Origin: Nocardia acidivorans NBRC 108247
Lineage (GTDB): Bacteria; Actinomycetota; Actinomycetes; Mycobacteriales; Mycobacteriaceae
Length of the DNA: 64,000 bases
Assembly: GCF_001625085.1 (NCBI RefSeq)
Contig: NZ_BDAW01000026.1
Coordinates: 1-64,000, forward strand
Direction: 5' to 3'
Made by a program: the position numbers and the translations under genes
Notes under the pieces: generated by a model
What the model was told of the DNA's origin: nothing
The model's input: the letters and a program-made list of their open reading frames with translations, nothing else
The model's database searches: none
Shown here: one piece after another, positions 1-64,000 of the stretch
Layout of the letters: every line of letters starts with the position of its first letter
Position numbering within the stretch: position 1 is the first letter of the stretch

Positions 1-1
1 C

Positions 2-1051
2 GGAGTGAATATTCGCTCGCGGGTTCCGTCCGGGTGCTGCGAGGATCGTTGGATGGGTGGGGATCTCGAAGAGCTGATCATTCGTCGCACGTGCCGTCTG
101 CCCGCGGTCGAAGGGCCGGCGGGCGAGGGAGCGACGGCGGCGCGGCAACCGGATACGCGCTACCCGATCGCCCCGGAGTTGGTGGATCTGGTGCGGGAGA
201 TGATCGATCTCGAGATCACCCGACGTCTGCCGGTCGGTGGCCGCCTGGTCGTCGATCCCGACATCCTGGAGGTCGCGCTGCCCCTGAGCGGTAAGGGAAT
301 CGGCGGTGGCTTCGGCGTTTTGCCGCGCGGTTCCATTACCCGGGTGGAGGGTGAGCTCCTGCGCTTCTTCGTGTACTGGAAGGAGCGGGCGCGGCGCACC
401 GACTTCGATCTCTCCGCGGTAATGCTGGACGGCACGTTCAAGGCGTGCGGGTGGCTGTCGTACACCAATCTCACCGCGATGGGCGGTGTGCACTCCGGTG
501 ATATCACCGAAGCGCCGAACGGTGCGTCGGAGTTCATCGATATCCGGCTCGACGGTGTACCGGCGCAGATGGTGCTGCCGCAGGTGAATGTCTACTCCGG
601 GGAGGGCTTCGAGGAGGTCCTCGAATCGTTCTTCGGCTATATGGCGCGCGATGCGTATCAGCGTGGTCAGCCGTTCGAGCCGCGGACGGTGCGGGCGAAG
701 TCGGAGTTGCGCGGTGCGGGCCGAATCGCCCTGCCGCTGGTGTTCTTCCGGGGCGCGGACGGCTGGCGGGTGAAATGGTTGCACCTGTACCTGTCCGGTG
801 CGCCGGACTTCAATCGGGTGGAGTCCAATCATGTGACCGCCTCGATGCTGGCGCGCGCGGTGGTCGAGCGGGAGTACCTGCACGTCGGCTATCTGGTCGG
901 CCTGATGTCGGCCGGTACGGAGTCGGCGCTGTGGGACGGCGGCCCGATCACCGAGCCGGTGACCTTCATCGGCCTGTCCCGGCCCGAGGGATTGCCCGCC
1001 GGTTCGCAGGTCATCACGCCGGAAAATCTGAGTGACTTGATCCCCGCCTGA
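2..1051 (+). CDS. C-terminal part of a MXAN_6230/SCO0854-type protein with TerD-like region (5' cut by window)
   Basis: The reading frame is open at the first base, so the gene probably starts upstream. If complete, the possible starts are GTG at 5 or ATG at 53. The visible ~350 residues include a stretch (about residues 115-200) with the pattern LRFFVYWKE...DLDLSAVML...YTNL...GGVHSGD. This is the TerD-like signature I associate with the C-terminal half of the long SCO0854/MXAN_6230 family, whose N-terminal RING-like part would lie outside the window. TerD-like domains are calcium-binding stress or chemical-resistance modules. The role of this family is not established. The family call is from recognition, not a search. 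Confidence 0.6.
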
Positions 1052-1186
1052 CTGTTACGGTGGCACGCGGTGAGGCCATGGAGATGCTTCCTTCTACTCT
1101 CTCTCAAAGAATCCAGTGTCTCCGCTTTCCTCACCGCTCAACGTTTTTCGCACCGCACGGGTGCGAGCCAGGGAAGGGAGCCGGAT

Positions 1187-1279
1187 ATGCGTGTCACGCG
1201 CATCGTCGCTGCCCGCCCTCGCTTCGAGGTGATCCTGGTGTCCTCGCCGGCTCGGTGCCGGCTGCGCGGCCGGTACTGA
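1187..1279 (+). CDS. 30-codon small ORF, possible leader peptide
   Basis: ATG at 1187 has a good ribosome binding site (AGGGAG, about 6 nt upstream) and is followed by 30 codons and TGA. The peptide is basic (eight Arg in 30 residues), starts [16 protein letters not shown] and ends CRLRGRY. It lies 85 nt upstream of the EF-G-like pseudogene on the same strand. Position, size and Arg richness suit a cis-acting leader for a translation-factor or ribosome-protection gene, but this is inference and no alternative RNA pairing was worked out. The rest of 1052-1364 holds no other gene that I can support. Confidence 0.4.
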
Positions 1280-1364
1280 GTTACCCGGGCGACCCCGCTG
1301 TATTTCCTGTCGTTCGGGAATCGCGCTGTTCTGTTGACAAGACCAGCACGAAGGACCAAAGACC

Positions 1365-2300
1365 GTGCGTACCAATACTTTCCGACAGTCTCTCGACCAT
1401 GTCCGCAATCTCGGCATTCTCGCGCACGTGGACGCGGGCAAGACGACGGTCCGAGCGGATGCTCTTCCTCGCCGATATGACGCATAGGACCGGTGAGGTG
1501 CACGACGGCACGACCGTCACCGATTTCGATCCGCAGGAGCGCGAGCGCGGGATCACCATCTTCGCGGCGGCGGTGGCGTGTGAGTGGAACGGTCATCGGT
1601 TCACGGTGATCGATACCCCCGGGCACGTGGACTTCTCCGATGAGGTCGAGCGGTCGCTGCGCGTACTCGACGGTGCGATAGCGGTTTTCGATGTTGTTGC
1701 GGGCGTGGAGTCGCAGAGTGAATCGGTCTGGCGGCGGGCGGACCGGTATGGCGTACCGCGGATCGCGTTCGTGAACAAGATGGATCGGGTCGGAGCCGAC
1801 TTCGGGGCGGCGGTCGATTCGATCCGGGATCGATTGCATCCGGCGGGAGTCCCGATTCAGCTGCCGATCGGCATGGCGGACGGGTTCACCGGCGTGGTGG
1901 AACTTGTTCGCATGCGGGCACTCACGTGGGCGGCGGGTACGTCGACGGCCGGTGTGATTCCGGACGGGCTCGCCGAGCTGCTCGCCAGGCGCGTGTCGAG
2001 CTGGAAGAAGCTGTGGCCGAACGTCATTCGGCCGCACTCGATGAGTTCTCCGCGCGCTCGGGGCTCTCCGGCGCGACGCTCGCGCGGGCGCTGCGCGACC
2101 TCACCCTGACCGGTGCGGTGGTGCCGGTGCTGTGCGGTGCGGCGTACCGGAATATCGGTGTCGAGCCGGTGCTGGACGCTGTCGTGGACTATCTGCCCTC
2201 GCCGCTGGATCGGCCTCCGGTGCGCGGTGACGGCTTCGAGTTGGCGGCGGATCCGGCGGAATCGCTTGCGGCACTGGTGTTCAAGGTAGCGACTGCGCGA
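1365..2300 (+). pseudogene. Elongation factor G-like GTPase, frameshifted and truncated
   Basis: GTG at 1365 (AAGGA ribosome site upstream) opens a frame whose G1 motif reads [15 protein letters not shown]. At about 1450 the frame is lost and hits TAG near 1486. The homologous reading resumes one frame over with ERMLFLADM...[35 protein letters not shown] and FVNKMDR (G2-G4 motifs). A second frame change near 1985-1990 returns to the first frame ([11 protein letters not shown]...[29 protein letters not shown]). Similarity stops at FKVAT (about 2295), where EF-G domain II would begin, so domains II-V are missing. The motifs are closer to an actinobacterial EF-G paralogue (FusA2 type) than to OtrA/TetM. 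It is a remnant of a translation GTPase or ribosome-protection-like gene. Confidence 0.85.
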
Positions 2301-2341
2301 GCAGTTGCGACCCATTGCCGCACACCGGATTCCGGAGTGAA

Positions 2342-3187
2342 TCACTTCACCAGGATGGCTCGGGTGTAGAGCAGGGAGAAGCCGCGGCGCTGGGCGTTCT
2401 GCTGGGATTTGGAGCCGGGCTGGGTGGTGATGGTGGCGATATCGCAGCCCGCCGCGGCGGCGATGGTGAGGCGGTAGGACAGCAGTGCGGATTGGATGCC
2501 TTGTCTGCGGTGGGCGGGAAGGGTGGTGGCGCCGGTGAGTTGGGCTATCCCCTGGGAGATGCGCATGCTCGCGACGCCCGCTATGGCATCGCGGCGGATG
2601 GCGGCATAGCGCTGTACTCCGGCGGCGGCGGTGAGGTCGCGCATGGCGTCGGCGAGGATCTCGCGCGGGAACTGCTCGTGCGAGACGACGCCCTGGGTGT
2701 CCGGATGTGCGAATCCGTCGGTGACGATATCGAGCCAGACCTCGAATTCCGCTGCCCCACTGGGCCTTATCTCGATGTCCTGTGCGGTGCTGGGTTCCAG
2801 CGGTGCGGTCAGGTCGAGTCCGAGGACATTCTCGTAGGAGATGAGCCGATATCCGCGCCCGGTGAGGAGTTCGGCGATTCCGGGATCGCCGAGGTGCGCG
2901 AGTTCGACCTGAACCGGGGCGTCACGGACGGCGTACTGCTTCTCCAACGACTCGAATTCGGCCGTCTCGGGGACGCCGTCGAAACCGAGTCCGGCGATCT
3001 TGTTGAGCGGGGAGCCCATGGCGGCGAAGGAGGCCACACCGCCGCCGATGGGGATGACGAATCCCGCTTCGTCGCCGAGGCGGTCGGCGGCGGCCGCACT
3101 GCCGGTGGTGATCAATTCCGTCTCGACCCGCTCGATGCGCGCGCCGAGCTCGACGCTACAGAACAGGGGACCGCGCTCGCTTGCCAT
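2342..3187 (-). CDS. GNAT family N-acetyltransferase
   Basis: 281 residues. The C-terminal half has the acetyl-CoA-binding motif A region ([14 protein letters not shown], about residues 227-240) preceded by [19 protein letters not shown] and followed by a predicted beta-bulge ([18 protein letters not shown]), the usual GNAT order. The N-terminal 120 residues look like a degenerate second GNAT-type fold. Substrate unknown. It is convergent with the broken EF-G gene and its 3' end abuts the point where that gene is truncated. The ATG at 3187 is 80 nt from the divergent HAD gene. Confidence 0.8.
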
Positions 3188-3267
3188 GCGACCGAGCCTA
3201 GTTCGCCGGTCAACGCCTTTTCGGAGCCGAAAAAGCGGCGCTGTGTCGCGAACCGTAGGGTCGTGGC

Positions 3268-3915
3268 GTGGCCTTTGATCAAGTGGGCGGTGGCCCGAAC
3301 GGACTGGTCGTCGGGTTCGACCTGGATATGACGCTGATCGATTCCCGCCCCGGCATTGCCGCGGTCTGGGACGCGGTCGCCGCCGAGACCGGGGTGCCGA
3401 TCGACTCCGAGCTGGTGGTGTCCCGGTTGGGTCCGCCGCTGGCGGTGGAGGCGGCCGAATGGTTCCCGGAGGCGCGGGTGCCCGATGTGGTGGCGCTGTA
3501 CCGCAGGCTGTATCCGGGATTGGCGATCACGCCGAGCGATGACCTGCCCGGGGTGGTGGAGTCCCTGGCGGCCGTGCACGCGGCGGGCGGCAAGGTGCTG
3601 GTGATCACGGCCAAGAACGGTCCGCACGCGCGGCTGCATCTCGATCATCTCGGCCTCGAGGTCGATGATCTGGTGGGCGGCGCATGGGCCGAGGAGAAGG
3701 GTGTGGTGCTGCGCGAGCACGGCGCGTCCATCTATGTCGGTGATCATCTCGGTGATGTGCGCGCGGCCAAGGTCGCCGATGCGGTGTCGGTCGCGGTGAC
3801 CACCGGTCCCTATGCGGCCGAGGAGCTTTCGGCCGAGGGCGCGGATGTGGTGCTGGCCGATCTCACCGAGTTCCCGGCCTGGTTGCGGGCCCACTTGGAT
3901 TCATCCCATCTTTGA
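3268..3915 (+). CDS. HAD-superfamily hydrolase (phosphoglycolate phosphatase-like)
   Basis: 215 residues with all four HAD motifs: motif I GFDLDMTLIDS (nucleophile Asp near residue 18), motif II VITAKN, motif III Lys near WAEEKG, and motif IV YVGDHLGDVRAAK. The helical cap sits between motifs I and II, as in class C1 phosphatases. The start is taken as GTG 3268. It probably hydrolyses a small phosphomonoester, but the substrate cannot be read from sequence. Alone on its strand, 96 nt before the next operon. Confidence 0.85.
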   Translation: MAFDQVGGGPNGLVVGFDLDMTLIDSRPGIAAVWDAVAAETGVPIDSELVVSRLGPPLAVEAAEWFPEARVPDVVALYRRLYPGLAITPSDDLPGVVESLAAVHAAGGKVLVITAKNGPHARLHLDHLGLEVDDLVGGAWAEEKGVVLREHGASIYVGDHLGDVRAAKVADAVSVAVTTGPYAAEELSAEGADVVLADLTEFPAWLRAHLDSSHL

Positions 3916-4011
3916 TTTCACGCTGATTAGAATGGTGTTCGCGCACCGCTGACCTCGATACCTTTGCGCTTCCACGCCCGGCAGCGGCGTCGGTGAGTGC
4001 AGAGGAATCAG

Positions 4012-5166
4012 ATGAGCGAGCAGTGGTCCGGGTCGCGTCGGCTTCGGGTTGTGGTGGGTGTCGCGTCCGCGGCCATGGTGGCGGGGTTGGTGTCCGCGTG
4101 TGGGGGATCCGCCGAGAACAGCGGTGACACGGTGTACTTCGGTGTCTCCGGGCCGAAGTCCGGGACGTCGGCGGAATACGGGCGGCTCTGGCAGCAGGGC
4201 TTCGACCTGGCCCTGGACGAGATCAACGCCGCGGGCGGCATCAATGGCAAGAAGGTCGAATTGAAGTGGGAGGATTCGCAATCCGACCCGAAGCAGACCG
4301 TGCCGATCGCCACCAAGTTCGTCGGCGACAAGTCCATTATCGCCGAGCTCGGCGACTTCTCCTCGCCCGCGTCGATCGCCGCGTCGCCGGTGTACAACCG
4401 GGGCAAGCTGGTGCAGTACGGCTTCACCAATTCGGCGGTGGATTTCACCAAGGGCGGCGACTATTCGTGGAGTCCGTCCATCACCACGGACGTGTACCAG
4501 GAGCGCAATGCGCAGTGGGTGCTGGCCAAGGCCAAGAAGGTTTCCGTGGTCTACCTCGAAACCGACTGGGGTAAGCAGTCTTTCAAGTTCTTCGAGCAGT
4601 TCGCGCGGGAGAAGGGCATCGAGATCGCCTACTCCTCGGCGATCCTGCCGGATTCGCAGGACTTCCGGCCGGTGCTGATCAAGGGCCGCGATGCGAATCC
4701 GGAGGCGTTCGTGCACCTGGGTTACGGCCCGGACGGCGCGCTGATCGTCAAACAGTTGCGTGATGTCGGGTACGACGGTCCGTTCTTCGGCGGTCAGAAC
4801 ACCCCGCAGTTCATTCAGCTGGCGGGCACCTCCGCCGAGGGCGACATTGTGAACGGCATCTACTCGCCGTCGGATACCACGCCGAAGGTGCAGAGCTTCA
4901 CGACCAAGTTCCGGGATAAGTTCAAGACCGATCCGGGCGATTTCAACGTGTACGCCTATGACGCGCTCAATGTGCTGGTGAAGGCCGCGAAGTACGGCGG
5001 CGCCACCCGCGAGGGCGTGCTGAAGGGGCTGCGCGAGGTCAAGGATTTCGACGGAATCGGCTTGGGCACCTTCGCATTCGACCAGCAGACGCGACGGCCG
5101 AGCGGAGTCAAGCCGATCGAACTGGTGTTGAAGAACGGCTCATTCGTGCCGACCGGCAATAAGTAG
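4012..5166 (+). CDS. Branched-chain amino acid-type ABC transporter substrate-binding lipoprotein
   Basis: The start is set at ATG 4012 because AGAGGAA at 4001-4007 is correctly spaced for it; a GTG at 3997 is also in frame. The 384-residue product has a basic N-terminus, a hydrophobic stretch and lipobox LVSAC with Cys30, so it is a membrane-anchored extracellular lipoprotein. The mature part is a type I periplasmic-binding (LivJ/Peripla_BP_6) protein: FGVSGPKSG...GFDLALDEINAAGGINGKKVEL near the N-terminus and ...FNVYAYDALNVLVKAA near the end. First gene of an operon with permease and ATPase genes spaced 5 nt or overlapping. The ligand could be a branched amino acid, amide or aromatic compound. 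The linked oxidoreductase genes suggest a non-standard nutrient. Confidence 0.9.
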   Translation: MSEQWSGSRRLRVVVGVASAAMVAGLVSACGGSAENSGDTVYFGVSGPKSGTSAEYGRLWQQGFDLALDEINAAGGINGKKVELKWEDSQSDPKQTVPIATKFVGDKSIIAELGDFSSPASIAASPVYNRGKLVQYGFTNSAVDFTKGGDYSWSPSITTDVYQERNAQWVLAKAKKVSVVYLETDWGKQSFKFFEQFAREKGIEIAYSSAILPDSQDFRPVLIKGRDANPEAFVHLGYGPDGALIVKQLRDVGYDGPFFGGQNTPQFIQLAGTSAEGDIVNGIYSPSDTTPKVQSFTTKFRDKFKTDPGDFNVYAYDALNVLVKAAKYGGATREGVLKGLREVKDFDGIGLGTFAFDQQTRRPSGVKPIELVLKNGSFVPTGNK

Positions 5167-5171
5167 CCGGG

Positions 5172-7007
5172 ATGTTCGACACGCTCATCGCGGGTCTGGT
5201 GCACGGCAATGCGTACGCGCTCGTCGCCGTGGGCATCACCCTCATCTTCGGGGTCGGCAATGTCATCAACTTCGCGCACGGTGCGATTTTCGCGTTCGGT
5301 TCGGTGCTGGGCTGGTGGCTGATCGCCCAGCACGGGGTGCCGCTGTGGGCGGCGCTCATCGCGGTGGTCGGCGTGACGGCGCTGGTCGGGGTCGGCATCG
5401 ATGTGCTGGCGGTGCGTCCGCTGCGGCGCGCCCCGGCCATCGCGGCCCTGTTGGCCACGGTGGCCGTCGGCCTGATCATCGAGAACGTGGTGGCGCTGGT
5501 GTTCGGGCCGGATACCCGGCCGTTCCCGCAGGTGCTGTCCACCAATAACTTTCAGGTCGGCGGGGTGCGGTTCGGCACTTCCGATGTGGTCATGTTCGGC
5601 ATTACCGTCTTGGTGATGGCCGGGCTGTGGGCCTTCCTGCGCTTCGGCCGCTACGGTCTCGCCATTCGCGCCACCGCGCAGGATCCCGATGCCGCCGCGC
5701 AAATGGGCATCAGCGTCGGGCGGATTCAATCGCTGGCGTTCGCCATCGCGTCCGGGCTGGGCGGGCTGGCGGGTATCTTCGTCGGGCTGTACAACTCGAA
5801 TATCTCCCCGACCAGCGGCGGAGTCGTCGGTATGACCGGATTCGTCGCGGCCACCATCGGTGGGCTGGGGTCGATTCCCGGTGCGGTGCTTGGTGGTTTC
5901 GTGCTCGGCCTGGTGGAGGCGTTCGGCGTCTACACCTTCGGTGACGGTTACCGGGATCTGATCACCTTCGGCCTGCTGGTGGTGTTCCTGGTGCTGCGCC
6001 CCGGTGGCCTGCTGGCGCGGCCGCCCGCCATCGAATCCGAGCCGTTGACCGGGACCTTCCTGGGTTCCGGGCGGCAGTGGAATATCCGATGGTGGCAGGC
6101 GCTGATCGCGTTCTCCGTGGTGGGACTGCTCATTCCGGCTGTCTCGAACGACTACGGCATTTCGGTGGGCACGCAGATCGTGGCGTACGCCATCATCGCG
6201 GTGTCGATGACGCTGGTCGCCGGATCGGCGGGGCAATTGGCCATCGGTCAGGCCGGGCCGATCGCCATCGGCGCGTATACCTCCGCGGTGCTGACGGTTT
6301 CGCACGGCTGGGCCTTCCTGCCCGCGATTATCGTGGCGGGAATCGTCGCGGCCGTGGTGTCCTCGGTGCTCGCCGCGCCGCTCTGGCGACTCGGCGGGCA
6401 TTACGTGGCCATCGCCACCCTGGGCATCGGCATTGTGACGGTGGCGTTGATCCGCAATTGGGAATCGGTGACGCGCGGGAGCTACGGGATCTTCGGGATT
6501 CCGGCGCCCGAACTGTTCGGCTTCGAATTCACCACGCACACACAGATTTTCCAGCTGGAGCTGGTGGTATTGGGTATCACCCTGGCCGTGATTCTCGGGG
6601 TGCAGCGCTCGCGCTTGGGCACCGCCATCCGGGCCATCGGCGCGGACGAGGTGGCGGCGCGTTCGGCCGGTGTGCCGGTGCGCGATTACAAGGCGCTGGC
6701 CTTCGCGCTGGCGGCGTTCTTCTCCGGAATCGGCGGTGCGCTGCTGGCGCACCAGTATTCGTATATCGATCCGACGGTATTCAATCTGCCGATGTCATTG
6801 CTGGTGGTGACGATTCTGGTGCTCGGCGGGACCGCATCGCCCTACGGTGCGGTACTCGGCGCGGCGGTGCTGATCGGGGTTCCGGAGGCGTTGCGGCTCG
6901 CGCCGGAACTGCGAATCGTGCTCTACGGCTTGGTTTTGCTGCTGGTCGTGCGGTTCCGGCCGCAGGGCATTCTGGTGAGGAGGGAACGTGTCCGAGTCAC
7001 AGCCTGA
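5172..7007 (+). CDS. Fused LivH-LivM ABC transporter permease
   Basis: 611 residues, twice the usual permease size. Residues 1 to about 290 are a LivH-type domain (start FDTLIAGLVHGNAYALVAVG, then NVINFAHG and the GLGGLAG...GGLGSIPGAVLGG region). Residues about 305-605 are a LivM-type domain (MTLVAGSAGQLAIGQAG, then LGGTASPYGAVLGAAVLIGVPE). Both halves are strongly hydrophobic. One polypeptide therefore supplies the whole membrane pore for the LivG/LivF ATPases encoded next. It starts 5 nt after the binding-protein gene and overlaps livG by 20 nt. Confidence 0.9.
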   Translation: MFDTLIAGLVHGNAYALVAVGITLIFGVGNVINFAHGAIFAFGSVLGWWLIAQHGVPLWAALIAVVGVTALVGVGIDVLAVRPLRRAPAIAALLATVAVGLIIENVVALVFGPDTRPFPQVLSTNNFQVGGVRFGTSDVVMFGITVLVMAGLWAFLRFGRYGLAIRATAQDPDAAAQMGISVGRIQSLAFAIASGLGGLAGIFVGLYNSNISPTSGGVVGMTGFVAATIGGLGSIPGAVLGGFVLGLVEAFGVYTFGDGYRDLITFGLLVVFLVLRPGGLLARPPAIESEPLTGTFLGSGRQWNIRWWQALIAFSVVGLLIPAVSNDYGISVGTQIVAYAIIAVSMTLVAGSAGQLAIGQAGPIAIGAYTSAVLTVSHGWAFLPAIIVAGIVAAVVSSVLAAPLWRLGGHYVAIATLGIGIVTVALIRNWESVTRGSYGIFGIPAPELFGFEFTTHTQIFQLELVVLGITLAVILGVQRSRLGTAIRAIGADEVAARSAGVPVRDYKALAFALAAFFSGIGGALLAHQYSYIDPTVFNLPMSLLVVTILVLGGTASPYGAVLGAAVLIGVPEALRLAPELRIVLYGLVLLLVVRFRPQGILVRRERVRVTA

Positions 7008-7902
7008 GCCGGTCTTGACGGTCAAGGGTCTGCGACGTTCGTTCGGTGGTGTGAAAGCTGTGGATGGATTCGAAATCGCCATCGCGGCGGGCGAATTCGT
7101 CTCGATCATCGGACCCAATGGTTCCGGGAAATCGACCACGGTCAATCTGATCTCCGGGGTGCTGAAGCCGGACGGCGGCGAGATTCTGGTGCGGGGCAGG
7201 CGGATTCGCGCCGGACGCCCGGAGGCGGCGGCCGCGGCGGGGATCGCGCGCACCTTCCAGAACGGCCGGGTGTTCGGCAATATGACCGTCCGCGAGAATG
7301 TGGATGTCGGTTTGCAGACCACCCTGCGGGCGTCGCGCCCGCTGCGTGCGCTGGCGGGAATTCCCCTGCTGCGCTGGGTCTCGCTGCTCGCGGAGCTGTT
7401 CGTCGCGCTCGTCCCGACGCGGGCCGTGCGCGCCGAGCGCGTGGACTCGTCCGCGCGCATCGATGCGCAGATCACCCGCTTTCAGGAGCGGCTCGGCCCG
7501 CGCGTCGACGATCCCGCGTACACGCTCTCGTACGCCAACCGCAGGCGGACCGAGATCGCGCGCGCCCTCGCGCTCGAACCCGATCTACTGCTCCTGGATG
7601 AACCCGCGGCCGGGATGAATCAGACCGAAACCGCCGAAATCGGCAGGCAACTCGCCGAATTGAAGGCGCAGGGCCACACGGTCCTGCTGGTCGAACACAA
7701 GATGGACCTGGTGCACGATCTGTCCGACCGCGTCCTGGTACTGGACGAGGGCCGGGTCATCGCGGAGGGCACCCCCGATGAGGTGCTCCTGGATCCGCGC
7801 GTGATCGAGGCGTACCTCGGCCGCAGCCGGGCCGGGCGGACAGCCGAATCCGCGGCGGTGGCCGGTACGCCGGTCGAGGAGAAGGTGACCGCCGATGCCT
7901 GA
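6988..7902 (+). CDS. ABC transporter ATP-binding protein, LivG-like
   Basis: 304 residues. Walker A is GPNGSGKST at about residues 42-50, and the LivG-specific arm follows (GIARTFQNGRVFGNMTVRENV). The signature region is degenerate (LSYANRRRTEIARAL instead of LSGGQ, as is common in LivG), followed by Walker B LLLLDEPAAGMN and the switch His in VEHKMD. GTG start at 6988 lies inside the permease gene after a purine-rich site (AGGAGGGAA), which supports translational coupling. Cytoplasmic ATPase subunit of the importer. Confidence 0.9.
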   Translation: MSESQPEPVLTVKGLRRSFGGVKAVDGFEIAIAAGEFVSIIGPNGSGKSTTVNLISGVLKPDGGEILVRGRRIRAGRPEAAAAAGIARTFQNGRVFGNMTVRENVDVGLQTTLRASRPLRALAGIPLLRWVSLLAELFVALVPTRAVRAERVDSSARIDAQITRFQERLGPRVDDPAYTLSYANRRRTEIARALALEPDLLLLDEPAAGMNQTETAEIGRQLAELKAQGHTVLLVEHKMDLVHDLSDRVLVLDEGRVIAEGTPDEVLLDPRVIEAYLGRSRAGRTAESAAVAGTPVEEKVTADA

Positions 7903-8671
7903 CGCCGATATCTCCGGCGCGCGTACGAGTTTCGACGCGAGCGCCGAACCCATTCTCGAATTCGACCGGGTGGTGGTGCATTACGGGGCGTCGCGCGCCT
8001 TGAACGAAGTGTCGCTGCGGGTTCGACCGGGTGAGATCGTTTCCCTGCTGGGCGGCAATGCCTCCGGGAAATCGACGACCATGAAGACGGCGCTCGGACT
8101 GCTGAAGCCCAGCTCCGGCGCGGTGCGCATCGACGGCGTGGAGGTGAGCGGTACCCCGCCGTCCACGCGCATCAGGGCGGGGCTGGCCTCGGTTCCGGAG
8201 GCGCGCCGGGTATTTCCCGCCATGACCGTCCAGGAGAACCTCTTCGTCGGAGGCTATATCCGCAAGGAACGCCGCTCGATCCTGGCGGCGCGCGCCGCGG
8301 AAATGTTCGAGCACTTCCCGCGCCTGGCCGAACGCCGAGGTCAACGGGCGGGCACGCTGTCGGGCGGAGAGCAGCAGATGCTGGCCTTCGCACGCGCGCT
8401 CATGAGCAAGCCGCGGCTCATCTGCATGGACGAGCCCACCATGGGCCTGTCGCCGAAGTTCGTGGACCGGGTGCTCGACGAAATCGCCCGGCTCAACCGG
8501 GAATTGGGCCTGGCGATCTTGATCGTCGAACAGCAGGCCGAACTGGCGCTGAGTATCGCGCACACCGCGAATGTGCTGCGCACCGGTGAGATCGTGCTGC
8601 ACGGGCCCGCCGATGAACTCATCGGCGATCCGGCCGTCCGCGATGCCTACCTGGGAAAGGCGACCGTATGA
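7895..8671 (+). CDS. ABC transporter ATP-binding protein, LivF-like
   Basis: 258 residues. Walker A is GGNASGKST (about residues 52-60), signature LSGGEQQML, Walker B ICMDEPTMGLS and switch His region VEQQ, all in LivF order. The start overlaps livG by 8 nt and the end overlaps the next small gene by ATGA at 8668-8671. Second ATPase of the importer. Confidence 0.9.
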   Translation: MPDADISGARTSFDASAEPILEFDRVVVHYGASRALNEVSLRVRPGEIVSLLGGNASGKSTTMKTALGLLKPSSGAVRIDGVEVSGTPPSTRIRAGLASVPEARRVFPAMTVQENLFVGGYIRKERRSILAARAAEMFEHFPRLAERRGQRAGTLSGGEQQMLAFARALMSKPRLICMDEPTMGLSPKFVDRVLDEIARLNRELGLAILIVEQQAELALSIAHTANVLRTGEIVLHGPADELIGDPAVRDAYLGKATV

Positions 8672-8973
8672 AGCGCCCTTCGGCGGCGTGCGATCGCATC
8701 GCGAGGAGGTCCACGGTCGCGTGCCCGATCACCCGGATGGGCAAGCGCACCCACTCGCGCGCGGTCATCAACGCGCGCCCGGTCACCGGCACCGGTCCGC
8801 GCCCGGTCACCGGCACCGGTCCGCGCCCGGTCACCGGCCCGTATGTGGTCACCGGCCCGTACGCGGTCACCCGCACGTACGCGGTCACAAGCACGTACGC
8901 GGTCACCCGCACGCACGCGGTCACCCCGGCGTGCGGGGACGATCTCGCGCACTCAAGGCAGGAGGCGGTATGA
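8668..8973 (+). CDS. 101-residue repeat protein bridging livF and the monooxygenase gene
   Basis: No known family recognised. ATG 8668 overlaps the livF stop (ATGA 8668-8671), and its TGA at 8971-8973 overlaps the ATG of the next gene (ATGA 8970-8973). Double overlap, an upstream GGGAAAGG and near-uniform G/C at third codon positions argue that it is translated. The N-terminal 35 residues are basic and unremarkable. Residues about 37-90 are tandem repeats: two 8-residue units of the type RPVTGTGP, then 6-residue units of the type AVTRTY. It is a small Thr/Val/Arg-rich, low-complexity polypeptide without a signal peptide or membrane segment. Repeat unit lengths in DNA are multiples of three, so copy changes would keep frame. 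Function unknown. The alternative is that the segment is only a minisatellite between two coupled genes. Confidence 0.5.
   Translation: MKRPSAACDRIARRSTVACPITRMGKRTHSRAVINARPVTGTGPRPVTGTGPRPVTGPYVVTGPYAVTRTYAVTSTYAVTRTHAVTPACGDDLAHSRQEAV
8781..8936 (+). repeat. Minisatellite: 24-bp x2 then 18-bp x6 tandem repeat
   Basis: GGTCAC recurs at 8781, 8805, 8829, 8847, 8865, 8883, 8901 and 8919, so spacings are 24, 24, 18, 18, 18, 18 and 18. The 24-bp units are nearly identical; the 18-bp units drift (GCGGTCACCCGCACGTAC type). The array lies within the small ORF at 8668-8973. The unit shape and absence of unique spacers exclude CRISPR. Confidence 0.9.
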
Positions 8974-18140: not shown

Positions 18141-18231
18141 CGATCGCGGAGGGTGGATCCGGCCAAAAGCACGCGCTGAAAGACTGATTCAGAGTAGGCA
18201 CCCCGTTGGCCTGTCCTACTCCATCAAAGGA

Positions 18232-18705
18232 TCAGGCACCCAGGTGCAGGCGCTTGTGGAGGGCGTAGACCCGGTCGGTCAGCTCCGGGAATGGACCGGT
18301 GACCGGGATATTCGGGGCGACCTGGCGGATGGGCAGCGGACTCACCGGACCCGAGGGCACGCCGAATTCATTGAGCCAGGCGGTGAGCTGCTCGGTCGAG
18401 GCGGCGTAGACGATGCGGCCCAAGCCCACCCAGGCGTGGGCGGCCGAGCACATGGGGCAGTGCTCGCCGGAGGTGTAGACGGTGGCGGTGGCCCGGTCGG
18501 CGGGGGCCAGGTGCTCGGCGGCCCAGCGGGCGAGCTCGAATTCCGGATGCCGGGTGTCATCGCCGCCGGAGACCCGATTGCGATCCTCCGCGAGGACGGT
18601 CCCGTCGGCCCCCACCAGTACCGACCCGAATGGTTCATCGCCCGCGGCGAGGGCCTGCGCCGCCAGTTCGACGCAGCGTTCGAGGTAGTTCAAATCGGTG
18701 GGCAC
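18232..18705 (-). CDS. Nucleoside/cytosine deaminase family protein (CMP/dCMP-type zinc)
   Basis: 157 residues from GTG 18705 with AAGGAG 8 nt upstream; a longer Ser/Pro-rich in-frame extension to 18852 is not credible. Zinc motifs: HPEFE (HxE, catalytic Glu) and SGEHCPMCSAAH (the PCxxC-type pair). Size and GDEPFGSVLVG start resemble guanine or tRNA-adenosine deaminase relatives. Hydrolytic deamination of a purine or pyrimidine base is expected; substrate not assignable. Confidence 0.85.
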   Translation of the reverse strand: MPTDLNYLERCVELAAQALAAGDEPFGSVLVGADGTVLAEDRNRVSGGDDTRHPEFELARWAAEHLAPADRATATVYTSGEHCPMCSAAHAWVGLGRIVYAASTEQLTAWLNEFGVPSGPVSPLPIRQVAPNIPVTGPFPELTDRVYALHKRLHLGA

Positions 18706-18754
18706 GGGCGCACTCCTTCGTGGATGGTGTTGCCGCACAGGCGATCTCGACGGG

Positions 18755-19144
18755 TCAGGCGCGATGGTAGTCGTGCTGGGCCGAGACGATGGCGTCGATA
18801 TTGGCCTCGAGGATGCCGATGAGCCCGATGAGCTGGTCGGCGACGCGTTCACCGAGCGGGGTGAGGGTGTACTCGACGTGCGGGGGGATGGATTGCTGGA
18901 CTTCGCGGTGGATCATGCCGTCGCGTTCCAGATTCTGCAGGGTCTGCGAGAGCATGCGTTCGCTGATGCCGTCTACGCGGCGGCGTAGGGCGCTGAAGCG
19001 GTAGGGGCCGTCGCGCAGGGCCGCGAGGGCGAGGGCGCCCCAGCGGCTGGCCACATTCTGCAGCACCGGCCGGGAGGCGCAGTTCCGGGCGAAGACGTCG
19101 GCCTCCAGGGTGGGGTCGACGGTCTCCGGGTCGGGCGTGCTCAT
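18755..19144 (-). CDS. HxlR family transcriptional regulator (QorR/YodB-like)
   Basis: 129 residues: winged helix with VASRWGALALAALRDGPYRFSALRRRVDGISERMLSQTL and Tyr-Thr-Leu-Thr-Pro-Leu-Gly after the wing. A conserved-position Cys22 (RNCASRP) precedes the helix; in QorR/YodB this Cys senses quinones or oxidants (known for the family). Divergent from qorB-like gene 19266, with a palindrome between them, so it probably represses both. Confidence 0.85.
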   Translation of the reverse strand: MSTPDPETVDPTLEADVFARNCASRPVLQNVASRWGALALAALRDGPYRFSALRRRVDGISERMLSQTLQNLERDGMIHREVQQSIPPHVEYTLTPLGERVADQLIGLIGILEANIDAIVSAQHDYHRA

Positions 19145-19195
19145 GGTTCGAGATTACCTAACCTTTCGGGTTGCGGTGTGGGAATAGCATGTGCT

Positions 19196-19210
19196 TACTA
19201 TTAGTTAGTA
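19196..19210. promoter_or_regulatory. Candidate HxlR operator
   Basis: TACTA-TTAGT-TAGTA inverted repeat in the 121-bp gap between the divergent HxlR and NmrA-type genes, embedded in an AT-rich stretch that would also hold the promoters. Confidence 0.5.
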
Positions 19211-19265
19211 CATATCGATAACGCAGTTCATTCCCTCGGATACCCCGAACACCCTGGAGGAAGTC

Positions 19266-20111
19266 ATGACCGTCGCAGTCACCGGAGCAAGTGGTCAGCT
19301 GGGTCGCCTCACCATCGAGGCGCTGCTGCGGGAGGGCGCCACCCCGGTGGCCGTCGTCCGCGATGCCTCGAAGGTCGCCGATCTGGCCGAGCGCGGGGTC
19401 GAGGTGCGTGAGGCGGGCTATGACGATCCCGCCGCCCTGGATCGCGCCTTCGCGGGCGTCGATCGGGTGCTGCTGGTCTCGGGCAATGAGTTCGGCAGCC
19501 GAGTCGCCCAGCACACCAATGTGATTCGCGCCGCCGAGCGCGCGGGTGTGGAGCTGCTGGCCTACACCAGCATTCCGAACGTCGACCGCAATGAGCTGAT
19601 CCTGGCGCAGGAGCACCGCGGCACCGAGGCCGTGCTGGACCAGGCGTCGGTGCCGGTGGTACGGCTGCGCAACGACTGGTACTGGGAGAACTACCTCAGT
19701 GCGCTGCCCGCGGCCGTCGAGTCCGGGGTGCTGTACGGCGCGGCGGGCCAGGGCCGGGTGGCGGGCGCGGCCCGCGCGGATTACGCCGAGGCCGCCGCCA
19801 AGGTGCTGACCACGGACGGCCACGGCGGCCGGGCATATGAGCTGGGCGGTCAGCGGCACACCTATGCCGAACTGGCGCAGGCGATTTCGGAGGCATCCGG
19901 GAAGCCGGTGCGCTACCAGGATCTGCCGCAGGCCGACTATGCCGCGGCGCTGGCGAGCAATGGCGTCCCCGCCGAATACGCCGCGGTGCTCGCGGACGCG
20001 GATGCCGGTATCGCACAGGGCATTCTCGATGTCGACAGCGGCGATCTGGAGAAATTGCTCGGCCGTCCGGCCACCCCGGCCGTCGAGGTGTTCCGCGCGG
20101 CACTGAACTGA
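19266..20111 (+). CDS. NAD(P)H:quinone oxidoreductase-type SDR (NmrA/QorB-like)
   Basis: 281 residues with Rossmann motif VTGASGQLGR at the N-terminus, VVRD after the second strand, LVSGNEFGSR and YTSIPN, and the late motif YELGGQRHTYAELAQAI typical of atypical SDRs of the NmrA/QorB group. GGAGG is 6 nt before ATG. It likely reduces quinones with NADPH. The divergent Cys-containing HxlR regulator supports a role in quinone or electrophile stress. Confidence 0.85.
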   Translation: MTVAVTGASGQLGRLTIEALLREGATPVAVVRDASKVADLAERGVEVREAGYDDPAALDRAFAGVDRVLLVSGNEFGSRVAQHTNVIRAAERAGVELLAYTSIPNVDRNELILAQEHRGTEAVLDQASVPVVRLRNDWYWENYLSALPAAVESGVLYGAAGQGRVAGAARADYAEAAAKVLTTDGHGGRAYELGGQRHTYAELAQAISEASGKPVRYQDLPQADYAAALASNGVPAEYAAVLADADAGIAQGILDVDSGDLEKLLGRPATPAVEVFRAALN

Positions 20112-20163
20112 GACACGCGGGGTCGAGCTGAGCGCGAGTACGCGCTCAGCGCACGATTCACGC

Positions 20164-20667
20164 TCAGTACCAGTGGTTCTGCTGCCAGAACGCCCAGGCG
20201 GCGTTCGGGCTGCCGTAGCGCTCGCACATATAGCGGTAGGCCCAGCGCAGCTGCGTCACCGGATTGATCGGCCAGTCGAAGCCGGATTCGCTCATCTTGT
20301 GCGCGGGCAGCGCCTGCGCCAGTCCGTACGCGCCGGAACTGGGATTGACGGCGAAGGTTCGCCAGCTGCTCTCATGGGTGATGATCTGGTCGAAGGACGC
20401 GAACTGGTCGAGCGGGACGATGGTGAGCGCGATCGCCTTCAGCGCCGGTTCGGGATAGATGCCCGACGGGTCGGCGATCAATCCGGTGATGGTGGACGAG
20501 GCGAACTCGGTGAGCTGGGGCAGCACCGCCATCAGTGCGGAATCGCCGGCTCCGATGGGGGCCGCGGGGGGCGTTTTGCCCGCGTCCGCGTGTGCGGCCG
20601 GGCTGCCGACGCCGAGAAGTATCGGCGCGACCGAAATCGCGATAATTCCGAGCGTTTTCGCAATCAC
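20164..20667 (-). CDS. Secreted lytic transglycosylase-like protein
   Basis: 167 residues. Signal peptide with Ala-His-Ala before residue 28. The catalytic-type Glu99 is in IITHESSW, followed by NPSSGAYGLAQALPAHKM and a C-terminal aromatic motif AWAFWQQNHWY, the pattern of small actinobacterial SLT-domain proteins. Acts on cell-wall peptidoglycan. Stands alone, 52 nt downstream of the convergent QorB-type gene. Confidence 0.8.
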   Translation of the reverse strand: MIAKTLGIIAISVAPILLGVGSPAAHADAGKTPPAAPIGAGDSALMAVLPQLTEFASSTITGLIADPSGIYPEPALKAIALTIVPLDQFASFDQIITHESSWRTFAVNPSSGAYGLAQALPAHKMSESGFDWPINPVTQLRWAYRYMCERYGSPNAAWAFWQQNHWY

Positions 20668-20810
20668 GACTATCGGACCAAGGGTGCAATAGGGGGTAAA
20701 CCGTACGCGGTCCGCACGATTCGGTGGGGGACCCGGCGCGGTGCGTCGCGCACGGATTTCCGCTGATCCGAGGCGGAACCGGCGACCCGGACGCTACCGC
20801 CGCGCGCGGA

Positions 20811-22331
20811 TCATCGCGAGGGCGGCGTTCCGAGCCGCTCCGCCCGATCCCGCAGGAGCGCCCGCTCGGTGCCGTTCGCGGTGAGTTCGGCCGCGCGCAG
20901 CAGTGCCGCGCGCGCCTCCGGAATGCGATCCAGCCGGGACAGCAGGTCCCCGCGCACCGCGTGCAGCAGGTGATAGCCGTCCAGCGCACCGGATTGCGCC
21001 GCCTTGTCGGCCAATTCGAGTCCGGCGGCCGGACCGTGCAGCATGGCTACGGCCACCGCGCGATTCAACTCCACGATGGGTGAGGGAAACCGTTCGGCGA
21101 GAACGGAATACAGTCCAGCGATGCGCCGCCAATCGGTATCGGCGGCGGTCGGGGCCATGGCGTGCACCGCGGCGATGGCCGCTTGCAGGGTGTAGCGCCC
21201 GGGTTCCCGGCCCCGAGTGCGATTGCGGGCGTGCGCGCGTCCCAGGGCCGCGAACCCGCGCCGGATATACAGGCGATTCCAGTGCGCGCGATCCTGATCG
21301 GCAAGCAGCACCAGTTCATTGGCGTCATTGCTGCGGGCGCGCAGCCGCGACGCTTGCAATTCCAGCAGTGCGGCGAGCCCGTGCGCCTCGGCTTCGTCGG
21401 GCAGCAGCCCGGCCACTATGCGCGCCAATCGCAGGGCGTCCTCGCATAATTCGGCGCGCACCCAACGGTCCCCGGCGGTCGCGGTGTAACCCTCGTTGAA
21501 GATCAGATAGATCACTTCGAGCACCGAGTCCAGTCGCGCGGCCAGTTCCGCTCCGCGCGGCACCTCGTACCCGATGCCCTTGGCGGCGATGGTCCGTTTG
21601 GCGCGCACGATCCGTTGCGCCACAGTCGCTTCGGGTACCACGTAGGCGCGTGCGATCTCCGTGGTCGCGAGGCCGCCGACCATGCGCAGGGTGAGGGCCG
21701 CCCGTGCGGGCGGGGTGAGCACCGGATGACACGCGGTGAAGATCATCCGCAACAGATCGTCGCTGACCTCCGCGCCGTCACCCGGCCCGCCGGATCTCGT
21801 TGCCTCGGAGCCCGCCGTACCGGGGCCTCCCGCCCCGGGGTTCCCCCCGCCGGAGGCTCCCGGCCCCGGGCCGGTTCTGCCCGGGCCCCCGAGGTCGAAG
21901 CCCGGCACCCCCGCGCCCAGCGTGCCGGAGCTCAGTGCGACCGACTCCGCCGAATCGGCGTGCTGTTCGCCGTTTTCGTCGATCCGGAGTTGGTGGCCGA
22001 GCAGCGCCAATTTGCGCGCGAAGGTGGCGTCGCGCCGAATCCGGTCGATGGCACGGTGTTTCGCCGTCGACATGAGCCATCCGCCCGGATTCGGCGGCAC
22101 CCCCTCGCGTGGCCACTGTTCCAGCGCGGCGACCAGCGCGTCCTGCGCCAACTCCTCGGCCGTTCCGATATCACCGGCCAGCCGCGTCAAGCCCGCGACC
22201 AGCCGCGGCCACTCGATGCGCCAGGCCGCCTCGACGGCCCGGCGTGCGCGCTGCTCGGGAGATCGGATGTCCCGGCGCGTTCCGTCGCCCGGCGGGTCGG
22301 CCGGGCGAGCGTATGGTTCGAGTGGCCGCAT
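20811..22331 (-). CDS. ECF42-type RNA polymerase sigma factor with C-terminal DUF6596/TPR-like domain
   Basis: 506 residues, about 100 more than family members that I recall. Sigma2 at about residues 40-115 (AEELAQDALVAALEQWP, KHRAIDRIRRD), sigma4 at about 190-260 (LTLRMVGGLATTEIARAYVVPEATVAQRIVRAKR). The long C-terminal helical domain characteristic of ECF42 starts with LDSVLEVIYLIFNEGY. The sigma2-sigma4 linker (about 131-189) is an unusual Gly/Pro-rich insert. Follows the YCII gene by 6 nt in the same operon, the usual ECF42 partnership, and no anti-sigma factor is visible. Confidence 0.9.
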   Translation of the reverse strand: MRPLEPYARPADPPGDGTRRDIRSPEQRARRAVEAAWRIEWPRLVAGLTRLAGDIGTAEELAQDALVAALEQWPREGVPPNPGGWLMSTAKHRAIDRIRRDATFARKLALLGHQLRIDENGEQHADSAESVALSSGTLGAGVPGFDLGGPGRTGPGPGASGGGNPGAGGPGTAGSEATRSGGPGDGAEVSDDLLRMIFTACHPVLTPPARAALTLRMVGGLATTEIARAYVVPEATVAQRIVRAKRTIAAKGIGYEVPRGAELAARLDSVLEVIYLIFNEGYTATAGDRWVRAELCEDALRLARIVAGLLPDEAEAHGLAALLELQASRLRARSNDANELVLLADQDRAHWNRLYIRRGFAALGRAHARNRTRGREPGRYTLQAAIAAVHAMAPTAADTDWRRIAGLYSVLAERFPSPIVELNRAVAVAMLHGPAAGLELADKAAQSGALDGYHLLHAVRGDLLSRLDRIPEARAALLRAAELTANGTERALLRDRAERLGTPPSR

Positions 22332-22337
22332 GCGGCC

Positions 22338-22694
22338 TCAGCCCTGATCGTCGAGCTGGCGTACCTCGACCTCGATCTCCCACTCCGGCCCGTGCACCCG
22401 CAGGAACCGCGAGGCCCATTCCACCGCTTCGGCATTGGAACGGGTCTGCAGCAGGCAGTAGCCGCCGATGACCTCCTTGGTTTCGGTGAACGGCCCGTCG
22501 ATGACGGTCTGCTTCCCGCCGGACTGCCGCACCCGGGTGCCCTCCTCGGTCGGGCGCAGGCCCGCGGTGTCCAGCAGGACCCCGGCCTTGGTCATCTCCT
22601 CGATGAGGGTGTTCATATCCGCCATCAGCTGTTCGTCCGGGCCGCCCGCGGGGGCCTGGGAGGGGTCGAGCCGGATCAGCACCATGTGTCGCAT
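22338..22694 (-). CDS. YCII/DGPF-domain protein
   Basis: 118 residues from ATG 22694. YCII fold with HMVLIRLDPSQ at the N-terminus and the DGPFTETKEVIGGYCLL motif that names the DGPF family. Proteins of this family accompany ECF42 sigma factors and are their probable output or cofactor. Located immediately upstream of the sigma gene. Confidence 0.9.
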   Translation of the reverse strand: MRHMVLIRLDPSQAPAGGPDEQLMADMNTLIEEMTKAGVLLDTAGLRPTEEGTRVRQSGGKQTVIDGPFTETKEVIGGYCLLQTRSNAEAVEWASRFLRVHGPEWEIEVEVRQLDDQG

Positions 22695-22777
22695 TGTTCG
22701 ATCCTGTCCTTCCATTCGGTGGGCCGCCTGTCGACCCTCACCTACTCCTCGAATGGGCGGGGCGGGAATCGACACGA

Positions 22778-23155
22778 CTAGACCCATTTGACGAGTTGAA
22801 TCACGATTCCATTGGGATCCAGGGTCTGGAAGTACCGCTCACCCCAGGGTTCGGTCTCGATCGGGGTGACAATCGGGACGCCTTCGGCCTGGATGCGCGC
22901 GTACTCGGTGTCGATGTCCTCGACGGTGAAGACGACCAGGACGCCCTGTCCGGCGCTGCCGGAGATGTTCGCCGGTTTGAACGATGCCAGCCCGGTGCGC
23001 AGGTAGATGACATTGATTCCGGCGTCCGGCCGGGTCAGCGAGACGAAGCCGTCGGCGGACATGTCCTCGGTGAAACCGAAGTGGTCGATCAGGAATCGCG
23101 CCGACGCGACCGGGTCCGGCACGTTCAGGGACAGGGCGGATGCGGTGATCTTCAT
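22778..23155 (-). CDS. VOC superfamily (glyoxalase/bleomycin-resistance-like) protein
   Basis: 125 residues from ATG 23155 with AAGGAG 6 nt upstream. A single vicinal-oxygen-chelate unit: NVPDPVASARFLIDHFGF at the start and GERYFQTLDPNGIVIQLVKW at the end. Metal-dependent lyase, dioxygenase or antibiotic-binding function possible. Divergent from a TetR gene with a palindrome between them, so likely its target. Confidence 0.85.
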   Translation of the reverse strand: MKITASALSLNVPDPVASARFLIDHFGFTEDMSADGFVSLTRPDAGINVIYLRTGLASFKPANISGSAGQGVLVVFTVEDIDTEYARIQAEGVPIVTPIETEPWGERYFQTLDPNGIVIQLVKWV

Positions 23156-23182
23156 GGGTTCTCCTTGCGCCAATAAATTCTG

Positions 23183-23205
23183 TACTAAGTACGCTGTACT
23201 TCGTA
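23183..23205. promoter_or_regulatory. Candidate TetR operator
   Basis: TACTAAGTAC - GCT - GTACTTCGTA, a near-perfect inverted repeat (one mismatched pair) 28 bp upstream of the VOC start and between the divergent genes. Confidence 0.6.
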
Positions 23206-23226
23206 CGGAAATTCCCGACGGCGCGC

Positions 23227-23242
23227 ATTGTGATGCGTGTCA
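23227..23242. promoter_or_regulatory. CRP/GlxR-type binding site
   Basis: TGTGATGCGTGTCACA is an exact TGTGA-N6-TCACA palindrome, 31 bp before the TetR start codon. It matches the cAMP receptor (Crp/GlxR/Rv3676) consensus of actinobacteria. Confidence 0.6.
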
Positions 23243-23272
23243 CAGCTATACGATTCGCCGTGGAGGTGACGC

Positions 23273-24040
23273 ATGGGCGCACGAGAACGCAGTGGTGCCG
23301 GGAACCCGGCGCGGACGCTGGAACTGCTGTGGCGCGAGCCCGCACAGAGCGGAACCGCGCGCGGGCCCAAACCGCGCACCACCGTCGACGCGGTGGTGAC
23401 GGCCGCCCTCGAGATCGCAGACAGCGAGGGCCTGTCCGCGCTCACCATGCGCTCGGTCGCCGCGAAGCTCGGCCTGACGCCGATGGCGACCTACACCTAT
23501 GTGCCCGGCAAGGCCGAACTGCTGGATCTCATGCTCGACACCGTCTATCAGCGGATGCCGCGCGCGGACCTCACCGGAATGTCATGGCGGGAAAAGGTTT
23601 CCGTCATCGCCGCTGAGAATCGCGCACTGCTGCTCGCGCATCCGTGGGTCGCCTACCTGCCGACCACCCGGCCGCCCCTCGGCCCGGGCGTCGCCGCCAA
23701 ATACGACCATGAGCTCCAGGCTTTCGACGGTCTCGGCCTGGGCGATATCGAGATGGACGCCGCCCTGACCTACCTGCTCGGCTTCGTCACCTCGGTGGCC
23801 CGCATAGCCATCGACACCGCGCGGGCGGCCGCGGACAGCGGCGAATCCGATCATGAATGGTGGCAGCGCGCCGCCCCGCTCCTCGAATGCGTCTTCTCGC
23901 CCGACCGCTACCCCCTGGCGGCCAGGGTGGGCGCGTCCGCCGGTCAGGCACACGACAGCGCCTACAACGCCGACCACGCGTACACCTTCGGCCTGGCCCG
24001 CACCCTGGACGGCCTGGCCGCCATAATCGAACCTTCCTAG
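23273..24040 (+). CDS. TetR/AcrR family regulator (TetR_C type)
   Basis: 255 residues; ATG 23273 preceded by GGAGGTGA. The helix-turn-helix (LEIADSEGLSALTMRSVAAKLGLTPMATYTYVPGKAELLDLM) lies at about residues 45-88, after a basic N-terminal arm with RGPKPRTTVDAVV. The C-terminal domain is of the TetR class C type. Probably controls itself and the divergent VOC gene. Confidence 0.85.
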   Translation: MGARERSGAGNPARTLELLWREPAQSGTARGPKPRTTVDAVVTAALEIADSEGLSALTMRSVAAKLGLTPMATYTYVPGKAELLDLMLDTVYQRMPRADLTGMSWREKVSVIAAENRALLLAHPWVAYLPTTRPPLGPGVAAKYDHELQAFDGLGLGDIEMDAALTYLLGFVTSVARIAIDTARAAADSGESDHEWWQRAAPLLECVFSPDRYPLAARVGASAGQAHDSAYNADHAYTFGLARTLDGLAAIIEPS

Positions 24041-24083
24041 CGTCGAACGGAATTCGCGCCCCGGGTCCGGGCCCCGGACTGCC

Positions 24084-24140
24084 GATCACCGGGAACTGAC
24101 GCGGATGCGCCCAGATCACCGACGTGAGTTCCCGATGATC
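24084..24140. repeat. Inverted repeat downstream of TetR gene
   Basis: GATCACCGGGAACT (24084-24097) and AGTTCCCGATGATC (24127-24140), one mismatch over 14 bp with a 29-bp spacer. A shorter near-perfect palindrome GTCCGGG-C-CCCGGAC lies just upstream at 24065-24079. Either could stop the TetR transcript. Nothing else is seen in 24041-24237. Confidence 0.45.
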
Positions 24141-24237
24141 GCGCGTTCAGCCGGATGTGGGGCGTGCGGTGCGGCGGGACGAGTGGTGATCGACGTTTCG
24201 CGCGACAGCGGTCGTGTTGGGGGGCAGAATTTCTGTT

Positions 24238-24879
24238 ATGCCGCGCTCCATTCCGGCAATCGTTGCCGCCGAGGTCTTCACCGGATCCGCGCAGCCGGTG
24301 ATTCCGGCGGGTGAGGATCTGGTGTTGCGGCCGTGGCTGCGGCGCGACGCCCCCGAAGTGTACCAGGCTTTTCAGGATCCGGCCATTCAGCGCTGGCATC
24401 GCCGCACCGCCGAAACGGTCGAGGAGGCGGAGGAGTGGGTTGCCATGTGGGCCCGGGCCTGGAGTGCCGGGGCGGATGCGAATTGGGCTGTCACCGACGG
24501 TGGTTCGGGGCATGTGGTCGGCCGGGTGTCACTGTCCCGGATCGAGTGCGGGGACGGTAAGGCCACCGTGGCGTACTGGGTGACGCCGGCGGCACGGGGG
24601 CGATCGGTGGCCTCGCGCGCTTTGGCGGCGGTGACGGCGTGGGCGTTCGAGGAGGTCGGCTTCCATCGTCTGGAACTGGTGCATTCGCTGCATAATTCGC
24701 CCTCCTGCCGGGTTGCGGTCAAGGCCGGATTCGGGCTGGAGGGGGTGCATCGCAGTGCCACGCTGCATGCGGACGGCTGGCACGACATGCATTTGCACGC
24801 GCGGGTGCGGGGCGATCACTCGCCCGAAACGGTGCCGTTCGCCATGATCGCGCGCGCCCGCCATCGCGCGGAGCCCTAG
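24238..24879 (+). CDS. GNAT family N-acetyltransferase (RimJ/RimL-like)
   Basis: 213 residues from ATG 24238. LVLRPWLRRDAPEVYQAFQDP is the typical RimL-type start; motif A is VAYWVTPAARGRSVASRAL with the acetyl-CoA-binding RGxxxA turn, and FEEVGFHRLELVHSLHNSPSCRVAVKAGF closes the fold. Acetylates an amino group on a protein or small molecule; substrate unknown. Confidence 0.85.
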   Translation: MPRSIPAIVAAEVFTGSAQPVIPAGEDLVLRPWLRRDAPEVYQAFQDPAIQRWHRRTAETVEEAEEWVAMWARAWSAGADANWAVTDGGSGHVVGRVSLSRIECGDGKATVAYWVTPAARGRSVASRALAAVTAWAFEEVGFHRLELVHSLHNSPSCRVAVKAGFGLEGVHRSATLHADGWHDMHLHARVRGDHSPETVPFAMIARARHRAEP

Positions 24880-24911
24880 CGGACCGCGCGATGGGCGCGG
24901 ACGCCGCGGTA

Positions 24912-25451
24912 TCAGTGGTCGGTTTGGATGCGCAGGGCGGTGATGGTGCTGGCCAGGCCCTCGTACTGGTTTGTCAGCAGCACGATTTCGATGAGGCGGC
25001 GTTCGTCGTAGTGCGCGGTCAGGGTTTGCCAGGCGGTGTCGTCGAGATCGCGGGTGGTGACGAGTTGGTCGACGGCGGTCAGCAGTGCTCGTTCCCGATC
25101 GGTCCAGCCGGGGACGGACGGTCCGGTGCGAATCCAGTCGAGCTTCTCCCGGGTGACGCCCGCCCGTTTCCCGAGGCGGATGTGATGGTCCATCTCGTAA
25201 TCGCATTGGCGCAGATGGGCGACGCGAAGGATGACCAGTTCGGATTCGTAGCGGCGCAGGCGACCGCCGGGCATGAGCTTGCCGGAGAAGTGCAGCCAGC
25301 CGCGGAACAGGCCGCCGGTGCGGCCCAAGGTGCTGAACAGGTGGGCGTCATCGGTACCGGCCGCGCGGGAAAGCGCCTGCCAGACAACCCAATTGATCGG
25401 ACCGAGTTCCCGGAGGCGGCCGGGGGCTATGCGTGGCTGCGTCGACACCAT
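24912..25451 (-). CDS. Carboxymuconolactone decarboxylase family protein (Rv0464c-like)
   Basis: 179 residues from ATG 25451 (GTG 25487 also in frame). AhpD-type stretch YESELVILRVAHLRQCDYEMDHHIRLG, with only one Cys in place of CxxC followed by an acid and two His, then LDWIRTG...WTDRERALLTAVDQL. A protein of this size and family sits between lpdC and ramB in M. tuberculosis (recalled as Rv0464c); here it lies between lpdA and the ramB-like gene, so it is likely part of the conserved backbone. Enzymatic role unknown. Confidence 0.75.
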   Translation of the reverse strand: MVSTQPRIAPGRLRELGPINWVVWQALSRAAGTDDAHLFSTLGRTGGLFRGWLHFSGKLMPGGRLRRYESELVILRVAHLRQCDYEMDHHIRLGKRAGVTREKLDWIRTGPSVPGWTDRERALLTAVDQLVTTRDLDDTAWQTLTAHYDERRLIEIVLLTNQYEGLASTITALRIQTDH

Positions 25452-25505
25452 GCCCAACGCTAACAGGCTGTCCCAGTCACTGGCCACCGGTCCGCGCCGA
25501 AGGGT

Positions 25506-26261
25506 TCATTCCCGCACGGCCCGTGCGAGTTTCGTGAGTTCGAGCGCGCGGCGTGCCCGGGTGAGGACGTGGGCACGCGAACTGGTGAGGTGGGCGAGCA
25601 GGGTGCGCAGCGCGGATTCCAGGTCGCCTTCGAGCAGGCTTTCGGCTATCGCTATGTGGTCCTCGGTCATGGCGGCGACGCGTTCGGCGGTGGGCATATC
25701 GATAGCGCGGACGGGCCGGACGCGGGCGTGCACGGTGGCCAGCGCATCGGCCAGGGCCGAATTGCCCGCCGCCGCCAGCAATGCGGAGTGGAACTGTTCG
25801 TCGGCGGTGATCAGCGCGGCCCCGGGCTCGGGTGGGTTGTCGCGCAGATGCCGCCACAGCTCGAGTTCACCGCGCAGCGCGGCGGTATCGTGCAGCAGGG
25901 GTGTGGACCGGTTGGCGTAGCTGATGCCGTTGCGGTGCGTATCGAGATCGCCGAGGCCCGCCGGTGTGCGCTGCAACCGCTGGATTCCCCTGGCCTCCAG
26001 CACGATTCGCAGCTCGTACAGGTCGCCGAGTTCATCCACCCGGGGCCGGTACGGATAGAGCCCGTCGGTGTGGCGTTCGAGCAGCCCGTCCGCGTAGAGC
26101 CGTGCCAGGGCCTCGCGGACGGGAGTGCGGGAGACACCGTAGGTCTCGGCGAGGCGTTCCTCGCCGAGCCGGTCGGTCGGGGCGAGCACGCCCGCCGCGA
26201 GATCTCGTCGCAGGGCCGAATAGACCCGATCGGAGAGTGGAATACGCCCCCTGCGCGCCAT
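25506..26261 (-). CDS. GntR family transcriptional regulator (FCD domain)
   Basis: 251 residues. N-terminal winged helix: VYSALRRDLAAGVLAPTDRLGEERLAETYGVSRTPVREALARLYADGLL, about residues 13-61. The FCD effector domain has metal-ligand-type His and Glu residues (DEQFHSALLAAAGNSAL, TEDHIAIAESLLEGD). Lies 14 nt downstream of urtE on the same strand, so it may be cotranscribed with the urea transporter and sense a related metabolite. Confidence 0.85.
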   Translation of the reverse strand: MARRGRIPLSDRVYSALRRDLAAGVLAPTDRLGEERLAETYGVSRTPVREALARLYADGLLERHTDGLYPYRPRVDELGDLYELRIVLEARGIQRLQRTPAGLGDLDTHRNGISYANRSTPLLHDTAALRGELELWRHLRDNPPEPGAALITADEQFHSALLAAAGNSALADALATVHARVRPVRAIDMPTAERVAAMTEDHIAIAESLLEGDLESALRTLLAHLTSSRAHVLTRARRALELTKLARAVRE

Positions 26262-26275
26262 ATGGGATCGCCTGA

Positions 26276-26968
26276 TCAGATCGCCATGGCCAGTCGGACA
26301 TCGGGCTCCGCGCCCGCGCCGCCCACCCCCGTGGAGGTGATCCGCCCCGATTGCAGTACGTAGTACTGCTGCGCGGCCTGCAGTGCGAAGCCGATGTGCT
26401 GTTCGACCAGCAGCACGCTCAAACCGCCGCGATTGGTGAGATCGATGATGGTGCGCTCGATTTCGGCGACGACGGAGGGCTGGATGCCCTCGGTGGGCTC
26501 ATCGAGAATGAGCAGTTTCGGTTCGGTGATGAGGGCGCGGGCGATGGCGAGCTGCTGGCGCTGCCCGCCGGACAGCAGTCCGGCCTTGCGGGTGAGCAGT
26601 TCCCTCAACGCCGGGAACAGGTCCAGGGATTCGGCGACGAGCTCCTTGGCGCGTTTGCGGCCGTCCGCGACCACCTGGAGGTTCTCCATGGTGGACAGCT
26701 GCGGGAAGGACTGCTGGCCCTGCGGCACATAGGCGATGCCGCGCTTGACCCGGCGGGACGGGGACATCTTGGTGATGTCCTCGTCATGGAAGCGGATCTT
26801 CCCGGATTTGGCGGGCAGCAGGCCGACCGCCGCGCGCAGCAGGGAGGTCTTCCCGGCGCCGTTGTGCCCCATGACGGCAACCACACCGTCGCTCGGAACG
26901 GTCAGGGACACACCGTGAATCACCTGGGTGCGGCCGTAACCGGTGTGCAGGTCAACGAATTCAAGCAT
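26276..26968 (-). CDS. urtE: Urea ABC transporter ATP-binding subunit UrtE
   Basis: 230 residues: Walker A GHNGAGKTS, LLSGGQRQQL signature, Walker B LILDEPTEGIQPS, switch VEQH. GEGIQPSVV and the UrtE-like start LEFVDLHTGYGRTQVIHGV distinguish it from generic LivF. Overlaps urtD by 8 nt. Confidence 0.9.
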   Translation of the reverse strand: MLEFVDLHTGYGRTQVIHGVSLTVPSDGVVAVMGHNGAGKTSLLRAAVGLLPAKSGKIRFHDEDITKMSPSRRVKRGIAYVPQGQQSFPQLSTMENLQVVADGRKRAKELVAESLDLFPALRELLTRKAGLLSGGQRQQLAIARALITEPKLLILDEPTEGIQPSVVAEIERTIIDLTNRGGLSVLLVEQHIGFALQAAQQYYVLQSGRITSTGVGGAGAEPDVRLAMAI

Positions 26969-27770
26969 GGGCGGCTTCCTCCTTCTCGTCGATGGCGGTA
27001 TCGGCCGCGGTGACCGGCGGTAGGTAGCCGGCCGCGGCGGTGCCCAGGTAGACCTGCTGCACCTTGGGGTCGGCCTGCACCTGTTCGACCGTGCCCTCGC
27101 TCAGGACGCGTCCGCCCGCGAGCACCGTCACCGAGGAGGCGAAGGCGCGCATGAAGTCCATATCGTGTTCGACCACCACCACGACGCGGTCGTCGCCGAT
27201 GCGCCGCAACAGGTTTCCGGTCTCCTCGCGCTCCTCGGCGCTCATTCCGGCCACGGGTTCGTCGAGCAGCAGCACCGAGGCGTTCTGCACCAGCAGCATG
27301 CCGATCTCCAGCCACTGCTTCTGGCCGTGCGCGAGGATTCCGGCGGGGCGGTCGCGCAGTGCGGTGAGGCCGATGGTCTCCAGGGCCTCCTCGATGGCGG
27401 GCAGCACCGAGGTGCGCTTGCGCAGCAGGGTGACCGCCGAACGCCCCGCGCCCGCGGCGATATCGAGGTTCTGCAGCACAGTGAGCTGTTCGAAGACGCT
27501 GGCGGTCTGGAAGGTGCGGCCGACGCCGAGCCGGGCGATCTGATGCACCTTCTTGCCGATCAGTTCACTGCCGGACTTCCGCGCGGACCCGGTGGCCGGG
27601 GTGAGCCCGGTGATGGCGTCGATGAGCGTGGTCTTGCCCGCACCGTTCGGGCCGATCAGGAACCGCAGATCCCCCTGCAGCACGGTGAGATCCACCTCGG
27701 AGACGGCCTTGAACCCGTCGAAACTCACGGACAGGCCGCGGATTTCGAGGTACTCCTTGTCCATGGTCAT
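26961..27770 (-). CDS. urtD: Urea ABC transporter ATP-binding subunit UrtD
   Basis: 269 residues: LEIRGLSVSFDGFKAV, Walker A GPNGAGKTT, IARLGVGRTFQTASVFEQLTVLQNL, degenerate signature ILAHGQKQWLEIGMLL, Walker B LLLDEPVAGMS and VVEHDMDF, the UrtD pattern. Start overlaps the urtC stop by 4 nt (ATGA). Confidence 0.9.
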   Translation of the reverse strand: MTMDKEYLEIRGLSVSFDGFKAVSEVDLTVLQGDLRFLIGPNGAGKTTLIDAITGLTPATGSARKSGSELIGKKVHQIARLGVGRTFQTASVFEQLTVLQNLDIAAGAGRSAVTLLRKRTSVLPAIEEALETIGLTALRDRPAGILAHGQKQWLEIGMLLVQNASVLLLDEPVAGMSAEEREETGNLLRRIGDDRVVVVVEHDMDFMRAFASSVTVLAGGRVLSEGTVEQVQADPKVQQVYLGTAAAGYLPPVTAADTAIDEKEEAAHA

Positions 27771-28933
27771 GCCTTCACCTTCACTTCGTCATCGGTGTTC
27801 TTGCCGGTGGACATGACCGGGGCGACAATGGCCGCGCCCGCGCCGACTGCCGGTCCCGCCGGTTTCGCGGGCCGGAAACGTTCGGCGAATTGCTTTGCCA
27901 GCGGCCACAATCCGATCAGACCGGCGGGCAGGAAGCCGACCACGACAAGGAAGAGCGCACCCTGGATGTAGGTCCAGCCGGAGGGGAAGTTCTCCGAGAG
28001 CGTGGTCTGCGCCCAGGCGACGCCGATCGCGCCCAGCACCGGGCCGAGCAGGGTGGTGCGCCCGCCGATGGCGACGCCGATGAGGAAGGCGATGGAGGGC
28101 ACCACGCCGATATCGGCGGGGGAGATGATGCCGACGATCGGGGTGAAGAGCGCACCGGCGATACCGGCGAAGAACGCGGCCACGACGTACGCGACGATCT
28201 TGATATTGGCCGGGTCGTAGCCGAGGAAGCGCACCCGCTCCTCCTGATCACGCACGGCCACAAGCAATTCGCCGTAGCGGCTGTTCATGAGTTGGCGTGC
28301 GATGGCGACCACGAGGAGCAGCGCGCCCGCGGCGATGAAGAACATCATCCGCCGGTTCACCGGATCGTCCAGGCGGAAGCCGAAGAAGGTGCGGAAGTCG
28401 CTCAGGCCGGTGAACCCGCCGATGGTCTGCTGTCCGGTGAGCAGGATCGCCAGCGCCGCCGCCAGGGCCTGGCTCAGGATGGCGAAGTACGCGCCCTTGA
28501 CGCGGCGCTTGAACACACCGAATCCGAGCACCGCCGCGATGGCGGCGGGCAGCACCAGAATCCCGATGATCGCGACCGGCGCGGAGGCGAAAGGTTGCCA
28601 GTACGACGGCAATTCGGAGATACCCGCGATGGACATGAACTCCGGTACATCCTCGTGCGCCTTGGCGGCGTCGGCCATCTGCATGTGCATGGCCATGATG
28701 TACGCGCCGATGCCGAAGAACACGCCCTGCCCGAGCGTCAGCATGCCGCCGCGTCCCCAGGCCAGCCCGATGCCGACCGCGACGATGGCGAAGCAGAGGA
28801 ATTTGGCGAGCAGGCTCAGCCGGAATTCGCTGAGCGCTGCGGGCGCGATCCCGAAGAGAACGATTGCGGCCAAGGCGAATCCGCCCACCGCCTGGACCGA
28901 GGAATGGGCATTGAGCCGCTGAATGAGTGTCAC
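27767..28933 (-). CDS. urtC: Urea ABC transporter permease UrtC
   Basis: 388 residues from GTG 28933, which overlaps the urtB stop (GTGA 28930-28933). Multiple membrane spans with GLAWGRGGMLTLGQGVFFGIGAYIMAMHMQM and ...RTTLLGPVLGAIGVAWAQTTLSENFPSGW, both UrtC-like. The reading frame continues upstream without a stop, but that part is only the shadow of urtB. Confidence 0.9.
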   Translation of the reverse strand: MTLIQRLNAHSSVQAVGGFALAAIVLFGIAPAALSEFRLSLLAKFLCFAIVAVGIGLAWGRGGMLTLGQGVFFGIGAYIMAMHMQMADAAKAHEDVPEFMSIAGISELPSYWQPFASAPVAIIGILVLPAAIAAVLGFGVFKRRVKGAYFAILSQALAAALAILLTGQQTIGGFTGLSDFRTFFGFRLDDPVNRRMMFFIAAGALLLVVAIARQLMNSRYGELLVAVRDQEERVRFLGYDPANIKIVAYVVAAFFAGIAGALFTPIVGIISPADIGVVPSIAFLIGVAIGGRTTLLGPVLGAIGVAWAQTTLSENFPSGWTYIQGALFLVVVGFLPAGLIGLWPLAKQFAERFRPAKPAGPAVGAGAAIVAPVMSTGKNTDDEVKVKA

Positions 28934-29814
28934 GCCAGGCTCCGGGTGTGAACGGTGAACAGGCCCTGCGGGCGCACCTGCAGGAAGATCACGATCACCA
29001 CGAAGACGATCACCTTGGCGACCGAGGCGGTGGTCGAGTATTCGACGAAGGAATTCAGCAGGCCCATACCGAAGGCCGCGATGACGGTGCCCTTGATCTG
29101 CCCGAGGCCGCCGATGACCACCACCAGGAAGGCGTCGACGAGGTACGACTGCCCGATGGTGGGGCTGGTGGAGCCGATCAGGGTGAGCGCGACACCGGCG
29201 ACGGCGGCCAGGCCGGAGCCGATGAAGAAGGTGCTGATATCGGTGAATCGGGAAGAGACGCCGGAGGTTTCGGCGAGGCTGCGGTTCTGCACCACGGCGC
29301 GGATGCGGCGACCCAGCGGCGTGGTCTTGAGCACGGCGGCCAGTGCGATGACCGCGGCGACGGCCAGCACCATGATGAAGATGCGGGTCTTGGGGACCAC
29401 GGTCCCGGCAATGGAGAGGCCGCCGGTCAACCAGTCGGGGGCGACCACGTTCTTGGCCGGTGCACCGAAGATGTCCCGGGTGACCTGCTGCAGCACCAGG
29501 CCGACGCCGAAGGTGACCAGCAGGGTGTCCAGCGGACGGTCGTACATCCAGCGGATGAGCCCCATTTCCAGGGCCGCGCCGAGCAGGCCGCCGACCAGGA
29601 AGCCGACGAACAGCGACACGATCAACGCGACGCCGGTGGAGTGGATGACTTGCTGCACAACGAATGTGGTGTAACAACCGGCCATGATGAATTCACCGTG
29701 CGCCATATTGATCACGCCCATCTGACCGAAGGTCAGCGACAGACCGAGCGCGGCGAGCAGCAGGATCGAGCCGAGGCTCAAACCCGTGAACAGCTGTCCG
29801 ACAGCGACTTCCAT
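28930..29814 (-). CDS. urtB: Urea ABC transporter permease UrtB
   Basis: 294 residues: LFTGLSLGSILLLAALGLSLTFGQMGVINMAHGEFIMAGCYT is the UrtB/LivH signature, followed by GLGQIKGTVIAAFGMGLLNSFVEY. First permease of the pair; 229 nt separate it from urtA. Confidence 0.9.
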   Translation of the reverse strand: MEVAVGQLFTGLSLGSILLLAALGLSLTFGQMGVINMAHGEFIMAGCYTTFVVQQVIHSTGVALIVSLFVGFLVGGLLGAALEMGLIRWMYDRPLDTLLVTFGVGLVLQQVTRDIFGAPAKNVVAPDWLTGGLSIAGTVVPKTRIFIMVLAVAAVIALAAVLKTTPLGRRIRAVVQNRSLAETSGVSSRFTDISTFFIGSGLAAVAGVALTLIGSTSPTIGQSYLVDAFLVVVIGGLGQIKGTVIAAFGMGLLNSFVEYSTTASVAKVIVFVVIVIFLQVRPQGLFTVHTRSLA

Positions 29815-29844
29815 ATTTTCTTGCCCTTCGCTTCGCTACGGGCG

Positions 29845-29937
29845 GGTTCGCGGCCCGGAGGTCCCGGTTCTTCCCTCCTGCGCTCCTCCGCTTCGCTCCC
29901 CCGCTCCGTCAGTCCAGAACCGGGACGGTCGCGAACC
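29845..29937. repeat. Long imperfect inverted repeat in the urtA-urtB gap
   Basis: Outer arms GGTTCGCG (29845) / CGCGAACC (29930) and inner arms GTCCCGGTTCT (29861) / AGAACCGGGAC (29916) can fold into one long stem. The interior carries two CGCTTCGCT-type motifs. Non-coding, just upstream of urtB. Confidence 0.6.
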
Positions 29938-29987
29938 AAGCGGGCGGGGGAGTTGGGATTGCTTCTGTAGTTTTCCGACCGCCGTAA

Positions 29988-30021
29988 CGGCCGGTGCGGG
30001 GATGGGGTCCCGCACCGGCCG
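29988..30021 (-). terminator. Hairpin directly after urtA
   Basis: CGGCCGGTGCGGG and CCCGCACCGGCCG form a perfect 13-bp stem with an 8-nt loop, 22 nt past the urtA stop. In a binding-protein-first operon this could cause partial termination, giving more UrtA than membrane subunits. Confidence 0.7.
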
Positions 30022-30043
30022 CCCCTCATCGGCGGCTACCGAA

Positions 30044-31318
30044 TTACTTGAGGCCCTTCGCCCAGTCGTAGGACTTCAGGTACGGGTCCGGCTTCACGGA
30101 CTGGCCCGAATCCCAGACGGTGTAGATGAGGCCGTCGGCGCGGATCTCACCGATGCGGGCGGTCTTGGTGATGTGGTGGTTGGAGCCGTCGATGGTGACG
30201 GTGCCCTCGGGGGCGTCGTAGCTCACGCCGTCGGCGGCGGCCTGAATATCGGCCACGGCGAAGGACTTCGCCTTCTCGACGGTGTTCTTCCACAGGTAGA
30301 CCGAGGCGTACGCGGCTTCCATCGGATCGGAGGTGGGCTTGCCGGCGCCGAAGGCGGCCTTGTACGCGGCGACGAACGCCTTGTTGGCCGGGGTGTCGAC
30401 GGTCTGGTAGTAGTTCCAGGCGGTCAGCTGGCCGGTGATGTTCTGCGCACCGATACCCGCGACCTCTTCTTCGGCGATGGACACCGAAACGACAGGCATA
30501 TCAGTGGCTTTCAGGCCGGCGTTGGAGTACTCGCGGAAGAACGCCACATTGGAGTCACCATTGAGGGTGTTGAAGACCGCGCCCGCCTTGGAGTTGCGGA
30601 CCTTGTTGACGATTGTGGAGAAATCGGTGGAGCCCAGCGGCGCGTAATCCTCGCCCTTGATCTCGATGCCGTTGGCCTTGGCGTACGCCTTGATCTCGCG
30701 GTTGGCGGTCTGTGGGAAGACGTAGTCCGAACCGACCAGGTAGAGCGAGGTGATGCCCTTCTGCTTCAGGTAGTCCAGGGCCGGGACGATCTGCTGATTG
30801 GTGGTGGCGCCGGTGTAGAAGATGTTCTTGCTGTCCTCCAGGCCCTCGTACTGGACGGGGTAGTACAGCAGCGAGTTCAGGGTTTCGAACTTGGGCTTCA
30901 TGGCCTTGCGGCTGGAGGAGGTCCAGCCGCCGAAAACCGCTGCGACACAGTCGGAGCTGATCAGCTTCTCGGCCTTCTCGGCGAAGGTCTTGGGGTCCGA
31001 CGCGCCGTCCTCGAGCACCAGGTCGATCTTCTTGCCCATGACGCCGCCCGCGGCGTTGATCTGGTCCACCGCCATCTTGGTCGCATTGGCGACGGTGACC
31101 TCACTGATGGCCATGGTGCCGGTCAGCGAGTGCAGCGACCCGATCTTGATGGTGTCCTTCGAGGTGTCGACACAGGACTTGGCATTGGAGCCCGACGCGG
31201 TGTCGCTGTCACGCGACCCGCAGCCGGAGACCAGCGCGACCGACAGCACCAGCGCGGTCGGAATGGTGATGGCCTTGACCAGGCGCTGAGTTCGCTGCCG
31301 ACGGTGGGAATCTTGCAT
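30044..31318 (-). CDS. urtA: Urea ABC transporter substrate-binding lipoprotein UrtA
   Basis: 424 residues from ATG 31318 with AAGGG about 10 nt upstream; in-frame starts at 31342 and 31384 are less likely. Signal sequence and lipobox LVSGC (Cys33). Mature protein: [57 protein letters not shown] and [16 protein letters not shown], all hallmark UrtA strings. Extracellular, membrane-anchored urea (or short amide) receptor. No urease genes in the window. Confidence 0.95.
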
Positions 31319-31461
31319 GGGGCGGACCCTTCTCACTGACATCGACGCCACGTGCGTCGCTTGCGAATACGGCCGCGTATACAACCGCTGTATTCGTGAG
31401 GGGAACCGTAAACGGGAAGTATTGCGCCGGAATGACTCTCGGTGACAGTCCGATTGCCGAT

Positions 31462-31477
31462 GTTTCGCAGGCGTGAA
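31462..31477 (-). promoter_or_regulatory. Candidate GlnR half-box upstream of urtA
   Basis: On the minus strand TTCAC-GCCTGC-GAAAC matches one a-b unit of the actinobacterial GlnR consensus (nTnAC-N6-GAAAC). It lies about 145 nt upstream of the urtA start. A second unit at the expected spacing was not found, so support is partial. urt operons are known nitrogen-regulated genes. Confidence 0.35.
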
Positions 31478-31555
31478 TTTCCGCTCACCGCAAGATGATT
31501 CGGGTCGATCATATCGGCTATAACCGCAGACCGGTGGCGCATTTCGCGCGGTGGA

Positions 31556-32965
31556 CTACTGGATGACGTAGGGGGAGATCGAGCTGCGATGCTCGCTGAT
31601 GTCCAGCGATTTGCCCAGCGGCGGGAAGGCGCGCTGGGGGCAGTTGGAGCGTTCGCAGACCCGGCAGCCCGCACCGATGGGGGTGGGTTTGGGATCGTTC
31701 AGGTCGAGGCCGTCGGCATAGACGACGCGCCCGGCGTGGCGCAGTTCGCAGCCCAGGCCGATGGCGAAAATCTTACTGGGTTCGCCGTAGCGGGTGGCGC
31801 GGCGCTCCACCGTGCGGGCGATCCAGAGGTATTTGCGCCCGTCCGGCATCTGGGCGATCTGGGTCATGATCTTCGCGGGGTAGGCGAAGGTCTCGTACAC
31901 ATTCCACAGCGGGCAGGTGCCGCCGCTGGAAGAGAAATGGAAACCGGTGGCGGACTGGCGTTTCGACATATTTCCGGCGCGGTCCACCCGGACGAAGGAG
32001 AACGGGACGCCGCGCAGGCGGGGGCGTTGCAGGGTGGAGAGGCGGTGGCAGATGGTTTCGTAGCTCTGGGTGAAGAAGGCCGACAGGCGTTCGATGTCGT
32101 AGCGGAAATCCTCGGCCATTTCGTGAAAGTGGGTGTACGGCAACACCGTTGCGGCGGCGAAGTAGTTGGCCAGGCCCAGCTTCGCCAGTATCCGCGATTC
32201 CGGACTGGTGAAATTGCCCTCTTCGACCAGCTTTTCGATGAGGTCCCCGCACTCCAGATAGGCGAGTTCGGCGGCGAGTTTGAATACCCGCTGTCCGCCG
32301 GACAGGTGCGGGGCGATCTCCAGGCGGCGTGAATCGGGATCGTATCGGTGCAGAACCCCATCGCCCAGATCGATGCGCTCCACGATCTGCACGCCGTGCG
32401 CGGTGGTGAGGCGGCGCGCGATCTCGCGTTTCAGATCGCCGCCGTGGAATCGCATGCGGGTGGCGAGTTCCTCTGCGGCGGTATCCAATTCGTGAATGTA
32501 ATTCTGCCGCTGGTAGAAGTAGTCGCGAACTTCCTCATGCGGTTTGGAGATGGCCCCGGACCCGCTGCCGTCGGAGAAGCGGTCCTCGGTGGCGGCGGCC
32601 AGCTGTGCGGTCGTATTGCGGTAGCGACGGTGCATATTCACCATGGCGCGCGCCAAACCCGGATGCGCGGAGACCATTTCGGCGATCTCCTGGGCATCGG
32701 CCTCGATACTCAACTCCTGGTCCATGACGACCTCCTGGAGTTCGGCAATGAGCCGGGTGTCGTCCTGGGAGGAGAAGAATCCCGCGTCCACCCCGAAGAC
32801 CTCGCTGATACGCAGCAGGACCGGTACGGTGAGCGGGCGCACGTCATGTTCGATCTGATTGAGGTAGCTGGCCGAAATCTCCAGCTTCTTGGCGAGGGAG
32901 ACCTGACTCAGCCCGCGTTCGGTGCGCAGCTGACGGAGGCGCGCGCCGACGAAAGTCTTGGCCAT
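31556..32965 (-). CDS. ramB: RamB-like transcriptional regulator of acetate/glyoxylate metabolism
   Basis: 469 residues. N-terminal XRE helix-turn-helix (RQLRTERGLSQVSLAKKLEISASYLNQIEHDVRPL), a central IrrE/ImmA-like domain (LAAELAYLECGDLIEKLVEEG, YFAAATVLPYTHFHEMAEDF), and the C-terminal short-chain-fatty-acid regulator domain with CRVCERSNCPQRAFPP. In Corynebacterium and Mycobacterium RamB represses aceA/icl1 and pta-ack genes (known). The icl gene of this window lies 24 kb away instead of next to it. The 590-bp stretch 32966-33079 plus 31319-31555 on either side holds only promoters as far as I see. Confidence 0.9.
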   Translation of the reverse strand: MAKTFVGARLRQLRTERGLSQVSLAKKLEISASYLNQIEHDVRPLTVPVLLRISEVFGVDAGFFSSQDDTRLIAELQEVVMDQELSIEADAQEIAEMVSAHPGLARAMVNMHRRYRNTTAQLAAATEDRFSDGSGSGAISKPHEEVRDYFYQRQNYIHELDTAAEELATRMRFHGGDLKREIARRLTTAHGVQIVERIDLGDGVLHRYDPDSRRLEIAPHLSGGQRVFKLAAELAYLECGDLIEKLVEEGNFTSPESRILAKLGLANYFAAATVLPYTHFHEMAEDFRYDIERLSAFFTQSYETICHRLSTLQRPRLRGVPFSFVRVDRAGNMSKRQSATGFHFSSSGGTCPLWNVYETFAYPAKIMTQIAQMPDGRKYLWIARTVERRATRYGEPSKIFAIGLGCELRHAGRVVYADGLDLNDPKPTPIGAGCRVCERSNCPQRAFPPLGKSLDISEHRSSISPYVIQ

Positions 32966-33079
32966 GCGCCCAGTTTATGGGCGGTTTCGCAGCCCTGCCA
33001 ACCCGGAATTAACAACCCTGCTGAGTACTGCGTCACAAATCTCCCGGGAACTGTCGGACCGGGCGGTTACGGTCGATCG

Positions 33080-34606
33080 GTGCACTTGTCGCGAGTCGTT
33101 GAGGCGTTGCGGGCGGTACGCGCGACCTCTTCGCGGAAAACCAAGATAAATACCCTTGCCGAGCTGCTGGAACTGGCCGCTCCCGAGGAATTGGCGCAGG
33201 TGGTCGCGTGGGTTTCCGGTGAGCTGCTGCAGGGCCGGATCGGGACCGGCTGGCGGACGCTCACCACCATGGAGGTGGTCGCCGCCACGGAGTCGACGCT
33301 GACCATCGACCGGGTCGATCGGGCCTTCACCGAGCTCACGACGATCGGCGGCAGCGGGTCGACCGCGCGCCGGCGGGAACTGCTGGAGCAATTGTTCACC
33401 GCCGCCACCGCCGATGAGCACGACTTTCTGTTGCGCCTGCTGACCGGGGAGATGCGCCAGGGCGCGCTCACCGCGATCGTGGCCGAGGCGGTGGCCAGGG
33501 CCTTCGCGGTGCCGATCGAATCGGTGCGGCGGGCGCATATGCTGTCGGGCCGACTGCCGGTGACGGCGCTCGCGGCCTCGACCGGCGGTGTGGCCGCCCT
33601 CGACGCCTTCCGGCTCGAGGTGGGTCGTCCCATTCAGCCGATGCTCGCGTCGCCGGGTGCGGCGCTGGATGAGGCATTGGCCGAATTCGACGGTGCGGTC
33701 AGCGTCGAACACAAAATGGACGGTGCGCGCATTCAGGTGCATCGCGATGGCGAACAGGTGTGGGTGTTCACCCGCACCCTGCGCGATATCACCAAGAGCG
33801 TGCCCGAATTGGTCGGCCTGGTAAAGGAACTCGACTGCACCAGCGTGGTGCTGGATGGGGAAACGCTGGCGCTCAATGATTCCGGTCGACCGCGCCCATT
33901 CCAGGAGACCATGTCGAGGTTCGGCGCGGCCGCCGCACAGGAATTGCTCCTGCACCCGTACTTCTTCGACTGCCTGCACCTGGACGGTGTCGATCTGCTC
34001 GACGCACCCCTGCGTGAACGCCGCGCCGCGCTCACGAAAGTGGCGTGCGGACTGAGCATTCCGGCATTGATCGCACCCGATGCCGAGGCCGCCGCCGAAT
34101 ACTTCGACGGTGCGCTGGCGGCCGGGCACGAGGGCATCATGATCAAGGCCCTGGACGCGCCCTATGCCGCGGGCCGTCGCGGCCGCGCCTGGCTGAAGAT
34201 CAAACCCACGCACACCCTGGACTTGATCGTGCTGGGCGCGGAGTGGGGTTACGGCCGCCGCACCGGCTATCTGTCGAATCTGCACCTGGGCGCGCGCGAT
34301 CCGGACGGCGGTGAACCGATCATGGTCGGCAAGACCTTCAAGGGTCTCACCGATGCCCTATTGCATTGGCAGACCGCCGAATTCCCGCGGCACGAACGCG
34401 AGCGCGACGGTAATACCGTCTTCCTGCACCCGGAGTTGGTGGTGGAGATCGCCATCGACGGCGTGCAGCGAAGTCCGCGCTATCCGGGCGGTCTGGCCCT
34501 GCGCTTCGCCCGTGTGGTGCGCTATCGCCCCGACAAGGAACCCGCACAGGCCGACACCATCGGCACCCTGCGGGCGCTGCTACCCGTGACCACGTCCGGG
34601 GACTGA
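33080..34606 (+). CDS. ligB: ATP-dependent DNA ligase (LigB type)
   Basis: 508 residues from GTG 33080, matching the ~507-residue mycobacterial LigB. The frame upstream is open but overlaps ramB. Adenylation motif EHKMDGAR with nucleophile Lys212, then LDGETLAL (motif III), FDCLHLDGVDLLD, GHEGIMIKALDAPYAAGRRGRAWLKIKPTHTLDL (motifs IV-V) and the OB-fold motif YPGGLALRFARVVRYRPDK. The N-terminal ~180-residue DNA-binding domain is present. Nick sealing with ATP, accessory to the essential NAD-dependent LigA. Confidence 0.9.
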   Translation: MHLSRVVEALRAVRATSSRKTKINTLAELLELAAPEELAQVVAWVSGELLQGRIGTGWRTLTTMEVVAATESTLTIDRVDRAFTELTTIGGSGSTARRRELLEQLFTAATADEHDFLLRLLTGEMRQGALTAIVAEAVARAFAVPIESVRRAHMLSGRLPVTALAASTGGVAALDAFRLEVGRPIQPMLASPGAALDEALAEFDGAVSVEHKMDGARIQVHRDGEQVWVFTRTLRDITKSVPELVGLVKELDCTSVVLDGETLALNDSGRPRPFQETMSRFGAAAAQELLLHPYFFDCLHLDGVDLLDAPLRERRAALTKVACGLSIPALIAPDAEAAAEYFDGALAAGHEGIMIKALDAPYAAGRRGRAWLKIKPTHTLDLIVLGAEWGYGRRTGYLSNLHLGARDPDGGEPIMVGKTFKGLTDALLHWQTAEFPRHERERDGNTVFLHPELVVEIAIDGVQRSPRYPGGLALRFARVVRYRPDKEPAQADTIGTLRALLPVTTSGD

Positions 34607-34705
34607 CAAGACTCCCAGCGACTTCACAGCCGGATGGATGCCCATTCCGAGGTTGGCGGCGCACGATTCATGCTGTCGAGCTCGAGCCTGGCGGTTTCAG
34701 GTGAC

Positions 34706-34840
34706 GGGGAACGGACACTGCCACCGCACCCCCACGCGGGTTCCGTTCCCCCGTGAACCCCGGGCGGATCTCGATGGTGGATTGCGCACGATTCACCTGT
34801 GCTGTCGACGGCGTCCCGTCCCTCGCCGGGCGCCGTCGAC
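34706..34840. terminator. Two hairpins between convergent ligB and DUF4254 gene
   Basis: First: GGGGAACGGA (34706) with TCCGTTCCCC (34742). Second: GTCGACGGCG (34804) with CGCCGTCGAC (34831), a perfect 10-bp stem followed by ACACGAAAAC. Both fit a bidirectional stop for the converging genes. No gene is seen in 34607-34857. Confidence 0.6.
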
Positions 34841-34857
34841 GACACGAAAACTCCAGT

Positions 34858-35313
34858 TCAGTACTCGTATTCGCGATTCCCGGTGAGATTGGGCAGGCGG
34901 CGGCGACCGGCCGCTAATTCATTGGCCAGATGCTCGTAGGCCAGCGCCAGTTCGGTGAGCCGGGTCGCCGCCTCGTGCATGGCCTCGTCCGGTGCGGAGG
35001 CCAGCGTCAGATAGGCCAGCGCCGAGAATTGCGCCAGTCGATCCACCACGGTGCCGACCGTCTCGGTGTGCAGGTGTGCGTCGCGTGCGGCCTTGGGCAG
35101 TTCCAGCGCCACCCACCGATCGATATCCAGCACCATGCGCGCCCGCTCATGATCGATATGTCCGGTGGCCCCGGCCGCCGCGGTCAAGCGCCGCTCATGC
35201 AGATCCGCCAGTAATCCCGCGCAGCGCAGTACCGGATGTCGATCTTCGGGAGGCAGGCCGCGGCAGGCCTGCAGCAGCAGATGTTTCGGCGGGAGCAGAG
35301 GCACGGCGGCCAT
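34858..35313 (-). CDS. DUF4254-type hypothetical protein
   Basis: 151 residues from ATG 35313. Mostly helical, with LRCAGLLADLHERRLTAA...RMVLDIDRWV and HTETVGTVVDRLAQFSALAYL, a pattern I associate with DUF4254 proteins found many times in Nocardia genomes. No signal peptide or membrane segment. Function unknown. Confidence 0.65.
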   Translation of the reverse strand: MAAVPLLPPKHLLLQACRGLPPEDRHPVLRCAGLLADLHERRLTAAAGATGHIDHERARMVLDIDRWVALELPKAARDAHLHTETVGTVVDRLAQFSALAYLTLASAPDEAMHEAATRLTELALAYEHLANELAAGRRRLPNLTGNREYEY

Positions 35314-35385
35314 CCTGCTATGCGAATATCTCCGATTGGCAACGGCATTCACCCGATCGGGCACTTGACGGCATGACCCGGCGTG

Positions 35386-35700
35386 TCATCCCAGCCGGTC
35401 GAGTATCCATCGCCCCGCCGTGGGATCGCGGGGCAATTGTGTGTGCCACGGCGCCGGGGCGCAGATCCTGGATGAACTCATTGTCGACACCGGGCTCGTC
35501 GGTGAAGGAGGCGACGCCCGCCGGGGTATTGGTGGTGTCGTCGCGGGTGGCGAGCACCGCGTAGCGGATACCGGGGACGGTGATCGGACCGGCACGCTCG
35601 GCACCGGTGTCGGCAGTGCGAATCCCGATCATGGCCGCGTACAGCACCTTCGGCCCGGTGAGCTGATCGAACATATCGTAGATGGGTCCCACCGGCAGCA
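35386..35700 (-). pseudogene. Remnant of an alpha/beta-hydrolase or lipase gene
   Basis: Reading left from just after the deoR-type stop: VGPIYDMFDQLTGPKVLYAAM...VPGIRYAVLATRDDTTNTPAG...NEFIQDLRPG, then a frame change near 35450, then WHTQLPRDPTAGRWILDRLG and a stop. The blocks resemble the C-terminal part (Asp and His triad region) of an actinobacterial lipase. The N-terminal half with the nucleophile is missing. Frame is broken once. Confidence 0.5.
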
Positions 35701-35706
35701 GACCAA

Positions 35707-36495
35707 TCAAACAAGATCGACACGAACTCCCGCGGTCCGCAGCGCCGCCACGACGTCCGGATCGGCGTCGGAATCGGTCACCAGCACGTGAATCTGATCG
35801 ATCGGGCAGATGCGCGCCAGCGCGGTCCGATGCAGTTTGTCCGAGGTCGCCACCGCGATGACATGCTGTGCGCGCCGGACCATCTCGGCATTCACCCCGG
35901 ACTCGTCCAGATGCGTGCACTGCGCCCCGCCCTCGACCGAAATGGCGTTGACGCCGAGAACCACCGTGTCCAAACGCAATTCGGCCAGTGAGCGCTCGGC
36001 CAGCGGCCCGTGCAGCTCATAGGATTCGCGCCGCGCCATACCGCCCAGGCAGATGGTGCGCAGGTACGGCCGCAACACCAGTTCGGCGGCGATATTCAGG
36101 GCATTGGTGACAATGGTCAGCCGCTCATCGGTGGCGGTGGCCAGATCCGGGCGCACCGCCAGCGCGCGGGCGACCGCCGTGGTGGTGGTGCCGCCGTTCA
36201 ATCCCACCACCGCGTGCGTATCGATAAGTCCCGCGGCGTGTTCGGCAATGCGCTGCTTGGCCTCATCGCCGTGCCGGTACCGGGCGGGCAGATCGTAGGC
36301 GACCGAGGTCGCCACGATGCCGCCGTGCGTGCGCGTGGCCAATTGCTGTTCGGCCAGCGCGGTGAAATCCCGGCGCACGGTGGCGGGGGAGACGCCGAGT
36401 CGCTCGGCCGCCTCCTCCACCGAGAGTCGTCCGGCCTCGGCGAGTAACTCCAGCAGCCGATTCCAGCGCATGGGTCGGTCAGCCGCGGCGGTCAC
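35707..36495 (-). CDS. DeoR family transcriptional regulator of sugar metabolism
   Basis: 262 residues from GTG 36495, which overlaps the upstream permease stop (GTGA). N-terminal DeoR helix-turn-helix (LLELLAEAGRLSVEEAAERLGVSPATVRRDFTALAEQQLATRTHGG) and the DeoRC sugar-phosphate sensor fold (VGLNGGTTTTAVARAL, IVTNALNIAAEL, LGVNAISVEGGAQCTHLDE). Last gene of the sugar-transport operon; likely repressor of both arms of the amino-sugar locus with a sugar phosphate as inducer. Confidence 0.9.
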   Translation of the reverse strand: MTAAADRPMRWNRLLELLAEAGRLSVEEAAERLGVSPATVRRDFTALAEQQLATRTHGGIVATSVAYDLPARYRHGDEAKQRIAEHAAGLIDTHAVVGLNGGTTTTAVARALAVRPDLATATDERLTIVTNALNIAAELVLRPYLRTICLGGMARRESYELHGPLAERSLAELRLDTVVLGVNAISVEGGAQCTHLDESGVNAEMVRRAQHVIAVATSDKLHRTALARICPIDQIHVLVTDSDADPDVVAALRTAGVRVDLV

Positions 36496-37382
36496 TTCAC
36501 GCTTCCAGCGGTGAGACCTGCGACAAGACGTTTCTCGATCACGGCGAAGAGGATGACGACCGGCACGATACCGACCGTAGAGATGGCGAAGACGTATTGC
36601 CAAGCCGTGTCGTACTGGCCGATGAACTTGGTCAGGGCCACCGACAGCGGCTGGTTCTCCGGGGTGGTCAGAATGACCAGGCTGGCGGCGAATTCGTTCC
36701 AGCAGGCCACCACCGTGAAGATGGTCGCGGTGACGATGCCGGGCCAGACCAGCGGCAGACTCACCCGGGTCAGGATCTGCCAGCGGCTCAACCCGTCCAG
36801 CTGCGCGGCCTCCTCGATCTCCACCGGGACCGAGGCGAAGAAACTGTGCAGGATCCAGACGGCGAAGGAGAGGTTGAAGGCCGAGTTCACCAGGATCATG
36901 GCCAGCCAGGTGTCATTGATGCCGAGGGTGAAGAACTCCCGGATCAGGCCCGTCACCAGCACGGTGGGCTGCAACATCTGGGTGATGAGCACCAGGCCGA
37001 GGAAGGCGACGCGGCCCGGAAACCGCCGTCGCGCCGTGTAATACGCGGCGGGGATGGCCACCAGCAGCACCAGCAGGGTCGCGGCGGTGGAGATGACGAT
37101 GGTGCTGACCATGTTGAACGACAGCGGTGTCTCCGGGGTGTTCCACATGGTGGAGTAGTTGTCCGGATGCCACTGCTCGGGCAGATAGGTTGGCGGGATG
37201 CGCAGGATCTCGGCGCGCGATTTCAACGAGCCCAGCAGCATCACGCCGTAGGGGATCAGGAAGACCGCCGCCAGCAGCACCCCCACCGCGGTGAGCTCCC
37301 AGCGTCGCCGTTTACGCCGGGGCGCACGGGATTCGGAGTCGGCGGGCGGTTCGTTCAACAGCACGGGAACGGTCGTGGTCAC
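36492..37382 (-). CDS. Carbohydrate ABC transporter permease (MalG type)
   Basis: 296 residues from GTG 37382 (overlaps the other permease stop, GTGA). Six predicted spans. The binding-protein-dependent permease loop EEAAQLDGLSRWQILTRVSLPLVWPGI contains the EAA motif that contacts the ATPase. C-terminal AVIEKRLVAGLTAGSVK is typical of MalG/CUT1 permeases. The ATPase is not encoded here, so a shared MsiK-type ATPase elsewhere is likely. Confidence 0.9.
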   Translation of the reverse strand: MTTTVPVLLNEPPADSESRAPRRKRRRWELTAVGVLLAAVFLIPYGVMLLGSLKSRAEILRIPPTYLPEQWHPDNYSTMWNTPETPLSFNMVSTIVISTAATLLVLLVAIPAAYYTARRRFPGRVAFLGLVLITQMLQPTVLVTGLIREFFTLGINDTWLAMILVNSAFNLSFAVWILHSFFASVPVEIEEAAQLDGLSRWQILTRVSLPLVWPGIVTATIFTVVACWNEFAASLVILTTPENQPLSVALTKFIGQYDTAWQYVFAISTVGIVPVVILFAVIEKRLVAGLTAGSVK

Positions 37383-38275
37383 GAGTCCACCTGCTCGGTC
37401 GGGCGGATCACCTTCACATAGATCGCGATGATCACCACGATCAGCACGAAGTTCAGCACGCTCATCGCCGCGGCGGTGTCGACCTGCTGATTCTGCCTGA
37501 TCAGCTTGAAGGTCAAGGTCGTCGTGGTGTCGGCGGAGAATCCGGCGATACTGCCGGTGAGCACCTGCAGGATCGGCAGTGAGTTGAAGACATTGATGAT
37601 GTTGATAATGGTCGCGACCGCGATGGCGGGGCGCAGCTGCGGCAGTGTGATGTACCGGTAGCGCTGCCACGAATTCGCGCCGTCCACCCGGCCCGCCTCC
37701 TGAACCTCGGCCGGAATCGATTGCAGCCCGGCCAGAATCGTGTACGTGGTGAACGGGATCGAGACGAAGACGCCGACCACCACGGCCACCACGAACGCCG
37801 GTCCCGGCTGTTTGGTGAAGCCGTAGCCGCGATCGAGCACCCCGATATCGACCAGGAACCGATTGGCGATGCCGACATCGGGATCCAGCATGTAGTAGAA
37901 GATGGTCGTGGTCATCACCACCGACGCCGCCCACGGCACCAGGATCGCCATGCGCACCGCGGTCCGGCCCGGGAACTCCTTGTTCAGGAATTGCGCCAGC
38001 GCCGCCGAGAGCAGCAGCGTCGACCCGACCACGGCAACCACCCAGATCACCGTGTGCGCCAGGATCGGCCCGAGTTCGGGGATGGCGAAAAGCCTGCGGT
38101 AGTTGGCGAATCCGGCCGCACCCTGGTCCTGCCCGTACGGGCTCAGCGCCCGGGTGCTGGTCCACAGCATGTATCCGGCCGGGAAGACCACGATCGCCGC
38201 GATCAGCACCAGCACCGGGCCGATCCACGGCAGGGCGGCCAGCCCCGCCGTGAATCGTGTTGCGCGCCTGCTCAA
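37379..38275 (-). CDS. Carbohydrate ABC transporter permease (MalF type)
   Basis: 298 residues from TTG 38275, whose TTGA overlaps the binding-protein stop. Six spans and the EAA loop QEAGRVDGANSWQRYRYITLPQLRPAI. Pairs with the MalG-type permease. In-frame sequence upstream of TTG belongs to the binding-protein gene. Confidence 0.9.
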   Translation of the reverse strand: MSRRATRFTAGLAALPWIGPVLVLIAAIVVFPAGYMLWTSTRALSPYGQDQGAAGFANYRRLFAIPELGPILAHTVIWVVAVVGSTLLLSAALAQFLNKEFPGRTAVRMAILVPWAASVVMTTTIFYYMLDPDVGIANRFLVDIGVLDRGYGFTKQPGPAFVVAVVVGVFVSIPFTTYTILAGLQSIPAEVQEAGRVDGANSWQRYRYITLPQLRPAIAVATIINIINVFNSLPILQVLTGSIAGFSADTTTTLTFKLIRQNQQVDTAAAMSVLNFVLIVVIIAIYVKVIRPTEQVDS

Positions 38276-39525
38276 CTCGCCGCCTGCGTGATCTTCTTCA
38301 GTACATCGGCCGGATCCGCGCCCTGGGCGATGGTGCCCATCTGCTGTTTGATCGCGCCCTGCACCGCACCCCACTTGGGATTGTTGCTCGGGTAGAACTT
38401 GGCGACCGGGAGGGTGGCCGAGAAGATCTTGGTCACCGGATCGTCGGCGAGCACCGTGACCGCGCTCTTGGTGATCGGAATGAAGTGCTCGTTCTTGACG
38501 AAGTTGGCGTACACGGCCGCGGTGTAGAAGTAGTCGATGAACTTCCTGATCGCGTCCTGCTTCTTGCCGTCCTTCTTGAACGCCATCAGGTGATCGGCCA
38601 CGCCGAGCGTGACGGGCGTGCCGGTCTCGGTGGGCGTGGGCGCGGTGGCGTACTTCAGCGCCGGGTTCTTATCGCTGATCATGCCGATCACCGGCGGCAG
38701 GCCCTCGATCATGCCGATCTTGCCCTGGATGAAGGAGTTGATCACGTCCTTGCGATCGGTGGCACCCGGATTCGGCTGGGTCACACCGGCGTTGGCGATG
38801 GCCTGCATGGCCTCGAGGCCATTGAGGTTCTGCGGGGTGTCGATGGTGAGATTGCCGCCATCGGACCAGTTGCCGCCCGCGCCGAAGGTCCAGATGGAGG
38901 TCTCGCCCTGCGCCTCCTCGCTGCCCAGGGGCAGGCCGTAGCCGGACACGCCGTTGCCGAGCGCCTGGATCTTCTTGGCGTCATCGGTCAGCTCGGCCCA
39001 GGTCTTGGGCGGGGTGGTGATACCAGCCTTCTCGAAGAGCTCGGAGTTGTAGAAGAGCGTGCGGGTGGAGGCGAAAAGCGGTAGCGCCCACTGGGTTCCG
39101 TCGATGGTGGCGTTCTGCGCGAAGGCGGGCTGGATATCGGCGATGGTGCTGTCGGAGGCGATCTCCTTGGCCGTGTAGAGCAGCTTGTCCTTGGCGAAGG
39201 TGGAGTAGGCGTCGATATTCAGGATGTCCGGGGTGCTGGACTGCGACTGCAGTTTGGTGCGCACCACGTCATTGATGTTGTTCCAGGATTCGATCTGCAG
39301 GTCGACCTTGATATCGGGATTCTTGTCGTGGAAACCGGCGATGATCGCGTCCCAGAGCGCCTTGGTGCCGTGCGCGCCATCGCTGTAGGAGGGGACCAGC
39401 ATCTTGATGGTGTTCGGATCATTGTCGTCCGAACTCTTCGAACCGAAGCCGCAGGAGGAGGCGGCGAGCACCGCCGCGGTGAGCACCGCTACACCGGTGA
39501 GGGTCCGTTGGAGACGTCTTTTCAC
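38272..39525 (-). CDS. Sugar ABC transporter substrate-binding lipoprotein (family 1)
   Basis: 417 residues from GTG 39525 with GAAAGG about 9 nt upstream (GTG 39546 also in frame). Lipobox AASSC with Cys25. Mature part has IKMLVPSYSDGAHGTKALWDAIIAGFHDKNPDIKVDLQ and LFEKAGITTPPKTWAELTDDAKKIQ, typical of CUT1 binding proteins. Neighbouring catabolic genes predict N-acetylgalactosamine or N-acetylglucosamine (or an oligomer) as ligand. Confidence 0.9.
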   Translation of the reverse strand: MKRRLQRTLTGVAVLTAAVLAASSCGFGSKSSDDNDPNTIKMLVPSYSDGAHGTKALWDAIIAGFHDKNPDIKVDLQIESWNNINDVVRTKLQSQSSTPDILNIDAYSTFAKDKLLYTAKEIASDSTIADIQPAFAQNATIDGTQWALPLFASTRTLFYNSELFEKAGITTPPKTWAELTDDAKKIQALGNGVSGYGLPLGSEEAQGETSIWTFGAGGNWSDGGNLTIDTPQNLNGLEAMQAIANAGVTQPNPGATDRKDVINSFIQGKIGMIEGLPPVIGMISDKNPALKYATAPTPTETGTPVTLGVADHLMAFKKDGKKQDAIRKFIDYFYTAAVYANFVKNEHFIPITKSAVTVLADDPVTKIFSATLPVAKFYPSNNPKWGAVQGAIKQQMGTIAQGADPADVLKKITQAAS

Positions 39526-39583
39526 TTGTCGAACCTTTCGATACACACACCCGGGCCAAAGGGGGGATGATGAGGTCGACCGG

Positions 39584-39658
39584 GTGATCGTTGTCGAATC
39601 TAACCCAGCCGTGATTGATTGTGACTACTTTGGCTGTAAATTTGACATGAACGATCAC
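39584..39658. promoter_or_regulatory. Candidate DeoR operator region
   Basis: GTGATCGTT (39584-39592) and its exact inverse AACGATCAC (39650-39658) flank a third related copy GTGATTGATT (39611). The set lies between the divergent transport and catabolic operons, where the DeoR regulator should bind. The right half falls just inside the earliest start of the SIS gene, which may mean translation starts later. Confidence 0.5.
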
Positions 39659-40591
39659 TGGGCGCACGCTGGGCTGGTGCTGCCCTCCGCCGAACAAACC
39701 CCAGCCACTTTCCTCGCCTCCGAGATCGCCTCCCAGCCCGACAATTGGGCGCGAGCACAATCGATCGCCACCCGACATCGCGCACTGCTGCCCGGCATCG
39801 GTGAGCGTGTGGCGGCGATAGGTTGCGGTACATCGCTTTTCATGGCGCGTGCGTACGCCGCCCGGCGCGAGCTCGCGGGCTACGGTCCGACCGACGCCTG
39901 GCCCGCCGGGCAGATTCCGAACGGCCGCCGCTACGACCGCTACGTGGTGATCTGCCGCTCCGGCACCACCACCGAGGTGATCGCGGCGCTGCGCGCGCTG
40001 CCCGCCGAGACGCCGCGCACGATCATCTGCTCGAGTCCGGGCACACCCGTGCTCGCACTGGGTGATTCGATCCTCATCGACGAGGTGGACGAGCGCTCGG
40101 TGGTGCAGACCCGGTTCGCCACCACCACCCTGGCGATTCTGCGCTGGAGCCTGGGCGAGGACCTCACCCCGGTGATCGCGCAGGCCCGCGCGGTGCTCGC
40201 CGAGGATCCGGCCGAATCGCTCGCCGCGGTGCGCCGGGCGGACCAGATCACCTTCACCGGAATGGGATTCGCCGCCGCACTCGCCGAGGAGGCCGCGCTC
40301 AAACTGCGCGAAGCCTGCCAATCCTGGACCGAGTCCTATCTGGCCACCGAATATCGGCACGGGCCGATCAGCATTGCCGCGCCCGGGCGCGCGGTCTGGG
40401 CCTTCGGTCCGCTGCTGCCCGGTTTGGCCGCCGATATCGCCGCCACCGGCGCACACCTGGAGCATCGCGATATCGATCCGATGGCGGATCTGGTTCGCGT
40501 ACACCGGCTCTGCGTACTGCGTGCGGCCGATCTCGGGCTGGATCCCGATCATCCGCGTAGCCTGACTCGCTCAGTGGTTCTCGATTCCTGA
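39647..40591 (+). CDS. SIS-domain sugar isomerase/deaminase (AgaS-like)
   Basis: 314 residues from ATG 39647; GTG 39676 is an alternative. Two SIS domains: VAAIGCGTSLFMARAYAARRELAG...CRSGTTTEVIAALRAL (residues ~50-125) and FTGMGFAAALAEEAALKLREACQSWTESYLATEYRHGPISI (~205-250). Lacks the glutaminase domain of GlmS, as expected of AgaS-type galactosamine-6-phosphate deaminase/isomerases. It would convert hexosamine 6-phosphate to ketose 6-phosphate plus ammonia. No NagB is present, so this protein is the likely deaminase of the locus. Confidence 0.85.
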   Translation: MNDHWAHAGLVLPSAEQTPATFLASEIASQPDNWARAQSIATRHRALLPGIGERVAAIGCGTSLFMARAYAARRELAGYGPTDAWPAGQIPNGRRYDRYVVICRSGTTTEVIAALRALPAETPRTIICSSPGTPVLALGDSILIDEVDERSVVQTRFATTTLAILRWSLGEDLTPVIAQARAVLAEDPAESLAAVRRADQITFTGMGFAAALAEEAALKLREACQSWTESYLATEYRHGPISIAAPGRAVWAFGPLLPGLAADIAATGAHLEHRDIDPMADLVRVHRLCVLRAADLGLDPDHPRSLTRSVVLDS

Positions 40592-40623
40592 GCAGTCCTA
40601 GTTTTCCTGAGCGGAGCCCGATC

Positions 40624-41562
40624 ATGAACCTGCAACCCGTCATCGGACTCGGCGCGGACGCGCTCGTACTCGGCCTGGACGTCGGCGGCACCACGGTGAA
40701 AGCCGAGATCACCGATGCCACCGGAGCGGTGCTGGCCAGCGGAGACCAGCCCACTCCGCGCGGTGCGGCGGCCTTCGACGCCATGCTCGAGCTCGGAGAC
40801 GCGCTGCTGGACAAGCTCTCCGAGACCGATCGGGCGCGGGTGCAGCGGGCGGCGGTGCTGCTGCCCGGCGTGGTCGACACCGCAAATTCCGTCGCGGTGT
40901 TCAGCGCCAATATCGGCTGGCGCGATATCGAGGTGGGCTCGCGCTTCACCGACCGGTGGGGCATGCCGGTCCTGCTCGAACACGATGTGGCCGCCGCCGG
41001 CTGGGCGGAATGGCGCTTCGGCGCGGGCAATGACCGGGAATCGGTGTGCGTGGTGATCATCGGCACCGGCATCAGCGGAACGCTCTCCGTCGGTGGACGA
41101 TTCGTGCGCGGCGGTATCGGACAGGCCGGGGAGTACGGCCATATCTCGGTGCGCCGGGGCGGACTGCCCTGCCCCTGCGGCAATGTCGGCTGCGTGGAGA
41201 CGGTGGCCTCGGCCGCCGCCATCGCGCGCGCCTACACCCGGCGCACCGATATCGAATGTGACAGCGCGGCAATGGTATTCGACCGGGTCGGCTATGACGA
41301 GGATGCCCGCGCCGTGGTCGCGGACGCCGTCGACGCGCTGGCCGACGGTCTGCTCGGCGTCATCCACGCCGTCTGCCCCGAACGGGTCGTACTCGGTGGC
41401 GGGCTCGCGGGCGCGGGGGACGCCCTGGCCCAGCCCCTGCACCGCGCACTCACCGATCGGCTGCGCGTGGTGCCGGTCCCCGAGGTCGTGATCGGAACCT
41501 TCGGCGCGCGTGCGGGACTCACCGGTGCGGCCCTGTTCGCCAGATACGGGGTGCTGGCATGA
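40624..41562 (+). CDS. ROK family N-acetylhexosamine kinase
   Basis: 312 residues. ATP-binding DVGGTTVKAE at residue 19, IGTGISG second phosphate motif, and the ROK zinc motif GEYGHISVRRGGLPCPCGNVGCVETVAS (His and three Cys). Glu and His contacts typical of sugar kinases are preserved. Phosphorylates GlcNAc, GalNAc or glucose at O6 after ABC import. Confidence 0.9.
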   Translation: MNLQPVIGLGADALVLGLDVGGTTVKAEITDATGAVLASGDQPTPRGAAAFDAMLELGDALLDKLSETDRARVQRAAVLLPGVVDTANSVAVFSANIGWRDIEVGSRFTDRWGMPVLLEHDVAAAGWAEWRFGAGNDRESVCVVIIGTGISGTLSVGGRFVRGGIGQAGEYGHISVRRGGLPCPCGNVGCVETVASAAAIARAYTRRTDIECDSAAMVFDRVGYDEDARAVVADAVDALADGLLGVIHAVCPERVVLGGGLAGAGDALAQPLHRALTDRLRVVPVPEVVIGTFGARAGLTGAALFARYGVLA

Positions 41563-42788
41563 CGCGCCGGTCGCGCCGGAGCGCCGCGGCGCAGGCGGGC
41601 GGTGTCGCGGCGGCCGTCGGCCCGGATTTCGGCGTCGATGCGGGCGTGCACATCCGGGGGCGGATCTTCGCGCCGAGTCACGTGGTCGAGGATGGGGTGG
41701 TCTCGGTCCTGGGTGAGCGCATCATCGCGGTACGCACGAATGAGCAATGGACGGTGACGCATCCGGGATCGGGGGAACTGCCCTTCGAGGGGATGCTGTT
41801 GCCGGGGCTGGTGGATATCCACGTGCACGGCGGGGCCGGACATCGGTTCGACACGGTGGATCAGGCCGATGCCGCCGGGGCGGCCGCCTATCACCGGTCG
41901 CGGGGCAGTACCACCGTGCTCGCCGGGATCGTCACCGCCGCACCGGAGGATATGGTGGCCCAGGCGGGCGCGCTGCGCGAACTCGCCGACGACGGGGTGA
42001 TCGGCGGGATCTACGCCGAAGGACCCTTTCTGTCCGAGACCCGCTGCGGTGCACAGGATCCGCGCTATCTCACCGATCCGGATCCGACCCTCACCCGGCG
42101 ATTGATCGACGCCGCGGGCGGCCATCTGCGCGTCATGACCCTGGCTCCTGAACGCGCCGGATTCGAGCAGGTGGCGCGCCTGCTCACCGAGCACGGCGTC
42201 ACGGTCTCGCTCGGCCACACCGATGCCGAGTTCGGGGTACTCCGGGACGCCTTGCGGCCCATCGGTTTCGCGAGTTCGGTCACCCATCTGGCGAATGGCA
42301 TGCGGCCCATGCATCATCGCGCCGCGGGACCGGTCGCCGCCGCGGTCGCCGCCGCCGCGCGCGGTCACGCCACGGTGGAGCTCATCGGCGACGGCGTACA
42401 CGTCGACTCCGGTTTCGGGGCGCTGGTCTTCGCCGCCGCGCCCGAGCGGGTCGCCCTCATCACCGATGCCATGGCCGCCGCCGGAATGCCGGACGGCAGC
42501 TATCACCTCGGTCCGCAGCAGGTCCAGGTCAGCGGTGGCGTGGCCCGGGTGGCGAGCGGCTCCATCGCCGGCGGCACCTCGCACCTGCTGCGCTGCCTGG
42601 CCTGGGCGGTGCGCGAATGCGATGTGTCCCTGGCCGATTCGGTGCGCGCGGCGACCATGACACCGGCCGCGTCCGCCGGGCTCACCGATATCGGCGATAT
42701 CCGGCCGGGCGGCTTCGCCGACCTGATCGCCGTCGACGACGACTTCGGACTGCGCCGCGTACTGCATCGAGGGAAGTGGCTCTCGTGA
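41559..42788 (+). CDS. nagA: N-acetylglucosamine/galactosamine-6-phosphate deacetylase
   Basis: 409 residues, ATGA overlap with the kinase gene. Metal motif LPGLVDIHVHGGAGH (His88, His90), substrate and metal residues in GIYAEGPFL, SLGHTDAEF, HLANGMRPMHHR and the catalytic Asp in LITDAMAAAG. C-terminal amidohydrolase strand GDIRPGGFADLIAVD. Slightly extended N-terminus (about 30 residues). Removes acetate from the 6-phosphate, feeding the SIS deaminase. Confidence 0.9.
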   Translation: MTRRSRRSAAAQAGGVAAAVGPDFGVDAGVHIRGRIFAPSHVVEDGVVSVLGERIIAVRTNEQWTVTHPGSGELPFEGMLLPGLVDIHVHGGAGHRFDTVDQADAAGAAAYHRSRGSTTVLAGIVTAAPEDMVAQAGALRELADDGVIGGIYAEGPFLSETRCGAQDPRYLTDPDPTLTRRLIDAAGGHLRVMTLAPERAGFEQVARLLTEHGVTVSLGHTDAEFGVLRDALRPIGFASSVTHLANGMRPMHHRAAGPVAAAVAAAARGHATVELIGDGVHVDSGFGALVFAAAPERVALITDAMAAAGMPDGSYHLGPQQVQVSGGVARVASGSIAGGTSHLLRCLAWAVRECDVSLADSVRAATMTPAASAGLTDIGDIRPGGFADLIAVDDDFGLRRVLHRGKWLS

Positions 42789-43792
42789 TCCTCACCGTCA
42801 CGCTGAACCCCGCCTACGATCTCACCTATCGCCTACCGAAGTTCGAATATGGTGCGGTGCAACGTATTCCGGCCCTCGAACAGCGGGTCGGCGGTAAGGG
42901 AATCAATGTCGCCCGCGTGCTGACCCAGCTCGGACACGACTGTGTGGCAATGGGATTCGCCGATGCGGCATTCGCGGAGGAGGCCGGGCGGGAGTTGCCC
43001 GTCGACATCGTCACCGCGCTGCCGCGGGTGCGCCGCACCGTGGTCATCAGCGAGGCCGACGGCACCACCACCGGACTCTGGGAACCCGGTGCGACACTGG
43101 ACGATCCGCATGCCGCCGACGTACTGCGGCAGCGGATCGCCGATCGGCTGCCGCGGGCGCGCGGCCTGGTCATCTCGGGGTCGCTACCCGGCGGGGTCGA
43201 TCCACGACTACCCGCCGATCTCGCGAAACTCGCCATCGCCGCCGATGTGCCCGTCATCTGCGATGTGGACGGACCGGCCCTGATCGCGGCCGCGAAAGTC
43301 TCGGGCGTGGTGCTCATGCCGAATGAGGATGAGCTGCAAACGCTCACCGGTTTCCCCGCGCGATCGGCGCAGGATGTCGTCGATACCGTACAGCCCTCGC
43401 TGAAATCCGGTGTGGGCGCGATCATCGCCACCCGGGGGCGCGACGGCCTGGTCGGGGCCGTGCGCGGGGCGGCCTGGAGTGCCGCGCCGAGCGAATCGGT
43501 GACCGGAAACCCCACCGGCGCGGGCGATGCGGCAGCCGCGGCCCTCATTGCCGGATTGGCGGCGCTGCCCAAGATTCCGCGCGATTTCCCCGCACAGCTG
43601 GAATGGCCGAATGTGGTGTTGCCCGGCTGGCTCCGTGCGCCCGAACTCGATTGGCCCGCCCTGCTCGCCGACGTGGTCGCGACCTCCGCCGCCGCGGTGG
43701 CCCGGCCGGTGGCGGGCGAGATCGATATGGACCTGCGCACCGCGCTCATTCCCGAGGTGCGGTTGCTGCCGGTGCACAACTGGCTCTACTAG
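42785..43792 (+). CDS. PfkB-family kinase (tagatose-6-phosphate kinase / 1-phosphofructokinase type), copy 1
   Basis: 335 residues from GTG 42785 overlapping the nagA stop (GTGA). ILTVTLNPAYDLTYRLP, RVGGKGINVARVLTQLG, VISGSLPGGVD and NPTGAGDAAAAALIAGL (catalytic Asp in GAGD) mark the LacC/FruK branch. Adds the second phosphate to the ketose 6-phosphate before aldol cleavage. Has an extra ~20 residues near 255-280 relative to copy 2. Confidence 0.9.
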   Translation: MILTVTLNPAYDLTYRLPKFEYGAVQRIPALEQRVGGKGINVARVLTQLGHDCVAMGFADAAFAEEAGRELPVDIVTALPRVRRTVVISEADGTTTGLWEPGATLDDPHAADVLRQRIADRLPRARGLVISGSLPGGVDPRLPADLAKLAIAADVPVICDVDGPALIAAAKVSGVVLMPNEDELQTLTGFPARSAQDVVDTVQPSLKSGVGAIIATRGRDGLVGAVRGAAWSAAPSESVTGNPTGAGDAAAAALIAGLAALPKIPRDFPAQLEWPNVVLPGWLRAPELDWPALLADVVATSAAAVARPVAGEIDMDLRTALIPEVRLLPVHNWLY

Positions 43793-43800
43793 GAGAATTC

Positions 43801-44652
43801 ATGCCCCTCACCCCGATTCCGAGGTTGATCGAGTTGGCCGGGCCCGGCGGTCTCGGCGCGTTCAATGTGATCACCCTCGAACATGCCGAGGCCATCGCGG
43901 CCGCCGCCGAAGCCACGCGAAGACCCGCGATTCTGCAGATCTCGGAGAATACGGTGAAGTATCACGGCGCGCTGAAACCACTCGCTCGCGCCTGTTTGCA
44001 GATCGCGGCGGACAGTTCGGCCGCGCTCGCGGTACACCTGGACCACGCCACCGAGACCGAATTGATCAGGGAGGCGGTCGAGGTGGGGCTCACCTCGGTC
44101 ATGTACGACGGTGCGGCCCTCGACTACGCCGACAATGTCGCCGCCACCGCGGAGATCACCCGCTGGTGTCATGAGCGCGAGGTCTTCGTGGAGGCCGAAT
44201 TGGGTGAGGTCGGTGGGAAGAACGGTGCGCATGTACCGGGCGTGCGCACCGATCCGGACGAGGCCGCCGCCTTCGTCGCCGCCACCGGAGTGGACGCGCT
44301 CGCGGTGGCGGTCGGGTCGGTGCACGCCATGCAGACCCGGGCGGCGACCCTCGACACCGAACTGATTGCGAGTTTGGCGAAGGCGCTGGCGGTGCCGCTG
44401 GTGCTGCACGGCTCCTCCGGGGTTCCGGACGAGGGGTTGCGGGCTGCGGTGCGGCACGGCATGGTCAAGATCAATATCGGCACCCGGCTGAATATCGCGC
44501 TGACCGAGGCGGTGCGTATCGCGCTGGCGGCGGGGCCCGGGATCACCGATCCGCGAAAGTATCTGGGTCCCGGACGGTTCGGCGTCCAGCAGGATGTGCA
44601 GCATCATCTGCGGGTGCTCAGCGCGCGGGCGCTGCGGGCGGTGCCGAACTGA
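43801..44652 (+). CDS. Class II ketose-bisphosphate aldolase (tagatose/fructose type)
   Basis: 283 residues with AGGAG 6 nt before ATG. Zinc ligands in VHLDHATE and the later LHGSSGV; EAELGEVGGKNG (catalytic region) and KINIGTRLN (phosphate binding). Length and motifs resemble GatY/KbaY-type tagatose-bisphosphate aldolases. Cleaves the bisphosphate to dihydroxyacetone phosphate and glyceraldehyde 3-phosphate. Confidence 0.9.
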   Translation: MPLTPIPRLIELAGPGGLGAFNVITLEHAEAIAAAAEATRRPAILQISENTVKYHGALKPLARACLQIAADSSAALAVHLDHATETELIREAVEVGLTSVMYDGAALDYADNVAATAEITRWCHEREVFVEAELGEVGGKNGAHVPGVRTDPDEAAAFVAATGVDALAVAVGSVHAMQTRAATLDTELIASLAKALAVPLVLHGSSGVPDEGLRAAVRHGMVKINIGTRLNIALTEAVRIALAAGPGITDPRKYLGPGRFGVQQDVQHHLRVLSARALRAVPN

Positions 44653-44748
44653 TCCGCTGGCGAATTGCTGACTTTGCGAATCTTTTCGCTGCCCATTCGC
44701 GAGGTTTGGGGCTTGCGCCCACCCAGCCGACATGAACTAGTTGTACGG

Positions 44749-45693
44749 GTGATCCTCACCGTGACCATGAACCCCGCCTACGACATGACCTATCGGGTCG
44801 AGCATTTCGAGCGGGGCCGGGCACACCGGGTGCGGTCGGTGGATCAGCGGCTCGGCGGCCGCGGGATCAATGTCAACCGGGTGCTGAACCAACTGGGCAA
44901 ATACGCGCGCGCCACCGGATTCTCGGACCACTCCTTCGCCGCGGCGGCCGAACTCGAGATGCCCGTCGACTTCGTGCACGCGCTGCCGTGGGTGCGGCGC
45001 ACCGTGGTGATCAGCGAATCCGACGACGGCACCGCCACCGCGCTGTGGGAGCCCGGACCGCGCATCTCCGAACCGCATGCGGTGGATCAACTGCGAGTGC
45101 GGGTGGCCGGGATGCTCTCGGATATGAGCGGCATGGTCATCGCGGGCTCACTGCCCGGCGGTGTCGATCCGGGCCTGCCCGCCGAACTCGCGCGCACCGC
45201 CGCGCGCGCCGGGGTGCCCACCATCTGCGATCTCGACGGTCCGGCGCTGGAACTCTCCGCGCGCGTGCCCGGCGTGGTGCTCACCCCCAATATCGAAGAG
45301 CTGGAACGACTTACGGGCCGACCCGCCGCCACCATCTCGGAGATCCTGGCGGCCGTGGAACCGCTCATGACCGCGGGGGCGGGCGCGGTCATCGTCACCC
45401 GGGGCGGTGCGGGCATGGTCGCGGTGACCGGCGAGCGGGCCTGGTCCGCCGCGCTGCCGCAGCCGCTGGCGGGCAATCCCACCGGGGCCGGGGACGCCGC
45501 GGTGGCCGCGATCATCGCGGGCCTGGCCGCCGGGCCGAATCCGAACTGGCCCGCGCTGCTCACCGATGCGGTGGCCACCTCCGCCGCCGCGGTGGTGATT
45601 CCGGTCGCGGGTGAGATCGATCGAGCCCTGCGCGATCGGCTCACCCCTACCGTTCGCGTCACCGAACTGGAGCCGGTGGCGGCTCGCCCGTAG
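44749..45693 (+). CDS. PfkB-family kinase (1-phosphofructokinase type), copy 2
   Basis: 314 residues from GTG 44749 without a clear ribosome site. ILTVTMNPAYDMTYRVEHFERG, RLGGRGINVNRVLNQLG, IAGSLPGGVD and NPTGAGDAAVAAIIAGL parallel copy 1 along the full length, so the two kinases are paralogues flanking the aldolase. The GKG of copy 1 is GRG here. It may act on a different ketose phosphate or be redundant. Confidence 0.85.
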   Translation: MILTVTMNPAYDMTYRVEHFERGRAHRVRSVDQRLGGRGINVNRVLNQLGKYARATGFSDHSFAAAAELEMPVDFVHALPWVRRTVVISESDDGTATALWEPGPRISEPHAVDQLRVRVAGMLSDMSGMVIAGSLPGGVDPGLPAELARTAARAGVPTICDLDGPALELSARVPGVVLTPNIEELERLTGRPAATISEILAAVEPLMTAGAGAVIVTRGGAGMVAVTGERAWSAALPQPLAGNPTGAGDAAVAAIIAGLAAGPNPNWPALLTDAVATSAAAVVIPVAGEIDRALRDRLTPTVRVTELEPVAARP

Positions 45694-45769
45694 CGGACGT
45701 GGCACACCGCACTCGTGCACGGCGGCGTGTTTCCGGGTTCGTGCGGCGTGGCGGGGTAAATTCGGCGGG

Positions 45770-46177
45770 ATGTCGGACCTGCGAGTGCCGCCCGATCCGG
45801 GGTCGGGCGTGGACGACACGTATCGGATGCCGCAGGCGGTGCGCGCGGCGCAGGTGATCGCGGTGCTGCTGGCGCTGATCGGACTGCTGTGCACGCTGTC
45901 TTCCGGATGGTTGCTGGGCAGCCGGTCCGCGATCCAGACCGCCGTGCCGTTCGTGCCCGGCTGGCTGCTCGGCCTGGTGGCCCTGACCTTTCAATCCGAG
46001 GGACAGTCGGTGCGGATCGGCGCGATTCTGCTGGCCGTGCTCAATATGCTGTGGACCGTCCCGTCCATTACCGACGGGCATCCGCCCGGACCGCTCGGAC
46101 CCGTCGCCTCACTCGTGATGATCGTGCTGCTGTTTCGCCGGGAAGCCCGCGACTGGTTCGAACCCTCGGGTTGGTGA
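45770..46177 (+). CDS. Small integral membrane protein, unknown
   Basis: 135 residues from ATG 45770. A polar N-terminal 25 residues are followed by four hydrophobic segments (VIAVLLALIGLLCTLSSGWLL, a second near 60-75, a third near 85-97, a fourth near 112-123). No family recognised. Between the amino-sugar operon and the ABC operon. Confidence 0.6.
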   Translation: MSDLRVPPDPGSGVDDTYRMPQAVRAAQVIAVLLALIGLLCTLSSGWLLGSRSAIQTAVPFVPGWLLGLVALTFQSEGQSVRIGAILLAVLNMLWTVPSITDGHPPGPLGPVASLVMIVLLFRREARDWFEPSGW

Positions 46178-46220
46178 GTCGCCGGTAACCGAATTCGACC
46201 GTCGCCGGTAACACGGTCGA
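46178..46220. promoter_or_regulatory. Repeat cluster upstream of the ABC/purine block
   Basis: GTCGCCGGTAAC occurs twice (46178 and 46201, 23 bp apart). The second copy sits inside the inverted repeat TCGACCG (46195) / CGGTCGA (46214). It lies 57-100 bp upstream of the ATPase start, a plausible activator site. Confidence 0.45.
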
Positions 46221-46276
46221 AATCCAGTCTGCCGATTCGCAATCTCGGTGCAATTCCCTGCTCCTATCGTGACCCT

Positions 46277-47083
46277 ATGAGTTCGGAAGTCGCGGCCGCG
46301 GGAACAGGCATTCATATCAGCGGTCTGAGCAAGACCTTCCGATCCGGGCGGCGCAGCGTCACCGCCCTGGACGCGGTCGAATTGCATACCGAGCAGGGCG
46401 CGTTCCTGTCGCTGCTCGGACCCTCCGGATGCGGGAAATCCACCATCCTGCGCATACTCGCCGGGCTCGACACCCCGGGCGCGGGCACCGCCCGCATCAA
46501 TGGCGAGACCCCCGCCGAGCTGCGCCGCAGGCATGAATTCGGCATCGCGTTCCAGGATTCGGCGCTCCTGCCCTGGCGCAGTGTGGAATCCAATATCAAA
46601 CTGCCATTGCAGGTCGCCGGATTGCCCGCCGATCCCGCGCTGATCGCGGACCTGATCGCGCTGGTCGGACTGGAGGGTTTCGAGAAGGCCAAACCCGCAC
46701 AGCTCTCCGGCGGTATGCGACAACGGGTTTCGATCGCGCGGGCGCTGGTGGTCAAACCCAAGATCCTGCTGCTGGATGAACCGTTCGGCGCGCTCGACGA
46801 TATGACCAGGCAGCGGCTGAACCTGGAATTACTGCGCATCTGGACCGAGAAGCCCGCCACCACCCTGATGGTCACGCACGGCATCGCCGAGGCGGTCTTC
46901 CTCTCCGACGTGGTCGCGGTCATGAGCCCGCGGCCGGGACGGGTGGTGGAGATGGTCGATATCGACCTACCCCGGCCGCGCATCCCGGAGATGATGCGCA
47001 CCTCCGAGTTCCACAAACTCTGCGACTATCTCTCCGAACTGCTCTTCGGGCGCACCGGACACGGCGGGGTGGTGGCGGAATGA
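46277..47083 (+). CDS. ABC transporter ATP-binding protein (nitrate/taurine class)
   Basis: 268 residues: Walker [24 protein letters not shown] (typical of SsuB/TauB), [15 protein letters not shown] signature, Walker [12 protein letters not shown], switch THGIAEA. First gene of a four-gene importer; ATGA overlap with the first permease. Confidence 0.9.
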
Positions 47084-47910
47084 CCGGCGCGACAACGGAT
47101 TCCGTAGTAGAGGAACGGCGCAGCCTGCGCGGCGGCCTGACCGCCCTGCGCGCCGGACTGCACATCTCCACACTCGGCGGGCTCGCGGGCATCGCGATAC
47201 TGCTGGTGGCCTGGGCCGTCGCGGCGGCCCTGCACATCGCCAACGGCACCGTGCCCGGACCCTGGCAGGTGCTGCATACCATGTACACCGACGGCTGGTC
47301 GCTGTACGGGCCGAACTTCAAGGTGACGGCCTGGGGCGCGCTCCAGGGCTTCGCCTGGGGCAATGCGCTGGCCATTGTGCTGGCCCTGCTCGTGGTGCTG
47401 ATTCCGCCGATCGAAATGCTCGTCACCCAGCTGGCCATCCTCAGCTACTGCACACCGTTGCTGGCACTGGGGCCGATCATCCTGGTGGTGTTCGGCGGGC
47501 GCACGCCGACGGTATTCCTGGCCGCCATGTACTGCTTCTTCCCGACGATGGTGGGCGCGGTCTCCGGTCTGCGCTCGGCGGACGGCGCCAGCCTGGATCT
47601 GGTGCGCGCCTACGGCGGCGGTCGCGGGCAGCGCATGCGCCGGGTGCAGCTCATCTCGGCGCTGCCGAATACCTTGGCGGCGTTGAAGATCGCCGCGCCC
47701 TCGGCGGTGCTGGGCGCGATCATCGGGGAGTACCTCGGTGGCGTGGACAGCGGGATCGGGGTGGCATTGACCGCCGCGCAGAGCGCCTACAACGTGCCGC
47801 GTACCTGGGGTATGGCCCTGGCCGCCGCGGCACTCGCCGGACTCGGCTACGCGGTGGTCGCGCTGATCGCCCGCCTGGCCCTGCCCTGGACCCGAGCCGA
47901 GGTGCGATGA
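47080..47910 (+). CDS. ABC transporter permease (SsuC/TauC class), first
   Basis: 276 residues with about six spans; the permease loop [49 protein letters not shown] is the SsuC-type EAA region. N-terminal ~30 residues are cytoplasmic. Coupled by overlaps on both sides. Confidence 0.9.
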
Positions 47911-48710
47911 AAACCCTGAACGTCCTGCGACCCATCGGCAAATTCCTGCTGCCGCTGCTGGTTTCGCTCATCCTGCTGGTCGTGCTCTGGTACGGCTTCC
48001 TACAGCTCTATCCCCAGGTCGGGCTGGTCGGCAAGAGTCCGGGCGAGGTGTGGAAGTACCTGGTCACCGGGCCGACCTCCGGCACCGCCCGGCACGCCAT
48101 CTTCGCCGAGATGCGAATCACCCTGCGCGACGCCGGAATCGGCTTCCTCGCGGGCCTCGGCGGCGCACTCGTGGTGGCGGCGCTGTTCGTGGGCGTCCCC
48201 GCCATCGCCCAGGCGTTCCTGCCGGTCGCCATGCTGCTGCGCTCGGTCCCCCTGGTGGCGCTCACCCCGATCATCGTGCTCGTCTTCGGTCGCGGTCTGC
48301 TCGGCGTCACCGTCATGGCCGCCATCGTCGTCTTCTTCCCCGCCCTGGTCATGATCATGACCGCGCTGCGCAACGCTCCCACCCAGGCCATGGAACTCGT
48401 TGCCGCCTACGGCGGTTCGCAGTGGACCGCCATGCGCATGGTCTCGGTCCCCGCCGCCCTGCCCTCGGTCTTCGCCGCCGCCCGGGTTTCGGTGCCGGGA
48501 GCCCTGATCGGCGCTCTGCTGGGCGAATGGCTGGGCAGCGGAACGGGTTTGGGCGCGGGCCTGATCCGCGCCATACCCACCTTCCAGTACAACCGCCTCT
48601 GGGCCTCCATCGCCCTGGTCACCGTCGTCTCCGTCTTCGCCTACGCGGTGGTCGGCGTCCTGGAGAACCTGGTCCTGGCCCGCTTCGCCCCCGAACAGGG
48701 CCGCGACTGA
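47907..48710 (+). CDS. ABC transporter permease (SsuC/TauC class), second
   Basis: 267 residues, six spans, loop ELVAAYGGSQWTAMRMVSVPAALPSVFAAARVSVPGALIGALLGEWLGSG. Two different permeases mean a heterodimeric pore, unlike the usual SsuC homodimer. This arrangement is seen in pyrimidine/purine-type importers of this class. Confidence 0.9.
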   Translation: MKTLNVLRPIGKFLLPLLVSLILLVVLWYGFLQLYPQVGLVGKSPGEVWKYLVTGPTSGTARHAIFAEMRITLRDAGIGFLAGLGGALVVAALFVGVPAIAQAFLPVAMLLRSVPLVALTPIIVLVFGRGLLGVTVMAAIVVFFPALVMIMTALRNAPTQAMELVAAYGGSQWTAMRMVSVPAALPSVFAAARVSVPGALIGALLGEWLGSGTGLGAGLIRAIPTFQYNRLWASIALVTVVSVFAYAVVGVLENLVLARFAPEQGRD

Positions 48711-48747
48711 CCGGAGCTCATACTCCGATGATCGGCGACACAGTGGT

Positions 48748-48759
48748 GGTTAGTTAACC
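48748..48759. promoter_or_regulatory. Palindrome upstream of the binding-protein gene
   Basis: GGTTA-GT-TAACC in the 113-bp gap between the second permease and the binding-protein gene, within an AT-richer stretch likely to hold a promoter. Confidence 0.35.
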
Positions 48760-48823
48760 TGGCGCACACAAATACGTCCGTGAAAGCAAAATAATTGAAA
48801 CTGAAAGCCTTTAGATTCGGCGA

Positions 48824-49927
48824 ATGAGTTCTTTGCACCGGCCGGGTTCGGCCTCTCCGCTGTCCATGGATCGGCGATCCTTTCTTCGGTATGCCGGGTT
48901 GACCGGGGCTGTGCTCGCCGGGGGTTCGCTGCTCGCCGCCTGTGGGAAGGATTCCTCGGGGGGTGGGAACGGGACCACCGATGACGGGTCGAAGTACGGG
49001 ACCGTCGCGGTGCAGTTGTCATGGTTGAAGAACATCGAGTTCGCGGGGGAGTACTTCGCCGATTCCAAGGGATATTTCAAGGAGGCCGGATTCGGATCGG
49101 TGAATCTGGTCGCCGGCGGCGCGGCCAGCACCTCGGTGGAGGCCGGGCTCGGAACCGGGAAGATCTGGATCGGCATGTCCGCACCGCAGACCACCGCGCC
49201 CGCGATTCTCGAGGGCCTGGACGCCAAGATCGTCGGCGCCACCTATCAGAAGAATCCGTTCTGCATCGTGAGCTCGGCGGCCAAACCCATCAATTCGCCG
49301 CAGGATATGAAGGGGCGCAAGATCGGTGTGCAGGACACCAATCAGCTCATCTTCAACGCGCTGCTCACCGCCAACGGTATGACGCCGAACGACGTCACCA
49401 TCGTGCCCGCGCAATTCGATCCCACCCCGCTCGCCAACGGTGAGGTCGACGGCTGGGTCAGCTATGTGACCAATGAGCCGATCACCTTGGCCAGCAAGGG
49501 ATTCGCCAATACCAACTTCCTCTTCGCGGATTTCGGGCTACCGCTGACCGCCGAAACCCTCACCGTCAGCCGGCACACCATCGACAATGAGCGGGAGAAA
49601 TTGAAGGCGTGGCTGGTCGCCGATATCAAGGGCTGGAAGGACGCGGTCGCGGATCCGGCCGAGGCCGCGCGCCTGGCCGTCGAGGTGTACGGCAAGGATC
49701 AGCGCCTGGATCCGGAAGAGCAGAAGAAGGAAGCGCTGGCGCAGAACACCCTCGTGGTGTCACCGGCGACCCAGGTCAACGGCCTGTTCCTGATGTCCGA
49801 CGAATTGATCGCGCACAATATCACCGCCCTGGCCAAGGCCAAGATCGATATCACGGCCGAGAAGCTCTTCGATATGTCGATCCTCAAAGAGGTCTATGCT
49901 GAGCATCCGGAACTCAAGGCGGGCTGA
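48824..49927 (+). CDS. NMT1/THI5-like substrate-binding lipoprotein with Tat signal
   Basis: 367 residues; ATG 48824 or 48866. MDRRSFLRYAG gives a twin-arginine motif (Arg17-Arg18) and lipobox LLAAC (Cys40), so it is exported folded and lipid-anchored. Mature domain: QLSWLKNIEFAGEYFADSKGYFKEAGF and AAKPINSPQDMKGRKIGVQDTNQL, the pattern of pyrimidine-precursor/riboflavin/purine-type NMT1 proteins. With the neighbouring purine genes, a purine or its oxidation product is the best guess for ligand. Confidence 0.9.
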   Translation: MSSLHRPGSASPLSMDRRSFLRYAGLTGAVLAGGSLLAACGKDSSGGGNGTTDDGSKYGTVAVQLSWLKNIEFAGEYFADSKGYFKEAGFGSVNLVAGGAASTSVEAGLGTGKIWIGMSAPQTTAPAILEGLDAKIVGATYQKNPFCIVSSAAKPINSPQDMKGRKIGVQDTNQLIFNALLTANGMTPNDVTIVPAQFDPTPLANGEVDGWVSYVTNEPITLASKGFANTNFLFADFGLPLTAETLTVSRHTIDNEREKLKAWLVADIKGWKDAVADPAEAARLAVEVYGKDQRLDPEEQKKEALAQNTLVVSPATQVNGLFLMSDELIAHNITALAKAKIDITAEKLFDMSILKEVYAEHPELKAG

Positions 49928-49976
49928 ACGCCCCGGGGTAGTGAACGCCCCGGGGTAGTGAACGCCCCGGGGTAGT
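49926..49976 (+). repeat. Three perfect 17-bp tandem repeats with CCCCGGGG core
   Basis: GAACGCCCCGGGGTAGT repeated at 49926, 49943 and 49960, with a decayed fourth start at 49977. The first copy overlaps the stop codon of the binding-protein gene, and the array ends at the stop of the convergent xdhC-like gene. The self-complementary cores suggest a role in 3'-end formation or slippage expansion. Confidence 0.9.
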
Positions 49977-49983
49977 GAACGCC

Positions 49984-51009
49984 CTAGGACACCAGCGTCG
50001 AGCGATGATGCAGCGAGTCCCCCAGACTCGACAGCGGCTCGGCGGTGGTGCCGTTCCGATAGGCCAGCAACTCCGCCGCGATCGATACCGCGGTCTCGGC
50101 GGGGGTGCGCGCCCCCAGATCCAGTCCGGCCGGGGCATGCAGCCGCGAGAGCGTCTCGTCATCGAAACCGCCCGCCTGCAACGCCTCCATCCGATGCGTG
50201 TTCGCGGCCCGGGATCCCAGTGCGGCAAGGAATCCCAGCTCGGGTAGTCGCAGTGCGATGGTCAGCAGCGGGATCTCGAACTTTGCATCGTGCGAGAGCA
50301 CCACAACCGCTGTGCTGGAATCGATCTCACCCGCCGCAGCGATGGTGTTCAGATAGCGGTGCGGCCAGTCCACCACCACCTCGCAGCCGGGATAGGCATC
50401 GGCATTGGCGAAGGTCGGGCGGGCATCGCAGACGGTCACCCGATAGCCCAGCAGTCGCGCCTGAACGGCCAGCGCACCCGCGATCGCGTTGGCGCCCACA
50501 ATGATCAGGCGCGGCGGCCGGGTGAACGAGGACACGAACACATCCGAATCCGGCAGCGAGACCAGTTCGGTGCCGTGCTTGCGATCGGTGATCAGATGCT
50601 GGCCGATCACATCCGGATCCGAATGCCACACCACCGTGAACACCGTGACCTGCCGCTGCGCCGCGATATCGGCCGCCACATCCGGGAATTCGGGAAAATG
50701 CCTGCGCGAGAACGGTTCGGTGAACACATCCAGGGTGCCGCCGCAATCCATTCCGGCATCCAAACCGCTACCGGGCGTGAAACGATTCAGGCCCCGGCGG
50801 CCGGTGCGCGCCGCCTCCACCGCGGCCTCGTAGGCGGCCGCCTCCGCACACCCCGCGGAGACCGAGCCGAAAGCCCGGCCGTCGGCATCCACCACCATCG
50901 CCGCGCCGATCGGAAGGGGAGTCGCACCGACCGTTCGCACCAGGGTGGCAAGTCCGCCGGTCCGCCCGCTGTGCCACACCCGTAGAAGGTCGTCGACGAT
51001 ATCGCGCAT
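49984..51009 (-). CDS. XdhC family protein (molybdenum hydroxylase maturation)
   Basis: 341 residues from ATG 51009 with GGGAG 7 nt upstream. N-terminal XdhC domain with TLVRTVGATPLPIGAAMVVDADGRAFGSVSAGCAEAAAYE (conserved Gly-Cys), then MDCGGTLDVFTEP, and a C-terminal Rossmann domain LIIVGANAIAGALAVQARLLGYRVTVCDARP. Such proteins insert sulfurated molybdenum cofactor into xanthine dehydrogenase-type enzymes. The enzyme subunits are not in the window. Confidence 0.85.
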   Translation of the reverse strand: MRDIVDDLLRVWHSGRTGGLATLVRTVGATPLPIGAAMVVDADGRAFGSVSAGCAEAAAYEAAVEAARTGRRGLNRFTPGSGLDAGMDCGGTLDVFTEPFSRRHFPEFPDVAADIAAQRQVTVFTVVWHSDPDVIGQHLITDRKHGTELVSLPDSDVFVSSFTRPPRLIIVGANAIAGALAVQARLLGYRVTVCDARPTFANADAYPGCEVVVDWPHRYLNTIAAAGEIDSSTAVVVLSHDAKFEIPLLTIALRLPELGFLAALGSRAANTHRMEALQAGGFDDETLSRLHAPAGLDLGARTPAETAVSIAAELLAYRNGTTAEPLSSLGDSLHHRSTLVS

Positions 51010-51022
51010 CACTAGCTCCCGA

Positions 51023-51733
51023 TCACCGTGTGCCGCACGGGTAATCCCGATCGATACCCGTCGCAAGGTCATCACACGTGACGCACACCATATCCGTTCG
51101 GCCGCGTAAATAAGTCCCCGCCCCATAATTTCCCGATGCGTTCGCCATCACCTCGGCCCAATGCGCACGACCCAGCAACACCGGATGGCCCGGCACATTT
51201 CCGAAATAGGCGCGTGCCAAACCACTCTCGCTCGCCCGGGCCGCATCGATCACCCGGCGCACCACCTCCGGGCCGACATCGGGGGTATCCACCGGCATGA
51301 TCGCGACATAGCCGGGGAGTTCGACGGTAATACCGTCGCGGGAATTCCTGGCGCGGGAAATCCCCGGCGCAATATTCCGTTCGGCAGTAATCCGTGCGGC
51401 GAGCTCATGGCTCGCCACCGCCGCCAATCCGGCGCGCAGTGAAGCGCTCAATCCCGTCGCCCATTCCGAGGCCCACACCGGATGCGCCCCGGCCGGAATC
51501 TCGATGCGAGGGGTTTGCGAGACCAGCCATCTCGGCGCCGAATCCGAATCCCGATCGGGCAGCGCCGGTCCGGTCGCCCCCAGCACCACGAAGACCCGCG
51601 CACACCCGCCCGCGCGCAGCGCGTGCACCGCCGTCCGCAGCCACACGCCATCCTCGGCCAGGGCTTTCGGCATGCCGTAGCGGGTGCCGGCGCCCGCGGC
51701 CAGCACCAGGCCATCGCAGCGTTCGGGGGTCAT
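51023..51733 (-). CDS. MobA-like nucleotidyltransferase
   Basis: 236 residues. LVLAAGAGTRYGMPKALAEDG is the NTP-transferase G-loop with the following Lys, VAIMPVDTPDVGPEVV the metal Asp region, GHPVLLGRAHW the late motif. Resembles MocA/MobA-like cytidylyl- or guanylyltransferases that mature molybdopterin for hydroxylases. Thirteen nt upstream of the xdhC-like gene in the same operon. Confidence 0.8.
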   Translation of the reverse strand: MTPERCDGLVLAAGAGTRYGMPKALAEDGVWLRTAVHALRAGGCARVFVVLGATGPALPDRDSDSAPRWLVSQTPRIEIPAGAHPVWASEWATGLSASLRAGLAAVASHELAARITAERNIAPGISRARNSRDGITVELPGYVAIMPVDTPDVGPEVVRRVIDAARASESGLARAYFGNVPGHPVLLGRAHWAEVMANASGNYGAGTYLRGRTDMVCVTCDDLATGIDRDYPCGTR

Positions 51734-51811
51734 GCAGGGCAGGGTAACCGCGCGCGCTGATCTTCGCCCCTCGAGTGGCGGGCGTGGTTGCCATCGCCGA
51801 TGCTGGAGAGG

Positions 51812-52321
51812 ATGACCGAGAACCGGATCGACCTCGAGGAATTCGCCACGCTGCCCGAGGCGGCCGCGGTGCGACTGCTACTCACCTGCTGCGCCTCGCC
51901 CGCCTGGGCGCGCGCCCTGGCCGCGCGCAGACCCTTCGCGAGCATCGAGGAACTGCTGCGCGCCGCCGATGCCGAACTCGGCGTGCTCTCCGAAACCGAG
52001 ATCGATCAGGCCCTGGCCGGGCACCCTCGTATCGGCGATCGGCCGGACAGCGCCGACTCCGCGCGCGAACAGGCCGCAATGGCCACCGCCGAGGCCGGGG
52101 TACGTGCCGCGATCGCCGCCGGTAACCGCGAATACGAGGCAAAATTCGGGCATGTGTATCTGGTGTGCGCCACGGGGCGGTCACCGGAGCAGCTCCGGGC
52201 CACGCTCACCGAACGGCTGGGGAACGATCCGGCCACCGAAAGGCGCATCGTGCGAGAGGAATTGACGAAGATCAATCGAATCCGGCTACGGCGACTACTG
52301 AATTCGGGAGGCACCCAATGA
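51812..52321 (+). CDS. 2-oxo-4-hydroxy-4-carboxy-5-ureidoimidazoline (OHCU) decarboxylase
   Basis: 169 residues from ATG 51812 (ATG 51800 is also possible; GGAGAGG sits between the two). HPRIGDRP contains catalytic His71, and FGHVYLVCATGRSPEQL and EELTKINRIRLRRLL are family signatures. Third step of urate degradation, giving S-allantoin. Confidence 0.9.
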   Translation: MTENRIDLEEFATLPEAAAVRLLLTCCASPAWARALAARRPFASIEELLRAADAELGVLSETEIDQALAGHPRIGDRPDSADSAREQAAMATAEAGVRAAIAAGNREYEAKFGHVYLVCATGRSPEQLRATLTERLGNDPATERRIVREELTKINRIRLRRLLNSGGTQ

Positions 52322-52635
52322 GCTCGCTGAGCACGCATGTTCTGGACGCGGTACACGGCGCACCCGCCACCGGCGTCACTGTGACGTTGTTCGATTGGAG
52401 CGGAGCCGAATTGGCCTCCGCCGTCACCGACGCCGACGGTCGCGTCGGCGACCTCGCCGAGATCGCACCCGGCGACTACCGCCTGCGCTTCGACACCGGA
52501 ACCTGGTTCACCGCACAGGGCGTCGACGCCTTCTACCCCGAGGTGAGCATCGCGTTCAGCGTCACCGGGGAGCGGCACTATCACGTACCGCTGCTGCTCT
52601 CACCCTTCGCCTTCTCCACCTACCGAGGCAGTTGA
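52318..52635 (+). CDS. 5-hydroxyisourate hydrolase (HIUH, transthyretin-like)
   Basis: 105 residues, overlapping the OHCU gene by ATGA. LSTHVLDAVHGAPATGV (His7 and the Arg/Gly N-terminal pattern), HYHVPLLLSPFAFSTYRGS ending in the diagnostic YRGS tetrapeptide. Hydrolyses hydroxyisourate made by uricase. Confidence 0.95.
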   Translation: MSSLSTHVLDAVHGAPATGVTVTLFDWSGAELASAVTDADGRVGDLAEIAPGDYRLRFDTGTWFTAQGVDAFYPEVSIAFSVTGERHYHVPLLLSPFAFSTYRGS

Positions 52636-52640
52636 TCCCC

Positions 52641-54011
52641 ATGCGCGATGCGGCGGAAGTCACCCTGGTCATCGACGGCTGCGCCATCGCCACCGTGGAC
52701 GCGACCGGCGCCGAATACAGCGACGGGCATATCGTGGTGCGCGGCAATCGAATCGAGGCCGTCGGGGCTGGTCGCGCGCCCGAGACGCCCGGGGCCGTCC
52801 GCATCGACGGGCGCGGCTGTCTGCTCACGCCGGGCCTGATCAATACCCACCACCACCTCTACCAGTGGGTGACGCGCGGGCTGGCGCCCGATGCCACGCT
52901 GTTCGAATGGCTCACCACGCTGTATCCGATCTGGGCGGGTATCGACGCGGACGCCACCCGGATCGCCGCCACCGGCGGGCTCGCCTCGCTGGCGCGCAGC
53001 GGCTGCACCACGACCACCGATCACCACTACGTCTTCCCGCGCGACGCCGGTGATCTGCTCACCGCCGAGATCGATGCCGCCGCGCAGGTCGGGCTGCGTT
53101 TCCACCCCTGTCGCGGTTCGATGGACCTGGGTGCCGGCGCGGGCGGACTGCCGCCCGATTCGGTGATCGAAAGCCTCGACGACATTCTCACCGCGAGCGC
53201 CGAGGCGGTATCGCGCCATCACGACGACTCCTTCGACTCCATGCTGCGCATTGCGCTCGCGCCCTGCTCACCGTTCTCGGTCACGGCCGATCTGTTGCGC
53301 GAATCCGCCGCGCTGGCAAGGGAACTCGGGGTTCGACTGCACACCCATGTCGCCGAGACCCTGGACGAACAGGAGTACTGCCTCGAGACGCACGGTGTCA
53401 CGCCCGCCGCATACCTGGAGCAGCTGGGCTGGATCGGCCCCGACGTCTGGTGGGCGCACGCCATCCACCTCGACGACACCGCCATCGCGACCATGGCGCG
53501 CAGCGGCACCGGTGCGGCGCACTGCCCCACCTCCAACGGACGGCTCGGCGCCGGAATCGCCCGCACCGCCGACCTGCTCGCGGCGGGCGTCGCGGTCGGG
53601 CTCGGCGTGGACGGCGCGGCCAGCAATGAGGCGAGCTCACTCATCGAGGAGCCGCGCAACGCTCTGCTGTTCGCCCGCCAGCGCGGCGGACCCCAATCCC
53701 TGTCCGTGCGTACGGCTCTCGATATGGCCACCATGGGCGGCGCGCGAATCCTCGGCCGCGCCACCGAGATCGGTTCCCTCGAACCCGGCAAACTCGCCGA
53801 TCTCGCCCTCTGGAACCTGTCCACCCCGGCGCACGCCGGTATCGACGACCCCGTCACCGCACTCATACTCGGCGCGGCTCCACCCCTGGCGGCACTGGTG
53901 GTGAACGGGCGAATCGTGGTGCGCCACGGCGAGATCCAAACCATCGACGAAGCCGCCGTCGGCCGCGACGTCGCCCGCGCCCAAGCCGCCCTGATAGCCA
54001 AGGCCGGATAG
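52641..54011 (+). CDS. 8-oxoguanine deaminase (amidohydrolase)
   Basis: 456 residues from ATG 52641, 5 nt after HIUH. Metal ligands NTHHHLYQ (residues 70-72), VAETLDEQEY, HAIHLD and GLGVDGAASNE match the 8-oxoguanine deaminase branch of the ATZ/TRZ amidohydrolases. Product is urate, which would enter the same pathway as the two preceding enzymes once oxidised. The uricase that links them is not encoded here. Confidence 0.85.
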   Translation: MRDAAEVTLVIDGCAIATVDATGAEYSDGHIVVRGNRIEAVGAGRAPETPGAVRIDGRGCLLTPGLINTHHHLYQWVTRGLAPDATLFEWLTTLYPIWAGIDADATRIAATGGLASLARSGCTTTTDHHYVFPRDAGDLLTAEIDAAAQVGLRFHPCRGSMDLGAGAGGLPPDSVIESLDDILTASAEAVSRHHDDSFDSMLRIALAPCSPFSVTADLLRESAALARELGVRLHTHVAETLDEQEYCLETHGVTPAAYLEQLGWIGPDVWWAHAIHLDDTAIATMARSGTGAAHCPTSNGRLGAGIARTADLLAAGVAVGLGVDGAASNEASSLIEEPRNALLFARQRGGPQSLSVRTALDMATMGGARILGRATEIGSLEPGKLADLALWNLSTPAHAGIDDPVTALILGAAPPLAALVVNGRIVVRHGEIQTIDEAAVGRDVARAQAALIAKAG

Positions 54012-54063
54012 GTCCCCGCACCCCGATGGTGAACCTCTCGTCCGGACAGTAGGCGTACGACCG

Positions 54064-54090
54064 CGGCCCCGCACCGCAGGTGCGGGGCCG
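54064..54090. terminator. Bidirectional hairpin terminator
   Basis: CGGCCCCGCACC - GCA - GGTGCGGGGCCG, a perfect 12-bp stem between the convergent deaminase and DUF1772 genes. Confidence 0.8.
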
Positions 54091-54106
54091 CCGGAATTCC
54101 GAGGGG

Positions 54107-54583
54107 TCAGAACAGCGCGATGGCGGTGCCCAGCGCGGCCAGCGCGACGGCCTGCAGGCCGACCCGCAAGGGCAGGACGCTCTCCCAGCGATCCTGCAGC
54201 GCACGGGCATTCGCGGGAATCACGCCGGACCGCGCGGCCGCGGTCTGGGCGGTATTGATCGGCTTGGCGACCCGGACGTAGACGCCGAGCCAGCTCACCA
54301 GCGCCAGCACCGCGACACCCGCCGCGACGGCCGCACCGACCTGTCCGGCGACCGCGGCGACCACGGTCGTCAGCACCGCGGTGATGACGCCGCCCGCACC
54401 GAACACCGGCATCCGCCTATCGCCGTAGTAGTGGCCCCAGCCGGCGGAGACGGTCACGGCCGCATCGTCCAGATGCTTGTTGACCGAGCGGGTGATGACC
54501 GCGGCCGACATATCGGCGCCGTAGACCGCGCCATTGGCGAGCACGGCGGCGATGGCGAGGATCTGGCCGATGGTGATGAGCAT
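54107..54583 (-). CDS. DUF1772-type membrane protein
   Basis: 158 residues from ATG 54583 with GGAAGAGG upstream. Four hydrophobic segments with GQILAIAAVLANGAVYGADMSAAVI first, a polar loop with WGHYYGDRRMPVFGAGG, and NTAQTAAARSG...LQDRWESVLPLRVGLQ later. This matches DUF1772 (anthrone oxygenase-like) proteins. It sits behind an unusual palindrome cluster. Function unknown; often TetR-regulated. Confidence 0.7.
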   Translation of the reverse strand: MLITIGQILAIAAVLANGAVYGADMSAAVITRSVNKHLDDAAVTVSAGWGHYYGDRRMPVFGAGGVITAVLTTVVAAVAGQVGAAVAAGVAVLALVSWLGVYVRVAKPINTAQTAAARSGVIPANARALQDRWESVLPLRVGLQAVALAALGTAIALF

Positions 54584-54608
54584 GTCGTTGCCTCTTCCGT
54601 TTTGAAAT

Positions 54609-54672
54609 CTAGCATCGCTAGGAGCTGAAGCAACCATAGCGGTGACGCTACTAGCTTGTCTAGCGATGCTAG
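54609..54672. promoter_or_regulatory. Cluster of three related palindromes upstream of the DUF1772 gene
   Basis: CTAGC-ATC-GCTAG (54609-54621), TAGCG-GTGA-CGCTA (54637-54650) and CTAGC-GAT-GCTAG (54660-54672). The outer two are exact inverses of each other, extending to TCTAGC...GCTAGA. They cover the region 25-90 bp before the start codon, as for a cooperative repressor. No regulator gene is adjacent. Confidence 0.7.
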
Positions 54673-54696
54673 ATTCGTGCCGGAAAGGCGGCCCGA

Positions 54697-55842
54697 TCAG
54701 CCGAAGAGATTGCGCACGAACGGAACCGAGTCCGGCAGCGAGGCATTCACCGTGCCATCGTGATTGGTCGGATAGGTATGCAGCGTGACCGGCTGCCCAT
54801 CGGCCTGCAACTTGGCCGCGAACGCCAGCGTCGCCGGAGTGGCGACATCGGTGTCCAGCAGTCCCTGGCCCAGGAAAAGCGGCTTGTCATAACCCGATTC
54901 GGGCAGGCCCATCACCCGCGCCAGCATTCCCTGCAGATCCGGGATCTGCGCCAGCGGGCGCGCGAACAGGTCGCCGACCACCACATTGTTCGCGGTCAAC
55001 TCCTCGCCGAGGGACTCCAGGCAGGAGGAGTTGGCGTGCTCGAGCCAGTACCGCCCCGAATCATTGAGATAGGACTCGATATTCAGCTCCGGATAGGTCG
55101 TGCGCAGGCCGTTCAGGATGTACAGCACATAACCGGTGGTGTGCGCGGGCAGCTTGATCGGCGGCACGCCCGGTCCCAGCGGCAGCAGAATGTCCTCGAT
55201 ATAGGCCGGTACGCCGGTTCCGACCGCACCCCGGTAATCGAGGCCCGGTCCACCGAATTCGGTCGCGTAGCGCGCGGTGAAGACCGCGGCGCCGCCGCCC
55301 TGGGACTGGCCGACCACCACCCATTTGTTCGACAGCGCGGAGTAGTGGCCGGTCGCGGCCTTGACCGCGTCCACGACGTTATGCGCCTCGACCGTGCCAT
55401 TGAGGTACGGATGATCGCCGGGCGTGCCCAATCCCGCGTAGTCGGCGGCCACGATGGCGTAGCCCTGCTTCAGCCAGGTGCCCAGGTAGGCCCAATCCCG
55501 TTCGCGCGCGGCCGGTCCGGCGATGGAGTATGCGCAGTCGTCGCCGAGGCCGATGGTGCCGTGCGCCCAGGCGATCACCGGCCAGCCGCCGGCGGGTGCG
55601 TCACCGGGCGGGAAGTACACCGCCGCACTCGCGGTTGTCGGTTGGTCGTTCGCGGTGGTGCTGCCGTAGAGGATTCGCTCCGCGCGCGCCGATCCCGGGA
55701 GCGTCGCGGCCGGTGCGAGTGGTTCGACCGCGCTCACCGCCCCGATTGTCACGGCAGGCCCCGCCATTACGCTCGGCGCGCTGACCAGCGCGGCGAGCGA
55801 GGCGGCGGCCAGCGCCGTCGTGCACAGCATTCGTTTCCGCAT
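54697..55842 (-). CDS. Secreted lipase (LIP family)
   Basis: 381 residues from ATG 55842 with AAGGAG 6 nt upstream. Signal peptide with Val-Met-Ala near residue 27. Nucleophile GQSQGG (Ser180), Asp in GLLDTDVATP, His in YPTNHDG. WAHGTIGLGDDCAYS is typical of actinobacterial secretory triacylglycerol lipases. Extracellular lipid hydrolysis would supply fatty acids to the glyoxylate genes encoded divergently. Confidence 0.9.
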   Translation of the reverse strand: MRKRMLCTTALAAASLAALVSAPSVMAGPAVTIGAVSAVEPLAPAATLPGSARAERILYGSTTANDQPTTASAAVYFPPGDAPAGGWPVIAWAHGTIGLGDDCAYSIAGPAARERDWAYLGTWLKQGYAIVAADYAGLGTPGDHPYLNGTVEAHNVVDAVKAATGHYSALSNKWVVVGQSQGGGAAVFTARYATEFGGPGLDYRGAVGTGVPAYIEDILLPLGPGVPPIKLPAHTTGYVLYILNGLRTTYPELNIESYLNDSGRYWLEHANSSCLESLGEELTANNVVVGDLFARPLAQIPDLQGMLARVMGLPESGYDKPLFLGQGLLDTDVATPATLAFAAKLQADGQPVTLHTYPTNHDGTVNASLPDSVPFVRNLFG

Positions 55843-55943
55843 CCATGTCTCCTTATGTCCTCTGACGTCGCACCTGCGCTGGACGCGTGCCCAGACTAGG
55901 GCCTTTCCGGTACCCCGGGTGGCCCGCCCCACATCCATCAAGA

Positions 55944-55970
55944 TCACAATCCATTGTGAAGGTGCTCACA
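55944..55970. promoter_or_regulatory. Overlapping CRP/GlxR-type palindromes between lipase and aceA
   Basis: TCACAATCCATTGTGA (55944-55959) and TGTGAAGGTGCTCACA (55955-55970) share the central TGTGA. The second is an exact TGTGA-N6-TCACA consensus site. About 113 bp upstream of the lipase start and 333 bp upstream of aceA. Confidence 0.65.
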
Positions 55971-56034
55971 GCTCGCCGGACATCGGCGCGTCGCGTGCCG
56001 GTGGCCGTCGTCACCCAAACAGTACGGGCGTTAT

Positions 56035-56218
56035 GCAAAACTGCACGTCAGAGCTACTCGCAAGTAGAAACCCCGACTGCTATTAGCAGGCAAATTTCGC
56101 AGGTTTAGCAAAAGCCTCGCGAAAGCTAGCCGGGATTCACACTTGCAACAGGTAGACGGACATTTTTTCCTGTGCCATCGTGTGGAAGTACACCTCGCGG
56201 GCATAGCAAGCCTGCAAA
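56035..56218. promoter_or_regulatory. Candidate RamB-type motifs upstream of aceA
   Basis: Four GCAAA/TTTGC cores at 56035, 56090, 56108 and 56214 within 270 bp of the aceA start; the one at 56090 (minus-strand CGAAATTTGCC) is nearest the AAAGTTTGCAAA-like RamB consensus. The 55843-56302 gap otherwise contains no gene. Confidence 0.4.
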
Positions 56219-56302
56219 TTGCCGCTCCAGCAGTGTCCGAATCATCGCGAGAGGGTTCGACCGGCGGGGCAACCGAGACCGAACGAAGAAGTGGAGTCAG
56301 AG

Positions 56303-57592
56303 ATGTCGACTGTCGGCACCCCGAAGACCGCTGCGGAGATCCAGAACGACTGGGATACCAACCCCCGTTGGAAGGGCATCACCCGGAGCTACACCGCCGA
56401 GCAGGTTGTGAAGCTGCAGGGCACCGTTGTCGAGGAGCACACGCTCGCCCGCCGTGGTGCCGAGATCCTGTGGGATCTGGTCAACAACGAGGACTACATC
56501 AACTCCCTGGGCGCCCTCACCGGCAACCAGGCCGTGCAGCAGGTGCGCGCGGGCCTCAAGGCCATCTACCTGTCCGGTTGGCAGGTCGCCGGTGACGCGA
56601 ACCTGTCCGGCCACACCTACCCGGACCAGTCGCTGTACCCGGCGAACTCGGTTCCGTCCGTGGTGCGCCGCATCAACAACGCGCTGCTGCGCGCCGACGA
56701 GATCGCCAAGGTCGAGGGTGACACCTCAGTCGCCAACTGGCTGGCCCCGATCGTCGCCGACGCCGAGGCCGGTTTCGGTGGCGCGCTGAACGCCTACGAG
56801 CTGCAGAAGGCCATGATCGCCGCCGGCGCCGCCGGTGTGCACTGGGAGGACCAGCTGGCCTCCGAGAAGAAGTGCGGCCACCTCGGTGGCAAGGTGCTGA
56901 TCCCCACCCAGCAGCACATCCGCACCCTGACCTCGGCTCGCCTCGCGGCCGACGTCGCCGGTGTCCCGTCGGTCATCATCGCGCGCACCGACGCCGAGGC
57001 CGCCACCCTGATCACCTCCGATGTGGACGAGCGCGACCGCGAGTTCCTCGATGGCACCCGTACCGCCGAGGGCTTCTTCGGTGTGAAGAACGGCATCGAG
57101 CCCTGCATCGCGCGTGCCAAGGCCTATGCCCCGTACTCCGACCTCATCTGGATGGAGACCGGTGTGCCGGATCTCGAGGTCGCCCGCAAGTTCGCCGAGG
57201 CCGTCCGCGGCGAGTTCCCGGACCAGCTGCTGGCCTACAACTGCTCGCCTTCGTTCAACTGGAAGGCGCACCTGGACGACGCGACCATCGCGAAGTTCCA
57301 GCGTGAGCTCGGCGCCATGGGCTTCAAGTTCCAGTTCATCACCCTGGCCGGCTTCCACTCGCTGAACTACGGCATGTTCGACCTGGCCTACGGCTACGCC
57401 CGCGAGGGCATGACCGCCTTCGTCGACCTGCAGGAGCGCGAGTTCAAGGCCGCTTCCGAGCGTGGCTTCACCGCCGTCAAGCACCAGCGCGAGGTCGGCG
57501 CCGGCTACTTCGACACCATCGCCACCACCGTGGACCCCAACACCAGCACCGCCGCGCTGAAGGGTTCGACCGAAGAGGGCCAGTTCCACTGA
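56303..57592 (+). CDS. aceA: Isocitrate lyase
   Basis: 429 residues from ATG 56303 with GGAG 6 nt upstream, the length of mycobacterial Icl1. Catalytic loop KKCGH with Cys191 at the same number as in Icl1, [10 protein letters not shown] and TYPDQSLYP near 90-113, and YNCSPSFNW. Cleaves isocitrate to glyoxylate and succinate for growth on fatty acids or acetate. Upstream RamB- and CRP-like motifs, downstream terminator and fadB2, all fit carbon-source control. Confidence 0.97.
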
Positions 57593-57615
57593 GCTTGAAT
57601 CGGTTCCGATGATTT

Positions 57616-57657
57616 CCCCGGGGCGGTAGTCGCATCACACCTTCCACCGCCCCGGGG
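57616..57657 (+). terminator. Terminator after aceA
   Basis: CCCCGGGGCGGT and ACCGCCCCGGGG form a perfect 12-bp stem with an 18-nt loop, 24 nt past the stop. Confidence 0.8.
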
Positions 57658-57682
57658 GAGTTCGAAAACTGATGGCACAGAA

Positions 57683-57744
57683 CGCGACAACTGATTTCGT
57701 GCGATCCGGGTAACTCCGGGGGTACGGCCAAAATTGTTGTCGCG
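57683..57744. repeat. Inverted repeat in the aceA-fadB2 gap
   Basis: CGCGACAAC (57683-57691) and GTTGTCGCG (57736-57744), exact 9-bp arms 44 bp apart, with TCCGGGTAACTCCGGGGGTA inside. Could be a two-site operator or the base stem of a leader RNA for fadB2. Nothing else recognised in 57593-57956. Confidence 0.5.
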
Positions 57745-57956
57745 CTTATCCGCCACTACGCGTTCATGACAGTAAACGGCTCTGAGCTGGGCGCTGAGGT
57801 CGCGGAGAGGCGGCGGAGCCCTTCCCGTCGACAGCCCCGGCGGGGAGGGCGTTGTCATATAGCTTTGAACAGAAGACCTTACGAAGGCGCAGGGTCGTAC
57901 CGGGTTCGACGCCTTCACCCAGAGCCACGACGGCCAACTAACAGCAGGAGCGGGAC

Positions 57957-58844
57957 GTGAGCAGCGAAAAGATTCAGCGCGTCGGCATTATCGGTGCCGG
58001 TCAGATGGGTGCGGGTATCGCGGAGGTCTGTGCCCGGGCACACGTCGATGTGCTCGTATTCGAACAGACTCGCGAACTCGCCGCCGCCGGTCGTGCCCGC
58101 ATCCTGCGGTCGCTGGACCGCGCGGTGTCCAGCGGCAAGATCTCCGAGCGCGAGCGGGAGCAGACCGCCTGGCGGTTGCGCTTCACCTCCGATCTCGCCG
58201 ACTTCGCCGACCGCCAGCTGGTCGTCGAGGCCGTGCTGGAGAACGAAGATGTGAAGACCGCCATCTTCTCCGAGCTCGACAAGGTCGTCACCGATCCGAA
58301 CGCGGTGCTGGCCTCCAACACCTCCTCCATCCCGATCATGAAGATCGCCGTGGCCACCAGCAACCCGGAGCGGGTTGTCGGTATGCACTTCTTCAACCCG
58401 GTCCCGGTGCTGCCGCTGGTCGAGCTGGTCACCACGCTCAAGACCAGTGACTCGGTCTCCAAGCGCGCCGAGCAGTTCGCCTCGGACGTGCTGGGCAAGC
58501 AGGTCGTGCGCTCGGCCGACCGCTCCGGTTTCGTGGTCAACGCGCTGCTGGTGCCGTACCTGCTCTCGGCCATCCGCATGGTCGAATCCGGTTTCGCCAC
58601 CAAGGAAGACGTCGACAAGGCCATGGTGCTGGGCTGCGCCCACCCGATGGGCCCGCTGGCGCTGACCGACCTGGTCGGACTCGACACCGTGAAGTCCATC
58701 GCCGACTCCATGTACGCCGAGTTCAAGGAGCCGCTGTACTCCGCCCCGCCGCTGCTCATGCGCATGGTCGAGGCCGGACTCCTGGGCAAGAAGGCGGGCA
58801 CGGGCTTCTACCAGTACAGCTCCCCCGCCGCCTCGCGTAACTAG
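57957..58844 (+). CDS. fadB2: 3-hydroxybutyryl-CoA dehydrogenase
   Basis: 295 residues from GTG 57957 with AGGAG 7-8 nt upstream. NAD-binding VGIIGAGQMGAGIAEVCARA at residues 9-28, DRQLVVEAVLEN, catalytic SNTSSIPI and GMHFFNPVPVLPLVELV (His of the His-Glu pair), and LGCAHPMGPLALTDLVGLD in the C-terminal domain. Oxidises L-3-hydroxybutyryl-CoA. Next to aceA as in M. tuberculosis. Confidence 0.92.
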   Translation: MSSEKIQRVGIIGAGQMGAGIAEVCARAHVDVLVFEQTRELAAAGRARILRSLDRAVSSGKISEREREQTAWRLRFTSDLADFADRQLVVEAVLENEDVKTAIFSELDKVVTDPNAVLASNTSSIPIMKIAVATSNPERVVGMHFFNPVPVLPLVELVTTLKTSDSVSKRAEQFASDVLGKQVVRSADRSGFVVNALLVPYLLSAIRMVESGFATKEDVDKAMVLGCAHPMGPLALTDLVGLDTVKSIADSMYAEFKEPLYSAPPLLMRMVEAGLLGKKAGTGFYQYSSPAASRN

Positions 58845-58862
58845 CGCCCGGCTGAGAGCCGT

Positions 58863-58881
58863 CACGCGTTCCACACGCGTG
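58863..58881 (+). terminator. Small hairpin after fadB2
   Basis: CACGCGT - TCCAC - ACGCGTG, 7-bp stem, 19 nt past the stop. Weak terminator candidate. Nothing resembling a cobalamin riboswitch is seen in 58845-59099. Confidence 0.5.
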
Positions 58882-59099
58882 GCGGCGGTCTGGTGCCACA
58901 CCGATTTGGACGTCCCCGGCGAGTTACCCCGACCTTGTGAGATCAGTTGTCGCGTTCTCGAACACAAGGCCACGCTCGAGACGCCCAGCGTTCTTTACCC
59001 AGGTGCGCGTCGCCGGGCATGTGGCGGCGTCCACCTTCGACGGGCATAAGCTGCAAATAGGTCGAGTCGGACCGGCAGCTCGGAAGGAGTGTCCCGCAC

Positions 59100-61418
59100 A
59101 TGGTCAATGTCAGCGATGGCTTCGGATCCAGCATTCTGGGGTATCCGAGAGTCGGCCCGCACCGGGAGCTCAAGCGTGCTCTCGAGTCGTATTGGCACGG
59201 AACGCTTTCCCGGGAAGCGCTGCTCGAGGTCGGGCGCGAGATTCAGGAGACCCAGTACCTCGAATTGGCCGCCACCGGCTTGACGCAGGTGCCCGGCAAT
59301 ACCTTCTCCTTCTACGACCACATTCTCGACAACGCACTGCTGTTCGGTGCGGTCCCGAAGCGGTTCGAGGCGCATCGCGAGGGTTTGCACCCCTTGGACT
59401 TCTACTTCCTGATGGCGCGCGGGCGGCCCGATCTGCCGCCGCTGGAGCTGGTGCGGTTCTTCAATACGCCGTACCACTACCGCCAGCCGGAGCTGGACGC
59501 CGATACCGAATTCTCTTTGCACCCCGAGGCTTTGCTCGACGAGTTCGACCGCGCCAAGGCCGCGGGCATCGAACTGCGCCCGGTGGTGCTCGGCCCGCTG
59601 TCGCTGCTGCTGCTCTCCAAGACCGGCCATGTCCCCGGTGAGACCGAATTCGACAAGCTGGTGCTGCTGGACAAGCTGCTCCCGCTGTACGAAGAGCTCT
59701 TCGAGATCCTGGCCAAGCGCGGCGCGACCTGCGTGCAATTGGATGAGCCCTGCTTCACCAGCGACCGCTCACCCTCCACCATCGAACTCTTCGAGCAGAC
59801 CTACCACCGGCTCTCCAAGGCGTCGCTGCGCCCGCGTCTGCTCGTCACCGGCCAGTACGGCGATTTCGGCGAGGCCCTGGAAGCGTTGGCGCGCACCAAG
59901 GTCGAGGCCATCGGACTCGATCTGGCCAACCATCGGATCCGCCCGGAAGATCTGGCGAAGATCCCCGGCATCGGCCGTAAGCGGTTGTACGCGGGCGTCA
60001 TCAGCGGCACCAATGTGTGGCGCGCCGACCGCGTGGTCGCCCTCGAATACCTGAACGAGCTGGCCAAGGTCTGCCCGGACATGGTGGTCTCCACCGGTGC
60101 GACCCTGCTGCACGTGCCCTACGACCTGCTCGTGGAATACGATCTGGAGGAGCACGTCGCGGACCGCCTCGCCTTCGCGAAACAAAAGGTCCTCGAGGTG
60201 GTTTCGCTGGCCAAGGCGCTCACCGAAGGACCTTCGGAGAAATGGCGCAAGCGCCCGACCTCGGTGCACTTCAAGCAGAAACACGCTGTGCGGCAGCGGG
60301 TTTACAACATCACGCCGGAAATGCGGGAGCGCGCGCCCTATGAGGTGCGACGTGTCGCACAGCAGGCCAAGCTGAATCTGCCGCTGGTGCCCGCCACCAC
60401 GCTCGGCTCCTTCCCGCAGACCAATGCCGGTCGACAGGCCCGCTACGAGCTGGGCCGGGGCCGACTGTCCTACGACGACTACCGCAAGCGCATCGAAGCC
60501 GAGATCGAAGGCACCATTCGACTACAGGAGGACATCGGCCTCGATGTCTTCGTGCACGGCGAGCACGAGCGCAATGACATGATCCAGTACTTCGCGGAGC
60601 AGCTGGACGGCTTCGCCACCACCCGCTTCGGCTGGGTGCAGGTGTACGGATCCCGTTGTGTGCGACCGCCGGTGCTGTACGGCGATGTGTCCCGCCCCGC
60701 CCCCATGTCGGTCGAGTGGACCACCTACGCGCAGTCGCTCACCGATAAACCGGTCAAGGGTATGGTCACCGGTCCGGTCACCATGATCGCGCGCTCCTTC
60801 GTGCGCCAGGACCAGCCGCTGTTCGAAACCGCGGACCAAGTGGCACTTGCCATTCGGGACGAAGTGGTGGATCTGGAGAAGGCGGGCATCGCCATCATCC
60901 AGGTGGACGAGCCGTCCATTCGCGAACTGCTGCCGCTGCGGGTCAAGGGCCGCGCCGAATACCTGCGCTGGGCGGTCGGTGCGTTCAAGCTGGCCACCTC
61001 CGGTGTGCTCCCCGAGACCCAGATCCACACGCACATCGGCTATTCCAGCCGCGTTGACGTGGTGCAGGCCATCGAGGAACTCGATGCCGACGTGACCGCG
61101 ATCGTGGCCACCCGCTCCATCGAATGGGTGCTCAAGGCCCTGGAAGAGGACAATGCCGAAGGGCGCGGCCTCACCCACGGCGTCGGCCCGGGCGTGTACG
61201 AATCCCGGTCGGCGCGCATCCCGGATATCGACGAACTTGACGAGGCACTCACCGCCGCGGCCAAAGCCGTGACGCCGCAACGCCTCTGGGCCAATCCGGA
61301 CGGCGGGCTCAAGACCCGGCACCACTGGCAGCTGGACCCGTCCCTGCGCAATATGGTCGCGGCCGCCCGCCGCGTCCGCCGCCGGGCACTGGCCGCGGAG
61401 GCCGAAGCGGCCGAGTAG
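59100..61418 (+). CDS. MetE-family protein lacking three of four zinc ligands
   Basis: 772 residues, full length for cobalamin-independent methionine synthase; AAGGAG sits before ATG 59100. The N-terminal half keeps ILGYPRVGPHRELKRALESYW. The C-terminal barrel keeps TTLGSFPQTN, HGEHERND (Glu488; the usual Ala after Glu is His489), YGSRCVRPP, SLTDKPVKGMVTGPVT and IIQVDEPSIRE, i.e. the homocysteine-binding set. Zinc ligands are altered: only His645 remains, the family Cys is Gly647 (HTHIGYSS), the Glu is Val669 (AIVATRS) and the second Cys is Gly735 (NPDGGLKTR). Frame is intact, so this is not simple decay. It probably cannot activate homocysteine thiolate in the standard way. It may be a methyltransferase with another mechanism, a regulatory paralogue, or inactive; I therefore withhold the symbol metE. 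Confidence 0.85.
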   Translation: MVNVSDGFGSSILGYPRVGPHRELKRALESYWHGTLSREALLEVGREIQETQYLELAATGLTQVPGNTFSFYDHILDNALLFGAVPKRFEAHREGLHPLDFYFLMARGRPDLPPLELVRFFNTPYHYRQPELDADTEFSLHPEALLDEFDRAKAAGIELRPVVLGPLSLLLLSKTGHVPGETEFDKLVLLDKLLPLYEELFEILAKRGATCVQLDEPCFTSDRSPSTIELFEQTYHRLSKASLRPRLLVTGQYGDFGEALEALARTKVEAIGLDLANHRIRPEDLAKIPGIGRKRLYAGVISGTNVWRADRVVALEYLNELAKVCPDMVVSTGATLLHVPYDLLVEYDLEEHVADRLAFAKQKVLEVVSLAKALTEGPSEKWRKRPTSVHFKQKHAVRQRVYNITPEMRERAPYEVRRVAQQAKLNLPLVPATTLGSFPQTNAGRQARYELGRGRLSYDDYRKRIEAEIEGTIRLQEDIGLDVFVHGEHERNDMIQYFAEQLDGFATTRFGWVQVYGSRCVRPPVLYGDVSRPAPMSVEWTTYAQSLTDKPVKGMVTGPVTMIARSFVRQDQPLFETADQVALAIRDEVVDLEKAGIAIIQVDEPSIRELLPLRVKGRAEYLRWAVGAFKLATSGVLPETQIHTHIGYSSRVDVVQAIEELDADVTAIVATRSIEWVLKALEEDNAEGRGLTHGVGPGVYESRSARIPDIDELDEALTAAAKAVTPQRLWANPDGGLKTRHHWQLDPSLRNMVAAARRVRRRALAAEAEAAE

Positions 61419-61490
61419 CGCACGTTCACGAACCTGTCACGAAAGCGGAATTAGCCTGCGGGCACAGTTCTTTCGAGACAGGAGACGCCG

Positions 61491-61613
61491 ATGGATCCGA
61501 CGGGCAAGGGTGATCAGCCGGAGCCGGCCGAGGATGTGAAGCAGTTCAGCGAGAGCGCCGAGCACAAGGCTGATCAGGAACATCCTGATCAGCCTTGGAA
61601 GAGTCTGCGCTGA
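61491..61613 (+). CDS. 40-residue acidic small protein
   Basis: ATG 61491 preceded by AGGAG (8 nt), 40 codons, TGA. Sequence begins MDPTGKGDQPEPAEDVKQFS and ends HPDQPWKSLR; highly hydrophilic with many Glu/Asp/Gln. Own promoter region likely in 61419-61490. No family recognised. Precedes the antitoxin-like gene by 108 nt. Confidence 0.55.
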   Translation: MDPTGKGDQPEPAEDVKQFSESAEHKADQEHPDQPWKSLR

Positions 61614-61721
61614 GTCCCGGGCGCGCGCTGAGTCGCGCACCCCACACCCGTCGCTCACCGTCCGCCCGGTCCCGGCCGATAACCTGGGGGCCGAGGTTGA
61701 TTCGAGATGAGGAGTTCGACG

Positions 61722-61919
61722 GTGGGTCTGTTCGACAATCTGAAGGAAGCGGCGGGCAAGGCCGCTGAACTGGCGAGCGAGCACGCGGACAAACTGGATC
61801 CGCTGATCGACAAGGTCGGCGATCTGGTGGACGACCGCACCGAGGGCAAGTACGCCGGACACGTCGACAAGGTGCAGGACGCCGCCAAGAAGGCCCTGCA
61901 CGAGCAGGGGCAGAAGTAG
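61722..61919 (+). CDS. MT0933-like antitoxin-family protein
   Basis: 65 residues from GTG 61722 with AGGAG 7 nt upstream (ATG 61707 overlaps that site). GLFDNLKEAAGKAAELASEH and KYAGHVDKVQDAAKKAL are the pattern of the MT0933/Rv0909 family, a predicted antitoxin paired with an SRPBCC toxin in M. tuberculosis. No such toxin gene follows, so it is an orphan or has another role. Amphipathic helical protein. Confidence 0.8.
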   Translation: MGLFDNLKEAAGKAAELASEHADKLDPLIDKVGDLVDDRTEGKYAGHVDKVQDAAKKALHEQGQK

Positions 61920-62004
61920 AAAGAAAGCGCCCGGGGCAGTAGCGCGATGCTCATTCATTGAGATCCGGTAGCCCCGCTGCTCCCGGGTTCGCTACTGCCG
62001 CAAC

Positions 62005-62101
62005 GTCATCCCGTCATTCCGGCATGCTTTCGGCCGGAATCTACCGAAATAGACTGTGTCGCTGTGGGTGTGGATCCCGGGCAAAAGCGCGCCGGGATGA
62101 C
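62005..62101. repeat. Palindromic repeat element, copy 1
   Basis: Imperfect terminal inverted repeats: GTCATTCCGGCATGCTTTCGG (from 62013) against GGATCCCGGGCAAAAGCGCG...GGGATGAC (62072-62101), total 89 bp, with a short duplicated GTCATCCC at 62005. Related to the element at 63638-63724. Its right end runs into the broken mini-protein gene. Confidence 0.75.
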
Positions 62102-62233
62102 GGGGATGGTGCTTCACCGGCCGCGGTGGTACCGGTGTCGGCGGGCATGGCCGCGGCCACGCCCGCGCCGAACGGGAGAATGAACAAGGGTCGCCGCCAG
62201 GGCGATGGTGATGCGCTTCGCGGTGGTGGTCAT
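62041..62233 (-). pseudogene. Small secreted protein, frameshifted and 3'-disrupted by the palindromic element
   Basis: On the minus strand ATG 62233 has AAGGGGAG 8 nt upstream and starts MTTTAKRITIALAATLV. After one extra base near 62184 the natural continuation is ILPFGAGVAAAMPADTGTT, completing a signal peptide with an Ala-X-Ala site. The restored frame then enters the palindromic element at 62101 and stops at 62041. So a small exported protein gene has a 1-nt frameshift and a replaced 3' end. Confidence 0.55.
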
Positions 62234-62369
62234 GTGATCGGCTCCCCTTGCCTGGTCCCGGGCGGTGTTTCTCGATGCCTGCAATGGTGCTCATCCGCGC
62301 CGGAATTCTCTGTCGCCGCATACACGCTCGGTGTGTAGCCGCGCCGACACCTCCGGCCCGCGCTCGGGT

Positions 62370-64000: not shown

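Follow-up and report, generated by a model that had tools for sequence, protein, structure and literature searches.

The closest described counterpart of the protein analysed here is the methionine synthase MetE (TIGR01371, EC 2.1.1.14), which in Thermotoga maritima stacks W539 on the pterin and has H672 among its candidate proton donors (PMC539065). Other described relatives include the core methionine synthases MesA–MesD, which consist of the catalytic barrel alone, and the MesB-like proteins of Chloroflexales, MetE-superfamily members that have lost the zinc ligands and for which another function was proposed (PMC7857596). The 64,000-nucleotide stretch of Nocardia acidivorans DNA studied here (the window) carries a gene, which we call metE′, whose product resembles MetE in its full two-barrel length, amino-acid clamp, glutamate-tail groove, DMV-loop aspartate and one zinc-binding histidine, but differs from it in lacking three of the four zinc ligands, the pterin-stacking tryptophan and the histidine of the DIHSP motif, in scoring under the TIGR01371 cut-off, in having no cobalamin riboswitch and in its linkage to aceA and fadB2. 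Its N-terminal barrel sets it apart from MesA–MesD, whereas the Chloroflexales proteins differ in having a single barrel, in belonging to another phylum and in carrying their own replacements (FSHG, YCDQ and YREQ); their zinc loss is an event independent of the one described here. A literature search found no paper treating metE′ as distinct from MetE.

The gene (59100–61418, + strand, as for all features below) starts with ATG and encodes 772 residues in an intact frame, with Meth_synt_1 at residues 10–324 and Meth_synt_2 at residues 431–757 in a profile search. The protein scores 862.1 bits against TIGR01371, short of the curated cut-off of 929.95, reaches the looser model NF003556 (931 versus 541 bits), and is 44% identical to Escherichia coli MetE and 51% identical to the canonical MetE of its own genome. 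Alignment with K-12 MetE (NC_000913) placed the E. coli zinc ligands H641, C643, E665 and C726 opposite H645, G647, V669 and G735, and alignment of the zinc ligands with the Arabidopsis and Candida MetE structures agreed, confirming the sequence-only reading that an intact 772-codon frame had selectively lost its metal site. The structure predicted from 40 Nocardia orthologues was poor (mean pLDDT 53.7).

Zinc-site loss extends throughout the clade. In a residue table that covered 142 distinct metE′ orthologues plus 21 copies of canonical MetE, and that took E. coli MetE and the T. maritima structure paper (PMC539065) as reference points, His645 (61032–61034), the sole retained ligand, is invariant (142/142), while the Cys/Glu/Cys set is absent from every orthologue. 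Gly647 (61038–61040) stands in place of the first cysteine, at a position that varies among G, A, T, P, N, S and E (entropy 1.95 bits) and is never Cys; Val669 (61104–61106) replaces the glutamate, with V or I in 142/142; and Gly735 (61302–61304) replaces the second cysteine, with Gly in 141/142 and Phe in the other. Since the same loss recurs in 142 distinct orthologues, it cannot be put down to chance or error in the window gene, and the earlier expectation that other proteins would share it holds for a whole clade. The proposal that His489 might rebuild a metal site fared worse: although Nocardia and neighbouring genera have His after the invariant homocysteine-clamp residue Glu488 (both at 60561–60566), 20 of the 44 orthologues from outside Nocardia have Val, Ile, Ala or Pro there, and because E. 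coli MetE has Ala after Glu484, at the matching site, the position is not conserved across MetE either. His489 was thus rejected as a rebuilt ligand, and no new conserved Cys/His/Asp set near the ligand loops was seen among the clade-specific fixed residues.

The folate and homocysteine motifs, which the sequence-only reading took to be kept, have had divergent fates. The homocysteine side stands: Ser437 (60408–60410) of the amino-acid clamp, Glu488 and Asp603 (60906–60908), which contacts the homocysteine amino group, correspond to E. coli S433, E484 and D599 and are found in 142/142 orthologues with zero entropy. So does the glutamate-tail groove, in which Arg22 and Lys25 of the RELK motif (59163–59174), R519 and R522 have zero or near-zero entropy over the 142 orthologues; among the counterparts of E. 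coli R17, K20, R515 and E605, R22, K25 and R519 are nearly invariant and E609 is kept in 134/142, and Asp493 of the DMV loop is also retained. The pterin contacts have been remodelled. Arg565 (60792–60794) occupies the site of the pterin-stacking tryptophan (E. coli W561, T. maritima W539), with Arg in 133/142, Phe, Leu or Gly in the others and Trp in none, and Arg703 (61206–61208) occupies that of the DIHSP histidine (E. coli H694, T. maritima H672), the candidate proton donor, with Arg in 140/142 and His in two. Pterin-side relaxation is also seen at position 119 (Lys, Arg, Ala or Ser) and at position 126 (His, frequently Tyr). The changes at Arg565 and Arg703, missed in the sequence-only reading, weigh as much as the zinc-ligand loss. 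The amino-acid site and the basic groove are thus kept by selection, and the metal and pterin sites have been dismantled. Residual folate binding would be possible, since Glu609 (60924–60926; T. maritima Glu583, a pterin anchor) and much of the glutamate-tail groove survive. Glu609 is replaced by Thr in seven orthologues and by Gln in one, and the seven with Thr609 are the same seven that carry Phe or Leu at position 565, a covariation confined to one sub-clade (L158, L171, L180, L145, L147, L176 and L179). Because the two replacements co-occur, Arg565 and Glu609 are suggested to form a pair, maybe a salt bridge filling the old pterin pocket.

The genomic context of metE′ is equally constant. 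At every one of 39 representative loci, drawn from about 24 genera, the isocitrate lyase gene aceA (56303–57592 in the window; PF00463) lies upstream on the same strand, in the same order, and in 37 of these the 3-hydroxyacyl-CoA dehydrogenase gene fadB2 (57957–58844; PF02737, PF00725) lies between the two, no member of the fadB2 cluster being called in the other two; genes beyond the trio differ between Nocardia and other genera. From the fadB2 stop to metE′ codon 12 there are 42–60 nt in several genera and about 125–150 nt in Rhodococcus-like genomes (genus names besides Nocardia, such as Rhodococcus, Gordonia and Dietzia, are inferred, and 'Rhodococcus-like' refers to gene order and the match to strain IGTS8 described below). 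Such short spacing is consistent with an operon, and gene order and spacing together suggest that aceA, fadB2 and metE′ form one, while the wider gap in Nocardia, 255 nt in the window, could accommodate a promoter of metE′ itself. In two of the genomes without metE′ (loci L218 and L219), a gene resembling mycolic-acid cyclopropane synthases, by sequence reading, was observed after or beside aceA–fadB2.

The interpretation that we favour, with a probability of roughly 0.55, is that metE′, a MetE paralogue, has been neofunctionalised, so that its product works without zinc, makes no methionine and is tied to growth on C2 compounds or fatty acids; changed function, already proposed in the sequence-only reading, is thus still the best explanation after analysis. 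An ancient duplicate of MetE would have arisen once, in the Nocardia–Rhodococcus–Gordonia–Dietzia line of Mycobacteriales, lost its zinc and pterin chemistry, kept the amino-acid site and joined the aceA–fadB2 unit as its third gene. The old homocysteine site would still bind an α-amino acid or a close analogue without metal activation of a thiol, and the former pterin and zinc space, lined by Arg565 (probably with Glu609), Arg703 and the hydrophobic Val669, would accept another partner or substrate group, probably an anionic one. The protein would be co-expressed with isocitrate lyase on C2 or fatty-acid carbon and would serve such metabolism. The parts of this interpretation differ in strength: a functional link to the aceA–fadB2 unit is very likely and a ligand of the amino-acid type is likely, catalysis is slightly favoured over binding alone, and an anionic second substrate is put forward as a tentative idea. 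The most specific version, a new metal-free activity on the MetE double barrel that probably dispenses with methyl-folate chemistry and acts on an amino acid and an anionic partner when Nocardia, Rhodococcus, Gordonia and related genera metabolise two-carbon compounds through the glyoxylate shunt, is a plausible proposal that we rate at somewhat below even odds.

The strongest competing explanation, which we nevertheless consider rather unlikely, is that metE′ encodes a pseudoenzyme, an abundant non-catalytic binder that buffers or senses homocysteine or methionine (or polyglutamylated folate) while the glyoxylate shunt runs. Loss of the zinc, the pterin stacker and the candidate acid alongside an invariant amino-acid clamp and polyglutamate groove is what such a protein would present, and the orthologue in Rhodococcus qingshengii IGTS8 was reported in the top ten of the 'sulfur proteome' on dibenzothiophene (PMC8557817). 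A homocysteine decoy or sensor, another of the functions first suggested for the gene, would thus still be conceivable. However, such abundance seems costly for a sensor, and the sequence does not vary at 27% of core positions across the 142 orthologues and W676, W743, R128 and Q129, far from the ligand site, are fixed in the clade, as expected of an enzyme or a complex (E701 and Q744 are further clade-specific fixed residues). Abundance and depth of conservation, including the clade-specific fixed residues, give a slight lean towards an enzyme. Less probable again is a zinc-free methyltransferase that would pass the methyl group of methyl-tetrahydrofolate polyglutamate to a non-thiol acceptor, such as an amino-acid amine or carboxylate, or would carry out the reverse reaction, a demethylation. 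The retained amino-acid clamp, glutamate-tail groove and DMV-loop Asp493 agree with this option, so that methyl transfer to another acceptor, one of the functions first suggested for the gene, survives as a possibility, but it is weakened by the loss of the pterin-stacking tryptophan in all orthologues and of the candidate acid histidine in 140 of 142, by the absence of the anchor Glu609 in eight (seven of them with R565 changed to F or L) and by relaxation at Lys119 and His126.

A third alternative, that metE′ is a zinc-free backup methionine synthase for sulfur or zinc limitation, matches the published reading of the IGTS8 protein under sulfur starvation but is very improbable, given that the zinc ligands, the pterin stacker and also the candidate acid have been lost. 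The 7.57-Mb Nocardia genome to which the window belongs does contain the second, canonical metE that was to be looked for (on contig C46), with all four H/C/E/C ligands intact and a cobalamin riboswitch (RF00174, 76.7 bits) overlapping its upstream end, and metH was found as well; because both are present, methionine synthesis is covered without the window gene. An Rfam scan of positions 55500–62500 of the window found no riboswitch at metE′. The same arrangement, with the riboswitch on canonical metE and none on the paralogue, occurs in Nocardia and in the Rhodococcus-like genome G139, and we read it as a probable division of labour. Canonical MetE is missing from 33 genomes of 14 genera that carry metE′, and MetH is found in 33/33 of them (over the curated cut-off in 32), so metE′ is never the sole methionine synthase; were it making methionine, MetH would be expected to have been lost in some genomes, and this was seen in none of the 33. 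We hold with high confidence that metE′ is not a methionine synthase. Nor does its constant link to aceA–fadB2 suggest a zinc-independent backup paralogue of the Zur type. In the remaining genome of the 33, a single contig without canonical metE, metH is broken up over two neighbouring reading frames (G061:C1:1747257-1750774). The Nocardia genome with the window also encodes a third, short MetE-C-like protein of 351 aa (PF01717, 102.7 bits; G000:C32:82033-82989, L003 1444-2499, + strand), directly downstream of an mnmA-like gene.

The published support for such a backup comes from R. qingshengii IGTS8, in which a 'MetE' (IGTS8_peg5907) was reported as 190–273-fold higher on dibenzothiophene than on sulfate and among the ten most abundant 'sulfur proteome' proteins in dibenzothiophene medium (PMC8557817). 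According to the same source, the protein contains just 2 Cys and 7 Met, and its gene lies 41 genes from mshA (peg5948) and 31–33 from genes for a choline sulfatase, TauD and a ROK regulator (peg5938–5940). In three closely related Rhodococcus-like genomes, metE′ has 2 Cys and 7 Met when counted from residue 9, compared with 4 Cys in the canonical copy, and in G139 mshA lies 37 kb from metE′ and 692 kb from canonical metE, with ROK-like (by sequence reading), TauD and sulfatase genes adjoining one another 6–11 kb from mshA. Since the residue counts and the distances to mshA and to the sulfatase–TauD–ROK trio fit, IGTS8_peg5907 appears to be the zinc-less paralogue, although it was called a cobalamin-independent methionine synthase in a report whose main text is silent on the missing zinc site (PMC8557817). 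The culture medium included cyanocobalamin (PMC8557817), under which a riboswitch-controlled metE would be expected to be repressed. The dibenzothiophene came from a 100 mM stock in ethanol, and for the sulfate cultures the main text carries no mention of ethanol (PMC8557817); we calculate from the stock that the dibenzothiophene cultures received about 0.5% v/v (about 86 mM), a carry-over that, on the culture conditions given there, confounds the sulfur comparison. The induction of peg5907 may be a C2 response and, given the apparent operon with aceA, C2 units formed from ethanol are no less likely to be the inducer than a lack of sulfate, which further weakens the case for a backup synthase. 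The published conclusion that sulfate-starved cells change over from MetH to MetE (PMC8557817) thus probably rests on the zinc-less paralogue.

More broadly, a large and highly expressed protein of a whole actinobacterial line, which includes soil degraders, biodesulfurisation strains and opportunistic pathogens, is annotated as MetE without having MetE chemistry, and pathway reconstructions and omics studies that score it as methionine synthase will err. metE′ is also a clean example of a zinc methyltransferase scaffold reused after metal loss, in a genetic context that makes its function testable.

The remaining alternative, that metE′ is a decaying or artefactual copy, would be consistent with the metal-site loss taken alone but is refuted by the distribution of the gene (59/59 Nocardia genomes and 90/151 genomes of the family), by dN/dS values against the window gene of 0.08–0.25 in nearly all comparisons (0.08–0.20 within Nocardia, 0.16–0.39 across genera) and by the reported abundance of the protein in Rhodococcus (PMC8557817). 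metE′ is maintained by purifying selection. The Nocardia copies, one of them a contig-cut fragment, are at least 81% identical to the window gene, and those of the GTDB family, in 23 of 31 genera by hand count, are 59–98% identical; the next matches in the family are canonical MetE, at no more than 53%. Genera without metE′ resemble Mycobacterium-like and Corynebacterium-like groups. In a tree of 79 rows, metE′ forms a single clade (SH-aLRT 100) on a long stem (0.81). Among 395 Actinomycetes genomes, no orthologue was found outside the family at E ≤ 1e-235, a threshold that may miss less similar zinc-less relatives, and the one match in G556 (52% identity) is at the level of canonical MetE; the Gly735 signature NPDGGLKT was confined to Nocardia within this sample, in which the family is represented mainly by Nocardia and Mycobacterium-like genomes and by few others. 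An independent group of MetE-like two-barrel proteins whose zinc ligands are degraded or absent was observed in another family of the order (f14, genus g53), at L152 8692-11058 (−), L153 8000-10351 (+) and L154 8646-10997 (−); these proteins share 58–80% identity with one another, and the catalytic domain of two of them is not recognised to its end.
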